DNA of 64,000 bases, from positions 2,418,001-2,482,000 of the forward strand of contig JAJTTP010000004.1 in assembly GCA_023313575.1 (NCBI GenBank), read 5' to 3'. The notes beneath the pieces were generated by a model. That model searched no databases. It saw nothing but the letters and a program-made list of their open reading frames with translations, and was not told the DNA's origin. Position 1 is the first letter of the stretch, and every line of letters begins with the position of its first letter. The translations under genes and the position numbers were made by a program. Below, piece by piece: positions 1 through 64,000 of this stretch. This stretch comes from Eutypella sp. D-1. Its lineage: Eukaryota; Ascomycota; Sordariomycetes; Xylariales; Diatrypaceae.

Positions 1-1
1 G

Positions 2-1018
2 AGTCCTTGCAACTATCACCACAGGGTTAGCTTAATTAATGATCCTATGCTAGTAAACGAGTACCAGGCGGATAAACACCTGTTGAAGTCGAAAGAGTTT
101 AGTGAGGATAACAAGGCTACTGTGGCGAACTGGCTCGCCGCCTCCGGAAAGCCCCACAGGGTCGCAGCAGGGGATCTACTGGAGTGCTTCCAGTCACTCG
201 AGGCCGGGCCGGAGCGTCCCGAGAAGGACCGCGGCATGCACATCCTGATGGCTGGCGAGCTGCGCGAATGGCTGCGAAGCACGACGTCGAAGCTCCTACT
301 GGTCGAGATCTGCACCGACCGCGACCAGTACTTCTCAGCTGCATCGTACGCCTCTACCATGCTCGTCCGGGCCATACAGAAGATCGGCACGTTCCCCGTG
401 CTGTACCACTACTGCGTGCCGCGCGCCATGGACCCGAAGCAAGACGGACTCTCCGGCGGGGCCGGTATGCTCGTGTCGCTCATCGCCCAGCTGCTGGGCT
501 ATCTTCAGCGCGGACCCGACGCCGATCTGCAGTTTATGAGGAGTAGGAAGCGACAGTTCGACAAGATCAAGTATGATGTCGAGAGGCTGCTGCACGTCTT
601 TAAGGAGTTGGCGAAACTGCTGTCGGGTAATCAGTGCCTTTATATAGTCATCGACTCAGTCTGGAAGCTACAGCTCGGATCAAACGACGATGCGGAGGCA
701 GTCATAGGACTTGTTAAGCTCATCAGAAAGGAAAACCTCTTCATGAAGATCTTCATTACAGATCCGTTCTCAGACGACCTTGCGGACGTAGTCGACCCGA
801 GACCCGATCGGGAATCTGGCGATATCGCGCGAAAGGCGATCCGTATATATATTCCGGAGCACGTGGAGCCGGGGATCCATGGCATCAACACTTCGTGGGT
901 GGAGAGGGAGATGGCTGATATAGTGGAGGAATGCAGTTCGAGCTCCTCGGAAGGTAGCTCGGGATCCGATGATAAGCAGGTTGAGAAACCTCGCAGAGAG
1001 AAGAGACACCGTTCTTGA
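2..1018 (+). CDS. STAND/NACHT-like hypothetical protein, 3' part (5' end cut by window)
   Basis: The frame is open from base 2, with no stop before the first ATG at 47, so the gene probably begins outside the window. The visible part resembles the nucleotide-binding region of fungal STAND-type proteins. A stretch around residues 105-165 (counted from the ATG) matches the usual 'LYxxC...LVxSLIxQLL' pattern, and a Walker B-like strand reads YIVIDSVWKL. No GxxxxGK P-loop is visible. It may lie upstream or be absent. The C terminus is a Ser/Glu-rich, then basic, tail ending EKRHRS. Function is unknown. The family assignment rests on pattern only and is tentative. Confidence 0.5.
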   Translation, partial: SPCNYHHRVSLINDPMLVNEYQADKHLLKSKEFSEDNKATVANWLAASGKPHRVAAGDLLECFQSLEAGPERPEKDRGMHILMAGELREWLRSTTSKLLLVEICTDRDQYFSAASYASTMLVRAIQKIGTFPVLYHYCVPRAMDPKQDGLSGGAGMLVSLIAQLLGYLQRGPDADLQFMRSRKRQFDKIKYDVERLLHVFKELAKLLSGNQCLYIVIDSVWKLQLGSNDDAEAVIGLVKLIRKENLFMKIFITDPFSDDLADVVDPRPDRESGDIARKAIRIYIPEHVEPGIHGINTSWVEREMADIVEECSSSSSEGSSGSDDKQVEKPRREKRHRS

Positions 1019-3703
1019 GAGAGATCTAGGGGAGAAAACAAGAGTGGATGGCGCCGTAGAAAAAACGAAAGCACATCTGATGAGGAGTCGGAGCCAGAGT
1101 AGGACCTAGAAGACGGCAAGGATTCGTAACTTGGAGAGCTCTAATGGTGGCAAAGTAGTGTATATATGGCAACAACAGAGCGTGTCATCTATTAATGTGA
1201 AAATACCCCTCCCCTTGGAAAGTCTATAGCGAAGCACGGATCGCAAATGTGAATAGGGGTAAAACCCCACTAGCCACACCGATACCCCACCGGCACTAGC
1301 CATAATTCCACGCCACCCCCGTAAGTAGCGCGTAACTTGTTGAGCCCGTCGATTACACCGTAGACATTTGTGCACGATGCAACCAGACCAATGAATGACA
1401 AGAAATTCCCCCCAGGACGGAGGCGGAATCCCCCCCACCGGTGCTCCGCTGCTAAGAGTCCTCCATCGAAACTGCTTGATCAGATTAAGCTCAATGTTCT
1501 GGTCCAGAGCCCGGGCCTGTGTACTCGTTCTTGGACCTCTCGGCGCTCCCTGTCTACCCGTCCACCCGCCTTCGATTTTCTTTTAGTCTAGGCCGATAGG
1601 TACCGCGCACATACTTCGTTCACCGTTTGCAAGGTACCTAGAGTAGTAGCACTTAATATTTGACGACTCAGAGACAGGCAAACGGCCAGCACACCGCTAA
1701 GCGTTGGCTAATTCTAAGCTTTTGCTGTCTGCCATTCAGCTAAACGTGCAATCCTGCGATCTGTACGCCGCCACCCGCGTCCCCTAGAGACGGGACGCGT
1801 TTGGGGTGGTGCGCACAGCAGTTACATCTGAGATAGACCCATCTACTTGCATCGTTGGCAGATAGCGACTGTGGGTCTTCCTGGCTGGAGCCGAATCGGC
1901 CAGGGCCCCTGGCCGCATCGTGCCTTGGTTTTGAAAGCTTGGCAGAGCTTGATCAGCCAAAGACGCAAGAGCAGCAAAGAGCTTATCTCCCTTCTACACC
2001 TTCCTTTTCCGGGTTACGACTTCGAAGCTCTTGGTTTTTTTCATTGATACTGACGTAACCTTGCTACCGTTATGACGGATGTCCTCGAGCGTAGCTGCGT
2101 AACTCTTCCATCTCCAAATTTACATCCTATTCCTCAACAGGCGAATAGTGCATCATAGGTATACTCTGTGGGCTACCAGGTTAGGTATCTAGTATACGGT
2201 GCACTGGAGGAGCATTGGGTGTAGTGGAGGAGCATCGGGTGTAATGTTCGATGCATATATGAGACATGAAACAGGCGTGCAGACTAGCAAGATGTCACCT
2301 CTCGTACATGCATACATCTTTTGTGATCCCTAGATGTTGATGCAATGCCTGTACCTATGTAGGCAAATATCTCAACTGATGTTTACTTTCAAGATTTGAT
2401 TATTCCTATCGCAGAGTGAGACGAGGAGGTAACTTGAGGCAGCCACAACCTCCCTAAGTAATTTGCGTTTAAGTCAAGTACATGCGACTTCCCGACGTAC
2501 ACAGCGGGTACTTACATGCGCGGAACGGTGCCATGGTACCGGGCACTATCTCGAAACGGGCTTGCAAAACTCGGTGATAATTGGTCGGTGCGAGTAATGT
2601 CATCACCTTGTAATCGCTATAGCCGCTGTGGACGAGCACTGATGAGTGTCTGATGGAGAGAAATTTCCTACTAGAGGTGTTATTCGCTGCTAGTCTAGTC
2701 CGTTTAAGTGCGGTGTCGATCTGGGGACCCACTCTGATATGCACGTACTACGTATTGTACCTGCTACAAGTGGAGATTCTCATCTTTCCCATCCCATATT
2801 CCGCACCCTATCACACTCGAATTTCCTACTCGACTCGACCGTTTGTCTTGTTCTATGGCGAAAAGAAAAAAAGAAAAAAGAAAAAAAAATTATTTAGCAT
2901 CCTTGCCTTTTCCGCCTCCGCTGCCGTTGTCTCTATTGAGTTCGTAGTCGCGGGTTTCAATTTTCCTCGGTTCACCGTTCGTTTGGTTGTATGTTGATAC
3001 CGTATCGGTATAAGTCACATCTGATATGACGGCATAGACTGAACAGAAGAAGAGAAGCCGGAGCCAGAACAGCGAGTGGAAGGTAGTACACAACCATACT
3101 TTCGTGCGAGAGTCGTTCTTTCACAAAGTTATCGAGCACTTGCTGTTTCAAGATTGTCGTTGCCCTGAAGGTGAAGGTTGCACTCGCTTTCTGCTTTGTG
3201 AGCTTGGATACTTCTTCTACTATTGTTCCTGCCGGTATTGTTGATACTGTGGATACTACATACATATCATCATATCGCACCTGCCAGCATACGCCAGATT
3301 CTTCTAAAGGCCACTCGCTACCAGTAGGGCCCTACCAGTACCTGCACCTGGGACTGCACTTGCACCTGACACTCGCTAAGGTTCGACAACTTCTCTCTCT
3401 GATTGGAATTGAAGTTAGGAAATCTCCCGAGCTCCATCTCGTCAGTAAACTTCCCCCCAGCACGCTTTTCTTGTTGCTTGGTTCGTCATCATCTTGGAAG
3501 AAGCACAGCATCGTCGCTCTTTTGGCCGCCCTTCATTTTTGATTTTTGTGCCTGATCCTTTGGACGTTTCTGGTTACCTCTGTCGAGAATTTCTCGAGTA
3601 ACCGTCGCTGTCTCGTTTGTCAACCCGCCTCGAAACTATCCATTCGCTCGACAAATTCTTGGGTTGTGTCGTTCAGCTGAGCAACTGCTTCCATACATAT
3701 ACG
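1019..3703. other. Intergenic, no gene recognised
   Basis: About 2.7 kb with no convincing exon on either strand. It holds a purine tract at about 2861-2890 (A-rich with interspersed G) and two near-identical copies of a ~20 bp block containing tggaggagca near 2204-2245. The last few hundred bases are the 5' flank of the GH72 gene and are rich in CT stretches, as is common in fungal promoters. Confidence 0.5.
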
Positions 3704-5051
3704 ATGCGCCTCTCGCTTCTCGCTGTCCTTGGCGGTGCGGCTATCGCTTACGCGATTCCTACCATCGAGGCTGTCGGCAACAAGTTCTTCACCAGTGATG
3801 GTCAACAGTTCTTCATCAGGGGCGTGGCGTACCAATTAGTTCCCGACGATCCTCTTCTTGACACTGAGCAGTGTACTCGGGATGCCAAGCTGATGAAGGA
3901 TCTTGGCGCCAACACTATCCGCGTCTACCACGTGGACCCTCTGGGTGACCACGATGGCTGTATGAGTGCTTTCGCCGATGCTGGCATCTACGCCATGATC
4001 GACATGGATACCTTCAACAGCTACATTTCACCCGTATGAACTCTCCTATTCGACCTTAGTAACCTTGAATGCGATGCTAATTGAACTTGAATAGAGCGAG
4101 CCTTATTGGAACCAAACGCAGTTCGAAGCATATGCCAAGGTTATGGATACGTTCCATGACTACGATAATTTACTCGGGCTGTTTGTTGGAAACGAGATCA
4201 TTGCGAAGGAGGATCAATCGCTAGCCGCGCCATTCATCAAGGCCTCCTGTAGGGACCTGAAGGCTTACAGAGATATGCAGGGCTATCGCAAGATCCCGGT
4301 TGGGTACTCAGCCACCGATATTGCCGAGCTTAGGCCCATGCTTCAGGATTACCTAACCTGTGGAGGAAACTCGTCAGTCAACGTCGACTTCTACGGCCTC
4401 AATTCATACCAATGGTGCGATCCTACCACTTATAGTGTTTCCGGATACATCGGCCTACAGGAGGAAGCGCAGAACTTCCCTGTCCCCATCTTCTTCTCCG
4501 AGACTGGTTGCAACGTGCCCGGCCCCAGACTCTTCGATGACCAGGCCGAGATCTTCGGTCCGAACATGGTCAAGGACTGGAGCGGTGCCATTATATACGA
4601 GTGGATAGAGGAGACGAATCACTACGGCCTGGTCTCATACGGCCCCAAGCTTGCACCGACCGTTAGTGGCGATCACGTTCAAGAAGGCTTTACGAGACAC
4701 GGAACGCCGACCCCCGTCTCGCCTGACTTCCAAAACCTGAAGAATCAGTGGGCCTCCATTACACCCACCGGTGTAGCGAGGTCCAATTACGAACCCACCA
4801 ATGTCTCAACGCGCGAGTGCCCTGCATCTACCCCTGGCGGCTGGCTCATTGACGGAAATGTTGCTGTGCCTACCCTTGGGGCTACTCTTCTCAAGGGCGG
4901 CGGCTACAGTTCTGTCCCATCTGCTACTGCTACCGGTTCCGAACCTGCGACTCCATCCGAGACCGAAAATGCCGTATCCGGTTCTAAGGAAATCGCAGGC
5001 ATGGGTGCTGGGCTTGTAAGCGTCATGGTAATCTTCGCGTTCTGGCTATAA
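3704..5051 (+). CDS. GPI-type GH72 beta-1,3-glucanosyltransferase (Gel/Gas family)
   Basis: Exons 3704-4033 and 4095-5051 encode 428 residues. The 61 bp intron has a GTATGA donor, a GCTAAT branch site and an ATAG acceptor. The family cuts internal beta-1,3-glucan bonds and rejoins the chains, elongating cell-wall glucan at the plasma-membrane surface. A signal peptide covers about residues 1-18. The catalytic pair is visible: acid/base Glu144 in VGNEI and nucleophile Glu246 in FSETG. A Ser/Thr-rich stretch and a hydrophobic C terminus (ending VIFAFWL) fit a GPI-attachment signal. There is no Cys-rich CBM43 domain, so it belongs to the shorter subgroup. The ATG at 3704 is chosen because it directly precedes the signal peptide. 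An in-frame open stretch upstream lacks a better start. Confidence 0.93.
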
Positions 5052-5964
5052 TCGACAACCACCTACTTATACTGTTATTCAACTACGTCAATCAGTTTCA
5101 ATGCGGAACATCTCAATTCTGTCGATACCTAGAGTGTGTCCCTTTCCACCAGAATGTTTGAGCCGTGGCTCGCCACACATCCTCGGAGGAACATCTATAA
5201 TGCCACTTATTCTTGGCTTCAGGTCGCAGGTCGGAAGTAAGCAAGCATGAAGAATAGGCTGGGCATGTCGATAAGCATTACATGGTTGGAAGTAGGCATT
5301 TTGCACGGCGTTTCGCGTCTAGGGAGCATGGTCTAGCAGATCCCCTACATACTGCATACATTGTTTTGGGGTCTTTTTTTCAATGCGGTGCATATGCGAT
5401 ACGTACGCGCCATATATTTTGGCGGTCATGTCTTACGTATCCTACAAGCTCAGCTCATTAGTACGAGGTTCATGATAGATTTACGTCGTGAACGACAATG
5501 AATTGAATTAATTACGTACTTGAAATGTCAAATCTCTGCGATAAACGTTGGTGGTTGAAGCGTCCTAGTGTGCTACACTGTCATTTTCATGATCTACAAG
5601 GCCGGACAGATTGAAGACCTTAGGCATGAACTTCAGCGGCTAGGGCATATTCATCGACGATGATAGCGAAGAATTCGCTATGTGGATATAAGAACATAGG
5701 TATCATTAACGCGTGAATACGACAACTTTGCCCCGCTATTATATGTTTATGCCCTACCAGCGCGCCACTACCAGACCACCCATACCTTACAACATTAAAG
5801 AATAGCCAGTCATATTACAGAACTGCCACAGGTTGACTTCATACATGATGGATTAAAAAAGGGAAAAGGAGAGATGAAACTGGAACTCCCACCAATGACC
5901 CAACCCAACTCCCTCTCCACGCACCGTCATCTGCATATCCCCATCCGCATCACCATTCACTTAC
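5052..5964. other. Convergent intergenic spacer
   Basis: About 0.9 kb between the 3' ends of the GH72 gene and the HET-related gene. It is AT-rich, with no exon-like open frame and no recognised RNA or repeat. Confidence 0.5.
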
Positions 5965-8725
5965 TCAAACCGCCGCAACAGCAGCAGCGGCACCGCCATC
6001 CGCAGCGAGTGCGACGGGACGAGACTCCATCTCGTGCCTACGGAGGCCGACGCGGACGCGCGGGGCGCGATCCATGCGGTTGAGCGCGGTGGTGGGCATA
6101 CGCAGCACCGTCTCGCGGTGCATCGTCTGCGTCGTCCAGTCGTACGAGCACGCCACCGCCCGCTGCATCCCGCCCTCCGCCCCGCACAGCAGCACGCATG
6201 TTGGCGGCCGCGCTGAGCGGAAGAGCGTCATTTCCATGCTGTATGTGTCTACTAGTGTGAAGATCTAGAGAGTTGTGTTAGCGGATGTGAGCGCTTTGTG
6301 GGGCTGCGTTCAGGGGTTTAAGGGGGGATGTGGAGAATGGGCGAGCTAGATATGATGGGTCTAAACTAGTATAGTGGGGTGGTCGGATTCTACCGAAAAA
6401 GGGGGTGTGGGGAATAGGGGTTGGTTGCTTAGCACGTTAGTTAGTGCGGATGGAACGGACGTACCCTAAGATCGCCGGGCTTCGCGTAGCGGGCCTCCTC
6501 GACGAGCTGGCGCACGGCGGGGTCCTTGGTGGGATCGACGCCGATGCGCTCGCCGTGCTCGTTGATGACGGAGCGGCTGAGGGGGCTGCCGTTGAGGCTC
6601 CAGCCGACGCGGTTGAAGCAGCCGCCGAACAGGGAGCGCTCGACGGCGGGGGCATTGATGTACCCCTCGAACCCGAACAGCGCCGCCTGCACGCTCGACA
6701 GCTTGCCTCCGTACGTCGTCCGGATTAACATCGGGCTCTGCAGCCAGATGCCCAGCGCGAGGAGGAGTAACAGCACGCCGATGAGCACCGCCACCGGGTT
6801 GCGCGCGCTCACCGCCAGTACTATTAATGCGGCGATGAATACCAGCCCGTTGTTCTGCATCAGGAACACCGCGATCCACCGCTTCCAGCTCAGTTTTGTC
6901 GTGAACCCCACGGGGAAGAATGATTTCCATCGGATGCTGGCACCCCGCGCCCCGTCGAGGATCACCGTGTCCTCCCCGCAGATCCCGGCCACTTGGCATC
7001 TCGGCTCGATGTCCCAGAGCTGCGAGTTGTACTGGTCGCTCATGTCGAACCATGGCTGTGTCGGGTTTACTGGAAGCGTGCACAGGTATCGCTCCAGCAA
7101 CTTGTCGGAGTCGTTGGCGAGGGAGAGTCTATGGGTGTCGTCAGTCATTGCTTCGAATGCACTACAATGTAAGGAGGGGAATATCTTTCTTACCTTGCGA
7201 AGGCCTGGAACGGCGTATCTGTGGAGTCGACCTGGGGTCTAAGGCGGAGCAGGCCCATAAGCGCATAGGCCTGATCGCCGGAGAAATGCTCCGTAGTGTA
7301 GCGGTTATAGAGGCACTTGAGTGCGGTGACGGCGAGCTCGAGTCGGCTGAGACTCAGGTTGCCCAGGTAGTGGTCGATGAGCTGCCGGGCCTGCTCCGCG
7401 TCCATCGCACCCCACACCCGTCCCGCGAACTGGTTCTTGCTCACCCGCAGCGGCGACCCCAAGTCCCCGCCGCGCCGGTACACGGCGATCTCTCGCCCCG
7501 GGCTGAGCAGGACTTCAGGGAAGGTCCACATGCGCGACCCCCACTGCGCGAGCAGCTCGTCTGTCGTTAGGCGCTGCGATGACGCCGATTTCTTGCCCTG
7601 TCCTACTGCGATGATCATCTTTTTGGCTCCGCGGAGGACATCGGAGATTCGGAATACCTATTTGCGAAGGTTATGTTAGATCTCGTCCAACACAAGTGCC
7701 ACTAAAGCATGCACATAAAGTGACCTGTCTTTAAGGTATGACCGGTGAGGGGGTGGTCTTACATCAGACTCAAGTTCCCGCTTGTCCCTCATGCAGCTCA
7801 CAGCGACCCAGTATGCGGGGATCTTGGCGGCCCTGGCGGCGGTCTCAGCAATGAGGTGGAGGGCATCGCGGTCCTCCTCGCTGTCGTGACTGAAGTGCTC
7901 AGTAGAGTAGGCAACAAATAGGTAGCTCAGGCTTGCGTCGGAGCTAACGCCATCCGTAGCCTCCCAGTCGGCGACGGACCGCGCGTCGGCGCCGAACATC
8001 TGATCACTCCCCGGATTCCGTAGGAAGCACAGATGCCGCGGCTTCAGGAGCCGGTACACGTCATTGTTCCGCGCCAGCAGCGATGTCCCCACTCGGTTCT
8101 CCAGGTGGTTGCTCCACACCTTAGCGTCCCCATGGAACCAGTATGGCACCGGGGCGTAGCAGCCCTCGAATTGCCAGCGGTCGGACTCACCATCCCAGAA
8201 CTAGCAGTAGTTAGTGATCAGAGTGCAAGTATTTCATGTCTAATTGGGTTCTCAATGATCCTTCTGACTTACGAATAAGGATGTCGCGAAGGCCGCCGGC
8301 AGGGCGCGCAAAAGCATGACCCACCAGTCGTCCCAGCTCTTAGGGTCATAGCTGAAGTCTATGACCCAGGTCGCGATGCGCACCCGAAGGGGCGACACCA
8401 TGCGAATGTAGGTGCGCCGCCAGGTCGTGTTGTCGGCGCCCTCGAAAAGCTCGTCGCTGGTGGCCACGATGAGCTTGCGCAGACTGCCGTCCTCGTGGTG
8501 CAAGTACCGGTCCTCCATCGGGCCCTCCTTGACACGCCCCGCGAAGTCCCGGTGCCGGAACACCTTTGTTGACGTGTACTGGTATCCCGGTAGCTTGACG
8601 AAATTCACGAACGTCCACCGCCAAGTCAGTTTCTGTGGCCCGAAGATGTGCGTCCACGTCTTGAGGTTCATGGGGAACTCCTTTTGAGACTGCGGGTTTG
8701 TGATTTGTGCGTTAGCAGCGGGCAT
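5965..8725 (-). CDS. HET-related multipass membrane protein
   Basis: Five exons: 8725-8273, 8200-7763, 7657-7194, 7128-6465 and 6264-5965, giving 772 residues. All junctions keep frame; branch sites such as CACTAAC, TCTAACA and CGCTAAC precede the acceptors. For the third intron I used the acceptor that gives 65 bp, because the alternative would leave only 32 bp. Exon 3 contains SRMWTFPEVLLSPG, matching the conserved 'R-x-W-T-x-x-E-x-L' signature of fungal HET-domain proteins. Exon 4 has two adjacent membrane helices in a Leu/Ile/Val-rich stretch (about 6690-6860). Another hydrophobic segment ends exon 1. The set resembles a widespread fungal family of large HET-like membrane proteins of unknown role. 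Involvement in non-self recognition is inference only. Confidence 0.8.
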
Positions 8726-8860
8726 CTACGACCTAGGTGAATCAAGACAGGAATGGGACTATAAAAAAAGATTCATTACAGAAGGCTGGAGCTCATTCAC
8801 GACGGCGGCGGATTGGGTCGTGGTAATGGACTTTGGCTAACGATCTTGTTATTATACAGA

Positions 8861-9725
8861 CTAACAACAGACACAGCCCCGGAAGAGCTTTACAAGTATT
8901 CCATCCTGAGCCGGTGCTTGGGCGTATCCGTATGTGGCTCCTTGGGTAGAGTATGGCTGCTGTATCCCCCCATAAAGTTCATTAGTTATTCGATGTTATG
9001 CAGGACACATCATGGAATTTCCTCACCGGTTGAGCCATCATGGGTGCATAGGACTGCGTGACCAGGGGTTGCTTGGGTTCGTATTGACCCGAAGGTTGGA
9101 ACGTCGAATAGGCCATTGGATTTACTTGCGGTTGATACGCAGGACCTGGAGATGGCACAGACTGTGGAGTAGGTGGGGTTGGCGAGTATTCGCGAACTTG
9201 AATTGTGGACTGGGCGATATTAGGAAGAAGTCTTTAATAGATACTGGCGTTTCTCACCTGGCCCCGTGGAGGAGGGTTGAACGCCCCTCCATGTGGTTGC
9301 GCCGGCATCGATGATCCTCCTCCATGGTACTAACATGCAAGGTTAAAAGCGAGCCTCCTCACAATAAACCGGTATATCTCACCTGGCCCGGGGCAGGAGG
9401 GTTGTGAGCCCCTCCATGCGGCTGTGCTGGGATTGAAGGCCCTCCATAATACTAATATTCAAGGTTAGAAGCAAAACGCCTCAACATAAAGCTGGTGTTT
9501 CTCACCTGGTCGCGGGCAGGGGGATCGTGAGAGCCTCCGTGCGGTTCTGCTGGAATCGAAGGCATTCCTCCGTAATACTAGCATTCAGATTAGAAGCGAA
9601 GCACCTCATGATCTATATCACAACTCACTGGTTTGGGATCATAGTCACCGCCATGTTTGTCGGCCTTGAAGGCATATTAGCCTCAACTGTACTCTCCCAA
9701 AGATCAAAGGGGGCATAGTCACCAT
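8861..9725 (-). CDS. PHGG-repeat protein made of tandemly duplicated exons, ending Cys-Val-Cys-Cys
   Basis: Reconstructed exons: 9725-9723 (ATG only), 9664-9629, 9577-9506, 9451-9383, 9329-9258, 9209-9027 and 8959-8861, giving 177 residues. Every intron is phase 0 and 48-67 bp. Three consecutive exons of 72, 69 and 72 bp encode the repeat [YH]-x-G-G...P-A-[QE]-P-H-G-G-[AS]-x-[ND]-P-P; the short second exon encodes a divergent KHGGDYDP version. The following 61-residue exon is rich in Pro, Gln, Ser and Tyr. The last exon ends KLFRGCVCC. PHGG resembles the copper-binding core of the mammalian prion octarepeat, and a terminal Cys cluster can be lipidated; both are analogies. The first two exons are the least certain, since the second acceptor is AAG. 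I do not recognise a family. Confidence 0.6.
9258..9577 (-). repeat. Tandem exon-plus-intron repeat, three units of about 125 bp
   Basis: On the minus strand, exons 9577-9506, 9451-9383 and 9329-9258 align with one another. So do the introns between them (54 and 53 bp; all begin GTGAGA and carry a CTAACCTT or TTAACCTT branch region). The intron upstream, 9628-9578, is related but more diverged, and the exon 9664-9629 looks like a fourth, degraded unit. Because the duplicated block includes splice sites and each exon is a multiple of three in phase 0, units can be gained or lost without breaking the frame. Confidence 0.8.
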
Positions 9726-10776
9726 CGTGTTATTTAGCAAGTTGGAGTTGGCGGTAAGTTTTCAGGATTGTGAAAGTAGGATTAAGCTCGGATGCAAAGG
9801 GGCGCCCATGATCGCCAGTGGCAGACTGGGCTGGGTATCGTTTTTATCATGAATCCATCCCTTCTCGGGACCGCCACATCATGTCCCATGCATCTAGAAC
9901 GAATCTGTTTTGGCACGGAGCCGACTTCGCGATAAAAAAAGATCAAGCCTCAGGCCGAAGTGAGACACTGTGCATCAGCCGTACTTTTAAGGGGGGTTCT
10001 TGATTGAGCAGCCTGTATAGCGTGAAGGTGCATACTCATGCCCCCAGATCCGTGTGATTGGTCGGCGAACCCCGTCATATGGATATAATCTATATGCAGT
10101 CTAACTGGATAGACAGAGTAAGCAATTTGCCTTAGAAAGTTTACAGTAGCATAACCAGGTCGTTGGAATCACACCTGAACAATGCGACTGAAAATTACTC
10201 CGTGTCTGACATTCTGGATACTGGTACATAAGCGTGTAGCGGCTAGTTCCGCCGCAGCTGAGGGGGCTGACCCCTAATATATGCACTCCAGTCAGCCCAA
10301 TGCAAGGGGCGGGGCGAAATAAGCAATATCTCGGGTACCCAACCCATCTGGTCGTTGGTCTTGTGGTCATTCGGTCACAGCCAAGACATCTTAAAACGAT
10401 AAACGAGTCAGGATGGAATTTCCCAACCGCCCTGTCCATCTTGGGCTGGTAACAAGAGCCGGAAGTGTTCGGTGTAGTGTGCCAGACCCCCAGCCATATA
10501 CAGGACCGCAGGAATGGCCTTTGACAATATGGATGCAACGATTGGCGGGAATACCGAAGAGCTGAGATTAAGCCCTACATAGTAGGCCGTGGCGTTGGCT
10601 AATGTAGGACTAATCTCATGCGCCCTGGGTCTACCACACTTCAGGGGGCCACTAGAAAAGACTCGACGAATGTGAGGAACTATTTCTGCTATTGACAAAC
10701 ATATCATGCTGCATTTCGCGCCCTTGAGTAAATCCAAGATTGAGAGCGTTGAGGGACTTGGAAATAAGTATTCACT
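9726..10776. other. Intergenic between divergent genes; one unexplained minus-strand open frame
   Basis: About 1 kb separating the PHGG-repeat gene (minus) from the CorA-like gene (plus), so it should hold both promoters. A minus-strand open frame at 10737-10408 has a mildly hydrophobic centre (about LSSSVFPPIVASILSKAIPA) but no recognisable family or clear splice partners. I do not call it a gene. Confidence 0.4.
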
Positions 10777-12335
10777 ATGTCGTGGGCAGAGCCCTCAGTT
10801 CCACACGAATTATTTGGAAGGGCGGCCAATGGAGCGTCGCCCTCTCTGGACCCGCGACCCTTTGCTATTCAAGATGTTTGGGATATTTCGCCAGGTATGT
10901 AGTATATACTGAATTCGCTAGTAAGCATCAAAGAGTTCTAACTATCTAGATGCTCCGAGTGGACGATGGCTACCACACCCCATAAAGCCCAATGATCTAA
11001 TTCCACCTAGCGAGCTTCGCATAGTGTAGGTGAAATGCGATCTCACCATACCATGCCAGTAGCTATGACTAATTGAATTGCAGGTTCGCTCCCCTCGATC
11101 TAGCATTACCGAGTTCTCGGGATGGGATCTTGGACCTCTTCAACGTTCTCTCCATCCCCTCTGCGTTTAGCACGGAACGTGTCAAGTCAGTCAGCCACAG
11201 CTTTGCCGCGATCGCAGACGCAGACGGTACGAGTACCTGGTTTCATTTTCTATGCAAGAATGTGTCCATATCCAATGACCCTCAGAACTTCGGGGTTACC
11301 TATCATGCTGGTGCCGACGTCTCAGCGAGGCGAAATCCGACACGCCAAGCCCCCTTGCCGCAGGCCGACTATAGCTACATCAGATCTGGTTTCTTCATGC
11401 GCACAACCGCCACTGGCACAACACTTACCTGTTTTGGGGCTACACCTAATGTTCGAGGCCTTTTGCATGGATTTTCTGGCCGTACTGCTTCGCATCGTGA
11501 TGCTATCTCAGAGCCATACGTGCTCCTGGATATCGTACTTGAGGGGCTGTTCCATGATGTCGACGATAATGTTTGGAATATGAACACCGTATTTGGTGCT
11601 TTCGAGCATGTGAGTGACTTGAATACTCCATCGATATTTGGGATTCTTCGTTAACATGAGAAGTTGACTCTGAGCCTTGCCCAATCACGGCACGAGCGCA
11701 ACATTGGAAAAAAGATGCCCTTCGTCGAGCTTCACAATATTGCGAAGCACGTCATCCACCTGAGCGAGGCGGTTGAGTCATGTCTCCTCGTGGTAGATCG
11801 CTTAATAGAGGAGATAGACAAAAGAGACAGTTCGAACGCGACTCCTCTAGGGAGAACTGCATCCGATAGTACCACAAATACCTTGACCTCAAGCGATACG
11901 ACGACACAGCTAAGGTCAAGGCTATTATATCGCAAGTCGCTTTTCAAGTCCACTGAGCTACGGCTTAACAGTCTCTCTAAGCGCGTGGACAACGCCATCA
12001 ACCTTGCATTCAACATGGTAACGCAACAGGACTCGATGCTCATGATACAGGACTCTAGCTCGATGAAGATCATTGCCGCCATTACATTGCTGTTCCTGCC
12101 CACTACCACCGTGGCTACAGTCGCTGGCAGTCAGATGTTCTTGACGAGCCTAACCGGGGAGGATTGGCTGATCCAGGCGAGCCCCTTATACATGACGATG
12201 TGGAGCATCTCTATACCTCTAACGATAGTCGTTGGTACGTTCGCATTGGCGTGGCATTGGTGGATGCACAGCGAGCAGCAGGAACGCGTGGTCGAGGTGG
12301 TCAGAAGGAAAAGAATAGGTCTCATGGGGCGTTAG
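10777..12335 (+). CDS. CorA-like membrane protein of the fungal type
   Basis: Four exons, 10777-10894, 10950-11025, 11084-11609 and 11661-12335, encode 464 residues. Introns are 51-58 bp with TTCTAAC, ACTAATT and GTTAACA branch sites. The third acceptor could be 11660 or 11663; both keep frame. The soluble part matches the fungal CorA-like family, with segments such as WFHFLCKNVSI and SGFFMR. A helical region follows from about residue 255, then two C-terminal membrane helices at about 376-399 and 417-440, the layout of the CorA channel fold. The Gly-Met-Asn filter motif of true magnesium CorA is absent after the first helix, which instead carries FLPTTTVATVAGSQMF. Magnesium transport is therefore not supported. 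The N-terminal domain looks short; a further upstream exon is possible. Confidence 0.8.
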
Positions 12336-13469
12336 GCATGGGTGGATGTAGCCAATATGGTGTTAATTGATATGGCAAGGCAACTTGACATTGAGTCGCT
12401 GCATTGGCTCCCCGCCCCAATAGCTATTCTAAGAGTGACTGACACTCCAGCCCCTATATCCTGCCTCTAGCATGGGAACATCCAAGGTCTCCGTCTTCAG
12501 TAACGTCGCTAGTGGCGCACTGAAGCCCTCCAAGACCGAGAAATCCCTGTTCTGTAGCCACGAACGCATGTGACTCTATGGCGGCTAGACGGGTAACATG
12601 CTCTGTGACTTTTCACCCAACTATACTCAGTACCGTTCTAAAGAATCAGACGCGGCCCGCGACTCGCCGTGTGAGAAGGGGCCGTTTGAAAAGGTATGAC
12701 TGCTGCTCAATGCTACGTCGAAATCGCGAAATGACAGACGTCTTTGCCCATCTAATGCGGTCTGTCCAACTTCAAACATGTTGACCAAATTCAGCAGCGT
12801 TTGCGGACATGCAGGGTACATGAAACTCATTGGCACATTAAGGCAACTGCATACCTTGGATGGTGGTATTGTGGCTGAAGCACTTCCTGGCGACAATACA
12901 GGGTCTTTATCATCCCGAAACAAACAAGCTACATATCTTATTTTTGGGTGGCGCCTGATAGCGGAGATGGAAACAAGCATCTTGTTTCTTAGGGATCCAA
13001 TGAAGAGTGCAGATATATGTCAAATGCATCCAATCGCACTGCGAACCTTCGTGTTTGACGTGCTCTTTAAAAAACTTCTTGTATAACACCTGAAAGACGC
13101 TTGCATACAGTTGGTTTACCACTAGCAAGCGCCCCATCCCCCTATCTGACCCAGTGGGACCGGAATTGTTTAGTGGGTCAGCACAACTAAACAACCTGGG
13201 GCCCGGACACTTTAACAAATATGAAGCAACCCGTCACGTCCAACCAGCACGCCAGCTATCTAGGTGTAGTAGGTTTGGATTACTCTGGTATAATTTCAGA
13301 AGTGCATATATAGCCCAAGAAGGGAACACACGGAATGCAAGATTTCTCATTATTAGGTTGCCCTCAGATTCAGGGAGTCCAAAGGGACAAGCAAGCCCGC
13401 TTTCCCCTGTCACATCAAAATTGTGACCTCACATGATAACCAACAAGAAGGCCCAAACGCCATGGAAAT
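12336..13469. other. Intergenic, no gene recognised
   Basis: About 1.1 kb between convergently oriented genes. Several overlapping open frames of around 100 codons occur on both strands, but none shows a family signature, and their overlap suggests chance. Confidence 0.4.
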
Positions 13470-15320
13470 TCAATGGACAAGCCCTAGTTCAATCCGCTTT
13501 TTGACCTCGCGCCAGTATTCAATCCTTTTCATTTCCCGAAATTTCCTGCCCCATTTGATCATCACCAAAAACACGCTGCATATGCCGAGGCCCACAAAAG
13601 CCACACTGATAAAGCAGTTCTGGTAGCCCAGGTTTTCGAGCCAGGGGGTGATGCCGTAGCCAATGGCGAATGACATGGTGTTCCGGATGAGAATACAGGT
13701 TGTTAAGGCGTCGCCCGAGATGTCGCGGTAGGAATCGATTAGGTATGACACGGATAAGGTTATGCCCATTGTATTCGTAAATGCTGTGGTGCCCATAGCA
13801 AATACCAGCCCAAACCAATGGACTTCGTGCGCCGCACCCACGCCCCAGAGGATCAACGATGATGGGAGCACAAGGGTCGACAGGGCGAACAGCCATAGCC
13901 GGTGTTCTGGTTCCGCAATCCCTTTATTCCGCCGTGCCATGCGGATGATGAAATAGTCGGAGAAAACGCCAGTGAAGGCAGATCTGTATGACAGTTAGAC
14001 CTAATTTAAAATGTTCAGCGCATTGGTTAACTTACGCGACCGTCACACCAATAATGCAAGAGATATAAGTGAGGCCGACCATAGCTGGCTTGAAGTTATA
14101 TGGTGGCCCTCCAAGAATAATTGAACTTGTCGCGTTGAGGATGTTGAAGTATATCAGATACGTGCCATAGCTAAACCCAGAGTAGAACACGACCGGCCAC
14201 GACAGCAGCTTCAGGGATTGCCATGCACGATAGTGCATCATGAATGGTCTCGGCTTGTCCAGAATTGACATTCGTTTCAACAAGCCCCTAGGCTTGCCGG
14301 TCGGGGTAATAGCAGTTTCATGGTCAACAAGAGCGGGTGACGATTTCTTCCCCTCCGTCCCCTTATCTGCCTCACCTGGCTTCGCTTCCTGGCTAATGGT
14401 CGGCGATGCCGTTGCCACAACACCCACGGTCGCACGGTCATAGTTCGTCTCTTCAATGAACAAGAGAAGGAATATCCAGGTAACGCCGCAGAATATGGCG
14501 GGGAAGTAAAACACCCACCCATAGCCCATGGAGTCATTGATGAACCCGCAGATGATAGGGGCGAAGAAGTTACTGCCCGCCAATGTCCATGCGTACCATC
14601 CCATGTACGTGGCGCGCTCATGGGCGAAAAAGAGATCAGCGATGGTGGTTTCCGGAAGTGCCTCACTGGAAATGTTTTGTGAATCAGCCTCAGATGCCTA
14701 GGAAATGAGAGTAGCACAACGATTACCCCGATGGATATCGGAACAAAACCTACATTGGCGCCGCGAAAAACCCTGTGAGGATTCTATTCGCAATCCATTG
14801 CCCATTACCTCGTGCATAGGGCCCCCACACTGTAACCGCTATCAAGGCTAATAAAGACACCAGGTAGGTGAGGCGCTTGCCGTATTGGAGCGCGAATGGC
14901 TGCCAGAACAAGAGACCCCAGCCCAAGAGTAGGAACATCTAGGCAAGCGTATCAGCGACGCGTATTTCTCTCTTCGCTCGAAAAGGTTATATCACGACGT
15001 ACGTAGCCTGTGCCGGCATTCAAGTTCGCCTCTGTGACGGACAATGCCTCGGACAACGGAACAAGCACAGAGTAGACGACCGAAAGCGCCATACCGTTGA
15101 ACCAGGTGTAGAGTAGCGCACAGGCCAGGGCGAGGTATTTTCGGCCCGGGCTCCAATTGAGGGGGTCATCAGCATCAGCCGACGGCGTTGGCACCAGAAC
15201 TATGTCTTTCTGGTCTTTGGCGTGACGCGTAGCTATCGTGTGCTCGAGGTCGACGAGGTGCACCGTACCCGGCACGATCAACTCGTTGATGGCATCATGG
15301 TTTGAAGCAACTCCCGCCAT
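13470..15320 (-). CDS. MFS transporter, DHA1 type (Hol1-like)
   Basis: Four exons, 15320-15003, 14938-14754, 14665-14036 and 13983-13470, encode 548 residues. Splice phases are 0, 2 and 2, and the joins restore family-typical sequence, for example [21 protein letters not shown] across the second intron. The N-terminal cytosolic part carries the fungal signature [11 protein letters not shown], followed by 12 predicted membrane helices with a central loop containing an acidic/basic stretch (about residues 260-310). The segment [19 protein letters not shown] is typical of fungal DHA1 transporters near yeast Hol1. Substrate cannot be read from the sequence; the family includes organic-cation, polyamine and drug exporters. 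Confidence 0.9.
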
Positions 15321-16133
15321 TTCTTTCTAGGAGTGCTAAGTAATCGCAGAACGATGAGTGTCTTACATTGTCGGGGGGAAGTTGTGATAACTCCGCGGCG
15401 AGGGCTACAGTGCGGGTGTGTAGGACTTAAAATAACTTAAAGTATGATCAAGTAATGGTTATCGACCAGTGCGATCTGCAAGCCCCACGTCACGTATCAG
15501 TCAATGCAACCCTACCATGCTTGCACGACAGGCATCTTAGACGTTATCATGAACTTAAATCACTTCTTATCTGATAGTTGATGCACGCCCCGAAGCTAAG
15601 AATGCTGGTGCTTACCTTAGCGATATCATTTGTCTCTAGATTCCCAATGTAATTGGAGCACGTAGACGCTGTGGTCGGTGATTTCTGGTCCCCTTGCGTG
15701 TGTACCTCATAATGTTTAGGTAGGCAACTGTCTTTGCACACCATGGTTGCCGTCCCAGGAATACATAACGCGAAACTTTATCCATCACGCCCAGATGTTC
15801 CAGTACCAAGATGGATCTTACCTGTGATCGGAGTGTCTATGGAGGCAAGCGCACCTCCCAAGGAATCGGGATGATGGACCCACGACGTCATGACCACAAT
15901 TGATAAACTCCCCTACACGTTTTGGCATCTTTCTCTTGAGAACATTCAATCTTCTGGATATTCACATGCATTCCTAAAGTCGCATTAGCCGCTTTGCTTA
16001 GAATCCGCTACCTCGACTTTCCTGTTCTTATCTCCGTTGTTTCGTTTAACATCGTTCATTCCCTATCCTAGTCAACCGATATCTCAACACACCCCCAAGC
16101 AATACTAGCATCCTCTAAAGATATCAGTCAACG
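15321..16133. other. Divergent promoter region
   Basis: About 0.8 kb between the minus-strand MFS gene and the plus-strand Cys-rich gene. It holds no exon-like frame of note. The final 150 bp are pyrimidine-rich, as expected just upstream of a fungal start codon. Confidence 0.4.
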
Positions 16134-17272
16134 ATGTCGACCCACCGCGATTCGCCAAGAAGGGCGGCTAGACCTCAGCCGCAGCATTGCAATTCGCATA
16201 CCAAAGAAACTTGGAACATTGACAGGAACAATCGCAGAGACTGGTTTCACTGGCACCGTTAGGGCCTCTTCCAGGAACGTCCATCGTTGCGTTGGGCTTG
16301 CATTGTTGGCGCTTCATGTGCTATCATATCTATCCTAGTAACTGGCCTTGCCGTGGGGATATACAGATTAATTGCGCATCATGATCGCTTCAAAAGCCCC
16401 ATTGCCATCTACGAACCTAATGACCAAAAGGCCGATAATTCAGCTACATCGTCAAGGCTAGTTACTCAGACAGAGACCACCACCCGAGGCTCACCTCAGA
16501 TTGAGATCCTTCACGTTGAAACACGCTCTCCTCCGACGCAGAATGACAGACGGGATGACCATGCATTTCACTTCTGTGGTAACCAGCAGAGCAGTTGCGA
16601 AAAATATGGCCAGCCGGTGAGTCTTGCCCTTTCACCCTCCGCCAGCTACGTTACGTGGGACTTTTGATTATCTACATACTACCCGGGGTTCAAGCTGATA
16701 AGCGCTAGGCAATTTGCTGTCCTGTCGGACTCACCTGCTTCGAAACGGAGTTCTCCCTGTCTAAGATCGTTTGCTGCGAAGACCAGAATCACTGTGAAGT
16801 AACGGAAGAAAGCCCAGCCATCTGCACAGACTTCACGTTCGCCTGCGACAAAGATAAAGGTGGAGGATGCTGCCCTCATGGGACGGAATGTGCAATCGGA
16901 GGCTGTGTGGAAGTATATATCGCGGTTCCCGTTCCTCGACCAAGCCCACCGAGCATTACCGACACATCCTCATCGATCACTCCAACCCAAATAGCTCCGA
17001 CTCCGAGTCCGACCATCGCTTATGGCCCAATTGGCAGCGGCCTGACGATAACAACGGCGGGAACGACCAGTAGTGAGGGAGATACGATACAGACCAATTT
17101 CCCTTCTGCCATTACAGTTACTACCATCAAATACGGCGAGGTGGCACAGAGAAGTCAGGGCTCTGTAGGTGTTCGACTAGGCTTTGGATTGACGAACTGG
17201 CCTATCCTGGGCATAGTTATTCTCACCACGGCCCTTGTGAGCTCATGTATCATGGAGTCTTGTGTTTTTTGA
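16134..17272 (+). CDS. Cys-rich membrane protein with an in-frame amber codon near its N terminus
   Basis: The only suitable ATG is at 16134. Its frame runs 42 codons to a TAG at 16260-16262, then continues in the same frame through a membrane helix (ACIVGASCAIISILVTGLAV) to a GTGAGT donor after 16616. A second exon, 16709-17272 (92 bp intron, phase 0), carries a Cys-rich ectodomain with motifs ICCPVGLTC, VCCEDQNHC, FAC and GGCCPHGTEC. A Pro/Thr/Ser-rich stalk and a C-terminal hydrophobic segment follow. No ATG lies between the TAG and the end of exon 1. I found no intron of workable length that removes the TAG. It could be a young pseudogene, a sequencing error, a missed upstream exon or stop readthrough. 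Without the first 42 codons the product is about 297-301 residues. Function is unknown. Confidence 0.5.
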
Positions 17273-18657
17273 GCCAAAGACTGTACGCTCAAGTTGGTCA
17301 CAGGGAAGTCCGGTACTATGAGCATCTCATTGTGATAGTAGATTAGCCGTCAGACGGGTATTATCTTGGGGGTCATTCGAAAGCTTATGACCAGCAACCT
17401 ATGGCCAGCACTTAATTCATTTTACTGCCTCCTGCGCCCATTTCTTAGCACATATGATTGTCAGGAATAAGATAATGCCAGAGTACACGGTGCCACCACC
17501 GCGGAGCTAATCTTTAATCAGGATAAGATGACGCTAGGACGCTGGACATCATACATCCAAGGCAGCCTGCCAGTCAGCCTTATGCCTGGGAGATAAGTAC
17601 AATTCTTTCTTACTTCAGAATTGAGCGGCAATTCAGGCAGTGGCTAGTTATACGGAGCGGCTCCAACAGGGGTAGCTTTCCCCCACGCTTTCCCTTCTCG
17701 AATGGTGTCTTGGCGTGGGAAACCGAAGACGCTTAAGCTCTCCGTACATTTATTGTAAGTTTGACAATCAAGTATGACCCACGGTTTGACTCCATATGGA
17801 ACAAGAGCTTTAAAAGGGATCGAATTACGACAAGACTTATACGAGAAGCCAATGCGTCACACATCTGTTATGCATCAACTCTTCAAACATGAGATGGTAT
17901 GTGAGGTAGGCATGATGCACAATCAATGAAGGAACAGATTGGCAGACATCCCCACCTAAATAGTCGGGAGGGAGATATGTGCTGTTTTTTTTGGTGTGAT
18001 TTTGGCATTCATGGCTATGGAAAATACCAACTGAGAGCATGATACTGGCAAACTGTGGCCTATGATACCAGCGCAAAAGAGCAAAACAATATTTCCATCC
18101 TAGAGCAATCAGCGATACCTGTCATGAGGATTAATCATGAACGTTTACTTAGTACCACGTAACGCTTCCACACCCAGGCAAGCACCCCTCCCTCTCCCAA
18201 CCCAAGAGACAACCTAACTGATATACAAGGATACTCTCTTACCCACACAATAGATTATGCGAGTGTTGCTATCACAAGCCATGATGGAGATTGCCTCTCG
18301 CGTAACTCACAGAGATCAGCTTTCAAATTCTTGTGGGAGTTCTTCCTGGAGATTAGTTTTTGATAATAGTAACGACGTGGGCGAAGAACCCCCTTTTGCA
18401 ATAGGACAACACAGGTGTGATGATTATTTGTATGCTATTGGAAACAATCGTTGCGTTAGCAAACGTGGAATCATGAAGTAGGTTATGAAACTGGATTGAA
18501 AACATCCAAATTGAGGTAAGCGTGGATATTTTACTCGACGTCTTTGTCCTATAAGTAAAGGATCACTCGGCGAATTCTGGGGTCTCAACACCACATCTGT
18601 ATTACCTTCTACCACTTTTAACTTCTACACGACATCTAGATTGAGCCAACATAAGAC
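17273..18657. other. AT-rich intergenic, no gene recognised
   Basis: About 1.4 kb leading to the Argonaute gene. Only short, overlapping open frames occur and none resembles an exon. The last 60 bp before 18658 are pyrimidine-rich. Confidence 0.4.
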
Positions 18658-21600
18658 ATGACTTCTATTACAGTGAGACCCAAGACGTCAGCTGGGGCAA
18701 GCGATACGAAATCCTCACTGGATGTCGTAGAAGCACCGCCTCGACCACAGCGTGAGCAAGGGAGCTTCACCAATTACTTTGCAAATTATTTTAAGGTCAC
18801 AGTAAAGTCTAAAATAGTAAGAATTTATGATATTACTGTCAAGCTCAATGGTGCTGCGAGTGACCATGGAGGGCCCACGGGCTACAAACGAAGATTTCTG
18901 ATCAAAAAGGCCCTTGAAAAACTTGCAAGTGCCGATACTTACGTATCAGATCTTAAAGACGTCTTGGTTTCCATCCATGAGATTGATGATTCTAAGCTAT
19001 CCTGTGAAATTTCGGACGAGAATGTGCCGTCGAAGACCTATACCATCTCACTTTCTGTTAAAAAGCGGATCGATATTAGAGACGCAGCTCAGCTTCTAGA
19101 CCGTGTATACACAAATTGGGAAAAATCACTATGTAATGCAAACAACCCGGTTGGTGATTACCAAGGCCCGTTGTGGTTTCTTGAGATTCTGGGCATCATA
19201 TTATCATACCAATCAAGGATTGATATAGGTCTTACCACCGTCGGTAGATCGCGCTTTTTTGATACTAGAGGCGAAGAAGACTCATGGGAGAGATTTCTCA
19301 ATGAAAGCGATCAGATACTGAAAATCATTAGAGGGTTTTCTCACAGCGTCCGTCCTGGGGACAGTTACTTCCTTCTCAATGTCAATTCCTGCTACGGGGT
19401 GTTCTACCCCAATATCAAGGTTTCGGAACTGATACGCGGCTCACCGTTACTTAAAACCCTCGAAAAGGGCAATGTATCCGAAAGACGCCTACATTCACGT
19501 CTCGTCGGAGCTCAGATTGAGTACAATATCGCTGGAAAGTCAATCTTCAAGACAATTGAGGGCATAGGTCAACCACCACAGCAGCAGTTCTTTATACTGC
19601 GAGAGGAAGAAGACAAAAACGGCAAAACCAAAGTCATGCATGGAAAGCTGGCAAGTGAGTTTAAGAGAAACTCAGGTTCTAATAATGAGTGGGGAATTTC
19701 CGTCTATCAGTATTTCGACCTCAGTGAGTATCTGCCTAAGTATTTGCAACACAATGTTAAGCTTACTAACCGGGTTGACGCAGGATATGGTATCAAGCTT
19801 GACCAGAGTCTGCCTACAATCCATATTGGCAAGCAATGTTATGTTGGCGCAGAGCAGTGTACCATCAGGCGATGGCAGGTATACAAAGGAGACATCGGGC
19901 AAGACGTGTCTTCAATGATCCAGTCGACTGCTCGAAAACCACAAGAGAGTCTTGAATGGATCAAGAAGGCCCCGAAGTATTTTCGATTTGGAAATTCGAA
20001 ACTCATGGTAAGCAAATTTTGTATGTCAAATGACAACGTAATAACTCATTGGACAGGAATCCTTCGCAGTAACCGTTTCGGAAGGCCTGGTGACGGTGAA
20101 GGGTAGAGAACTTCAGATCCCAACAATACGTTACAATAATCAAGTTAAATTCGTCCCCAAGCTAGGTGGATGGGACTTGTCGGACCCAGACACTCGATTA
20201 TTGTCAGCAGGCAAAGCCATTCATAGTGGTCAGCACCCTCTTACATGCTACTTTATCAACATAAACGATGATATCCGACAACATGAGTTCAGGCAGATGG
20301 AAGGAGCTGTTGAGGCCTTACTCGATCAAATGAAGAATGATGCAGGGAGTCAGCTTTTGGGTGTTGATTCGGAGACAGGGAGCCCAAAAGTTAACTTTAA
20401 AACAATTGAGGGCCCTTTATCATCGATCCTCGACAAAGCGAGAAAGGAATTTAAAGACAAGAGCCCCAAATACATGCCAAAATTCTGCCTCATTATTCTA
20501 CCGAGCATGAGAAGCAACGCCAACAAAGTCTATAGCTTATTTAAGCTACTTGGCGATGTTGAGTATGGGTTTCACACCGTCTGCCTTACTAAATCAAATC
20601 TCTTGATGACTGGTAGAGGCAAGATGATGACACTACGAGCAAATTTGGCTCTGAAGTTCAATATAAAGGCGAAGGGCTTGAACCATCAGGTCAGTAAGGT
20701 GACTCCAAAAGGAAATCTTGCCTCACTCATTGATAGCGCCACAATGATTGCTGGCTACGACGTTATCCATCCAACTGGAGGTTCTCAACCCCAGGAAAAG
20801 AGGTCTGATAAAGACGATAACTCGCCCCCTTCTTTCGTTGGACTCGTTGCTAGCGTAAGCCAAGACCTTAACCAATGGCCAGCTATTGCCTGGGAGAATC
20901 CATCCCGCCAAGAAGTGCTTAGACCTCATGAGCTAAGCGACAAATTTGGATCACGACTAGATATTTGGAGGGAAAAACACCAAGGGAACTTACCAACACG
21001 CATTATTATTTACCGTGATGGCGTGTCCGAGGGCCAGTATAATGAAGTGCTTCAAACCGAAGTGACAGCTATCCAGCACGCCTGCCACACCAAAGCCAAA
21101 AACCTCAACCAGAAGTCCCCGAAGATTCTCTTTATAATCGCAACCAAAAGACACCGCACGCGTTTTTATCGTAAACTAGACAAGGAAGATGCTACGAACC
21201 CCCCAAACGGCCTTGTCGTAGATAACGGGGTCACTGTCAGTCGGCACTGGGACTTCTTCCTGCAGCCTCACACCACACGGCCAGGTAAGAAAACATGGCG
21301 ATTTTGATAACATAGACACTAACTGAGCATTTCAGGCACCACGGCACGTCCGGCCCACTACGTCGTGCTGTATGACGAGTTTTGGCGGAAAGAACGCAGT
21401 ACAAGTAAAGGCTCAGTTACTAAACTAGCTGATAACGCAGCCACAGAGCTCCAGCAGCTCACTCATGACCTGTGTTACTCATTCGCAAGAGCTACGAAGG
21501 CTGTCAGTGTCTGTCCACCAGTATTCTATGCGGACCTTGTCTGCACACGAGCGAAGCTCCATTGGCAAGAGTACCAAAACCAGAGTGCATTATCGCAGGG

Positions 21601-21679
21601 AAGCGGAAAGTCAACAAAGCCGTCGTATGATCCATTGAAAATCCATGCAAACTGTGATGATTCAATGTATTACATTTGA
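18658..21679 (+). CDS. Argonaute protein (eukaryotic AGO type, slicer-competent)
   Basis: Three exons, 18658-20007, 20057-21284 and 21336-21679, encode 973 residues; introns are 49 and 51 bp. The family binds small RNAs and cuts or silences matching transcripts in quelling and related RNAi. Order: N domain from about residue 30, linker 1 with an IEYNIAGKSIFKTIEG segment near 285, PAZ at about 300-425, then MID and PIWI. The slicer tetrad is complete: Asp685 in GYDVIHP, Glu736 in SRQEVL (glutamate finger), Asp771 in YRDGVSEGQ and His867 in RPAHYVVLYDE. The C terminus ends MYYI, close to the usual M-x-[FY]-[VIA] ending. Length fits QDE-2-like proteins. Which fungal Argonaute clade it belongs to cannot be settled here. 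No Dicer or RdRP gene is in the window. Confidence 0.93.
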
Positions 21680-22878
21680 GTTTAAAATGAGACATGTCAA
21701 CACGAGTGTAAAGCTGGAACGGGAGTTTGCGGTTTGGACACGATGATATTTTCAGGAGTAAGTGGTAGGGGGCTATGCAGTTAGTTTTGAAGCACGTGGA
21801 CTTGGCGAGTTATGGTTTTGCGTCGAAAGTATTGCGTCTGTTTTTAATTTTGTATGTACTTAGTTTAGCGCTGAATTGGATTGCTGCGTTTCTTTTGTAC
21901 CTGCACAACCCACTTACAACCACTAACTGGTAGGGTGCCTACCCCTAGTAGAGTACCTACCTACCCTATAGATACCTGTAGGAAGAGCTAGCAAAGTAGC
22001 AATTGGAGCTCTACCTTCTATTCAGACGCCGCCCGTAGGTACACACGCCGACGAAAATCGGTCAGCCCGCCCCCTATTGCGATAACCAGAAGCACGGGAA
22101 CGATTTTAATGGCTCACGAATATTCCTCAAGTTGGATGATATGATTTGGCATTCCAATGCATTTTTGATGCTACATGAAATACACACCGTTGCGGTTATT
22201 ACCACCCGAGGAAAGCTTTAGTAAAGATCGAGTGTATAAGGATTCGCTCACTAATCTGGTTTAGAACTTGGCCATTCTTGATTATCTTTGCTGTGATTCC
22301 GAGCATTAGCTCCGGCCGTGAACCATATAATCAACAGATGACAGATAATGAACGAGAACTCGGCCACCGGAAATAAGGACTCAGTGACTAATCTGCAGGA
22401 GTCGATAATAGCACTAGGTAGGCAACTAGAATCTATCTGGGCAGCTGCTGGGTCGAAGTTATCGGCTCGGAGCTTGGCACGATCCTTCTCTGATCCTTCA
22501 GTCCCCGCACGGAGTTCGCGTTCTCGGAGATGCACGCTACAATAATCTCAAACTCCGCGATGCTTACCGAGAGACCCACAATGCGCCGAGATGGGTTATC
22601 AATAAACGGCAGCAAGTGACCAGCTCGGCTACGACCGAGTCATTCGGCCACGGAGATAAGCTGCAACCAGGCCCTCCATTTTCTATGGAGGAGGAAGTGA
22701 GCGTCCAGGGATAGAACCGAGGGATCAATATCATGACCGGATAATGGACTATAAGACATGGAGATCTCTGTCACACGTCAGAGTCATCAATATTTCGGAT
22801 CAGAGCAGCCAATTTAAGTAATAAGCGACATCGAATCAATAATAGAACGATCTATCGTTAACCAGAACATCTTCCACA
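21680..22878. other. Intergenic, no gene recognised
   Basis: About 1.2 kb between the Argonaute and NmrA-like genes, both on the plus strand. A short direct-repeat-like stretch around 21930-21980 contains several copies of the word 'tacct'. No exon-like frame was found. Confidence 0.4.
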
Positions 22879-24001
22879 ATGACCCAAGACAACCATATCA
22901 AAAAAGTAGCCATTGTTGGCGTAAGTCGGACCCCTCTACTATAGTTCTATGAATACCCGGTCCTTTCCAGAGACTCTCGCTAATCTCCGCCATTCAAATA
23001 GGCCACTGGCACCGTCGGGAGCTTCATTGTCGCGGAGCTTCTCAAGGGTGGCCAACATGAGGTGACAGCGATAACCCGCAGCTCGAAGCCCTGCGATGCA
23101 CCAGCTGGCGTCAAGATCGCCAAGGTGGACTATGACGAGCCATCAACCCTCGTAGATGCGCTACGCGGTCAGGACGTCCTGGTGATCACGATGTCGGTGT
23201 TGGCACCTAAGGAAACCGAGTTCAAGCTCGTGGAGGCAGCGGCGGCGGCCGGCGTCCCTTTCGTGCTGCCTAACGTCTGGGCCCCCGACACGCAGGATGA
23301 CGCGCTCGCCGACGACATCCTGATGCCGTCGCATCGCGAGGTGCGCGCCCTCATCGAGAAGCTCGGCACCAGCGCATGGATCTCGATGATCACGGGGCAT
23401 TGGTACGAGTACAGTCTTGGCGGCGGCGCCGCGCGGTACGGCCTTGATTGGAAGAACAGGACTTTCACATTCTTCGATGATGGAGATGTGAAGATGAACG
23501 TCATTGTGAGTGTGAAACCCTCCATTTGAGGCGCATGAAAATGAGATTCTAATGTCATCCATCCAGACATGGCCTCAGAGTGGTCGGGCTGTAGCAAAGC
23601 TGCTGTCCCTGCCCATCGAAGCCGAGAAGCCGGGCGCCCCAAGCCTATCGGGATACAAGAACAAATTCGTATACACGTCATCATTCTGCGTCAACCAGAA
23701 GGACATGTTTGACTCGGTACTTCGAGTGTCGGGGACAAAAGCCTCGGATTGGACCATTAAGCACGAGGATGCAGTGAAGCGCTACGAGGAAGCCAAGAAC
23801 CGGTTCCTTACCAAGGGCGACTTCTCAGGCTTCATCCCTACCATATATGGACGTCTCTTCTTCAAGGACAGCAAGGGAAACTTCGAAGCCCGGCGTGGTC
23901 TGGATAATGACGCTCTTGCCCTTCCCAAGGAGAACATTGACGATTTCACCAAGATCGCGATCGAGCGCGCTGAGGCCGGTGTCACGTACAATGGCAACTA
24001 A
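22879..24001 (+). CDS. NmrA-like NAD(P)-binding protein (isoflavone reductase-like)
   Basis: Exons 22879-22920, 23002-23505 and 23567-24001 encode 326 residues, with all introns in phase 0. The first intron splits the dinucleotide-binding motif: exon 1 ends KKVAIVG and exon 2 begins ATGTVGSF, restoring the GxxGxxG fold signature. This is followed by a central strand ending DYDEPSTLVDALRGQDVLVI, as in NmrA/isoflavone-reductase-like atypical short-chain dehydrogenases. These proteins sense NAD(P) or reduce phenylpropanoid-like or other secondary compounds. The catalytic residues of true isoflavone reductases are not evident, so the activity is open. The start is the first ATG before the motif. 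Confidence 0.88.
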
Positions 24002-24316
24002 CATGTTGCCACGTGATAAGGGGACGGGGGCGCTAGGAGCGCCCTGCCCCCCTATCCATAGGCTATGATAGACTAGAATTATCTATAAGTAGGGGGCTTC
24101 GCCGCCTGCGGTTCTAGTAAAGGGCCAGAGTTCGATAACTATTTGACTTCTACCTCTACTACAGCGCCCTTCAAGTGGCCCTTCGGCTACTACCTCTCAC
24201 TTTGTGCCTACATCCTCTAACACATGTTAATACACTCGAAAACAGAATCAGAATGACTATTCCATAGTATTAATATCAACTGATTATATTTTACAAACAT
24301 CCCCAAGATTGCATTG
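24002..24316. other. Short convergent spacer
   Basis: Just over 300 bp between two convergent stop codons. Nothing beyond AT-rich sequence and a GC-rich patch at 24020-24060. Confidence 0.4.
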
Positions 24317-27300
24317 TTACACATTTCCGTCACCTACCCTTCCGAACAGTAGCCCAGCCGAGGGACTCATCCCCTTGACACTAGAAGACATAGTAGGGTC
24401 GGACGTATAATACACAGCCCCCGCCACAGTGGTCGGATCAAGCGGCATGTGTGGCCATTGAATCCGGAAAGAGGCGGCAGCGACGAGTAGTAGTATGCAC
24501 AAGATAGCGATGGCGAACCAGGTGCAAAACCTGATACCCATATGAGAATCGCTCGCCTCAAAGGCGACATTGCCGAGCAGAAGAGGGAGGAGTTCAGCAA
24601 AGATGCCGGCTATCGATATGGCACCGAGGTAGTAATCTCGCGGCCGGCGAAGGAGGGCGGACCATACACCTCCAAAGACATTCGTGGGCGGCGTCATGGA
24701 GAATGCCTCGCGTTTGTACTGCGCATCTTGCCGGTCCAGCAGCCTGAATGGGCTTAGAAAGGAAACAGCTACCAATCTGTTAGTGAAAGTCTCTTAAGTG
24801 CGCGCGCGGTCTGGTATAGTTAAGGTATCAAACTCACAATAGAAGAACGAGTCCCAAGTGAAGGCTACGAAAACACCGAGAAACGTGAACAGAATCCGTA
24901 CACCGAATGACTCCCCATCCATGAGTATCCCCTTGCGTCCCCGGCCCGTGATGTGATAAACAAGCACCAATGCCAGCACTATACATATCGATGAGAGGAG
25001 AGCGATCCGGCCCGCGAATGTGAGCAGATAGAACGGCATGGTCTTCCCATTAGTCTTTACCATCTTCCGTGCACCTCGCCTTTTGATTCCAAACGTAACT
25101 GTCTTCCTTTCCTTTGCGAGCTCGATTTCGTTCGAGATCAAGATGCCGTACTTCGTTTCGGCATTTTCCCTCCAGGTGTTGAGTTCGAATGATATACCCC
25201 TGAACGCGCGGGCCGTGCTCTCGGCAGTTATCGTCCTGCCGTTCCTCCTCTCCCGGAGCGGCAACAGCAAGCGCTGAATGTCTGAGTTTGTCGCTAGGTT
25301 TGCCATCATTTCGAGGCTCCACGGCCCACGAACACCTGTTCTCCAGTGACGCAGCACAAGAATCGATGCACATGCAAGAATAGACATCAGAGCCAAGATT
25401 CCGATCACAGCTCTTGCGGTGTGGGGGAGAACGGTTAGCGTGACGGAGCACTCATCTGAGCCCGTCGCATCCTTGACACCCATCTTTTCACACAGGGGAT
25501 TCTCGACGGCGAAGTGCATTATTTCTCCGCTGAGGGGAATAAGGACAGCACTTGCGAGAGCCAATGTTTCTGTTAGACCAAGTATTACCTGGCCATGTGC
25601 TGCAGAACGAAAGCCGTTAAGGAAACTTCGAGGTCCAGTTGTCGCCAGGCATAGAGACTGGGAAGCGGGGACACCCCCTTCAGATGTCATGGCGTGGAAT
25701 GGCTGGTAGAACCTAACCGTTCGGTCTAGGATTCTGATCGGAATGGCCAGAGCGATAGCAAATATTGTCGGTAACATCAGAGCGGCGAAATACTGTGCAT
25801 CCGAAATATGCGACAGGCCCTCCCTAGCATCGTTGCCATGATCGGCTGTCGAAGTGGGAGCCGCTGGGTGGTGTATTGACTTGGTTGTGGACGGAACAGG
25901 CACGAAGTCCGTAGTTGTTTTCGTCGGGACACCATTGGCGTTGAACATGGTGCGAACTACGGGCATCTCCGTTATGCTGAACGTCCCGGTAGCGGTCGGG
26001 TGGCCATCTTTGTCGTAGAGCGTCGTCTCCACTGGCACGAAATAATAAGTCAAGGTCCCGGTCGGTCGTCCCTGGTAGTCTGTAAGCACGGACTTCTGCG
26101 ACGCGTAGAGTACCGCCCGCGTCTCGGTCTTCGTAGGCCTGCCATCGGCACCCGTTAAGACCGTGGTGACGATATCCCGATAGGCCCAAAATGCGTCTTC
26201 GGTGTGGCCATCGCGGAAGGTGGGGGTATAAAAAGTTAACGCCGCCTCGAGCATCTTATGTCCAAAGTGGATCTCATCGGTAGCGCTAGCATCCACGCTT
26301 TCGGTGCCGACTGCGGCCATTCCGTCTTGGTCTGTGGCTGGCCCCTGTGGCTCATCGGTGATGACGAACGTAGTGAAAGCTTCAAGACCCGAGAATAGAT
26401 CCTGATGTTCATCTTGCACCGCAGTAGTCTCTATCGCAGCTGACGTGATGTGAGGTGGGATGGGCTTTAGCGCAGTAGTGACTCCGCCTGTCAAACCTGC
26501 AGGTTTAGCGATGATTGTTTCCAGACCAGAATTTCCCGATGTCACTATGAGGCTAGGGTCATCGGTATCATGGATGTTCGCCTCCGGCTCCTCTCCATCG
26601 TGCGTGGGTATTTCCGTGGTGGTTTTCGAGGAACCCTTCTGATTAGCAAGATGAGGGGCGGGCTGTACATCTGTAGGTTGAGATGGAGGCCGGGCAGAAG
26701 GCTGCGTTCCCGGTTGCTCAGCATTGGGTGATGGTTTCTCTGGCGATGGTGGTGACGGTGGTGCCGGCGATTGTGGTGGAGATGGTGATGGTGATGATGG
26801 CGGTGATGGAACGGCAGGCGGGCTCTGCGGGGCATCTGTAGCTGGAGGCGCGTTTTCCTGTCCTGTCGTTGGGTGTGTAAGGGGTAGGTTAATCGGTGTA
26901 GGTGAGGGGTTCTCGGGGGCCACTTCTACTGGACTTGGGCCTTCCAGAGGTGGTTGATCAGGTGGCGGCTTTTTTGCACCCGTGGTAGGTGAGACAGCAA
27001 TGCCCAAGCCTAATGCCCCATTCTCGGTCGGTTGCTCCACAGGTAATGTGTTTTCGGGTTTTGGCTCCGGTACATTCTTCTCGGGTGGAGTCGGTATTGC
27101 GCCCACTGGAGGTTGGCCTACGACTGGAACCTCTGTTCCTTCAGGTCTTGATGCTTCAGGGGATGGCTTTGGTCCTGGTGGATTCTTTTCTACTCCTGGG
27201 AAATTTGGCTTTCCCTGAGGCTGAGGCTCTCCTTGAGGATTTGGCTTCTCGGGATCAGATTGATTGGTATCACCTGGTGGTTGCGCTGGAGGTGGCGTAG

Positions 27301-28777
27301 ACGGTGGCAGAGGAGGAGATGGTGGTGGTGGGGTCTTGTTGGGTGCAGCGGTTCGTATGTCTCCGGGGCTCGTGACTTGAGTTGATATAACTTTGATAGT
27401 AAAAAAGTCGTCAGTAGGCACAGTAATTGGTGATACTATTGGTTTCTCGTCTTTGTTCTTGTCAGTAGGTTTATTTTCCTCTGACGGTAGCACAGTAGGC
27501 GATGCTGCTCCGTTACCCGTATCATGAACAGCCTTGGTGGTCTTTGTGCTAGTGGAAGGTTGAGGCTGGGGCTGGTGACCAGGGGTATCAGTCGTGAGGG
27601 GCAGCACAGTTGTTTCTGGGCTTGGCGACAAAGGTTTATCCGTCACTGGATCGCTGGCTTTAGTATCGCGTGTCGGGTCACTAGTATATGATGTCTTCTG
27701 AGTCTCACTAGTTATAGGGACAGGGATAGGAGTCTCGGGGTTCACCAGCTTTGTTGTGGTAGGCGGAGATGGTACCTGTAGTGTTGGAGACTCTATTTCA
27801 GGTGTGGTTGGTGGACTCGTTGGTGGAATTGCAATGCTTGTCTCGACTGAGATGGGAACATTGGGCTGAGGGTTAACCCCCGGGCTTTCACCTGGGGGGG
27901 AAAGAGGGTCTCCTTTCACCGGTGCTGGAGTGATAGCTTTGGTCGGTGACACCGCAACGTCCTCGCCCCCTGTTTTCGTCGTGGCGGGTGAAGTCAAGAC
28001 TGGGGGATCCTCGATGTGAGTCGTCCCTTGATTCGCGGCACCGCCTTGACCGTCTGTACCCCCGAGCACTTCATCCTCTTTGTCCTTGCCAGCGCCCGAA
28101 TTATATTCCGTTGCACGAACACGAAGTCCCACTTCGCTTGAGTTGGCGACACCCTCCTGGTTGATTTCGTCCGATCCCTTCCGCACCAGCTGAATAGTGA
28201 GTTCAGTCATAGCTAATAGAATGAGTAGCGCCGCTATGAGTGCGACCAAGAAGCGTTTTCTCAGCACCAAAGGCTTATATTCGGATGGGGTCGGAACGTG
28301 GGCCTCTACATTCCCCTCCGACCCTCTGTACCTAGTGTCGACTGGATCATCCAGGTAGAGACCGTCCACCTCCACGGCGAATCTAGTCTGTTTTGGCTGC
28401 ACCTCGATACCGAGCCCAGCCTTGAGACTTTTGGTGGGCGAGAGGCTGACGGGCTGTGGGCCATAAAACTCGGCGCGGTATTCGGCGAAGTTCGCGATAT
28501 CCTCCTCATGATAGTCAGGGCTGTCGACCTCGAGGTAGTCGCTACTGAGCGAGGTCGTGTCCGAGAGAGCCGGGGAACCATGGATGCTTTGCTTCTCGGA
28601 GTCCCACTGGAGTTGACTTTCTTGTCGGGGTATGTCCTGCAGGTGATAGGGTAAATGCTCGGACGTCTGCCTTTCATGTGCCGAATGCCTTTGCTCTCCA
28701 TCGGCATCAATTTGCGGGACCTCCTCAAACCCGCCTCCTACGGCTCGCCGAACCCGCCCGGTTGCTGCGCGATACAT
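24317..28777 (-). CDS. Giant proline-rich membrane protein, DUF3433 type
   Basis: Exons 28777-24838 and 24768-24317 encode 1463 residues. The 69 bp intron has a GTGAGT donor, a CACTAAC branch site and a GTAG acceptor. A cytosolic N-terminal region of about 175 residues precedes a membrane helix (about 176-197). Next comes a very long extracellular stalk rich in Pro, Ser and Thr (about 210-800), then several 20-30-residue units with the core D-x-x-G-x-P-T (GADGRPT, DYQGRPT, DKDGHPT, NANGVPT). The C-terminal third has several membrane helices and reads like DUF3433 proteins (RTVRFYQPFHAM, then repeated hydrophobic spans). The layout suggests an O-glycosylated wall-spanning stalk anchored at both ends, perhaps a wall-stress sensor; that is inference. 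The whole stalk lies in one exon. Confidence 0.82.
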
Positions 28778-30140
28778 ATCATAGGCGAAAGTGTATTATT
28801 TAGTGCGACAGCCAGTCAAGGAATCGCGAAGCTAGCGCATCTTGCCTTGCTCAAAGCGTTCAATAGTCGGTTATCCACACAGCATGACCTGAAGAAAGCT
28901 TCAACTTGGTATCCAAGACAGCATTGAAATTCGAAAACGAGGCTCGGGGCTCCATTAACTATGCATCAGTCCCGCTGCCCCCGGCTTACAAGTCGTTGCG
29001 AAGTAAGGGCAGGTGGGTCCGAACTGCGAACAAGGTGTGGCTCACCAGGCGATGATACTGTTCCCTGCAACGTACCTACCGCTGAGAGTGCGATCGCTTC
29101 TCGCGGCGAAGCCGTCAGGGTCGCCTGAAGGACGAACTCCCGCCCTTAGCGAATACACCAATCATCATCTTGAGAAGACAGCAACAGGCCAATGGGGGTG
29201 TGGGGTAAGCCGGCGGCAGTTGTAGCCCCCAATATCCCGATGCATATTAGTCCTTCTGGACAGAACGGGAAAATATACTGCAGGCTCTGGCTGCATCCTA
29301 CTCTGACTTGCATCTTGATAGCGAATGGCGTTGGTCGGATAGACGTTTTTAACATATTCGCCAACAGTCCCCCTGTCGATTGCTGTCCTTCGCCCTTCCA
29401 TCATGATGATTATTTATAAAGTGCATCACTGAAGGAATGCACTTTGCCCGATCTCGATTCCTCAGACCCCATTATCGCCCGGTCTCGACTGGCTCGCTAT
29501 ACCACTGTAATGCCGATGTGACCTTATACCCCCAAAATAAAATAAGATCGAGGCCTAACAGGAAATGCATACGGCGGGACCTATTTTAGATATGAGAGAC
29601 GCCGTATTTGAACTGTTCCCTAAATAATGCAACTGAAGGACAAATATGACGAATGGGAAACTGGAACGTATGGACAAGAGAACAGGAATGCGGCAACCTT
29701 GTAGTCCCGAGTCGGGTCTGCGTTAACACATACCGTAGATTGCTGGCGTGACCGGTGCGGTCGGTACCCCGCTCGCTCGCGCGTCCCGATAAGCCCACTG
29801 CCAAGGGGCACACTCGCTGTAACCCTACACCTAGTAATTCAGCAATGTGTGATCCAACAAGACGCGTTTGCTATCATAAGCGCATATACGGGGAACGGCA
29901 TTCCAGGGTACAGCAAATCGAATGAATAGCGGGTCGGTGAATATCTGACCAAAGACCAGTCCATATGGCCGGGAGCATTCTGGTCAGCGACCGAGGAAGG
30001 CCAGGGGCCTTAAAAGACCAAATGCACACAAGTGTCATGGGAGCAGAATGAATAGTTGATGAAATTGGCATGTACATGGTGTAGCTGTGTTAATCCACGT
30101 TAAACAATAATCGTGGCTTGGCGAATTCGATGGCGATATA
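28778..30140. other. Intergenic, no gene recognised
   Basis: About 1.4 kb upstream of the DUF3433-type gene and downstream of the next minus-strand gene. Open frames are short and overlap one another; none carries a motif. Confidence 0.4.
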
Positions 30141-30748
30141 TCAAACTAGAGAGGTCTTTCCTCCAGCCTCTAGACGGGCAGCCTCGCGGCGGAGGTAATC
30201 GGCTTTGAATCGCCGGTAAGCATCCTCAATCCTCTTCTGCCTCGCGGGATCTTTGCTCAAGGCTCTAGAGGCCGACCATGTCCCGAGCAGCAGGCCCAGT
30301 TCGCCACCCAGTATCGTGCCACCTAGGCCAAAGAAGAAGTAGGTGGCGATGTCACCGTATCTACTAGGCTGCATATAAGGTGTGATGTCTGGAATCACCT
30401 CTGGAGACAGTGTTAGCACCCGGCTATCTCTTGAAAGCATGTAATTTCGCGTCGTAGGAAAGGGTCGAACGTACCTTGCCTTCCATTGGCGAAGAGGACG
30501 TGCGTAGGCTTTTCAGTGGCACGGAATGCGTTGAACATATCAGCCCGCACCCTCCTGAGCCTAAAGGCGGCGTAGACGCCGAGACCCAGTCCCAGGAGCG
30601 TCCCGAGAGTGGTCGGCATCGAAATGCTTCCCACGGCTTTGACGAGAGCATCGCGATCCGACTGTTCCAGGTCATGATTCATATGCTCCTCGGCGAGCTT
30701 GCCGAGCTCGTCATGCTGGGGATATTTGCGGAAGATTGCGAACGGCAT
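30141..30748 (-). CDS. Small membrane protein with two Gly-rich hairpin regions
   Basis: Exons 30748-30475 and 30400-30141 encode 177 residues. The 74 bp intron has a GTACGT donor, a GCTAACA branch site and a CCAG acceptor, and the join gives GRQEVIPDITPY. The start at 30748 (MPFAIFRKYP) is the first real ATG in frame. Two hydrophobic Gly-rich segments are visible: about residues 51-67 (TLGTLLGLGLGVYAAF) and about 107-130 (ATYFFFGLGGTILGGELGLLLG). Each is followed by basic residues, and the C-terminal tail is charged and helical. This resembles small inner-membrane or organellar proteins, but I do not recognise a family. Organellar location is a guess. Confidence 0.65.
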
Positions 30749-32018
30749 TGCGGTGGTTTCTGTTTTCTTCAATCACTCTAGGTAGAAATGGCAGTATGCG
30801 CAGTTCTCATGGAAAATGGAAAGACTCATGATCTCAAGATGAGCGATTAATCCGTAGCTGTTGCTCTTCAGAGCGAGCTCTAGGCGATGCTCAAAAGGTG
30901 ACATCATGATGAGGCGGTCCCGGTCCGAATGCTCCGCGAACATCAGTCTACCCGGATAGTTCGCGTAACTAACTTCACAATTTTGTACACTGATTCGTCG
31001 AATGCCATTCCTATTCATTAGTTCCACTGGTATTGGTACAAACCTGCTGGACGGATCCCCGTTCAACATATATATAGCCCAAGTGGCATATTTGCATACT
31101 ACATGTCTAAACAGACGCAAATCAGTGGTAGCGAGTGATAATTCATTGAAGGAATCGCGAAGTAACAGAGTAAATACACCAGTTATAGTAGGATGTCAAG
31201 ATTACCTAATGAATATTAAGAAGAGTGGCCTGACTTCGTGCACTGTTTACAAAGTACAGGGGTCAAATACTTCGTACAGCGCGACAAAGCAGCAGCGATC
31301 CACGCATTAAGCCAAGATACCAAGCCGCGTAGGCGAGCCCTAAACACACAGCCATACGTGTCTTCGTGCTTGAGTATCTGGTTGAAAGGAATAGTCGTAC
31401 GGTGAAGTGTTTTTTCTTTTTCTTCTTACAAGTAGGTCGAGGTCAAGAATGCAAATGCACATCGTTGATTTGTATGGTAACAGAACCCCAGTGCGAGTGG
31501 CGTTTACTAGTGTCGCGGGCCTCGAATGGTAACACAAATGAAATTTCAACACCGCAGTACATCGGCATATTTACGACGTATTTAACCCTTAATGTGAGTG
31601 TGCCTTTCGTTACAAAGTAGTATCTCTCCTGTACTCCCAGTTCTACGCCCTTCCCAGCATGATGACACACAACTAGGCCTGCTTTGCCTGACTTCAGCAT
31701 GACGACCATTTTATTACATCTTTGTTTTCTGATTGGAATTTTCGTGGCGTCCTCTGTAATGAAACCGACAAAGAAGCGCAAGGTTAGCTAACATGGATAC
31801 CGAAATCTTAGGCATGTTACTTCAGTGTTGCTTACCCTCGTGCGCCCTGAATTGTGCAACATCTTCCGCTCGCCCATCGTTCTAGCAAAGGGCCAATTCA
31901 GGATGCTCATACCACGGAACCCAAATGAACGCTAAAAGTAGGGCTAAAGCTAGGCCTAAAAGTAGCACACGACGGCACTCTGGCTCCGTAGTTCGACAAC
32001 TACATATTATAATATACC
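30749..32018. other. Intergenic with minus-strand open-frame fragments
   Basis: Two minus-strand open frames, 31120-30773 and 31781-31443, are longer than chance alone would suggest in this AT-rich stretch and lie in line with one another. Neither shows a recognised motif, and I could not join them with convincing splice sites. They may be remnants of a decayed gene. Confidence 0.3.
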
Positions 32019-32372
32019 TCAAGGAGACCCTGTTGAGACGACGCGGAAACGAGAGACTTTACACCCCTCATTGACGGGCTTTAAAATAAATCCACACACA
32101 AGCGGCAGGGCCACAAGCCCTACAAGGGCGAATACCACCGTTCTACCTTTCGTTCCCTGAATAATCCAGCTAGCCTTGTCACGGTGGTATCGGGTCACTT
32201 TGACCTGGACCTGGGTTTCGCCTGCTTCACTCACTTTGATGTGCAAGGTAACAGTATTACCGATTGGATGATCTTCATACCGATAGATTCTCCGTAGTGA
32301 AGCACGGTGGATTAGATCTAGTCGACAAATCCCTCGCACCGCTCTTTCGGTCCTGGCGGCAATGCCAATCAT
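32019..32372 (-). CDS. Unrecognised short open frame with one membrane helix
   Basis: An uninterrupted 117-codon frame starting at a real ATG (32372). Residues about 80-100 form a hydrophobic helix (TVVFALVGLVALPLVCGFIL), preceded by a basic and polar segment containing TLHIKVSEAGETQVQVKV. It could be a single-pass membrane protein, the 3' exon of a larger gene, or a remnant. No family is recognised and no supporting intron is seen. Confidence 0.3.
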   Translation of the reverse strand: MIGIAARTERAVRGICRLDLIHRASLRRIYRYEDHPIGNTVTLHIKVSEAGETQVQVKVTRYHRDKASWIIQGTKGRTVVFALVGLVALPLVCGFILKPVNEGCKVSRFRVVSTGSP

Positions 32373-32774
32373 GCACCTCCACTTGGATCAAGTTCGAGGG
32401 CTAACTCCACCCTCGCCAGCGCTTGAACAGGAATTGACAGTACAAGTCAATGTATCTTGACCGGCAGATCGGTAAGGCTAGAGAGGGTCAACTTCGAATA
32501 CAAAATTCTCACTTCAAAACCCTTGGGCTCAGGCGCATGGGTGAGCAACTAGCCTCGCATGATGTATGCACTTGATGTTGTTGCACACCCAGACATAATG
32601 GAGTACGGGTTTATTAGTAGCCACCGTCCCATTTCACGGTTGCCGCGACTAGGCGTGAATACCGATCGAAGGCTCAGCAACTACTGAGGTATTATCTATT
32701 TTTCATGCTTTCCTAACGCTCTTATTCCATACTGTTGCATGTAATCATGGACCTAAGGCCTAATCCTTTCTCCC

Positions 32775-34277
32775 CTATGCTATGCCATAAGCATATTGGT
32801 TCCACTGCATGAACCAGTTCCGATCCTTCTGATAGCTCCCCACATCACGCAATGGGTTATAGCTGCGTCTCCGGCAACCCTGGGCAGCCTTCTTGTTCGC
32901 GAACCTGTCCGCAATCCAGTCCAACCAGACCTGTTGCCCGGAGAACATGGCAGGAGTATGGCTTACACCCGCAAATTCAACAAGTTCGAGTTGCGCATCG
33001 GGGACGGCCTCGCAGGTGGCGTTGAACGCGTCCAAGACACCGGTCGCGTTGACGGCGCCATCATTGGTCCCTTGGATGACGAGCATAGGACCCGCAAATG
33101 GTCTTGCGATGTTTGACGTGGCTTCATCGAAGGCATCCGCGTACCAACTCTGATTCCAGTCATCGCGGACAAGGTCTGAACTCGAGAAAAGCTCCGTCGC
33201 GATCGACTGACAGCCTTGCAGGTCCTGCAGTAACTCCACCGTACGCACCCCCTTCTCCGTAAGCCACTCGCTGTATTCGAACGAGGGGAAGAGCGACTTG
33301 ACGCCCGTGGAAATACGCGCGATAATTGAATTTAGACTCTTCGCGCTTTGCTGGAAGCGGAGAGAGGTGTAAAACGACGTCCATGGCGACCCAGCGACGG
33401 TGCCGAGATAGCCCTTGCGCAGTTCCTCAACGTCGGACCCATTGCTTGCGAGAACCGTTGAGGCGCCCCACGCCGCTCCTCCACCCTGTGAGTGCCCCAT
33501 CACCACGTAGCGGCTCCCCAATACGTCCGGCCATGCCTTCTGGGCCGCTTTGACAGCGTAGAGCAGATCGTTTCCATGCGCTTGGCTCGCCAGGTACTGG
33601 TGCGCGATGAAGTTCCCTTCCCCATCATGATCCAATCCCAGCCCGGCGTAATCAGGCGCGACAACGACGTAGCCCTGTATAGCTGCGTTAAATATCATGA
33701 ATTGGTACCACAAGCTGCGGACATGGCTGGGTCCACATTCGCCAGACCAGCCGGAGGTACCATGTCCCCAGGCAATCACAGGAAGACCTCCGCCTTTTCC
33801 CTCCTCGGAAGAGTCATCCTCATCACTGAACGTACGCGGCAGCCATGGCCATAGGACATAAGCAGAGGCCGGAATGACACTACCGTTGTACGTCTTAGTC
33901 GTGAAGAGGATGCGCGACATGGCGAGCGAAGGCGCGATTGTGTATAAGGAGGTATTGGTGTTCTGCTCTACTTTGAGCACGGAGCCGGCGGCACTCTGTG
34001 TCCAATTCGCGGGAACGTCCGTGTAAAAGGGGTCAAGCCGCACCGAATTTCCGGCCCAGTTCGAGCGTTCGAAATTCACTGCAGTTAACACCGCCTCCGA
34101 AAGCTCTGAAGACAGGTCTGCCTTTGCGATCCGATCACGTGCGGAGTCTGGATTGTATGGCCCATGGGTTGCATTGAAGGTATTGTTCTGTACTTCAGCC
34201 ACCGGCACTGCATCCTGGGCCAGGGCGCCGCAGGCGTTCGCGGCCAAAACACTCCATATACCGTTTCGGAGACGCAT
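32775..34277 (-). CDS. Secreted lipase (fungal secretory LIP family, alpha/beta-hydrolase)
   Basis: A single exon encodes 500 residues. A signal peptide covers about residues 1-20 (LAANACGALA, then QDA). The catalytic triad is visible: Ser263 in GHSQG, Asp406 in GTND and His440 in GVSH. An AWGHGTSG segment near 169-176 supplies the usual oxyanion-loop region. The length and the ordering, with a long lid insertion between 300 and 390, fit PF03583-type secretory lipases, which hydrolyse triglyceride or other esters outside the cell. Several N-x-[ST] sites suggest glycosylation. Clustered basic residues close the protein. The ATG at 34277 directly precedes the signal peptide. Confidence 0.9.
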   Translation of the reverse strand: MRLRNGIWSVLAANACGALAQDAVPVAEVQNNTFNATHGPYNPDSARDRIAKADLSSELSEAVLTAVNFERSNWAGNSVRLDPFYTDVPANWTQSAAGSVLKVEQNTNTSLYTIAPSLAMSRILFTTKTYNGSVIPASAYVLWPWLPRTFSDEDDSSEEGKGGGLPVIAWGHGTSGWSGECGPSHVRSLWYQFMIFNAAIQGYVVVAPDYAGLGLDHDGEGNFIAHQYLASQAHGNDLLYAVKAAQKAWPDVLGSRYVVMGHSQGGGAAWGASTVLASNGSDVEELRKGYLGTVAGSPWTSFYTSLRFQQSAKSLNSIIARISTGVKSLFPSFEYSEWLTEKGVRTVELLQDLQGCQSIATELFSSSDLVRDDWNQSWYADAFDEATSNIARPFAGPMLVIQGTNDGAVNATGVLDAFNATCEAVPDAQLELVEFAGVSHTPAMFSGQQVWLDWIADRFANKKAAQGCRRRSYNPLRDVGSYQKDRNWFMQWNQYAYGIA

Positions 34278-37200
34278 CGTTGTTGAGAACGGTAACTATG
34301 CTTGTGTGGCGGGATGGTCGTGTGCCTCACCTCGTCCCTGCACACATGCTGGAGGATCGATGAACAATCTTATACTCGTACAAACTCTCACCGAGATTAT
34401 AATCGCAGATGCCGACCTCTCCAGCCAAGCCACATGGCGACTAACTCGGACTCGGGCATTCAGGATTTATCCCCAATTTATGGGGCCAAGTGGACCTCCT
34501 CTCCAACGTCTTTTCTACTTTTGTGCATAATATCGTGCACCATGTGGTTCCTGAGATCTGCCGCCCCATGCGGGATGAGGGGTTCGGTGTTATGGCGGCG
34601 GCCAGGTCCCGATTACATCATGGTATCTCTTTCCGGCCGGAACTCATATGTGTGAACAGGCACCACATAGGACCATGTCTGGCTTAATAGACTAGGGGTT
34701 GGCTAGACCACTCACAACACCAAGTAACACATGGTCGGCTCGCCAGTTTCTACAGGAATGCGTCCAAGTCCGCTTCTCATCAGCCGATACTTCCTATTAA
34801 AACCCGTAGCTCGTAAGTTGCCTCCCAACTGACCTCCACTCATGTTTACAGTCCTTCTGTCATATGGCAAAAGCGGCAATACTCTAGCAGAACTACAGTA
34901 ACTAGGCGCTATTCGAGACGCATTTGATCTCAAAGTTATTAATAACCCGAGCCGAATAAGAGCAATCAATCCCTTCGCAGTTTTGCCAGAAGTCAACTAC
35001 GCCCAACGAGCCCTGTATCATTGCCTCGGGTCTTGAAATTACTTGAATGTATCAGTGAGCCATGCCCAGTGAAAGAGAATTAATTATTCAACCAAAAAAA
35101 TAGCATGGACCAACAACGACGATAATTATTGTTTCCTGTACAGCTAATTAAAAGGCTATACAAGACGGAGGGGGCAGGATTGGGCTATCGTTCTTACGAT
35201 ACAGAAGGTTTTCACGGTGAGACAAGAACTTCGTAAGACGGAGTCGGACTGATTGTATTGGTTATAGACTCGTGGAGGCAACCATATTTCAGATCCAATT
35301 TCTCTGACTATTTGTGAAATCATGAGCGCACCCATCCCAGCTTCTTCCATTCTCCACATGGTTTCTCATCGAAAAGACTGGAAAACTGCGGTCGATCGTT
35401 GCTTGACTTTCATTCCTGTATCATGGAGATTTCCGATTGCCGACGAGGATAGATTGATGCATTCGAATCCTGTGAACTCAAAACAAGATAGATAATATGG
35501 CCGGACCGCACAATTTGTGGCTATCGTCTTCTCTCCCACTCAGAGCGACATCTTTCTGGCCTAATGTCTTTGAGCACCAAGCGCTAGACAGTGATATCCT
35601 GGGGAGCGACGTTGAGGCTGCAGTCTCCACATGCATCCTCCGAGGTGACTGGCCGTCCCCCCACTGGATCCTCGCACGCTTTATTCTTCTCATTCGCATG
35701 CTCACAGAAAAAACCACTTCTTTTTCAGAGCACCCACACCCCTTGTATTTAACCGTCAGGAGTTTACACATTTTATTGCAGTGTTGACCTTGAGGGTGTC
35801 TCTGTGTTCAGGGCAACGTGATGAATTTTTTGTATTGGTGGCTTTCTTGGGGTTGTTCCCAGGATGTGTGTGACTTGGCTTGATTTTGTTCATTTACTGT
35901 TGTTGGCGTTTCTGGTAGGGAATAAGTAGAGGTGGTTATGGGGACACGTATATTTGGGTCTTGCCAAATATATGTAGGTGCAGAATCAGCAGAGCCCCAT
36001 CCAAATTGACGGCATTAAAACTTTTCGCCATGTGCCGTCGCCGGTCGTACTGTTACATCATTGTTTGTGCAGGCGGTTTGTTTGCCGAATGCTGTAATAC
36101 ACTTCGGTCAACGAGGAGTAGGACAACACATACAGCTGTGTAGTAGATTGTTTATGCGTTACGCAAATTTCATTGCTAATTTACTCTTTTTATACAGGAA
36201 TTACAAACATCGCTACTGCTGATGGGATCCCCTTGGACGGGATAGCTAATTGCATGACCACCTGGTCCGATTCAACATTAAGGCCAACGCGTCCACATCA
36301 AACCCAATATCTCTTCGTGAAGCTACTGTCTATCAAGAGTAATTCGGTAGGCGATGTCTCTGGTGGGCTGAGCATCTACATTTTGGCTCGGTGACATGGA
36401 TCTCAGTTTAACCCAGTCGCAGTTTTTCCAACAAGACTTTCGCAACTAGGTTCATACAACCTCGAAAGGTTCTGGGCCCTGAGTTTGAATCTAATTGATA
36501 TGAAATTTATTGAAAGGGACTTTCGGAGATACACAAATGTAGAGCCGGCTACAGTGTTTGTCAAACAGAACGCGCATCTACGCCGAATAGAGCCTCGCTG
36601 ACACTGTGAAGTCCATCGCGATGCCTGCCAAGTTTTTTAAATCACGACGCTTCGACGTCACGTTGCTTGCTTAAAGACAGTACTGCAACACCGAAGTATA
36701 CCGTCGCTATTGCCTCATTATGTTTTAAATAAATATTTCACGTCTATATCATACAACTAACAATTATAAATACCACCATTCGAGCGAACCACAATAACTA
36801 TGTATATATATTTGTATCACTAACTTTGCCCATTACCCGCTGGGTAACCCTCGGAAACACTCGGTTTCTGGTGTTGAAGCTGGCTGGTCACTGTCAATTC
36901 CGCCTCGATCTTATATTTACGATCTACCGATCACAGACGACAGAACTATGAGCTCTTCCTTGATTTTCCAGTGGCGTATAATCACACTCTATTATTTGCT
37001 CATTCCTATTCTCCTTGTAAGTTGACGTTCCGGCTTTTTACACAGATATCTGTCTGGACCATAGGCCCCCTCTGTTTTCTTGCTCCCTTGCCGTGAACCC
37101 CAATCACCCAATAATACCCCTGAATAATTATCCTCCTGACCACGAAAGCTTCTTGTCACACAATACTCGATGTGCTTTAACCGGGTTTTCATCGCGATCT

Positions 37201-40200
37201 ATCAACCCGGTATTTCTTTATGTTTTTGTCCTAAACAAGCCAATCAAATTTGTTCAACATTTTGCCTAGCACAATATACTCTTCGCTCCACCTGTATTGC
37301 CGTAGCCTATCCCATGTGCTAGTATAATGCTGGATACTATTCCCTCCCTGTGTTGTAAATAGTTTAATGTCGCCAGCAACTTCCATTATCAGTGCCTCGC
37401 GACCGTCCATCGTGGTAATCAACCACAAATCTGGACTAGTAAACTCCATATAACCAAGCTGTTCGCAAAATGTATATGTATGACTTTTCAGTTATAACAG
37501 TAATGCATTACTCCAAAATCATTTAATGTCCAGGGATATCTTTGATGTATAATGGGGTCTCCCACTCGGCGCTTCTCCCTGCTGACAGAAGTGACGTAAC
37601 ATTCACCCCCGCCCTCCTCGCCTCCTCTCCGGCTGAGCCAGTGATGACAGGACTTGTAGGCCATATAAGTCCTATTGTTCTCGTATCCCCTCTCTCTCCT
37701 CCCTCTCTCGCCTCTCTTGCCTCCTTTGCCTCCTTCTCCTTGCTTGATTTGCACGGCACGTCTTACAGAACCCGCGTGAGATTTTCCTGTCCGGCCTCCA
37801 TGGCGACGGGCACCCTGCACCAATGAAAAGGGAAGATGGACAGCGCCCTAAGCCCGTAGAGGTATGATTGCACATGACGTATGTGGTAGTATCCCAGGTA
37901 CACATTGTGTTGAGCATTCTGTATCACGGTGCTTTATGGAATATAGTTATTGGATGCTTCGTCGGCAGTTATATTGATGGCTTTGGAGTCGTTTCTTGGG
38001 CCTTTCTTGAACTTATTCGTTGTTGTTCGCCTTGGTTGTATATTTCTAGTTGTGATTGGTTGATACGATAGACTTGTTGGAGTTTAGATATGACGTATAC
38101 TATTAAGTATAATCATAGGCGAAGACACTGTCCCTTGGAATTGAAGATATGTATTAATTAGCTTCAGGTTTAGCTATCACGACAGATGGAGGGAGGGAGG
38201 CGTTCTCTATAAATATGACGATGTATCAGTCTAGGACTTCCATATTGTCGTCAACCAGGTCAGGGTATGCACACAGGTAACGCAACAATATAATATATCG
38301 ACAGGCATACAGTAGTTGCCTTTGAAGACCGGTGTTCCACACGAGCTAACAAGAGTGCTACCGCCTCGAACGCACACAAATTTGTATTCCCCGTGTCTAT
38401 TTACAAGGACTTCGCTGTTTCAATACGTTTCGTAAACGGGAAAACTTAGAATAAAAGACATAACACCGGTGAGGCATAGGGTTTTCGATACCCTGGTCCC
38501 CTTTTAGATAGTTCATCCTCGAGGATGGTACACATTCTCGCTTCTGCATGAAACGCAGAAGATATCCAATCTCATGAACAAAACTCTCAGCTGGAGGCAA
38601 CTTTCGGTCGCCATCGCGTCCATGCATGGAAAGGGCTCATTCTCCCTACACATACACAGGTAATGAGTAATTCTTAAAAAGCACATTGTTTTGTACTAAG
38701 TACATATGTCCGCTCTTTTGCCGTGGGGGCACTATCGTGTTGTTTTCCTGTTGTTGTAAATGACTATGAAATATCCTCCGTTCTGGAAATTTAGCTGTGG
38801 GAATTGATCGGCCTCGATGTTTTGGCGATAATTAGTACCTAGATTGTGCTCTGTTAAATTTATATTATAATTATAGCTCTTTCATTATGACATATTTTAA
38901 GGGAATTATTAATCGTTAACCATTAATCCACAGAAGGTTCTGACTGTCCCTAATGTCATTAATGCCTGAAAGTGCACCGTTTAAAGACTGACACACTGGT
39001 GTATATGAGTAGGCAAAGATGAAGTTGAGGCATCTGAATACCATGTATACGTAGTACTCCGTACATTTTGGTAGTCCATCCACGGTTTGTTATCAGACTT
39101 CGCGTGTGACAGGGCATCTTTAGAGAGTCCTGTCCCAACATGAGACATAATGAGGTATGGTATCGAACAACGCAAACTCCAACCAAGGACCAACATGTAA
39201 CTATGCATTCTCTCGGAACTCTTCACATCATTCAGTATTACCTCATATTTTACGATACAGCCTGGATGGCAACACGTCGTATTGTCTATCTTGAGATGGA
39301 CGACTACATGCATCTAAAACCCATAATTCTTGAAGAATACGGACTCTCCGCTATTAGGGGCATGGTTAATTGTTTCTATATTTTAGTTCTTTTCAATTTA
39401 TAGCCCAAAGTCATAGGTATGCACCGTTGCTTGTGGAAATGAATCAATCCCTGTTGCAGTGGCGCAGTTAGCGGTGCAAAGGGGACTCGGGAATTACTGA
39501 GAAATGACAAACAAGCTGGCTCAACCTCTCACATCGAGCTGGCATTGTTATATTCGCTGTGAAACTATAAGGGAAGTTACTCTATCGGTTTGTCTTCACG
39601 AGTACACCGTACCCCCTCCCTGTCCCCTACGTAAAAGTTGGACACAACGACGGGGGAAAACATAGGCATTTATACCGGTAGCCTCCCCGTTCCGGCGCCC
39701 CCCCCCCCCCCCCTTTTCCTTACAAACTAGGAGCCAAGCTTTACTCCACAAATGGTATCGTCTCGTCTTCCACTTAAACTTCATCGCCTTCTTGAACCTC
39801 GTGTTCGAAGAATCTCAGATTGTATTAATTAGTGCGCCAATGTCGATGATCCCGAAACCCTACACTCCCGCCCTCCCTAGAAGCAAGGCACACAAACAAA
39901 CGCCCATTGCCATGGGTGCCGCATTCAAGAAAAGTGTTTGTCGGGATATCGAATCCTCAGACTAAGGGCTGATATCCTTGATATCTCCCCATCGCGCCCG
40001 TGCGCTTTCAAAGTCAATCTGAAGCCTCTGGCCGAGGCCCAAGCTTGAAGTTTGTAAGTTACGAATCCCGTCCATCTCAGCCGACAGGGAATCTCCTATT
40101 AGATCTTTCAGCTGCTTGCGCTGTTGTTACACACTTTTCCGTGCCACCTCTAGCTTCCAGTAAATTAGCTATCGTTTCACAGCCAGTCTGTTCCCTGTTT

Positions 40201-40935
40201 TCATGTTATGTGCGAGCCGAGGAGCCTGAATAGCATTCTTTGTTTCATTGTAGGTGGAGAGTTGGCAAGAAAGTAGCCGGATCCCGTCTCAAACGTGCAA
40301 CCATCGACTGTAATACCACGGAGTATCGCCTACTAATCAATCGAATAACCAGGTAGATAACTAGGGACGCATAGTTACATGGCTACTATTCACTGCTTAT
40401 CCATTTACTTCGACTCGCATCTGGTCCTCTTTTTATGAATTCCCATTAGTGTTTTGCATTCAAATATTGTCTGCCATTTTCTCTATACATTCAAGCATCG
40501 CTACTTCGACATTATTGAATGTTCTTTTTCAATTATCCGCCATGTCTCGGACAAAGCCAGTGTCATCATCCCATAAATTTGCGCTAGCACAAGCCTTCTT
40601 TACCAACCGTTGACGTCAGTGCGCATGTGACGATAACTGCCCCACGTAAGTGGGATCGCGAAAGTCGCAGATCATGCTCCGTGCTCTCGTATAGTACTGG
40701 CTAGTTAACCGCTCGGAGCTGGGCGTGCTAAAAGCTTCTGCAATGCCATAAGGTGCACGAGGTATAAAGTCTGACTCGTGGGCACATTTAAGGATTCAGC
40801 AGAGAACCGTTGGTTCTCAACTCATTGAAAAAGTGGTATTTTGCAGCCACAAGCTCTGCCACAACTCGGCACTCATCAGCACTGTTAACTTGCAGTGTGC
40901 ATTCGAGGTATGATACCTCCGCCCTAGGCTACAAT
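34278..40935. other. Gene desert, AT-rich, with homopolymer tract
   Basis: About 6.7 kb with no supported gene. Composition is clearly more AT-rich than in coding parts, and many short A/T runs and TA-rich stretches occur between 36 and 40 kb. A run of 16 C lies at 39698-39713. I could not recognise transposase, integrase or reverse-transcriptase fragments, terminal repeats or long inverted repeats. Old repeat remnants altered by RIP are possible but not shown here. The 0.7 kb next to the lipase should hold its promoter. Confidence 0.5.
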
Positions 40936-41430
40936 ATGGTTTCCCCACATACCATTGCACTTTTCACGGGTGCCTTTAAGCTGTTGAATGTAACAAGGCT
41001 CCACAATGGCACCTCAGTCCTGGATACGACCGGCGGAAGACACCCTGATGGGGTGCTCTCTTACAGCACGAACGGCTACGTCTCGGTGCTGATGCACGCA
41101 ATGGAGTCAGAATGGAGGCCTTCCAACCTAACCATGCTTGATCACGGCAGCGAGTTCGACGCCCAGTGGGCCCTAGTCGGCAAGCATTCGGGAGCTTATG
41201 CGGGGCCATTCCACTTTAACGAATCCTCGATCATCGACGACACACATGGGGAGGTCCTCCATGGCCCGCTCGTGGCAGCAAGTCTTCCAGCACAAATCGG
41301 CCAAATCCAACGACGCAAATTCACCTTTTCGGACGATGGCCTATATCTGAGATTGGAGGGTGAACTTGGATCGGGCGTCATTGATATTCTCTGGTGGGAG
41401 AGGATTTGTGAAAACCACACTGCACCATAA
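40936..41430 (+). CDS. Lipocalin-like (Lipocalin_5-type) small protein
   Basis: A 164-residue frame from the ATG at 40936. It matches the small fungal and bacterial lipocalin-like family often found with secondary-metabolite genes: an opening strand with F-x-G-x-[FW]-K-L-L (FTGAFKLLNVT), then PDGVLSYSTNGYVSVLM, corresponding to the usual 'G-x-[LI]-x-Y-[TS]-x-x-G-[YH]-[MV]-S', and closing strands FTFSDDGLYLRLEG and IDILWWERI. The conserved Trp of the first strand is Phe here. The fold binds small hydrophobic ligands and some members are cyclases or isomerases. Nearby genes do not form an evident biosynthetic cluster. The frame is open upstream of 40936, so an earlier exon is possible. Confidence 0.7.
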   Translation: MVSPHTIALFTGAFKLLNVTRLHNGTSVLDTTGGRHPDGVLSYSTNGYVSVLMHAMESEWRPSNLTMLDHGSEFDAQWALVGKHSGAYAGPFHFNESSIIDDTHGEVLHGPLVAASLPAQIGQIQRRKFTFSDDGLYLRLEGELGSGVIDILWWERICENHTAP

Positions 41431-42670
41431 TATCACGACCCGTAAACGGGCAGCTCCAATATAGGGAACCGAATAGTCCTACGTCAATTGGTCATCTAAT
41501 GAGTCAATTGCTATCGGTGGGTTCGTACGGTTACGATATTAATGGACATGGACTAGCTCAGGTACAGATTATGCTCGCGCATGGCGCTTATGTCGGGGCG
41601 GGCCACAGAGTGTGTAGTTTGGTTGCGAAGGGGGGGGGGGGGCGCGCTCAGCTCTGACCGTCACCACCACGGGAGCCAATATACTGTGCCAGCCCGTTTA
41701 GCTGTTTGTACTATTAGTTCAGCCCAGCATCAACGTGTTCGTATATGTAATAGCAATATGATCATTGGCCGGAATATGTTGCTATCTTTGTATGCCGCCG
41801 ATGTGATACAGCAGGGGAGACGCATAGTTCTTTGATACCCTATTACTCTCGGTCAGCCACGGGGCCACTTCGATTTCCGATCTCGTAAGAGCATAAAGCC
41901 GGAGACCCGTTTGGGTCGAGAGGTCATGAAATTCTCTCACCTCTATTCTAGGTTCTCAAACTTGGTTTTCGGACACGAGATCCCCATTGCTCGCCGAAGC
42001 GGGAAGGTTACTTCCAACAGCATGATATAGAAATGACCTTGTTGGATAGATGATGGTGACTCCGATAATGTTCCATGCGGAATCCAACCCGGCACTAGAA
42101 AGTCGGCCATTCAAAGGCGGCTTCATTGTGGCATAGCTGTGCCATTCGTCAGGCCAAGCAGCTTCAGCTCCTCTTGGCGATGAGTTGCATCTGCCCACGT
42201 TCCAACCAGCGGGGATGGGGGAGCTCAAAAGCTTGTTCTGGACGATTATCCTTGAGAATATAGGACTCCGTGGTTCCATGTGTTGCCACTTATTCCTCGC
42301 ACCATTTTCCTCTTTCATCTACAGAAGGACGCTGTCGATGCTTGGCGAGGACCTTGATGGCCGGCAATGGACCCAGTGCCCCGGCCCCTCACAAGGATAG
42401 AGAACCCGGGAGTATGTCAGCGAGGGAAAATTAGCTCGAAGGCTTAGATTGGCCCGCTTCCTGTTCGGCTAGATTTCAGTGGATCATCTCGATATTTTCT
42501 CGTTCAGCCGTTGCCTTGCTCAGCTATAAGAGGATTCTAGCTACCTCCCAAGGTTATGTGCATGAGACCACGCGAGCCCACACCCGCTTACGCTCAACAT
42601 AGTCTTGTCTAATCACGGTGTTCTCCTGCCAGACGTTCTTTAAAGACATTGTCAATAACTCCGAGCAAAA
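41431..42670. other. Intergenic, promoter of the His-rich GPI-type gene
   Basis: About 1.2 kb. It contains a run of 13 G at 41630-41642 and, at 42346-42360, the zinc-response-like element listed separately. A minus-strand frame at 42318-41956 has no recognised motif and is not called. Confidence 0.45.
42346..42360 (+). promoter_or_regulatory. Zinc-response-like element upstream of the His-rich GPI-type gene
   Basis: CGAGGACCTTGATGG begins 325 bp before the ATG at 42671. Its core ACCTTGATGG is close to the fungal Zap1/ZafA zinc-responsive element ACCTTNAAGGT. The same 15 bases occur 324 bp before the ATG of the ZIP transporter. Binding is inferred, not shown. Confidence 0.45.
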
Positions 42671-43385
42671 ATGAAGACTTTCGGGCCCGCCATCACCGCT
42701 CTGATTGCTGCTGCTCTTGCAGGGGCTCAGTCCTTACCCCCTTCTCCAACTGCATCTGTTGGCTGCGAGCCTCACGTGAGTGCCGATATGATGTTCCAAA
42801 TCATTGTAGATTCTGACCAAAATGTGGTTACAGGGTGATCATTGGCATTGCGAGGGACCAGCCACTGTGGCCTCTGTCACCGTAGAGGTCACCACAACCT
42901 CGGACGCTGCCATTCCTACCAGCTCTGCTGATGACCACGAGGATCATGATGATCACGAGTCCGACCATGATGAAGGAACGGGATCTATCGCACCAAGCCC
43001 GACTGAATCCATAGGCTGCGAGCCCCACGGCGACCATTGGTAAGTCTACTTTTCACTTCTTTCCCTATAAATAGGGTTTTGGATCTAATTCTTGAAATGC
43101 AGGCACTGCGACGGGCCAGCTGAATCAGGAGCAGCGGCCTCCGCGACCGAGAGCTTCGCGACTGAGAGCATCGCTCCTAGCCCCACAGAGTCTGTGGGCT
43201 GCGAGCCTCACGGCGACCACTGGCACTGCGACGGCCCGGCGGAGACTGCCTCTGAGTCTGGCGCCACCGAGTCTGGTGCCGCTGAAACCCAGTCTTCAGT
43301 CCCTACTGCTGCTGCGGGCGACTTCTCCCTGAATCGTGCGGCACTCGCAGGAGGAGTGCTGGCCGCCGTCGGCATGGCTCTTTAG
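42671..43385 (+). CDS. His-rich GPI-type surface protein with three C-E-P-H-G-D-H-W-H-C modules
   Basis: Exons 42671-42775, 42834-43039 and 43103-43385 encode 197 residues. A signal peptide covers about residues 1-20. Three identical ten-residue modules lie at Cys32-Cys41, Cys97-Cys106 and Cys137-Cys146, each followed by [ED]GPA. A His/Asp/Glu-rich run lies at 69-82, and Ser/Thr/Ala-rich linkers separate the modules. The C terminus is a weakly hydrophobic GPI-like signal (AALAGGVLAAVGMAL). Intron 1 falls after His4 of the first module; intron 2 splits codon 8 (Trp) of the second in phase 2. The His/Cys content suggests zinc or copper binding at the cell surface. The zinc transporter next door carries the same type of module, which favours zinc. 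Confidence 0.82.
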
Positions 43386-43966
43386 ATATGATGACACATC
43401 AATTGGCTTCTTCGCAACGTTACATAGCCTTTTCTTCTATTCTTGGTAATGGGGTTGTCCATAGCAAACATGTACCGTAGTTTAAATATTCTGATGTCTC
43501 AGGTATACTCTCATTTTCGATATATTATACGATCAATTAACATGCGGGGTCTATTCCCACTCTACCCATACCTACAGAACTTGTATATTACGCAGTACAT
43601 CTAAGTAGATTTATTATACCAGCGCGGTATGTTTATCCAAGACCGAATGTAAATATAACGATAATCGATACCACAAATTCTCAGGGAATTGTAAATTCCG
43701 GCCATCGTATTCATTGTCCGGAGCAATTGACTCCTATGCATCGTGAAGTCACGTTGTAATTGTCGGCCAATGACGACGGAACTGTATCACTGAGACACCA
43801 CTAATTCCCGGTATTCGGTGGTATCGCATAAATTAATGGTTGGTTGTGACCGAGGGCCCGGGTAGATCAATGGAGCCGTTCGCCCCGCTCGTTGGTAGGG
43901 CCGAGTCGGATGACGCCGGTCATTGGCAGAGCTGAGCCCAGTAGGCAGAGTTATTAGAGCTGTACG

Positions 43967-43977
43967 ACCATCAAGGT
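43967..43977 (-). promoter_or_regulatory. Zinc-response-like element, reverse orientation
   Basis: Read on the minus strand this is ACCTTGATGGT, ten of eleven positions of the palindromic Zap1-type consensus ACCTTNAAGGT. It lies about 0.5 kb before the ZIP start codon. Inferred from consensus only. Confidence 0.4.
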
Positions 43978-44154
43978 TCTCATTTTTGGCTATTATAAAT
44001 GCAGAAAAGAGGCACAAATTTCTTGGCCTTTTCTTAATTATCGGACCACCAAGACTACACGCGCCCCGAATGGATACGCCAAGCAACTCACAAGCGAACC
44101 ATGTGGATAAGCGAAAAACTGCAACTGGGAATCGCAACTGCCAAGCAGAGTAAT

Positions 44155-44169
44155 CGAGGACCTTGATGG
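44155..44169 (+). promoter_or_regulatory. Zinc-response-like element upstream of the ZIP gene
   Basis: CGAGGACCTTGATGG, identical over 15 bases to the site at 42346-42360, begins 324 bp before the ATG at 44479. The following bases (nCGG) also agree. The shared sequence and near-identical spacing suggest common regulation. Confidence 0.5.
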
Positions 44170-44478
44170 ACGGAACATGGGTTGCGGGTGGAGGGTGAGG
44201 GAAACTCTAAAGGATGTCGAAAATGAGCAACTGCTCCCCGAAATCGACTGACGGGGTGACCTTTGTGACCATTACGATCCTGTTTAATACGAGTTCTCTC
44301 ACAAGGGGATGATATATACATGTGTATATATATATATTATTTGCGATCAGCAACTGACTCGTCCTTGGGTTCGTGCATAGCAGTCGCAAAACTTTGTTGA
44401 CCATCTTGGCTTTGAGTCAATTCCGACGAATATCACCCAGTACCGAAAACGTGTGGCAAAGTCCAAAAAATTGACAGG

Positions 44479-46320
44479 ATGAGGCGAGTGGGTAACGTGT
44501 CGAGCGCTTTGGCGCTGGCAGCTTGTTGCCTCGTCTGTCAGTCTGTTCCCGGGGCGTCAGCATCGAAGTTCGCCATCAAACAAAGGCAACCTGAAATAAC
44601 TCCAGCTCCTACGGCGGTCGCTGCTGCCGCTGCGACTGAGAGCTTCACGGCAGTTTCGGACTGTCACCAGCATGGGACCGACGTGTTAGTTCTCCTCCGC
44701 GACATTTGCTGCCAGTCTTTATCTAATCCATGTTTCGCAGGTACTGCGTGTTCGGTCCGTCTGAATATGAGGTCATCCTGCCTGCCACGGCTACTGGCGA
44801 ATTACCGGCCACTTTCACTGACTGTCACAAACATGGCCAAGACGCGTATGTTTTTTAGCTACATTCTCCCGAAATCTCCCGCGACGTGAAGCAACTTGCT
44901 AATTGGACCTACAGGTTTTGTGTGGCTCCCGATGGGTCGGATGTGGAGATCGTTGGGTTTGAAGAAAGTACAGAAGGCGAAAGCGCAGAAGGCGAAGGCA
45001 CCTCAAGTGCCGGAACCTCTGAACCAGATGAGCAGCATTGCCATTTCCACGCGGGCGTCGAGTAGGTGTTCCTTATTAACTCAATCAGTCAAGGCTCGAA
45101 GCTAACCAATCTATTATAGGCATTGCGTAGGAGGGGGCGAATCGGAAGAATCGAGCGGGTCACAGTGCTCAAGGCAAGATCGCGATTACAAAATTGGTCT
45201 CAGAGTGGGCATGCTATTCGTTATGCTTGTAGTTGGACTTATTGGTGAGTTAAGGTGGCATGAACTATACGGAAACCTCGCTAACTTAACGACAAGGTGC
45301 TTGCGGGCCCATATTCCTTCACTCCGTGCTACCATCGAAGTTCCACGTTGTCTTCAACATCCTCAAACAGTTCGGCACTGGTGTTATCATCTCCACTGCC
45401 TTCGTACATGTAAGCCCAGATCACAGGTCGCCATCAGTTACTATGGCTTGATCAATACTAACATGTGTTGCAAAACCAGCTTCTGACTCATGCAACCCTC
45501 ATGTTGACAAACGAGTGCATTGGCGAGCAAGAATACGAGTCTACGAGCACTGCTATTCTCATGGCAGGTCTCTTTATCTCGTTTCTTATCGAGTACACCA
45601 CCCATCGTGTGGCCAAAACTTTCTGGGATAGGTCTCGATACAACGATGAGCTTGTCGGTGTCATGATCCTTGAAGCGGGCATCATCTTCCACTCTATATG
45701 TAGGTGGCCGAATTTACTGCTTTACCTAATGTGACTTTTGCTGACCGTCGACAGTGATCGGTATCACCGTGGTTGTCGCTGGAGACAGTTACTTCGTGAC
45801 TCTGTTTGTTGTTATTATCTTCCATCAGATGTTCGAGGGAATTGCACTCGGAAGCCGTATCGCAGCCATAGGCCACACCGTGAGAACTGCAGGCGTCGCA
45901 GGTAATAACTGCCACGGGTCCTCGATCAAAGAAGTGGAAACGACTCCTCCGGGTAGGAATGGGTCAACTGGAGATAACACGTCCCTTGACACCAAACCAC
46001 CGGTGCAGAAGTCCATATCGCTACTTCGAAAACTACTCATGGCCCTCGCATTCGCCGTCACGACACCAATAGGGATGGCCATTGGTATTGGAGTCTTGAA
46101 CACCTTCAACGGGAACGACCCTGCCACGTTGTGGGCTATCGGTACACTCGACGCGTTTTCCGCCGGTATTCTAGTCTGGGTTGGCGTGGTGGAGATGTGG
46201 GCTGGAGATTGGATGTTCGGCGGCGAGATGACGAACGCCTCACCCTTGGTCACCGGTATAGGCATCATAGCAATGATGGCCGGAATGGCTCTGATGAGTT
46301 TCCTGGGCAAGTGGGCTTAA
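44479..46320 (+). CDS. ZIP zinc transporter with three N-terminal Cys/His modules
   Basis: Seven exons: 44479-44684, 44741-44845, 44915-45061, 45120-45244, 45297-45409, 45480-45699 and 45755-46320, encoding 493 residues. The family imports zinc across the plasma membrane. A signal peptide precedes an ectodomain with three modules: Cys62-Cys71 (CHQHGTDVYC), Cys97-Cys106 (CHKHGQDAFC) and Cys146-Cys155 (CHFHAGVEHC). Introns 1-3 each split codon 8 of a module in phase 2. Eight membrane helices follow, with the metal-site segments TAFVHLLTH, EAGIIFHS and FHQMFEGIALG, and a polar loop (about 380-420) before the last helices. It groups by layout with fungal Zrt1/ZrfC-type transporters. The modular ectodomain probably captures zinc and hands it to the pore; that is inference. 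Confidence 0.93.
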
Positions 46321-47238
46321 TGATGAGGTGGTTTGATACTGATATGTAGAATGAATCAAAGCCAGACAAGTGTTTTCTAAGCCTCAATTACTGGCAAGCT
46401 TGTGTTGCCATGGGACTCTGTTCGGCAATACTGGGAATTACACCAAATTGAATTTACGCCTGAACACTTATGCACTTACTAACGACTAACTTATCACAAC
46501 TCTCAATTCCGGGAACTCCATCTTACTGGCAAGAATGAAGACCACATGTGTTCTACCGTACGTTCTACGTTCTGTCCTGGTCACACGACTAAACCGTGAA
46601 CAATTCGCTAGGTAACTATTATCACCTGAGCGGGAAAACTTCCCCAATCTATTCTCATGTCTGATTATCCAGTAGCATACGAAATTATTTGGCAAGGCGA
46701 CAAGGATGTCACCGAAACTTGTGATCGAGCTGTCGATATCTGGGTGACGCCATAGAGCTCGTGTTCTTTGACCCCTCTATATTTCTATGATGCAATGTCC
46801 AGTTTTAGAACAATGCATCTTAAGTAACAGAAATCAGATGCAGAGCGTTTCTACTCAAATTTCTTGGAACCAAAAGGCTCAGACACTGACAATACACTGA
46901 GTAATGAATCAGGTCCATGTCCTGTGACCAAGCTCAGGGGTAATTATATGGAGCTACATGTGGAGACGCTGGTGAACGCGAGGATACCTACACCTCGCCA
47001 GCGTAGAAAAAAGGACTATCCAAACCAGACATTTATAACAAGAGAGGCATGTAGCAGGTGGCCATCGCGCCAACTCTACACATGAGAATGCTTGCTCTAT
47101 TAATCTAAAAGGGACTAAGAACAGAAAATATTGTCGCGAGAATTAATGTACTGATATATGGCTATGTCGTTGTTCGGTTTTCTCCTGAGGTTCCCCAAGC
47201 CTTGGGTCGTATGTGGATCTCGAGCAGGCGCTACGACG
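46321..47238. other. Convergent intergenic spacer
   Basis: About 0.9 kb between the ZIP gene and the rhodopsin-family gene. AT-rich, with no exon-like frame of note. Confidence 0.45.
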
Positions 47239-48731
47239 CTAGACAGGACTACTACGCCCGCCAGCAGGTTGGTTAAGGTCTTCCTTCGCATAGCAATCTG
47301 CGTTCCAGCCATTGACTACTAGGTTCTGCTCACTGCCGTCATCCGGGACGGGAATCGACTGCATCTCGAAAGCCCGCTCTACCATGATGCCGCCCTTGGT
47401 TCGCCCGTTCGAGTTCTCCTTATCAGCCGTCGCTGTGGCCGACGCGTTTTTGCCGGTCTGGCTTCGGTGGGGTTGCGTGCCCCGTGCACCAGTACCGCGT
47501 TCGCTCGCTCCGTTTCCGTAGCCATTGGAGGAACTGTAGTAAGTGGTCAACTTGGGTATGACCTTCACGAACATGGCTTTGAGCTGCGGTACGGATGCAC
47601 AAGAGATGGCTATGTTTATCTCGAGGCCGGACCACAGCGCGATATCTACTCCTTGTACTGCCAGCTCGTTAGTGACGTCGGCCTCGGAGTCAGGGGAGGG
47701 TGCCACGTACTGGGCTGTTGGTCGATTGGGGCTGAGTTGTTAACGACGAGGGATTGCAGTCGGATAATAGCAATGATACAGGCGCTTGGGAGATATCAGT
47801 CAACGGGTCCGTACTTCTTCATGAGGAGGGTTCACTTACACTCCACCACAGGCGAAGACGCCGATCAGAACGTACTTAGCACGTCTAGTTATGTTGAGCC
47901 TCTTCAGGAAAGGATACGGAATACATAATAGCAAAAAGTCGTTTATGATATTCACAGCCGCGATCCCGTAGTGTAGGTTTGACCGATTTATGCAGCCGCC
48001 AGGTATGGTATCGTCCCAGTATTTCGCAACCGGGACACAGGTGAAGATGCTCGACCCTATGCAGAAGGCTGCATAGGCTCCCAAGTAAATCAAAAGCCCT
48101 GTGAATAGCTTCCCGGCAGACCTCGTCTCAAATATTCGCTTGTACTGCGTAAGGATCGAAAACTTAACGGCTAGTTGTGTGCTACGGCGATGGAGTTAGC
48201 AGTCATCCCGGTCACAGATAGTCCTCGGTCCTACATCCTCACGGCTTCTATATCCGGTCATGCGGCATCGTAGGGGAGGACGCCAACAGAAAGGTATCCT
48301 TACAAGTTGTAACAGATAACCGTTGCATAAAGAGAAATGAGGAAGCCTCTAAGTGACCCCAGGTCAACTGCATCCCCCAACCCAAACCGGATTTCTAATA
48401 CTGTCAGTTATTACACGAGAAAGCTACACCAGGAACATAACTCACGCTGAAAGACAGCTGACAGGTAAAGTATGGACCCAATCTATGACGGTTAGTGTGG
48501 CTTCCAATGGGGCATAGTCGAGATATCCAACAGTCGGATATCCATTGGACGAGCGTGACTTACCAGGGCCGCAACCATAAGACAGTCGTCAACCCCTAGG
48601 TTTCTTACTAGCACTATACGAGTGAAAAGCCTCAATCCGACGAGTAGAAATCCAAGAGCCGTGAAGAAGAAGAGGGCAGTGACCATCGAATGATTCCTCT
48701 CCACCACAGGAATCCCCCCAACGTACCACAT
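47239..48731 (-). CDS. Fungal rhodopsin-family seven-helix membrane protein (PTH11-related type)
   Basis: Six exons: 48731-48564, 48482-48446, 48394-48304, 48181-47840, 47784-47711 and 47657-47239, encoding 376 residues. Exon 2 is only 37 bp. Joins restore family-typical sequence, such as AVKFSILTQYKRIF after the third intron and GVDIALWSGLEINIAI after the fifth. The order of elements matches PF20684-type proteins: an extracellular N terminus, seven helices, a D-D-[CW] motif after helix 2 (VDDCLMV), and a P-V-A-K-[YF]-W-D loop with conserved Cys (FTCVPVAKYWD...GGCINR). A polar C-terminal tail of about 100 residues follows. No CFEM domain is present. Such proteins are candidate surface receptors. 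The ligand is unknown. Confidence 0.85.
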
Positions 48732-50302
48732 GTTTGGAAATCCAGACTTCCTATCACTCGGGCAACCGTCCAGTCTGGAATTCCTGGTGTACGGCGAAGG
48801 TTATGTGCTGACTTAGTGATTCACTGCATTAGTGACGAGAGAGTTTATCGCGATATTCGAATCCTCCTGTGGGAAGGGGAACAGTGTTACTAATACATCT
48901 AGTCTTAAAAGCAAATTCTTCCCGTTGCCGACTCCTTTTTGAAGAATCCGGGTCTGAGATTAGGTCATATCACTATTAGGAGGCATTCCTACTCCAAATA
49001 GGGTTGCTTCCATGCTACCCCGACGCCACATTCTTCTTAATTTTCATTGGGGAGAATCAAAAAGTGATGCATCCTATCTGACCGAGAACCAGAGTTGTCT
49101 CTCTACTCGTCAAATCCATATGCATTATATCAGTGGCCAACCGGAGGGAGAGCTACATGAATTCTGTATTCGGTCTGGGCCTGCTGGGCATGAGTCCGGT
49201 TGGCTATCGATGACCAGACGATGTCGCGCGGGATGCCTTTGATCTACCCGCGGCGCGTCAGATCCGGGGGAGACGGGGTTCTCTCAGACCGGAAAGGCAA
49301 CAGAGCGGGGGCGGCATCACAGGGGTTTTCCCAAATCCAGGTTTCTTTGTTTCTAGTCGCTGCGGCGCGAAGCGAGAACCCTAGATCAAATAACAAGGTA
49401 GCTCCTTGCTTACCGCCTAAGGTTTAATTTGTCTGTCGCACAAATTCGTCGCTTTCGCGACTGTTCTGTGCCCCTCCTACTGACCCCCTTGCCGGTCTTC
49501 TGCATACTGAAAAAATGACTGGTTGGAACCAAGTAAAAATCGATCAGGTTACTCGTGGTACATAAACGATTCTATCACTTACCGCACGTTCCTACTATAT
49601 ACCTAGGTAACACCATTTCATTTACAGTTATCATGTACTACCTGACCCCCCTCCTTTAATTAGTTGGCACAGACGGAATCGAGCCGCAAGAACCAAATGT
49701 TCGCTTGGGAATTACCCTTTTTATCACTCATCACCCCAATACACCAAGCGTCCACTTCGTACTGTATGACGAAGAAGTACAAATCTCACCTTGGGTGAAC
49801 GGAGCGCCAAGGCACGGGCCGAGACCTACCCACGATGCCCCTGTCCTGGGCCCCTTAGCAAAAGCCACGACCGTCATGATAGCGCCCTAACCGTTCTAGC
49901 TCTAGTTAGCTACTAGATCACTAATAGACCGGATGTCGAGCCCATTACCGAGCATGCATGTCTTATGCTCGATATCTTGCAAGGTCAAGGTGTCGTTGCA
50001 GGCGAATCATTTCAGCTAATAGCTCGAAGCACATGAGATCCATGAGCCCATCACTAAGGTGGTATATGCGGGTAAAATGTCTCATTCTTAAGGCGAGACA
50101 GTTCGCCCAGGGTTAGGTTGCTTTTAAGTGGCTTTGAGCCTTGCAGTAGTTTATGCGGCCTACAATCCCATAGCGAGTCCCTTACCTACGCGAATGCAGG
50201 TTGTCTGGTTTAGGTAGAGCTATGAGGGAAAAGGACACCTTTTATTCTACCTAAGTATTCTGTTCCCTTACAAATATTTACGTGGCCGAAAAGTCCTACA
50301 GA
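48732..50302. other. Intergenic, no gene recognised
   Basis: About 1.6 kb between two minus-strand genes. Open frames are short and lack motifs. A GC-rich patch at 49230-49330 stands out from AT-rich flanks but shows no tRNA-like structure that I can support. Confidence 0.4.
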
Positions 50303-52224
50303 CTAGACATGATGGGATCCTGCGTTCTCCGCTACTGGCGCGTCAATGTGATTGTTGAATTCCTGTTTAGGGTCGAAAAGAAAAGCAGCAACTAGAGTCG
50401 CAGTTAGCCATCGCTTCCCAAGAGACTAGCGTACTCCACTGGAATATTAACTTACCAACACTGGCTAGGGCAACAAAACATGCGGCAGCTGTCCATACGT
50501 GCTGAAAGCCTTGCACGTAAGTGTTAAGCATCGCCACAGTACCGGCTTGCGCTACTTCGGGGGTCACGCCGGGGATAGACGCAAGTGCGGTGCTGTTATG
50601 TCCTGTGACAGTAACGACGAAGTCCCCTAGGTTCTCAGGAGACAGACCCTGAGGAATAACAGCGCTTGCGATATTATCGCCGACCTTGCTCATTGCATCG
50701 TTGAAGAGTGCGTTGTCTAAAATAAGTTAGGGGAGTACGCGTTATATGAAGTCCCTGACAACTTACAAATAGCTATTCCAATGGTGCCTCCAAGTGATCT
50801 GATACTGATAATGAGGCCACTAGCAACAGAGATCAATTCAGGGGGTATAGACAGCTGGGCCGCGGTGACAAGGGTCGTCAGTGTCATCCCTAGGGCTATT
50901 CCTAGCAGGACAGGGTATCCCCAGACGGGCCTGTCTGTGTCTAGATCGCTCTTTGCCATGCATGCGAAGAAGGCGACGAATATCAGAAATGCAAGGACAG
51001 TTGCCCATCGAACCTTCTTGACAATTGCACAGTAACACCCAGTGAGTACAGCTCCAACCGAGGACGAAAGGAGCATAATGCTGTACCGCGTACCGACTAG
51101 AACCGCATCCGTTTCGTATAAAACGCTGGCCTGAAACGCGAAGTAGTTGTTGGCAGCGAAGAAGGCGATGCCTTCGGAGAAGACACAAAATAGCGATATG
51201 GAGAAGTTACGATTCCCGGTAAATAGGCCATGATGGAACATACCGTCGCTTTTCAGGAAGGTCTCATAGCCAACGAGGGCAAGAGCTAGAGCTAGCCCGA
51301 CGGCGAAGGTGACAGCGACAACTGGGTCTCCGAACTCGAAAGGGTTCTTGAGTAAAGAAAGAGACACACAAAATAGGACCAGGCCAGCAGCAAGGAGGAA
51401 GTAGCCGATCCAGTCTAGCCTCGCTAGTTTCTCTCGGTGGCTCAGCATCCGCTGAAGTTCTCTCGGGGGAGGGTTATACACGAAAAAGCATATGCCAGCG
51501 GCAATGACGTAGACGGCCATGGCGATGTAAAAGTAAACTCTGAAGCCGTCTGCTGCTGGGTCATTCGTTCTGTTCAGAGCGCCGCCGGCAAGAAGGCCAA
51601 ATATTGATCCAGTAGAGTTCGAAACCATATCAGCCGCCTGGCCGTAACCTCTCCATCGTCGCGGGAGAACCTCAGACGTAACGGTATGCAGCAGTGGCTG
51701 AGCCCCGAATGCAATTCCAATGATAGTGAATCCCGCTATACACATTCCGATAGAGCTGGCTCTGGCAACGACGATCGATCCAACTCCGCCCAGCAGAGTC
51801 GGGATGACGAGAAACCATTTCCGGCCCCAGTAGTCGGCGGCATGTGAGAATATCGGCCCCAAGACGACAGTGAGAATTGTAATAGTCCCTGTAAACCAGA
51901 CAGCGCTTGTCGGAGAATTGAAGTGAGCTGCGATGGTTTGGCCTTGCTATGAGGGCATAAACGATCAGACCAAGTTTCGCGTTATCTAGATCTTGAGGGC
52001 ATTGGGTAGAGGCTTACCGCGCCTGCGCCAACAAGGCTCACAAGCTGGGCGAAATAGATAAGCAATGCCGCGAAAACAGCAAGGAACGTCTTCGCATCTA
52101 GATGCACATCGGGGCCCGAGTCATATTCTGAAAGCTCGCTAGGCTCGGAGGAAGACTTAGACGGCTTCCTATCGACAGAAGGATCTGATCGCTTTTCGTA
52201 CTCTGCCATATTTCTCGATATCAT
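50303..52224 (-). CDS. MFS efflux pump, TRI12-like (14-helix type)
   Basis: Exons 52224-52018, 51946-50767, 50716-50456 and 50391-50303 encode 578 residues. Splice phases 0, 1 and 1 keep frame; branch sites include CTAACTTA and GGCTAACT. A charged N-terminal tail precedes the helices. The helix 2-3 loop reads FSHAADYWGRKWFLVIP, the G-x-x-x-D-x-x-G-R-[RK] signature of MFS pumps. The following ARASSIGMCIAGFTIIGIAFGAQPLLHTVTSE block is typical of fungal TRI12-like trichothecene or siderophore pumps. The loop near the C terminus (VTVTGHNSTALASIPGV) fits the extracellular loop before the last helix. Substrate is unknown. The start could also be the Met at 52209. It is divergent from the FAD monooxygenase at 54009, so the two may share control. 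Confidence 0.88.
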
Positions 52225-54008
52225 ATCCGTGTTCGTCAATGCCCCATTTGAAAATTGACTGATCCGCGGTCAACGCGGGTGCCATCCGGAATGATATGAG
52301 CTGGAAGATATGCGCCGCCTTATGGGCAACGACCATGATCTAGAAGTATTTTCTGTAGCGATTCTATATTTAACCAAGCACGTATAATATGCGTCCATTC
52401 CAAGCTGAAGACCTTCTGTAAATGTCGAAGTCCCCGCAGAAGACAGGCTTCGGGACCGGAGGTCCAGATGTGCAGCTACAACGTAGACAACATTACAGGG
52501 TCCGCAGCCAGTTGCCTCTTGGCACTATCAAAGAGAGAACAGCGTTGGGTCCCGGAAGGACACATAATTGGGTTTAGGGAATTGTCAAACCAAGCAATGC
52601 AAGCCCATCACACCTTCTGAGGGGGGCTGCCGTACGTAGAAACACATGGTCGAATAAGGTACGAAAGCGCTAGAATGTGTGTCCAGTCAGGCGGAGAGAT
52701 AAGAAATACCACACATTTGATGTTCAGGCGTCTGGACCATTGAGCCCCTGTCTATCCCTGGTGTATGTGTTTACATAAATTGAGCCAGGGCTCCCCCCTA
52801 GTCCTTTAACTCCTATGTAATGACGTGCATTCTGAGACCAAGATCGGAGACACAGTGTATTCAGATCTGAACTCTGATTCATACCCGATGAACTTCTCAA
52901 GAGTAATAGATGCTTTGCAGGCAAGAGTTTCGTGTGCGGGAAAAAAAAACTTGGTAGTATTGGGATGAATTGTGATATCTATCAACCCGCGAGTGAACAT
53001 GTCGAGCTTCACGCCTGCGGGAGGCGCTGCCAGCCTTCCCACCTCCCCCCGAAGTAAGGTCCCATCTAGGCGCAGCCCAAGCTGACAGGATTTGCCATGT
53101 TTCTCGGATGTAAGACAGTCAATCTGACAATATGAACTGATGGATCCTCGGATGTTACCTGCGCATGCAGTGCGCATGCAGGTCTGTCAACCGGAGCCGT
53201 TAGGGCGGCCGCCCGGTGGCGTCGGAATCCATACCATTTTCAGACCGGTATGGGAATAGACGACTTGAATGGACGCAAGAGGGGTTGCGTTGAGGGGTTT
53301 GTTGTGAAAGAAAGGAGGTGCATGGTTACAGCTGAGTGCATGGGCGTACATATGCACGCGATATCATTTCTCAGACAATTGATCCCTGCGACTCAGTTTA
53401 ATGCTCTACCTTGCAAGCTTCTCGAAACAGTCTCAAAGCTACAAGGAATAGTCACATCTCTGGCAACAAATAGTAAAGCTGGGCGGCAAAGTCACCGACA
53501 ACCCGGTATTCTGATCTATGGTTCTTGCATTTCCCATCAGCGATTGTAGACCTAGAATGCCTACCCACCAAGGAGTTGTTTGGAACTATGGGTGGATCCA
53601 TTGCTGTGTTGATTGCTGGGCACTCCCCCCCTCCCCAGCGATCGGTGCAAGGCTCGCCCACACCGGCGCAACTGGGAGTCGGTTTGGATTCGCGGCAGCC
53701 TCTGCATCGAGTCACCGATGTCACTTCAATGCGAATAGGAATGCAATGGAAGTAGGGCCGCGAAAAAGCGCGCTGGGTTTTCGTTCGTAATGTCTGGCAT
53801 TTCTCGCGCTGGCCTACTTTGCGCCTACGGTTAAGCGAGTGCCCGGATGCAAGCACCGTATATGGTATGACAGCAGGCCGCCACATCTCCTCCAGCATAT
53901 AGATCGTCGCGGTATTGAATCATTATCGTGAGCCATTTTTATTTAAAGGCAGATGGGTAACGCTGCCGATAAATTTGAATTGTCTTAAATATAGCTAATA
54001 TCGCGACC
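52225..54008. other. Divergent promoter region of the MFS pump and FAD monooxygenase
   Basis: About 1.8 kb. A ten-base direct repeat GCGCATGCAG occurs at 53161-53170 and 53172-53181. Minus-strand open frames at 53177-52806 and 53898-53452 have no recognised motif. No transcription factor gene is present here. Confidence 0.45.
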
Positions 54009-55735
54009 ATGATCCGTGTTGTGATTGTTGGTGGGGGCATTGCGGGCCTCGCTGCCGGCGTCACACTGCGCCGGGCCGGACACCTGGTCCACGTATATGA
54101 GCGATCGGACTTGCGGAACGAGGTCGGAGCCGCGATCAATGTACCCCCCAACGTGAGCCGCTTTCTCACGTCCTGGGGCCTCGACCCCGTGCGGAGCCGC
54201 TTCGTGAAGGCAAAGGTGCTCCACTGGTGCGATCCTTTCACGGCTAAGGCTAAAGCGACGATATCTCACGAATCCAATACCGCCCGGTTCGGGCGGGACG
54301 CCGAGCTCTGGCTCGCGCACCGCGTTGATCTTCATAATGCCTTGAAGAATATGGCGGTCGATGCGGAAGGCCCTGGAACTCCCGTGACACTGCATCCCAG
54401 GTCGCACGTTGTGCGATACGTAGGTGTCCCTTGGCCCGAAGCCTGCAGGAATGTGGCTCCTTAGCTAACTTACACTGCTTTTGGAGGACCCCTACGCGCC
54501 CTCTGTAACGCTACCAGACGGACAAGTAATTGAGGCGGATGTCGTCATTGGCGCAGACGGTCTCCATTCAGTTGCGGCGGAGGCTGTGTTGGGTTACAAG
54601 AATGAGCCCACCGGCTCAACGCGCTGCAATTATTGCTATCGGTTCCTCATTCCATCTTCGGTCTTAGAGGCGGACCCGGACACGCAGCCTTGGAACGTCG
54701 ATGCCGATGGGAAAAGTAGCGTCTACGCCGACGCCGAGAAACAGCGCAGATTGGTGGCATATGTTTGCCGCGAGTGAGTCTGTCCACTATGAAGCCACGA
54801 GGCAATAATTAGATGACCTATAGCTAACGAATAAGTAACACGGTACATAACTTCGTAGGAATCTTCAGAGATGAATCGGCAACTCCGGGAACGAAAGAAG
54901 GTATGTGGGCCCTAAGGGTAAATGTGCAAGCTCGCAACAAGACATGTCTGACATTGGCAGACTATCATGCTATGGTGGACAAGTCGGAGGTGTTAGAACG
55001 ATTCTCGGGTTATCATCCAAGCATACTAGCAGTCATCAAGTAAGAGCGCCGCACGCACGACACTCTTAATTTATGTCTTTCCCGGCTCTCTAAAGCTTAC
55101 CTCCGTTACAGTAAGGCATCCGACATCAGACGATGGCCTTTGCTCTACAGACCTCCCATCCCGATATGGAGGAGAGGTAGATTGGTGTTGGCTGGTGATG
55201 CGGCGCACCCGATGCTCCCTCGTTCGTACCAGACGCCTTAGCGCCACGTACAACCGCATACTGACGCCGTCTATAGATCAGGCGCAAGCCGGCGCCCAAG
55301 GTATGGAAGATGCCGCGGCCCTCGGCATCGTGCTACAGGGCGTATCCACTCCCGAGGAGATCGAGGAACGCCTAGATCTATATCAGAAGATCCGCTATAC
55401 CCGGGCCAGCGTCGTGCAGGTGCTCAGCAATGTTGGAGCAGACGAGTGCCACCTCATTCACGACGACTTGAAGGAATTCCTGGAAGAGAAGGACATCCCT
55501 TGTAAACACAATACCTTGCATCACCCCCCCTCTGTCTTGGTAATCGCTGACTCTTATACGCCTAGCTAATTTCGCTGAGATCAACACTTATAATTACGGC
55601 TACGATGTTGTGAAGGAATCGTTGGAAGCCGTCAAGCAGCTGAACAGATCGTCGGTCCAGCCGTCGAAGAGCACACTGGAGGACAGTCGAGACACCGTTG
55701 TTGGGAATTCGCAGCTGACTGCTGCTGTGCACTGA
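54009..55735 (+). CDS. FAD-dependent monooxygenase, salicylate hydroxylase-like
   Basis: Seven exons: 54009-54419, 54487-54773, 54836-54900, 54961-55039, 55112-55221, 55277-55501 and 55566-55735, encoding 448 residues. It is a class A flavoprotein hydroxylase: NAD(P)H reduces FAD, and molecular oxygen hydroxylates an aromatic or related substrate. Visible motifs are the N-terminal GxGxxG ([16 protein letters not shown]), the DG motif ([11 protein letters not shown]) and the GD motif ([13 protein letters not shown]), which joins across an intron to [12 protein letters not shown]. The intron after 55221 uses the uncommon donor GTTCGT. The product is unknown; the divergent pump next door suggests a small catabolic or biosynthetic pair. 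Confidence 0.9.
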
Positions 55736-55898
55736 TTGCCTGTTGGACACTGGTATCTAGAGACTAGGGCCACTATATGCCATCGCTTACACACGTATCC
55801 TAGGAAGATAAATATGACTGAAGACTTTTACCAATTCATCGGACCCAGTACTTGACTGATGTACATAGACCCAACACTGTGAGAACAGAACGTGATGA

Positions 55899-57089
55899 TC
55901 AAGCTTCATAACTGCGACCCGCGCCTCGACACGGAGCCCTCCTTGCACGACGACTGAGATCAGCTAGTCTAGAAGAACGCCGCGAATTTGACGATTTAGC
56001 AATAGCACTTCCTTGGACACCCGTATCATGTATAAACGTAGAGGTGTGCGTTGCCTTCCGTAATCCACAAGTAAGGGGCTGCGTGTTCTTCTTCTCAGTG
56101 ACCACCCCGCCCAGTTTAGCCCTTGTGCTGCGTCTAGGATATCGCCTGCGTCCGCCATTCGCGGGCTTGTCGTCGAACGTGACGTCGTATAGGCGCTTGA
56201 ACGGCATCGAGCTCTGCGGACAGCACGTCGCGGCGCTCTCGCTCCACAGTCGCGCCAATGCCTCGGCGTGTGCCCTGTGCCTCGTTACCCAGTCCTTGCG
56301 CCACATGGCTTGGAGCTCGCTCAGGTGGATCTTGCAGTAGTACGCCGGCGTGTCCCCCATGATGAGGGAGGAGTTCGGCTCCCAGCGCGGAGACCCGGGT
56401 CTTGGGACCTGTGCACGTCGTGGCTCATATACGTCTAGAGTGTCTGTGTCGAGATCGAGAAGGTAGCACCACCGAGGGCTATCTAAGACATAATATTTAG
56501 CCATGTAACCCGCGAAGGTATATTGACCACGCGCAGAGAGTGAGTGCAGGCTGACTTACTGAGATGAGGCGACTCCAGAGATAACAGCGGTAGACGGTCC
56601 TGGAGATCTGCCTGCGGACTCGCGATCCACTCCAGCTTCTCGGAGACCCGGGCGTGTGAGAACTGCGCTAGGAGGCTAGGTGGTGTTGCTTCGCTGCGCA
56701 GCCCCGGTTGTTTCTTCTGCATCGTCGCTTCAGCGCCGAGGTCGACGTACTCCATTGGTCTCATATATGACGACGCGTCCGCGGAGTAGATCTGTAAGAA
56801 CCCCCTTTTCAGCCGCTCGATATTGCGCCCCTCGCGAAGCCACTCGAAGAGGTCTAGACCGTCCTCTTCGATTATCCCTTTTCCGAAGGACGAGAGGCAC
56901 GCGACTCTTTCCGTCGCATTGGTCAGTTTGCATACTGCATGACATTCACGACATGAGGAACGGATTCTAGGCTTGAGGGTCTTCCGTGATGACGCACCGT
57001 TTCTCTCGATACCGTATATAGAGCCGGTGGAACGGGTCGGCGCTGAACCCCGGCCCGAACCATGTCCTTTGGTAAGCTTCCCTCTCCAT
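55899..57089 (-). CDS. Unrecognised fungal protein, N-terminal exon structure uncertain
   Basis: The supported part is an open stretch on the minus strand ending at 56560 (GTAAGT donor), joined to exon 56482-55899 (GGCTAAA branch, TTAG acceptor), giving SPRWCYLLDLDTDTLDVYEP after the join. Upstream the frame is open to about 57000 and reads GLDLFEWLREGRNIERLKRG. An earlier exon probably starts at the ATG at 57089 (MEREAYQRTWFGPG). It would join by a 46 bp intron (GTATCG donor, CCTAG acceptor), but this is weak. The middle region has the pattern 'LDLDTDTLDVYE', seen in fungal proteins of unknown function. The last 60 residues are rich in Arg and Ser. No function is proposed. Confidence 0.5.
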
Positions 57090-57645
57090 TCTATTCGGTA
57101 CCGCAGCGGCGCATGGTTTTCTTTGCCGATGGAAAAATCACGGCCTTGTTTATTGGGATCATAAACTCATTGTTGAAAAAGCGAGGGCCGCATGAGAGTG
57201 GACAAAGAAGTAGAAATGGCTAGCGCCTCAGTCGAGGATATCGCACAAAGAATCCCATACTTCCGAAAACAACTGAGACTCCCGGGACAATATCTTCGAC
57301 GAGTGCCGGCTAGAAAGCTGTGTACACGTGGGTCTGGAGTGTATGGTACTTGCCCAGCTGATCGATCAAGGTGCAAATGGAGCTTTGAAGAGATGCCTGC
57401 GGGCTACCAGCAAAACGGGGCAATTCCGTTCCTAAACACAAGGGCACTACTAGGCCGGTAGGATTGAATTCAGATATCAATTGACTCATAATCGAGGTAT
57501 TTACACTATGTACACTTAACTCGCGCCGATCTACATTGTCGCATGGTTCTATCCGATTCTCATCCAACCGAAAAGGTATATCTCAGTTATCCACATATCT
57601 TTATCTCCGCCATGCACGCGTGCTCAATCTACAAGCTCGGCACGT
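57090..57645. other. Intergenic, no gene recognised
   Basis: About 0.55 kb between two minus-strand genes, with no exon-like frame beyond short overlapping ones. Confidence 0.4.
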
Positions 57646-59458
57646 CTAAGCCGACCACTTCTTGACCTTGCGCATGCTGCCCTCCTCGACGAGGGCCTTG
57701 TGCATATCGAAGGAGTTGAAGAGGAGGTGGGGCTCGTGGCCCATGCCCTTGCGGAGACACTCGAACTCGGCCTTATCGAAGTAGTCGCGCAGGATGGGCT
57801 TATAGTCGTCATGGGCGCACTTCTCGATGATGACGCGGGCGCGCTCGCGCGGACTCATGCCGCGGACGTCAGCGAGCCCGGCCTCCGTCACCACGACGTC
57901 GAGGTCGTGCTCCGTCTGGTCGACGTGCGTGCACATGGGCACAATGCACGAGACACCGTGCGGGTCCGTCTTCGACGGCCGCGTCGACGGCGTGTGCATG
58001 ATGCTGTACTTCGAGGACCGCAGGAAATCCGCCGATCCCCCCAGCCCGTTCAGCATCCGGCTGCCCATCACGTTCGTACTGTTCGCGTGCGCGTAGATGT
58101 CCACCTCCACCGGCGTATTCATGCCGATGACGCCCAGTCGCCGGATGATCTCCGGCGAGTTCGACACCTGCTGCGACCGCAGCAGCAGCTTGTTGTGGTA
58201 CGACTCCCAGTTGTCGTAGAAGCGCTTGAAGCCGTCGGGCGAGAAGCGCACGCTGGTGGCCGTCGCGAAGTCGAGGCGGCCCGAGTCGAACAGGTCTAGG
58301 AAGGTGTCCTGGATCACCTCGGTCCAGACCTTGAGGTTCCAGAAGTTACTCTCACTCAGACCGCCGATGACGGCGTTGGCGATATTGCCGATACCGGACT
58401 GTAGCGGTAGCAGTGACTTGGGCATGCGGTCGTGCTTCACCTCGTGCTCGAAGAACTCAATCAGGTGCTTCGCGATGTTGGCCGACGCCTCATCTGCTGG
58501 TGCGTTCGGCGCTGTCTGGTCCTGGTAGTCCGACTCCAACACGCCCACCACCTTCTCGGGATCCACCGGGATCGACGTAGTGCCGATCCTATCCTCCACT
58601 CCCATAATCAGGTAGGGCTTTCTGCGGGGCGGCAAGTCCGTCATAGTGATGTCGTGCAGGCCCTCAAAACTCGGTATCGACGTGTTTACTTCAATGATGA
58701 TCTATTTCCCCCAAAACAGTCAATTGGCTGGCCTGTTACAGTATTGTGAAGCAGCGTGGACGTAATCTCGCATACCTTGTCGGCCATCTGGACCAGCTCG
58801 GGCGTAGCACCCACGGAAGCTCCCGGGACAATGCTGCCGTCCTCCTTGATATCTGACGCCTCAACAACTACCACGTCGATGTTCTTGTTCGGTCGGTCTT
58901 TCGTGTAGTATCCCTAGTAACATTAGCAACCCCTACCTTTACTTAGGAAATGAAAGTAATCGAATAGAGGGAAACGTACATAAACCAGATCAACCGGGAA
59001 CATAGACAAGTGCTTGTCGAAGAAGTTGATGCGCCCCTCATTGATACCCTTCGCGATCGCCTTGCCGACCTGGTGGGGGCTCCGCCGCTCAATCATGTCC
59101 AGCGAAGCCCACCGGTTCTCGGTCTCTGCGCCGGACGACGCACCCACGAACAAGCTGTATCTCAACTGGCCCTGCAGGCTGTTCTTCTCGACGTGGTCGG
59201 CCAGGAAAGTAGGCATCTTTCTGCGCTACTTGTTAGCATGGGAGGGGGGAAAGCTCATGAATGGAATAAAGGGGAAGTGGGTGTAAGCGCGGGTGGGAAA
59301 ACTGACTTGGGATAACCGACACCCGTGAACCCGGACCAGCCGATATACGAGCCATTGGGGAAGTGCTGCAGCAGGTCCTCGGGCCTGCACAGCTTCTTCA
59401 GCATCGACGGCCGTCGGATGCGAGACCGCAGGGCGGCAGAGGCAACGGGCGATGCCAT
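57646..59458 (-). CDS. ACH1: Acetyl-CoA hydrolase / CoA-transferase, mitochondrial
   Basis: Exons 59458-59307, 59220-58980, 58913-58776 and 58701-57646 encode 528 residues. The family moves CoA between acetate, succinate and propionate and in fungi protects against acetate and propionyl-CoA stress. Sequence agrees along its whole length with fungal Ach1: [17 protein letters not shown] near the start, [15 protein letters not shown], and the CoA-transferase motif [14 protein letters not shown], in which Glu376 is the expected catalytic residue that forms the CoA thioester. The N terminus ([10 protein letters not shown]) fits a mitochondrial presequence. The first intron has the uncommon donor GTCAGT, but the join [16 protein letters not shown] is exactly as expected. 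Confidence 0.96.
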
Positions 59459-60674
59459 GATGTCGAGGGGGCGCGGAGCTCACGGAATAGGATAGGAGCA
59501 CCTAGGTGTTCACAGCTCGGGGGGCCGGAACGGGGAGGGTCTATTAGGAGGGGAGATGGTCCAGCGAAAGGTCAATGGCCTAGGGGGCAACAATGGCAAG
59601 CCAACCCAGGGACCGCGATGAATGTCTATGTATGAATGATACAAAAATTAAATAAAGAAGAAAGGAAAGCGAAACTGAAAATAAACAAGAAGAGCGACGA
59701 GAAAGAAAGGTCTCGAGAAAGTTCACAGACTAGACCAACTAATAGATAACTTAAGGTCCACTAGTCAAGACCACGCCTGAGCTTCTTAGGTCTTATACGT
59801 AATAATGCGGTGGGGGTTTCAACGGCCCGATTTTTTTTTGGTTGTATTTTTTTTTTCAAGACCACGCGATTCGATTCAATTGACTGGAGTGCAACGATTC
59901 CAGACCTCCGGCTCATCGTACGATCTCGAAAAAAAGGACCGCTTGGGAGAAGGAAGAATCCGTTGCCTCCTTTTATATATTCGTGCTTAACACCCCCCTA
60001 TATAGAGCATAAAAGATAACCCCGGGATTACTAACCAACTAGATACATGTCAACGTGCATATGTCGGGTCGGGTCTAAATATGCCCCTTTTATTGCTTTT
60101 ATACCAATTACCAATTGACAGTGTTGATAAGTCCAGAAAACAGTCCCCAAACAGCACAGCGATGATATTCTTATCGCGAGATCGTCATTTGTCGAAAGGC
60201 GGCCTTGGCCTCCCTTATCTCCCGTCTTGGGGGATGACGATGACGGCATCTTTATCTAAACAATTGGAATGGAACGGACCTTGCATGCGGAGGTCCCGCA
60301 AGCTGATTTCTGGGCGGGCGTGCGGCTGTGGGGACGTCTGGGCCCCCAGGGCCCCTGGGGGTGCCTGAGGGTTGCCTGGCGGGCCTGGCTCGGCCCGAGC
60401 GAGATAAGCTCCCTTGGTCCGAGAAGTGCCGGCGCCGCACGGAAGGCGATCGGGGGCCCTGAGAATAGTTATGGGGCAAGTCTCACCGTTGTTTGAACAA
60501 GTGGCCTTGTGATGGTTTTGGGGGCCCTTTCATGACATAATATCACATGCCATGTCACTAGTCGCATTGGGGTGCAGGGTGCATCGACATACGTAGCTAG
60601 GTAGTTATTGTGATTTGAATTGTTTGTTTGATATTTAAGGAGCCAAGGTGTGGCGGGATTAACTCCCATAACCA
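59459..60674. other. Intergenic, promoter of ACH1
   Basis: About 1.2 kb. It contains T- and A-runs near 59828-59860 and a GC-rich block at 60300-60460. No open frame with family support. The 5' part upstream of 59458 should carry the ACH1 promoter. Confidence 0.4.
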
Positions 60675-62282
60675 TCATTTAAATAAATCCCGCCACATCT
60701 CCCTAAGCCCGTAATGTGGCGTCTTAGACTCATATACCTTCGCCTGGGGGCCTCCGAAGCGGTCCAGAACGGTGTTGCTCTGTCGGCCCTCCAGGGTCTG
60801 CAACACCGTCTTCGCCGGCTTCACAGCCCTATCCCGTATCGTGTCCGCCAGCTGCGGCGCGACGTCCGAGTAGCAGCTGTTGAGTTCCCGCTCGAGTGAG
60901 AAGTACGGCTTCCGCGCCAGCTCGGGAGCCATCAGGATGTACGACCGCGTGAGCGCGTTGAGATTGTTTATCGAGAGTTCCATGTACGCCTGTTCTGTCT
61001 TCAGCCAGGTGGGATCCCGGAATGGTGGGGGCAACGGTTCGTCGGGCGCCGCCGGGCTCTTCTCGCTTTCGCTTGATCCGGGGCTCGACGTCTCGTCGGC
61101 GGATGCCGCCGGTATGGTCTGCTCCCGCATCTTCGCCATGACGGGATCATCCGTGGAATTAGTCGACACGGAAATCTGATCCACATTCCGCTTGCGCGGG
61201 TTGTGCACCTCCTCCGCCTTCGCGTACCGCCTGGCTGTGTTCATCTGCTCCTCCAGCGGTCCCCCTCTACTCGCGATCATCCGGGCGGCATGACGCTTCC
61301 AGTCGTTCCGCAGCCGTGTCCGAAACACATGCGCCTGTTTCACCAACTCCTGCTGCTTCTCTATCCACGGCGGCACGATGTCCTGGCGTTTAATCATCTT
61401 GTTCATGATGTACTCGGTCGTGTCGACGAAGGGGTTGTCGGACCTCGTGTCGCGCTCCACGCCCTTGCCGCGCGGGATGTCCTTGAACTGGCCCCGGGCA
61501 ATAGCGTCTTCGATCCTCTCGTTCGCCAGCGATGCAAGTCCTGTGAGCGTGGTCGGCATCGCCCGCGCCGCCGGTCGGAATCTATCCTGGAACTCCTTCT
61601 TCAAGGCCTCCTTCTCTGCATCGCTGAGTCCCTTCTCTGACTCTTTCAAGCCCATGCCCGAGTACATGGATGCCTTGTCCCGCGCACTCGCGGCCCGTCT
61701 CCCAGGACTTAATTTCGGCTCTTGTCTTAACCTCGTGTCGACCGGCTGCAGATCGGGCATCTTGGCACGGCCGCGTAGTTCTGGTTTCAAGGGTTTATGG
61801 GCATCGTTCAACATTCGCAGCACGGCGTCTTCGGTAGTCTCGGTTCCGGTCCACGGCTGGCTAGTGGCCGCTGCCCGCGTCCCCTGGCCGGCCGAGGTGG
61901 GCATACCGGCTTCAGCAAAGGCGGCGGCGTGTTCGGATCGAAATTCGGCGTCCTTGACCTTGGCGAACAGACGCTCTTTCAACTCATCGGAGAACCCCGC
62001 ATCCTCCACAGCTCGCCGACCGGCCCTCCCGCCTGTTAATAGCGCTTCTTCGGTCGCTTCTTCGAGTCGACGAGCCATGGGGCCTGGCTCGGGGGCGTCA
62101 TTCGGCAATTCATTGGCGTTTTCCTGGGCATTTCTTCCAGTATCTTCTTCCTTTTCTTCAGATTTTGTAGAGTATTTCCGCCATGGCTTGAATGTCGACG
62201 ATGGACCTTTTATTGTTCGTAGGCCGAGAGCGCATCGGGCGCATACGTAGGGCAAGGACGTAGCATTCTTAGCCAATGTCAT
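60675..62282 (-). CDS. DNAJC28-like mitochondrial protein (DUF1992)
   Basis: A single exon of 535 residues from the ATG at 62282; the frame is open further upstream but without another ATG. The N terminus (residues 1-45) is basic with a CARC-type motif and a YSTKSEE segment, a typical mitochondrial presequence. Residues about 250-320 form the DUF1992 domain (NERIEDAIARGQFKDIPRGKG, then NPFVDTTEYIMNKMIKRQ). The rest is helical and charged, with a Pro/Ser/Glu-rich linker near 430. There is no J domain: the name comes only from the shared domain in human DNAJC28. The molecular role is unknown. Confidence 0.88.
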   Translation of the reverse strand: MTLAKNATSLPYVCARCALGLRTIKGPSSTFKPWRKYSTKSEEKEEDTGRNAQENANELPNDAPEPGPMARRLEEATEEALLTGGRAGRRAVEDAGFSDELKERLFAKVKDAEFRSEHAAAFAEAGMPTSAGQGTRAAATSQPWTGTETTEDAVLRMLNDAHKPLKPELRGRAKMPDLQPVDTRLRQEPKLSPGRRAASARDKASMYSGMGLKESEKGLSDAEKEALKKEFQDRFRPAARAMPTTLTGLASLANERIEDAIARGQFKDIPRGKGVERDTRSDNPFVDTTEYIMNKMIKRQDIVPPWIEKQQELVKQAHVFRTRLRNDWKRHAARMIASRGGPLEEQMNTARRYAKAEEVHNPRKRNVDQISVSTNSTDDPVMAKMREQTIPAASADETSSPGSSESEKSPAAPDEPLPPPFRDPTWLKTEQAYMELSINNLNALTRSYILMAPELARKPYFSLERELNSCYSDVAPQLADTIRDRAVKPAKTVLQTLEGRQSNTVLDRFGGPQAKVYESKTPHYGLREMWRDLFK

Positions 62283-63029
62283 ATCTGACCGTGAGAAGCG
62301 TAAGAACGATTCTAGGATATGACATCGTGATACATACGCAGTCAGAATGCGAAAAGTGAAAAAGTGGTAATAATTGTTGAGAGTGCGCAAGTGGCGCAAG
62401 ATCGGGGTTCGGAGATAAGTTGGGCCTACTAAGTTTTTAAAGCCGCAAGTACTGGAATTGCTAGGGGTAGGGGGCCTATACCCACACCTGTTCGGCTATC
62501 CAATGGCCCGTCATCTTCTTAGACGTTACCCATGGAAAAGCCTCAGAAATCAAACCTACAATTAAGTTATACCTCATAGGTATGGTAAAACAGCGCAGTC
62601 AAATTAAGAATGTTATCACACTAATCCACCAATTTTTTAAAGCATCCAGGTAGCCGACCAGCGTGGCGACGGCGGTCAGGGCGGCCGGGGCCGAGGCCTA
62701 GGAGTTAGGGAGACGGGCCCGGTGCCAACCATGACACTACGATACAGACGCGGTCCAGGCATTGAGTATTTAATTTCTCGCAGTTATAACTATTGGAAAG
62801 AATGATAGACAGTAGTTGGACTATAGGAATAAAAACAAGGAGATACAACGGCCCACTATGAATTTCCTGCCTTTCAAAGCCGCGGCTACATTGGTAGTCA
62901 TCTTTCCTGGCAGCCTGAGTAGTGTAGCTTTAATCGTACACCCAGATGGCAACTACTCTTTAAGCGGCTCGAGAAACAGGAACATGAGGGCATTGCGAGG
63001 GCGATGGCGTTGCAAACCCATTAATCAGG
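62283..63029. other. Intergenic, no gene recognised
   Basis: About 0.75 kb between two minus-strand genes. A GC-rich patch lies at 62650-62720. No supported feature. Confidence 0.4.
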
Positions 63030-63867
63030 TTACTCTTGCCACCTTTTCCCCTCCCCCTGCGCCTTTCTTTCAAGGTCAACATCGTCATAGATTTTGTCCA
63101 GGAACCCGGCCGCCAACTCATTGAGGTTGTTCAGGGTGTTTGCGTAGTTCAGCATGAGGCCCCGGTCCGTAGCCTGATTCCCTCTGATGGTCACTTGATC
63201 GATGTGGGCATAGTTATCCTGCTGATCGAGTCCATGCCCAGCTTGGCTATTGAGTATAGGCGCATTCAGCATAATGCCCCGGCTAGTCGCGATATTGTCG
63301 ACGATGGTGCGAGACGTCATAGGCCTGTTGACACTATCTGCGCTTGGCACCGATCTGGTGACGAGCTCTTGAAGCTTCCGGTTGATTTCAGACGACAAGC
63401 CGATATTCACGATGCCAATGGTGAAGCTGAGATTGTTCTTGCTGGCTGTCAACTGCTCGATGGACCGCTCCAGGGCTAGCTTCTTCTTATTTTCGCTGAC
63501 GAGTGTGCGCGCTATGTCGGCAACCCCTCTGCCCGCGTTGTTGCTTGTAGCCAGTTCCATCTCGATGGCCTTGGCTATCATCATGATCTCCCGAGCCTGT
63601 TTGGTGGCCCCGGGATGATTCTGTAGGGTTGGCTCGGCTTTGAGGGCGTCAAGGATGACAGTGGCTATGTTGACTTCCCTCTGAGATTCTTCAAGGAAGA
63701 CGCGCATCTCCATCGAGTCTTTCAGGACGTCGTAGACCGCACCGATGGCCACGCCAGCGAGACGCAGGACCGCGGCAGTAGCACCGAAGATCTCCAATCC
63801 AGACTATGCTCGTGATTTTAGTTAACCAAATAATCATTCAGGCGGACGGATAGGTATGCCGTACCAT
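63030..63867 (-). CDS. HET-S-like protein: helical N-terminal domain plus two amyloid-motif-like repeats
   Basis: Reconstructed exons are 63867-63865 (ATG only) and 63803-63030, encoding 258 residues; the 61 bp intron has a GTACGG donor, a GTTAACT branch site and a CATAG acceptor. An in-frame TAG lies just upstream of exon 2, so the intron is needed to supply a start. The N terminus reads MSGLEIFGATAAVLRLAGVA, like HeLo-like and STAND N-terminal domains, and the first ~155 residues are predicted helical. Two motifs follow: IVDNIATSRGIMLNA (168-182) and IRGNQATDRGLMLNY (207-221), nine of fifteen identical. This is the layout of HET-S, where a helical killer domain is switched on by a prion fold of two related repeats. 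Amyloid formation is inference. A partner NLR would lie beyond the window. Confidence 0.7.
63144..63305 (-). repeat. Pair of 15-residue HRAM-like coding repeats
   Basis: Repeat 1 is 63305-63261 and repeat 2 is 63188-63144, 39 residues apart from start to start. The shared pattern is I-x-x-N-x-A-T-x-R-G-[IL]-M-L-N. In HET-s the two repeats are similarly about 36 residues apart and end R-V-x-[LI]-G-N; here the Arg-to-Asn distance is also five residues. The DNA of the two copies has diverged, so the conservation is at protein level. Confidence 0.6.
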
Positions 63868-64000
63868 ATTTGCTGTCTTCGAAGAATCAACCCGTTCAAT
63901 TTCTCAACGTTTTAAAGCAACCAGATGCAACTAACGCTTTCGACAGGATAATCTTGATCAGTCAGGGACAACACATGTAATATCACTACTGAGAGTAAAA

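Follow-up and report, generated by a model that had tools for sequence, protein, structure and literature searches.

A candidate amyloid-signalling gene cluster with paired C-terminal motifs in Eutypella sp. D-1

Introduction

Fungal amyloid signalling is described as comprising five motif families and one provisional family (PMC12261475, available part). The partner types described in the available parts of PMC9815663 and PMC5485727 are pore-forming, lipase and PNP_UDP-type. For the HRAM class, the accessible text of PMC4518210 describes glycine 19 as perfectly conserved, gives PF11558 matches for only 38 of 155 HRAM proteins, and reports NLR adjacency for 98 of the 155, so that adjacency is common and not required. 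PF17111 is the family named HeLo-like (PMC9815663, same available part).

The gene described here lies near the end of a 64,000-nucleotide stretch of Eutypella sp. D-1 DNA (the window). The flanking sequence examined is the 28 kb past the window end, and the genome searched comprises 48.5 Mb in 72 contigs. Positions outside the window are given on the genome (G000).

Results

Gene model of the candidate effector

The candidate effector gene occupies window positions 63030..63867 on the minus strand. The two-exon model encodes 258 aa and agrees in start, end and length with the preliminary description of the locus. Exon 1 is the start codon alone (63865..63867, ATG|GT junction), followed by an inferred 61-bp intron (63804..63864, GTACGG...CATAG, of the GT...AG type) that comes from the sequence-based gene model only, and by exon 2 (63030-63803), all on the minus strand. 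A database protein, P0001, is 94% identical to the candidate over 97% of the query, and the frame is therefore backed as coding. Within the two 14-residue motifs described below the single difference between them is L217F, with both copies kept; the extreme C-termini differ. The protein search was restricted to relatives with short exact words in common, and with 1948 candidates scored out of 5.8 billion proteins P0001 alone came in at E up to 10, so by such a short-word search the candidate is close to an orphan. Pfam gave 0 matching families at E up to 10, and NCBIfam gave nothing useful.

Elsewhere in the window, an Argonaute-type gene was noticed on the plus strand at 18655-21307 (Piwi E 2.1e-45, ArgoL1 E 1.9e-8). 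A 1333-aa open frame on the minus strand (24794-28795) matches DUF3433 (E 5.4e-16) and includes a long stretch rich in proline.

The repeat pair

The motif I-x-x-N-x-A-T-x-R-G-[IL]-M-L-N occurs twice in the candidate, and the spacing of 39 residues is as first read. Copy r1, IVDNIATSRGIMLN, spans residues 168-181 (window 63264..63305, minus strand), and copy r2, IRGNQATDRGLMLN, residues 207-220 (63147..63188, minus strand); each is 14 residues long. The copies agree at 9 of 14 residues and, in the DNA, at 27 of 42 bases. The pair is the top ungapped self-match of the protein, with a BLOSUM62 score of 45. That 6 of 1000 shuffles reached this score, and that the candidate has no Pfam match, would suit a chance resemblance within an unremarkable orphan protein. 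The same core is nevertheless paired likewise in three neighbours and in P0004 (see below), and the frame is retained in P0001; chance is an extremely improbable explanation.

A degenerate DNA pattern for N-x-A-T-x-R-G-[IL]-M matched only r1 and r2 in the whole 48.5-Mb genome. The repeat pair is real and rare. With up to 2 mismatches the search returned one extra place, SFATARVIMVN on contig C25, which was considered as a second carrier of this motif variant and taken as chance.

Relation to HET-S and the HRAM class

The HET-S-type layout first proposed for the candidate, an N-terminal domain followed by two C-terminal copies, holds up. Its suggested placement in the HRAM class does not: no HRAM profile match was found, and the HRAM feature score is at chance. 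The candidate lacks a profile match to either PF14479 (HeLo) or PF11558 (HET-s 218-289). Scored for the HRAM features as stated in the available part of PMC4518210, each copy has 4 of 8 in the motif register: HRAM positions 3 and 5 are N and A in r1 as in r2, and G19 and R/K15 are missing. In the best registers 1453 of 3000 shuffles did as well as the candidate; for the het-S homolog of this genome the figure was 2 of 3000. For the other proteins of the cluster described below the counts out of 3000 were 1683 (HELO2), 1244 (UBL1), 1789 (UBL2) and 2140 (the first 60 residues of REC).

The genome's own het-S homolog served as the positive control. It shares the candidate's contig at a distance of about 330 kb, matches HeLo (E 3.8e-52) and HET-s 218-289 (E 3e-20), and has 7 of 8 HRAM features in both repeats. 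The homolog and a divergent NLR gene occupy G000:C34:2151705-2153720 (L012, L022, L023, L042); the divergent neighbour has NB-ARC/NACHT matches and one weak motif copy (E 0.004, below the cut-off). With both profile and pattern tests negative for the candidate, HRAM membership was rejected. A plain HET-S homolog with a variant HRAM would have the same layout and length class and would account for the N and A at positions 3 and 5 in both copies, but it is already disfavoured and very improbable given the unmatched PF14479 and PF11558, the chance-level HRAM score and the missing G19 and R/K15 in the motif register.

Another HeLo-domain protein was noticed at G000:C11:154641-155231 (L018). Another amyloid-like motif may be present in its C-terminus, which abounds in N, G and S.

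Neighbouring genes with the same motif core

Past the window end, three genes modelled from sequence alone lie on the minus strand: UBL1 (ubiquitin-like, 173 aa, G000:C34 2486098-2486713), UBL2 (ubiquitin-like, 148 aa, G000:C34 2488664-2489271) and HELO2 (HeLo-like, 253 aa, G000:C34 2490689-2491511). The first exon of HELO2 is the start codon only, as in the candidate, and none of the modelled exons of the cluster has an interrupted frame. A secreted-looking protein, also on the minus strand, is encoded between the candidate and UBL1 (L009 3376-4341, G000:C34:2483376-2484341); its 188-aa main part has no Pfam match.

In each of the three neighbours I-x-x-N-x-[AS] is found twice and no more, both times towards the C-terminus: at residues 112/140 in UBL1, 95/123 in UBL2 and 193/222 in HELO2. 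The relaxation of A to [AS] and the widening of the motif were made after the neighbours had been seen, and these forms are partly post hoc. The stricter I..N.A occurs 5 times in the 574 aa of the three proteins (shuffle mean 0.18; 5 copies reached by 0 of 20000 shuffles). The comparison set of 474 other open frames (each of 100 codons or more, 97543 aa in total, read stop to stop and in many cases non-coding) has 16 copies, none of them paired at a spacing of 20-45. The second copy of UBL1 consists of the core only and is not recovered by a leave-one-out matrix.

Motif-independent genome searches linked the same proteins. The best non-self match of HELO2 in its own genome is the last exon of UBL2 (E 0.37; next 2.82), and the sole non-self match of UBL2 is the C-terminus of HELO2 (E 0.32); these E-values are weak and only 4 and 3 first-look candidates were scored, respectively. 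Two database homologs of HELO2, P0002 (57% identity) and P0003 (55%), keep both repeats.

The "ubiquitin-like" label of UBL1 and UBL2 rests on weak matches. UBL1 has a weak Pfam ubiquitin match (E 0.17), and in a PDB sequence search it matched ubiquitin chains over residues 30-55, although among the top matches no single stretch reached significance. For UBL2 itself Pfam gave no ubiquitin match (E up to 1), and the protein is tied to UBL1 by a single comparison (E 0.001). Weak Pfam matches to SL4P, Kre9_KNH, RNase_HII, DUF1257 and DUF719 were discarded as noise. From about C34:2484 to 2504 kb the GC content is 42-48%, against 50-58% directly on either side; stretches of 44-46% also occur inside the window, and the low GC hints only mildly at an accessory region.

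A stepwise link to HeLo-like domains

The N-terminal domain region of the candidate (residues 1-155; window 63342..63867 on the minus strand, including the intron) aligns with the N-terminal domain of P0004, a protein of Cadophora sp. DSE1049 (Helotiales). A profile of HELO2, P0002 and P0003 found P0004 at a weak E of 0.56, the 7997 candidates with most words in common having been scored. The sequence of P0004 fits I..N.A...[AG].Q exactly at two places 28 residues apart (two copies in 0 of 200000 shuffles). Its alignment with the candidate spans 235 residues at 23% identity (E 1e-4 in a single comparison), and it aligns with HELO2 at E 1e-4, likewise in a single comparison.

For the N-terminal domains alone, hhalign gave 43.9% between P0004 and the candidate (E 2.4e-4, 134 columns, 0 of 150 shuffles) and 90.6% between P0004 and HELO2. 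The N-terminal domain of HELO2 reaches 94.8% against the genome's PF17111 set (reversed 0.2%) and 54.1% against the SesA set. P0004 itself has no direct match to the PF17111 set (2.6%; reversed 5.0%). A joint profile of the candidate and P0004 scored 72.6% against HELO2 (reversed 0.1%) and 26.4% against the PF17111 set (reversed 11.5%). Taken directly, the candidate domain reaches at best 4.1% against the HeLo, PF17111 and SesA sets (reversed up to 2.7%), and blastp of the candidate against HELO2 gave nothing (E 15). The HeLo-like domain that had been suggested for the candidate is thus tied to HeLo-like domains in steps, through P0004 and HELO2, and not by a direct profile match. A helical N-terminal domain is plausible; the single-sequence structure model of the candidate, all helix, has a mean pLDDT of 41 and is uninformative.

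At G000:C1:489590-490924 (L071, L072), two divergent SesA proteins have C-termini with repeats of the NxHTGxGxQNxNTG type. We take these C-termini to resemble sigma motifs.

An NLR-like gene with a putative N-terminal motif copy

An NLR gene had been expected just beyond window position 64000. The next motif-bearing gene is instead 4.2 kb from the candidate and ubiquitin-like. No NLR lies immediately adjacent to the candidate, the next genes on that side being the secreted-looking protein and UBL1, and none was recognised between the window end and REC. The expectation of a partner NLR was borne out in part: an NLR-like gene, REC, with one N-terminal copy of a related motif belongs to the same cluster, 17.8-18.8 kb past the window end. 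REC runs on the minus strand from G000:C34 2500784 down to 2499797, with two exons and 309 residues, and the model is incomplete at the C-terminus. It is single-copy in the genome.

A NACHT-type domain in REC is indicated by NPHP3_N (E 1.1e-7, above the cut-off, profile positions 54-164). The profile match lacks the preceding part, where a Walker A would be expected, and no Walker A match was found. The protein also contains HVVIMLDNIDAID, which we take to be Walker-B-like, and an ILITSR stretch, both read from the sequence. No sensor repeats were seen in the model. At the left edge of the window, a plus-strand fragment at 2-1018 matches NPHP3_N with a score short of the cut-off (E 3.8e-4) and is possibly another NACHT-like gene.

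A motif matrix scan led to NSISGNSVSSLSTQYNINN, residues 8-26 of REC, as one related copy. Most HRAM and PP motifs begin at residues 5-9 of their NLR (PMC9815663, available part), and the position of the REC copy therefore agrees with known systems. Its matrix score was reached by 1 of 2000 shuffles, and its similarity to r2 of P0002 and of P0003 was equalled by 0 of 270689 unrelated 19-mers. The score of 15.0 lies within the 12.4-18.6 given by ten column-shuffled matrices on the same sequences. Shuffles of the serine-/asparagine-rich REC N-terminus match r2 of P0002 and of P0003 as well (20 and 26 of 3000). The copy is not close to HELO2's own r2 (416 of 270689) or to the copies of P0004; it is nearest to r2 of the HELO2 family and less near to the candidate. 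In sequence comparison, residues 8-26 are a moderately significant related copy, and if it is accepted an NLR-like protein of this genome has the motif.

The shortness of the motif, the moderate significance of the REC copy and the poor fit of the tested known amyloid-motif patterns would all suit another explanation, in which I-x-x-N-x-A is an ordinary docking motif. The proteins of a fast-evolving accessory cluster would then bind one partner or chaperone in common, with no amyloid and no NLR templating. Two C-terminal copies behind a HeLo-like domain together with one N-terminal copy in an NLR-like protein are, however, the arrangement of HET-S/NWD2, and the composition is alternating and rich in N, Q, S and G. 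Docking appears rather unlikely, though it is the most probable of the alternatives.

A transposon-like element lies about 270 bases downstream of the REC frame (L010 8894-9526, G000:C34:2498894-2499526). It has 30-nt inverted repeats (L010 8894-8923 and 9497-9526, 90% complementary) and is flanked by the 8-bp direct repeat GTTATACC; a further open frame (L010 9457-9780) extends into it. The element may interrupt the rest of REC. Between HELO2 and REC, a gene transcribed in the other direction matches DUF7025 (E 7.7e-19; L010 6170-8719 +, G000:C34:2496170-2498719), and AAA-ATPase-like stretches were read in it by eye.

The candidate as the outlier of the cluster

The motif of the candidate is the most divergent one, with M where the others have Q (the M form and the Q form) and with a spacing of 39 as opposed to 28-29. 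Against a matrix built from the other cluster proteins, its best score was reached in 90 of 2000 shuffles and its best pair in 129 of 2000. The two best windows are exactly the two repeats. When the P0004 copies were added to the matrix, these values became 4 of 3000 for the best copy and 0 of 3000 for the pair. The P0004 copies themselves were reached in 0 of 3000 shuffles with the candidate in the matrix, and were weaker without it (19 and 63 of 3000). The REC copy is fairly close to r2 of the candidate (40 of 270689), not to r1 (2010 of 270689).

No second NLR with the candidate's motif variant was found by degenerate DNA patterns across the genome or by matrix scans of 38 loci. These loci represent 38 of 53 matches to the genome queries NB-ARC and NACHT, namely 8 of 12 and 30 of 41, some in the same gene. 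The candidate could respond to REC, to an NLR outside the 38 scanned, or to none.

With no Walker A match in REC, an insert with 30-nt inverted and 8-bp direct repeats directly downstream of it, and a candidate that departs from the Q form and from the 28-29 spacing, the cluster might once have worked as proposed below with REC now damaged, or the candidate might be tied to an NLR outside the 38 scanned, the M form being a diverged leftover or a second specificity. The open cluster frames over all modelled exons and the retention of both copies in P0001, P0002 and P0003 argue against such a relic or separate channel, and it is distinctly unlikely.

Discussion

The reading preferred here is that of an amyloid-signalling cluster of an undescribed motif class, with the candidate as a HeLo-like effector at its edge, and it has about an even chance of being correct. 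The core I-x-x-N-x-[ASV]-x-x-x-[SAG]-x-[QM] would act as an amyloid-like signal. The members would be the candidate, a second HeLo-like effector (HELO2), UBL1 and UBL2, all with motif pairs, and REC with its one N-terminal copy. Once activated, REC would build an amyloid-type template from its own N-terminal motif, and the paired motifs of its partners would fold onto that template. HeLo-like domains freed in this way would damage the membrane of the fungus's own cell, and UBL1 and UBL2 might be drawn in too, to serve as adaptors or to provide a second output.

At the level of sequence, the locus displays the motif pairs, their sharing by neighbours, the stepwise domain links and the NACHT-type domain of REC. 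Amyloid folding, templating and membrane killing are what HET-S/NWD2 and HELLP/PNT1 would predict, and on that analogy the candidate is probably a membrane-acting effector. The same two systems are the ground for supposing that the M-form candidate answers to REC at all. The fuller wiring, in which one NLR-like protein is connected through the undescribed motif class to two HeLo-like killers and two ubiquitin-like proteins, all under the control of one template and with a ubiquitin-type output, is put forward tentatively, at somewhat less than even odds. The locus is compact, and the specificity of the Q form and the M form and the wiring of one receptor to many partners would be directly testable in it.

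Compared with HET-S/NWD2 and the HRAM1-5 motifs (PMC4518210, available part), the locus has a similar small protein, in which a plausibly helical N-terminal domain precedes two C-terminal copies. It likewise has an NLR-type protein with one putative N-terminal copy at the same locus, and N and A early in each copy. It differs in that the HRAM pattern is absent and the HeLo profile unmatched in the candidate, and in that the receptor lies apart from the candidate and would have four partners, two of them ubiquitin-like.

The locus also resembles HELLP/SBP/PNT1 (PP) and SESA/SESB/HET-eN (sigma), where, in the available part of PMC5485727, one NLR and several kinds of effector share one motif in a cluster and a HeLo-like or SesA-type domain is present. 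In place of lipase partners, ubiquitin-like ones occur here. The PP core N.G.Q.G.N and G.Q.G are absent from the candidate, UBL1, UBL2, HELO2, REC and P0004. No sigma match was found in Pfam for the candidate and REC (E up to 10) or for UBL1, UBL2 and HELO2 (E up to 1), in a check run without a sigma positive control and with short motifs easily missed. Recent fungal amyloid-like classes common to NLRs and effectors, PUASM and the provisional GDQN (PMC9815663 and PMC12261475, available parts), are similar in kind and differ in motif, as F.G.G.Q..G.G.F and GDQN are absent from all six proteins tested.

In the open-access literature, with most subscription papers outside it, no report of the motif or of ubiquitin-like partners was found. 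If the preferred reading is true, a further motif class with ubiquitin-like partners would extend the lists of both motif families and partners. The kind of system is a known one; the motif class and the ubiquitin-like partner type would be new.
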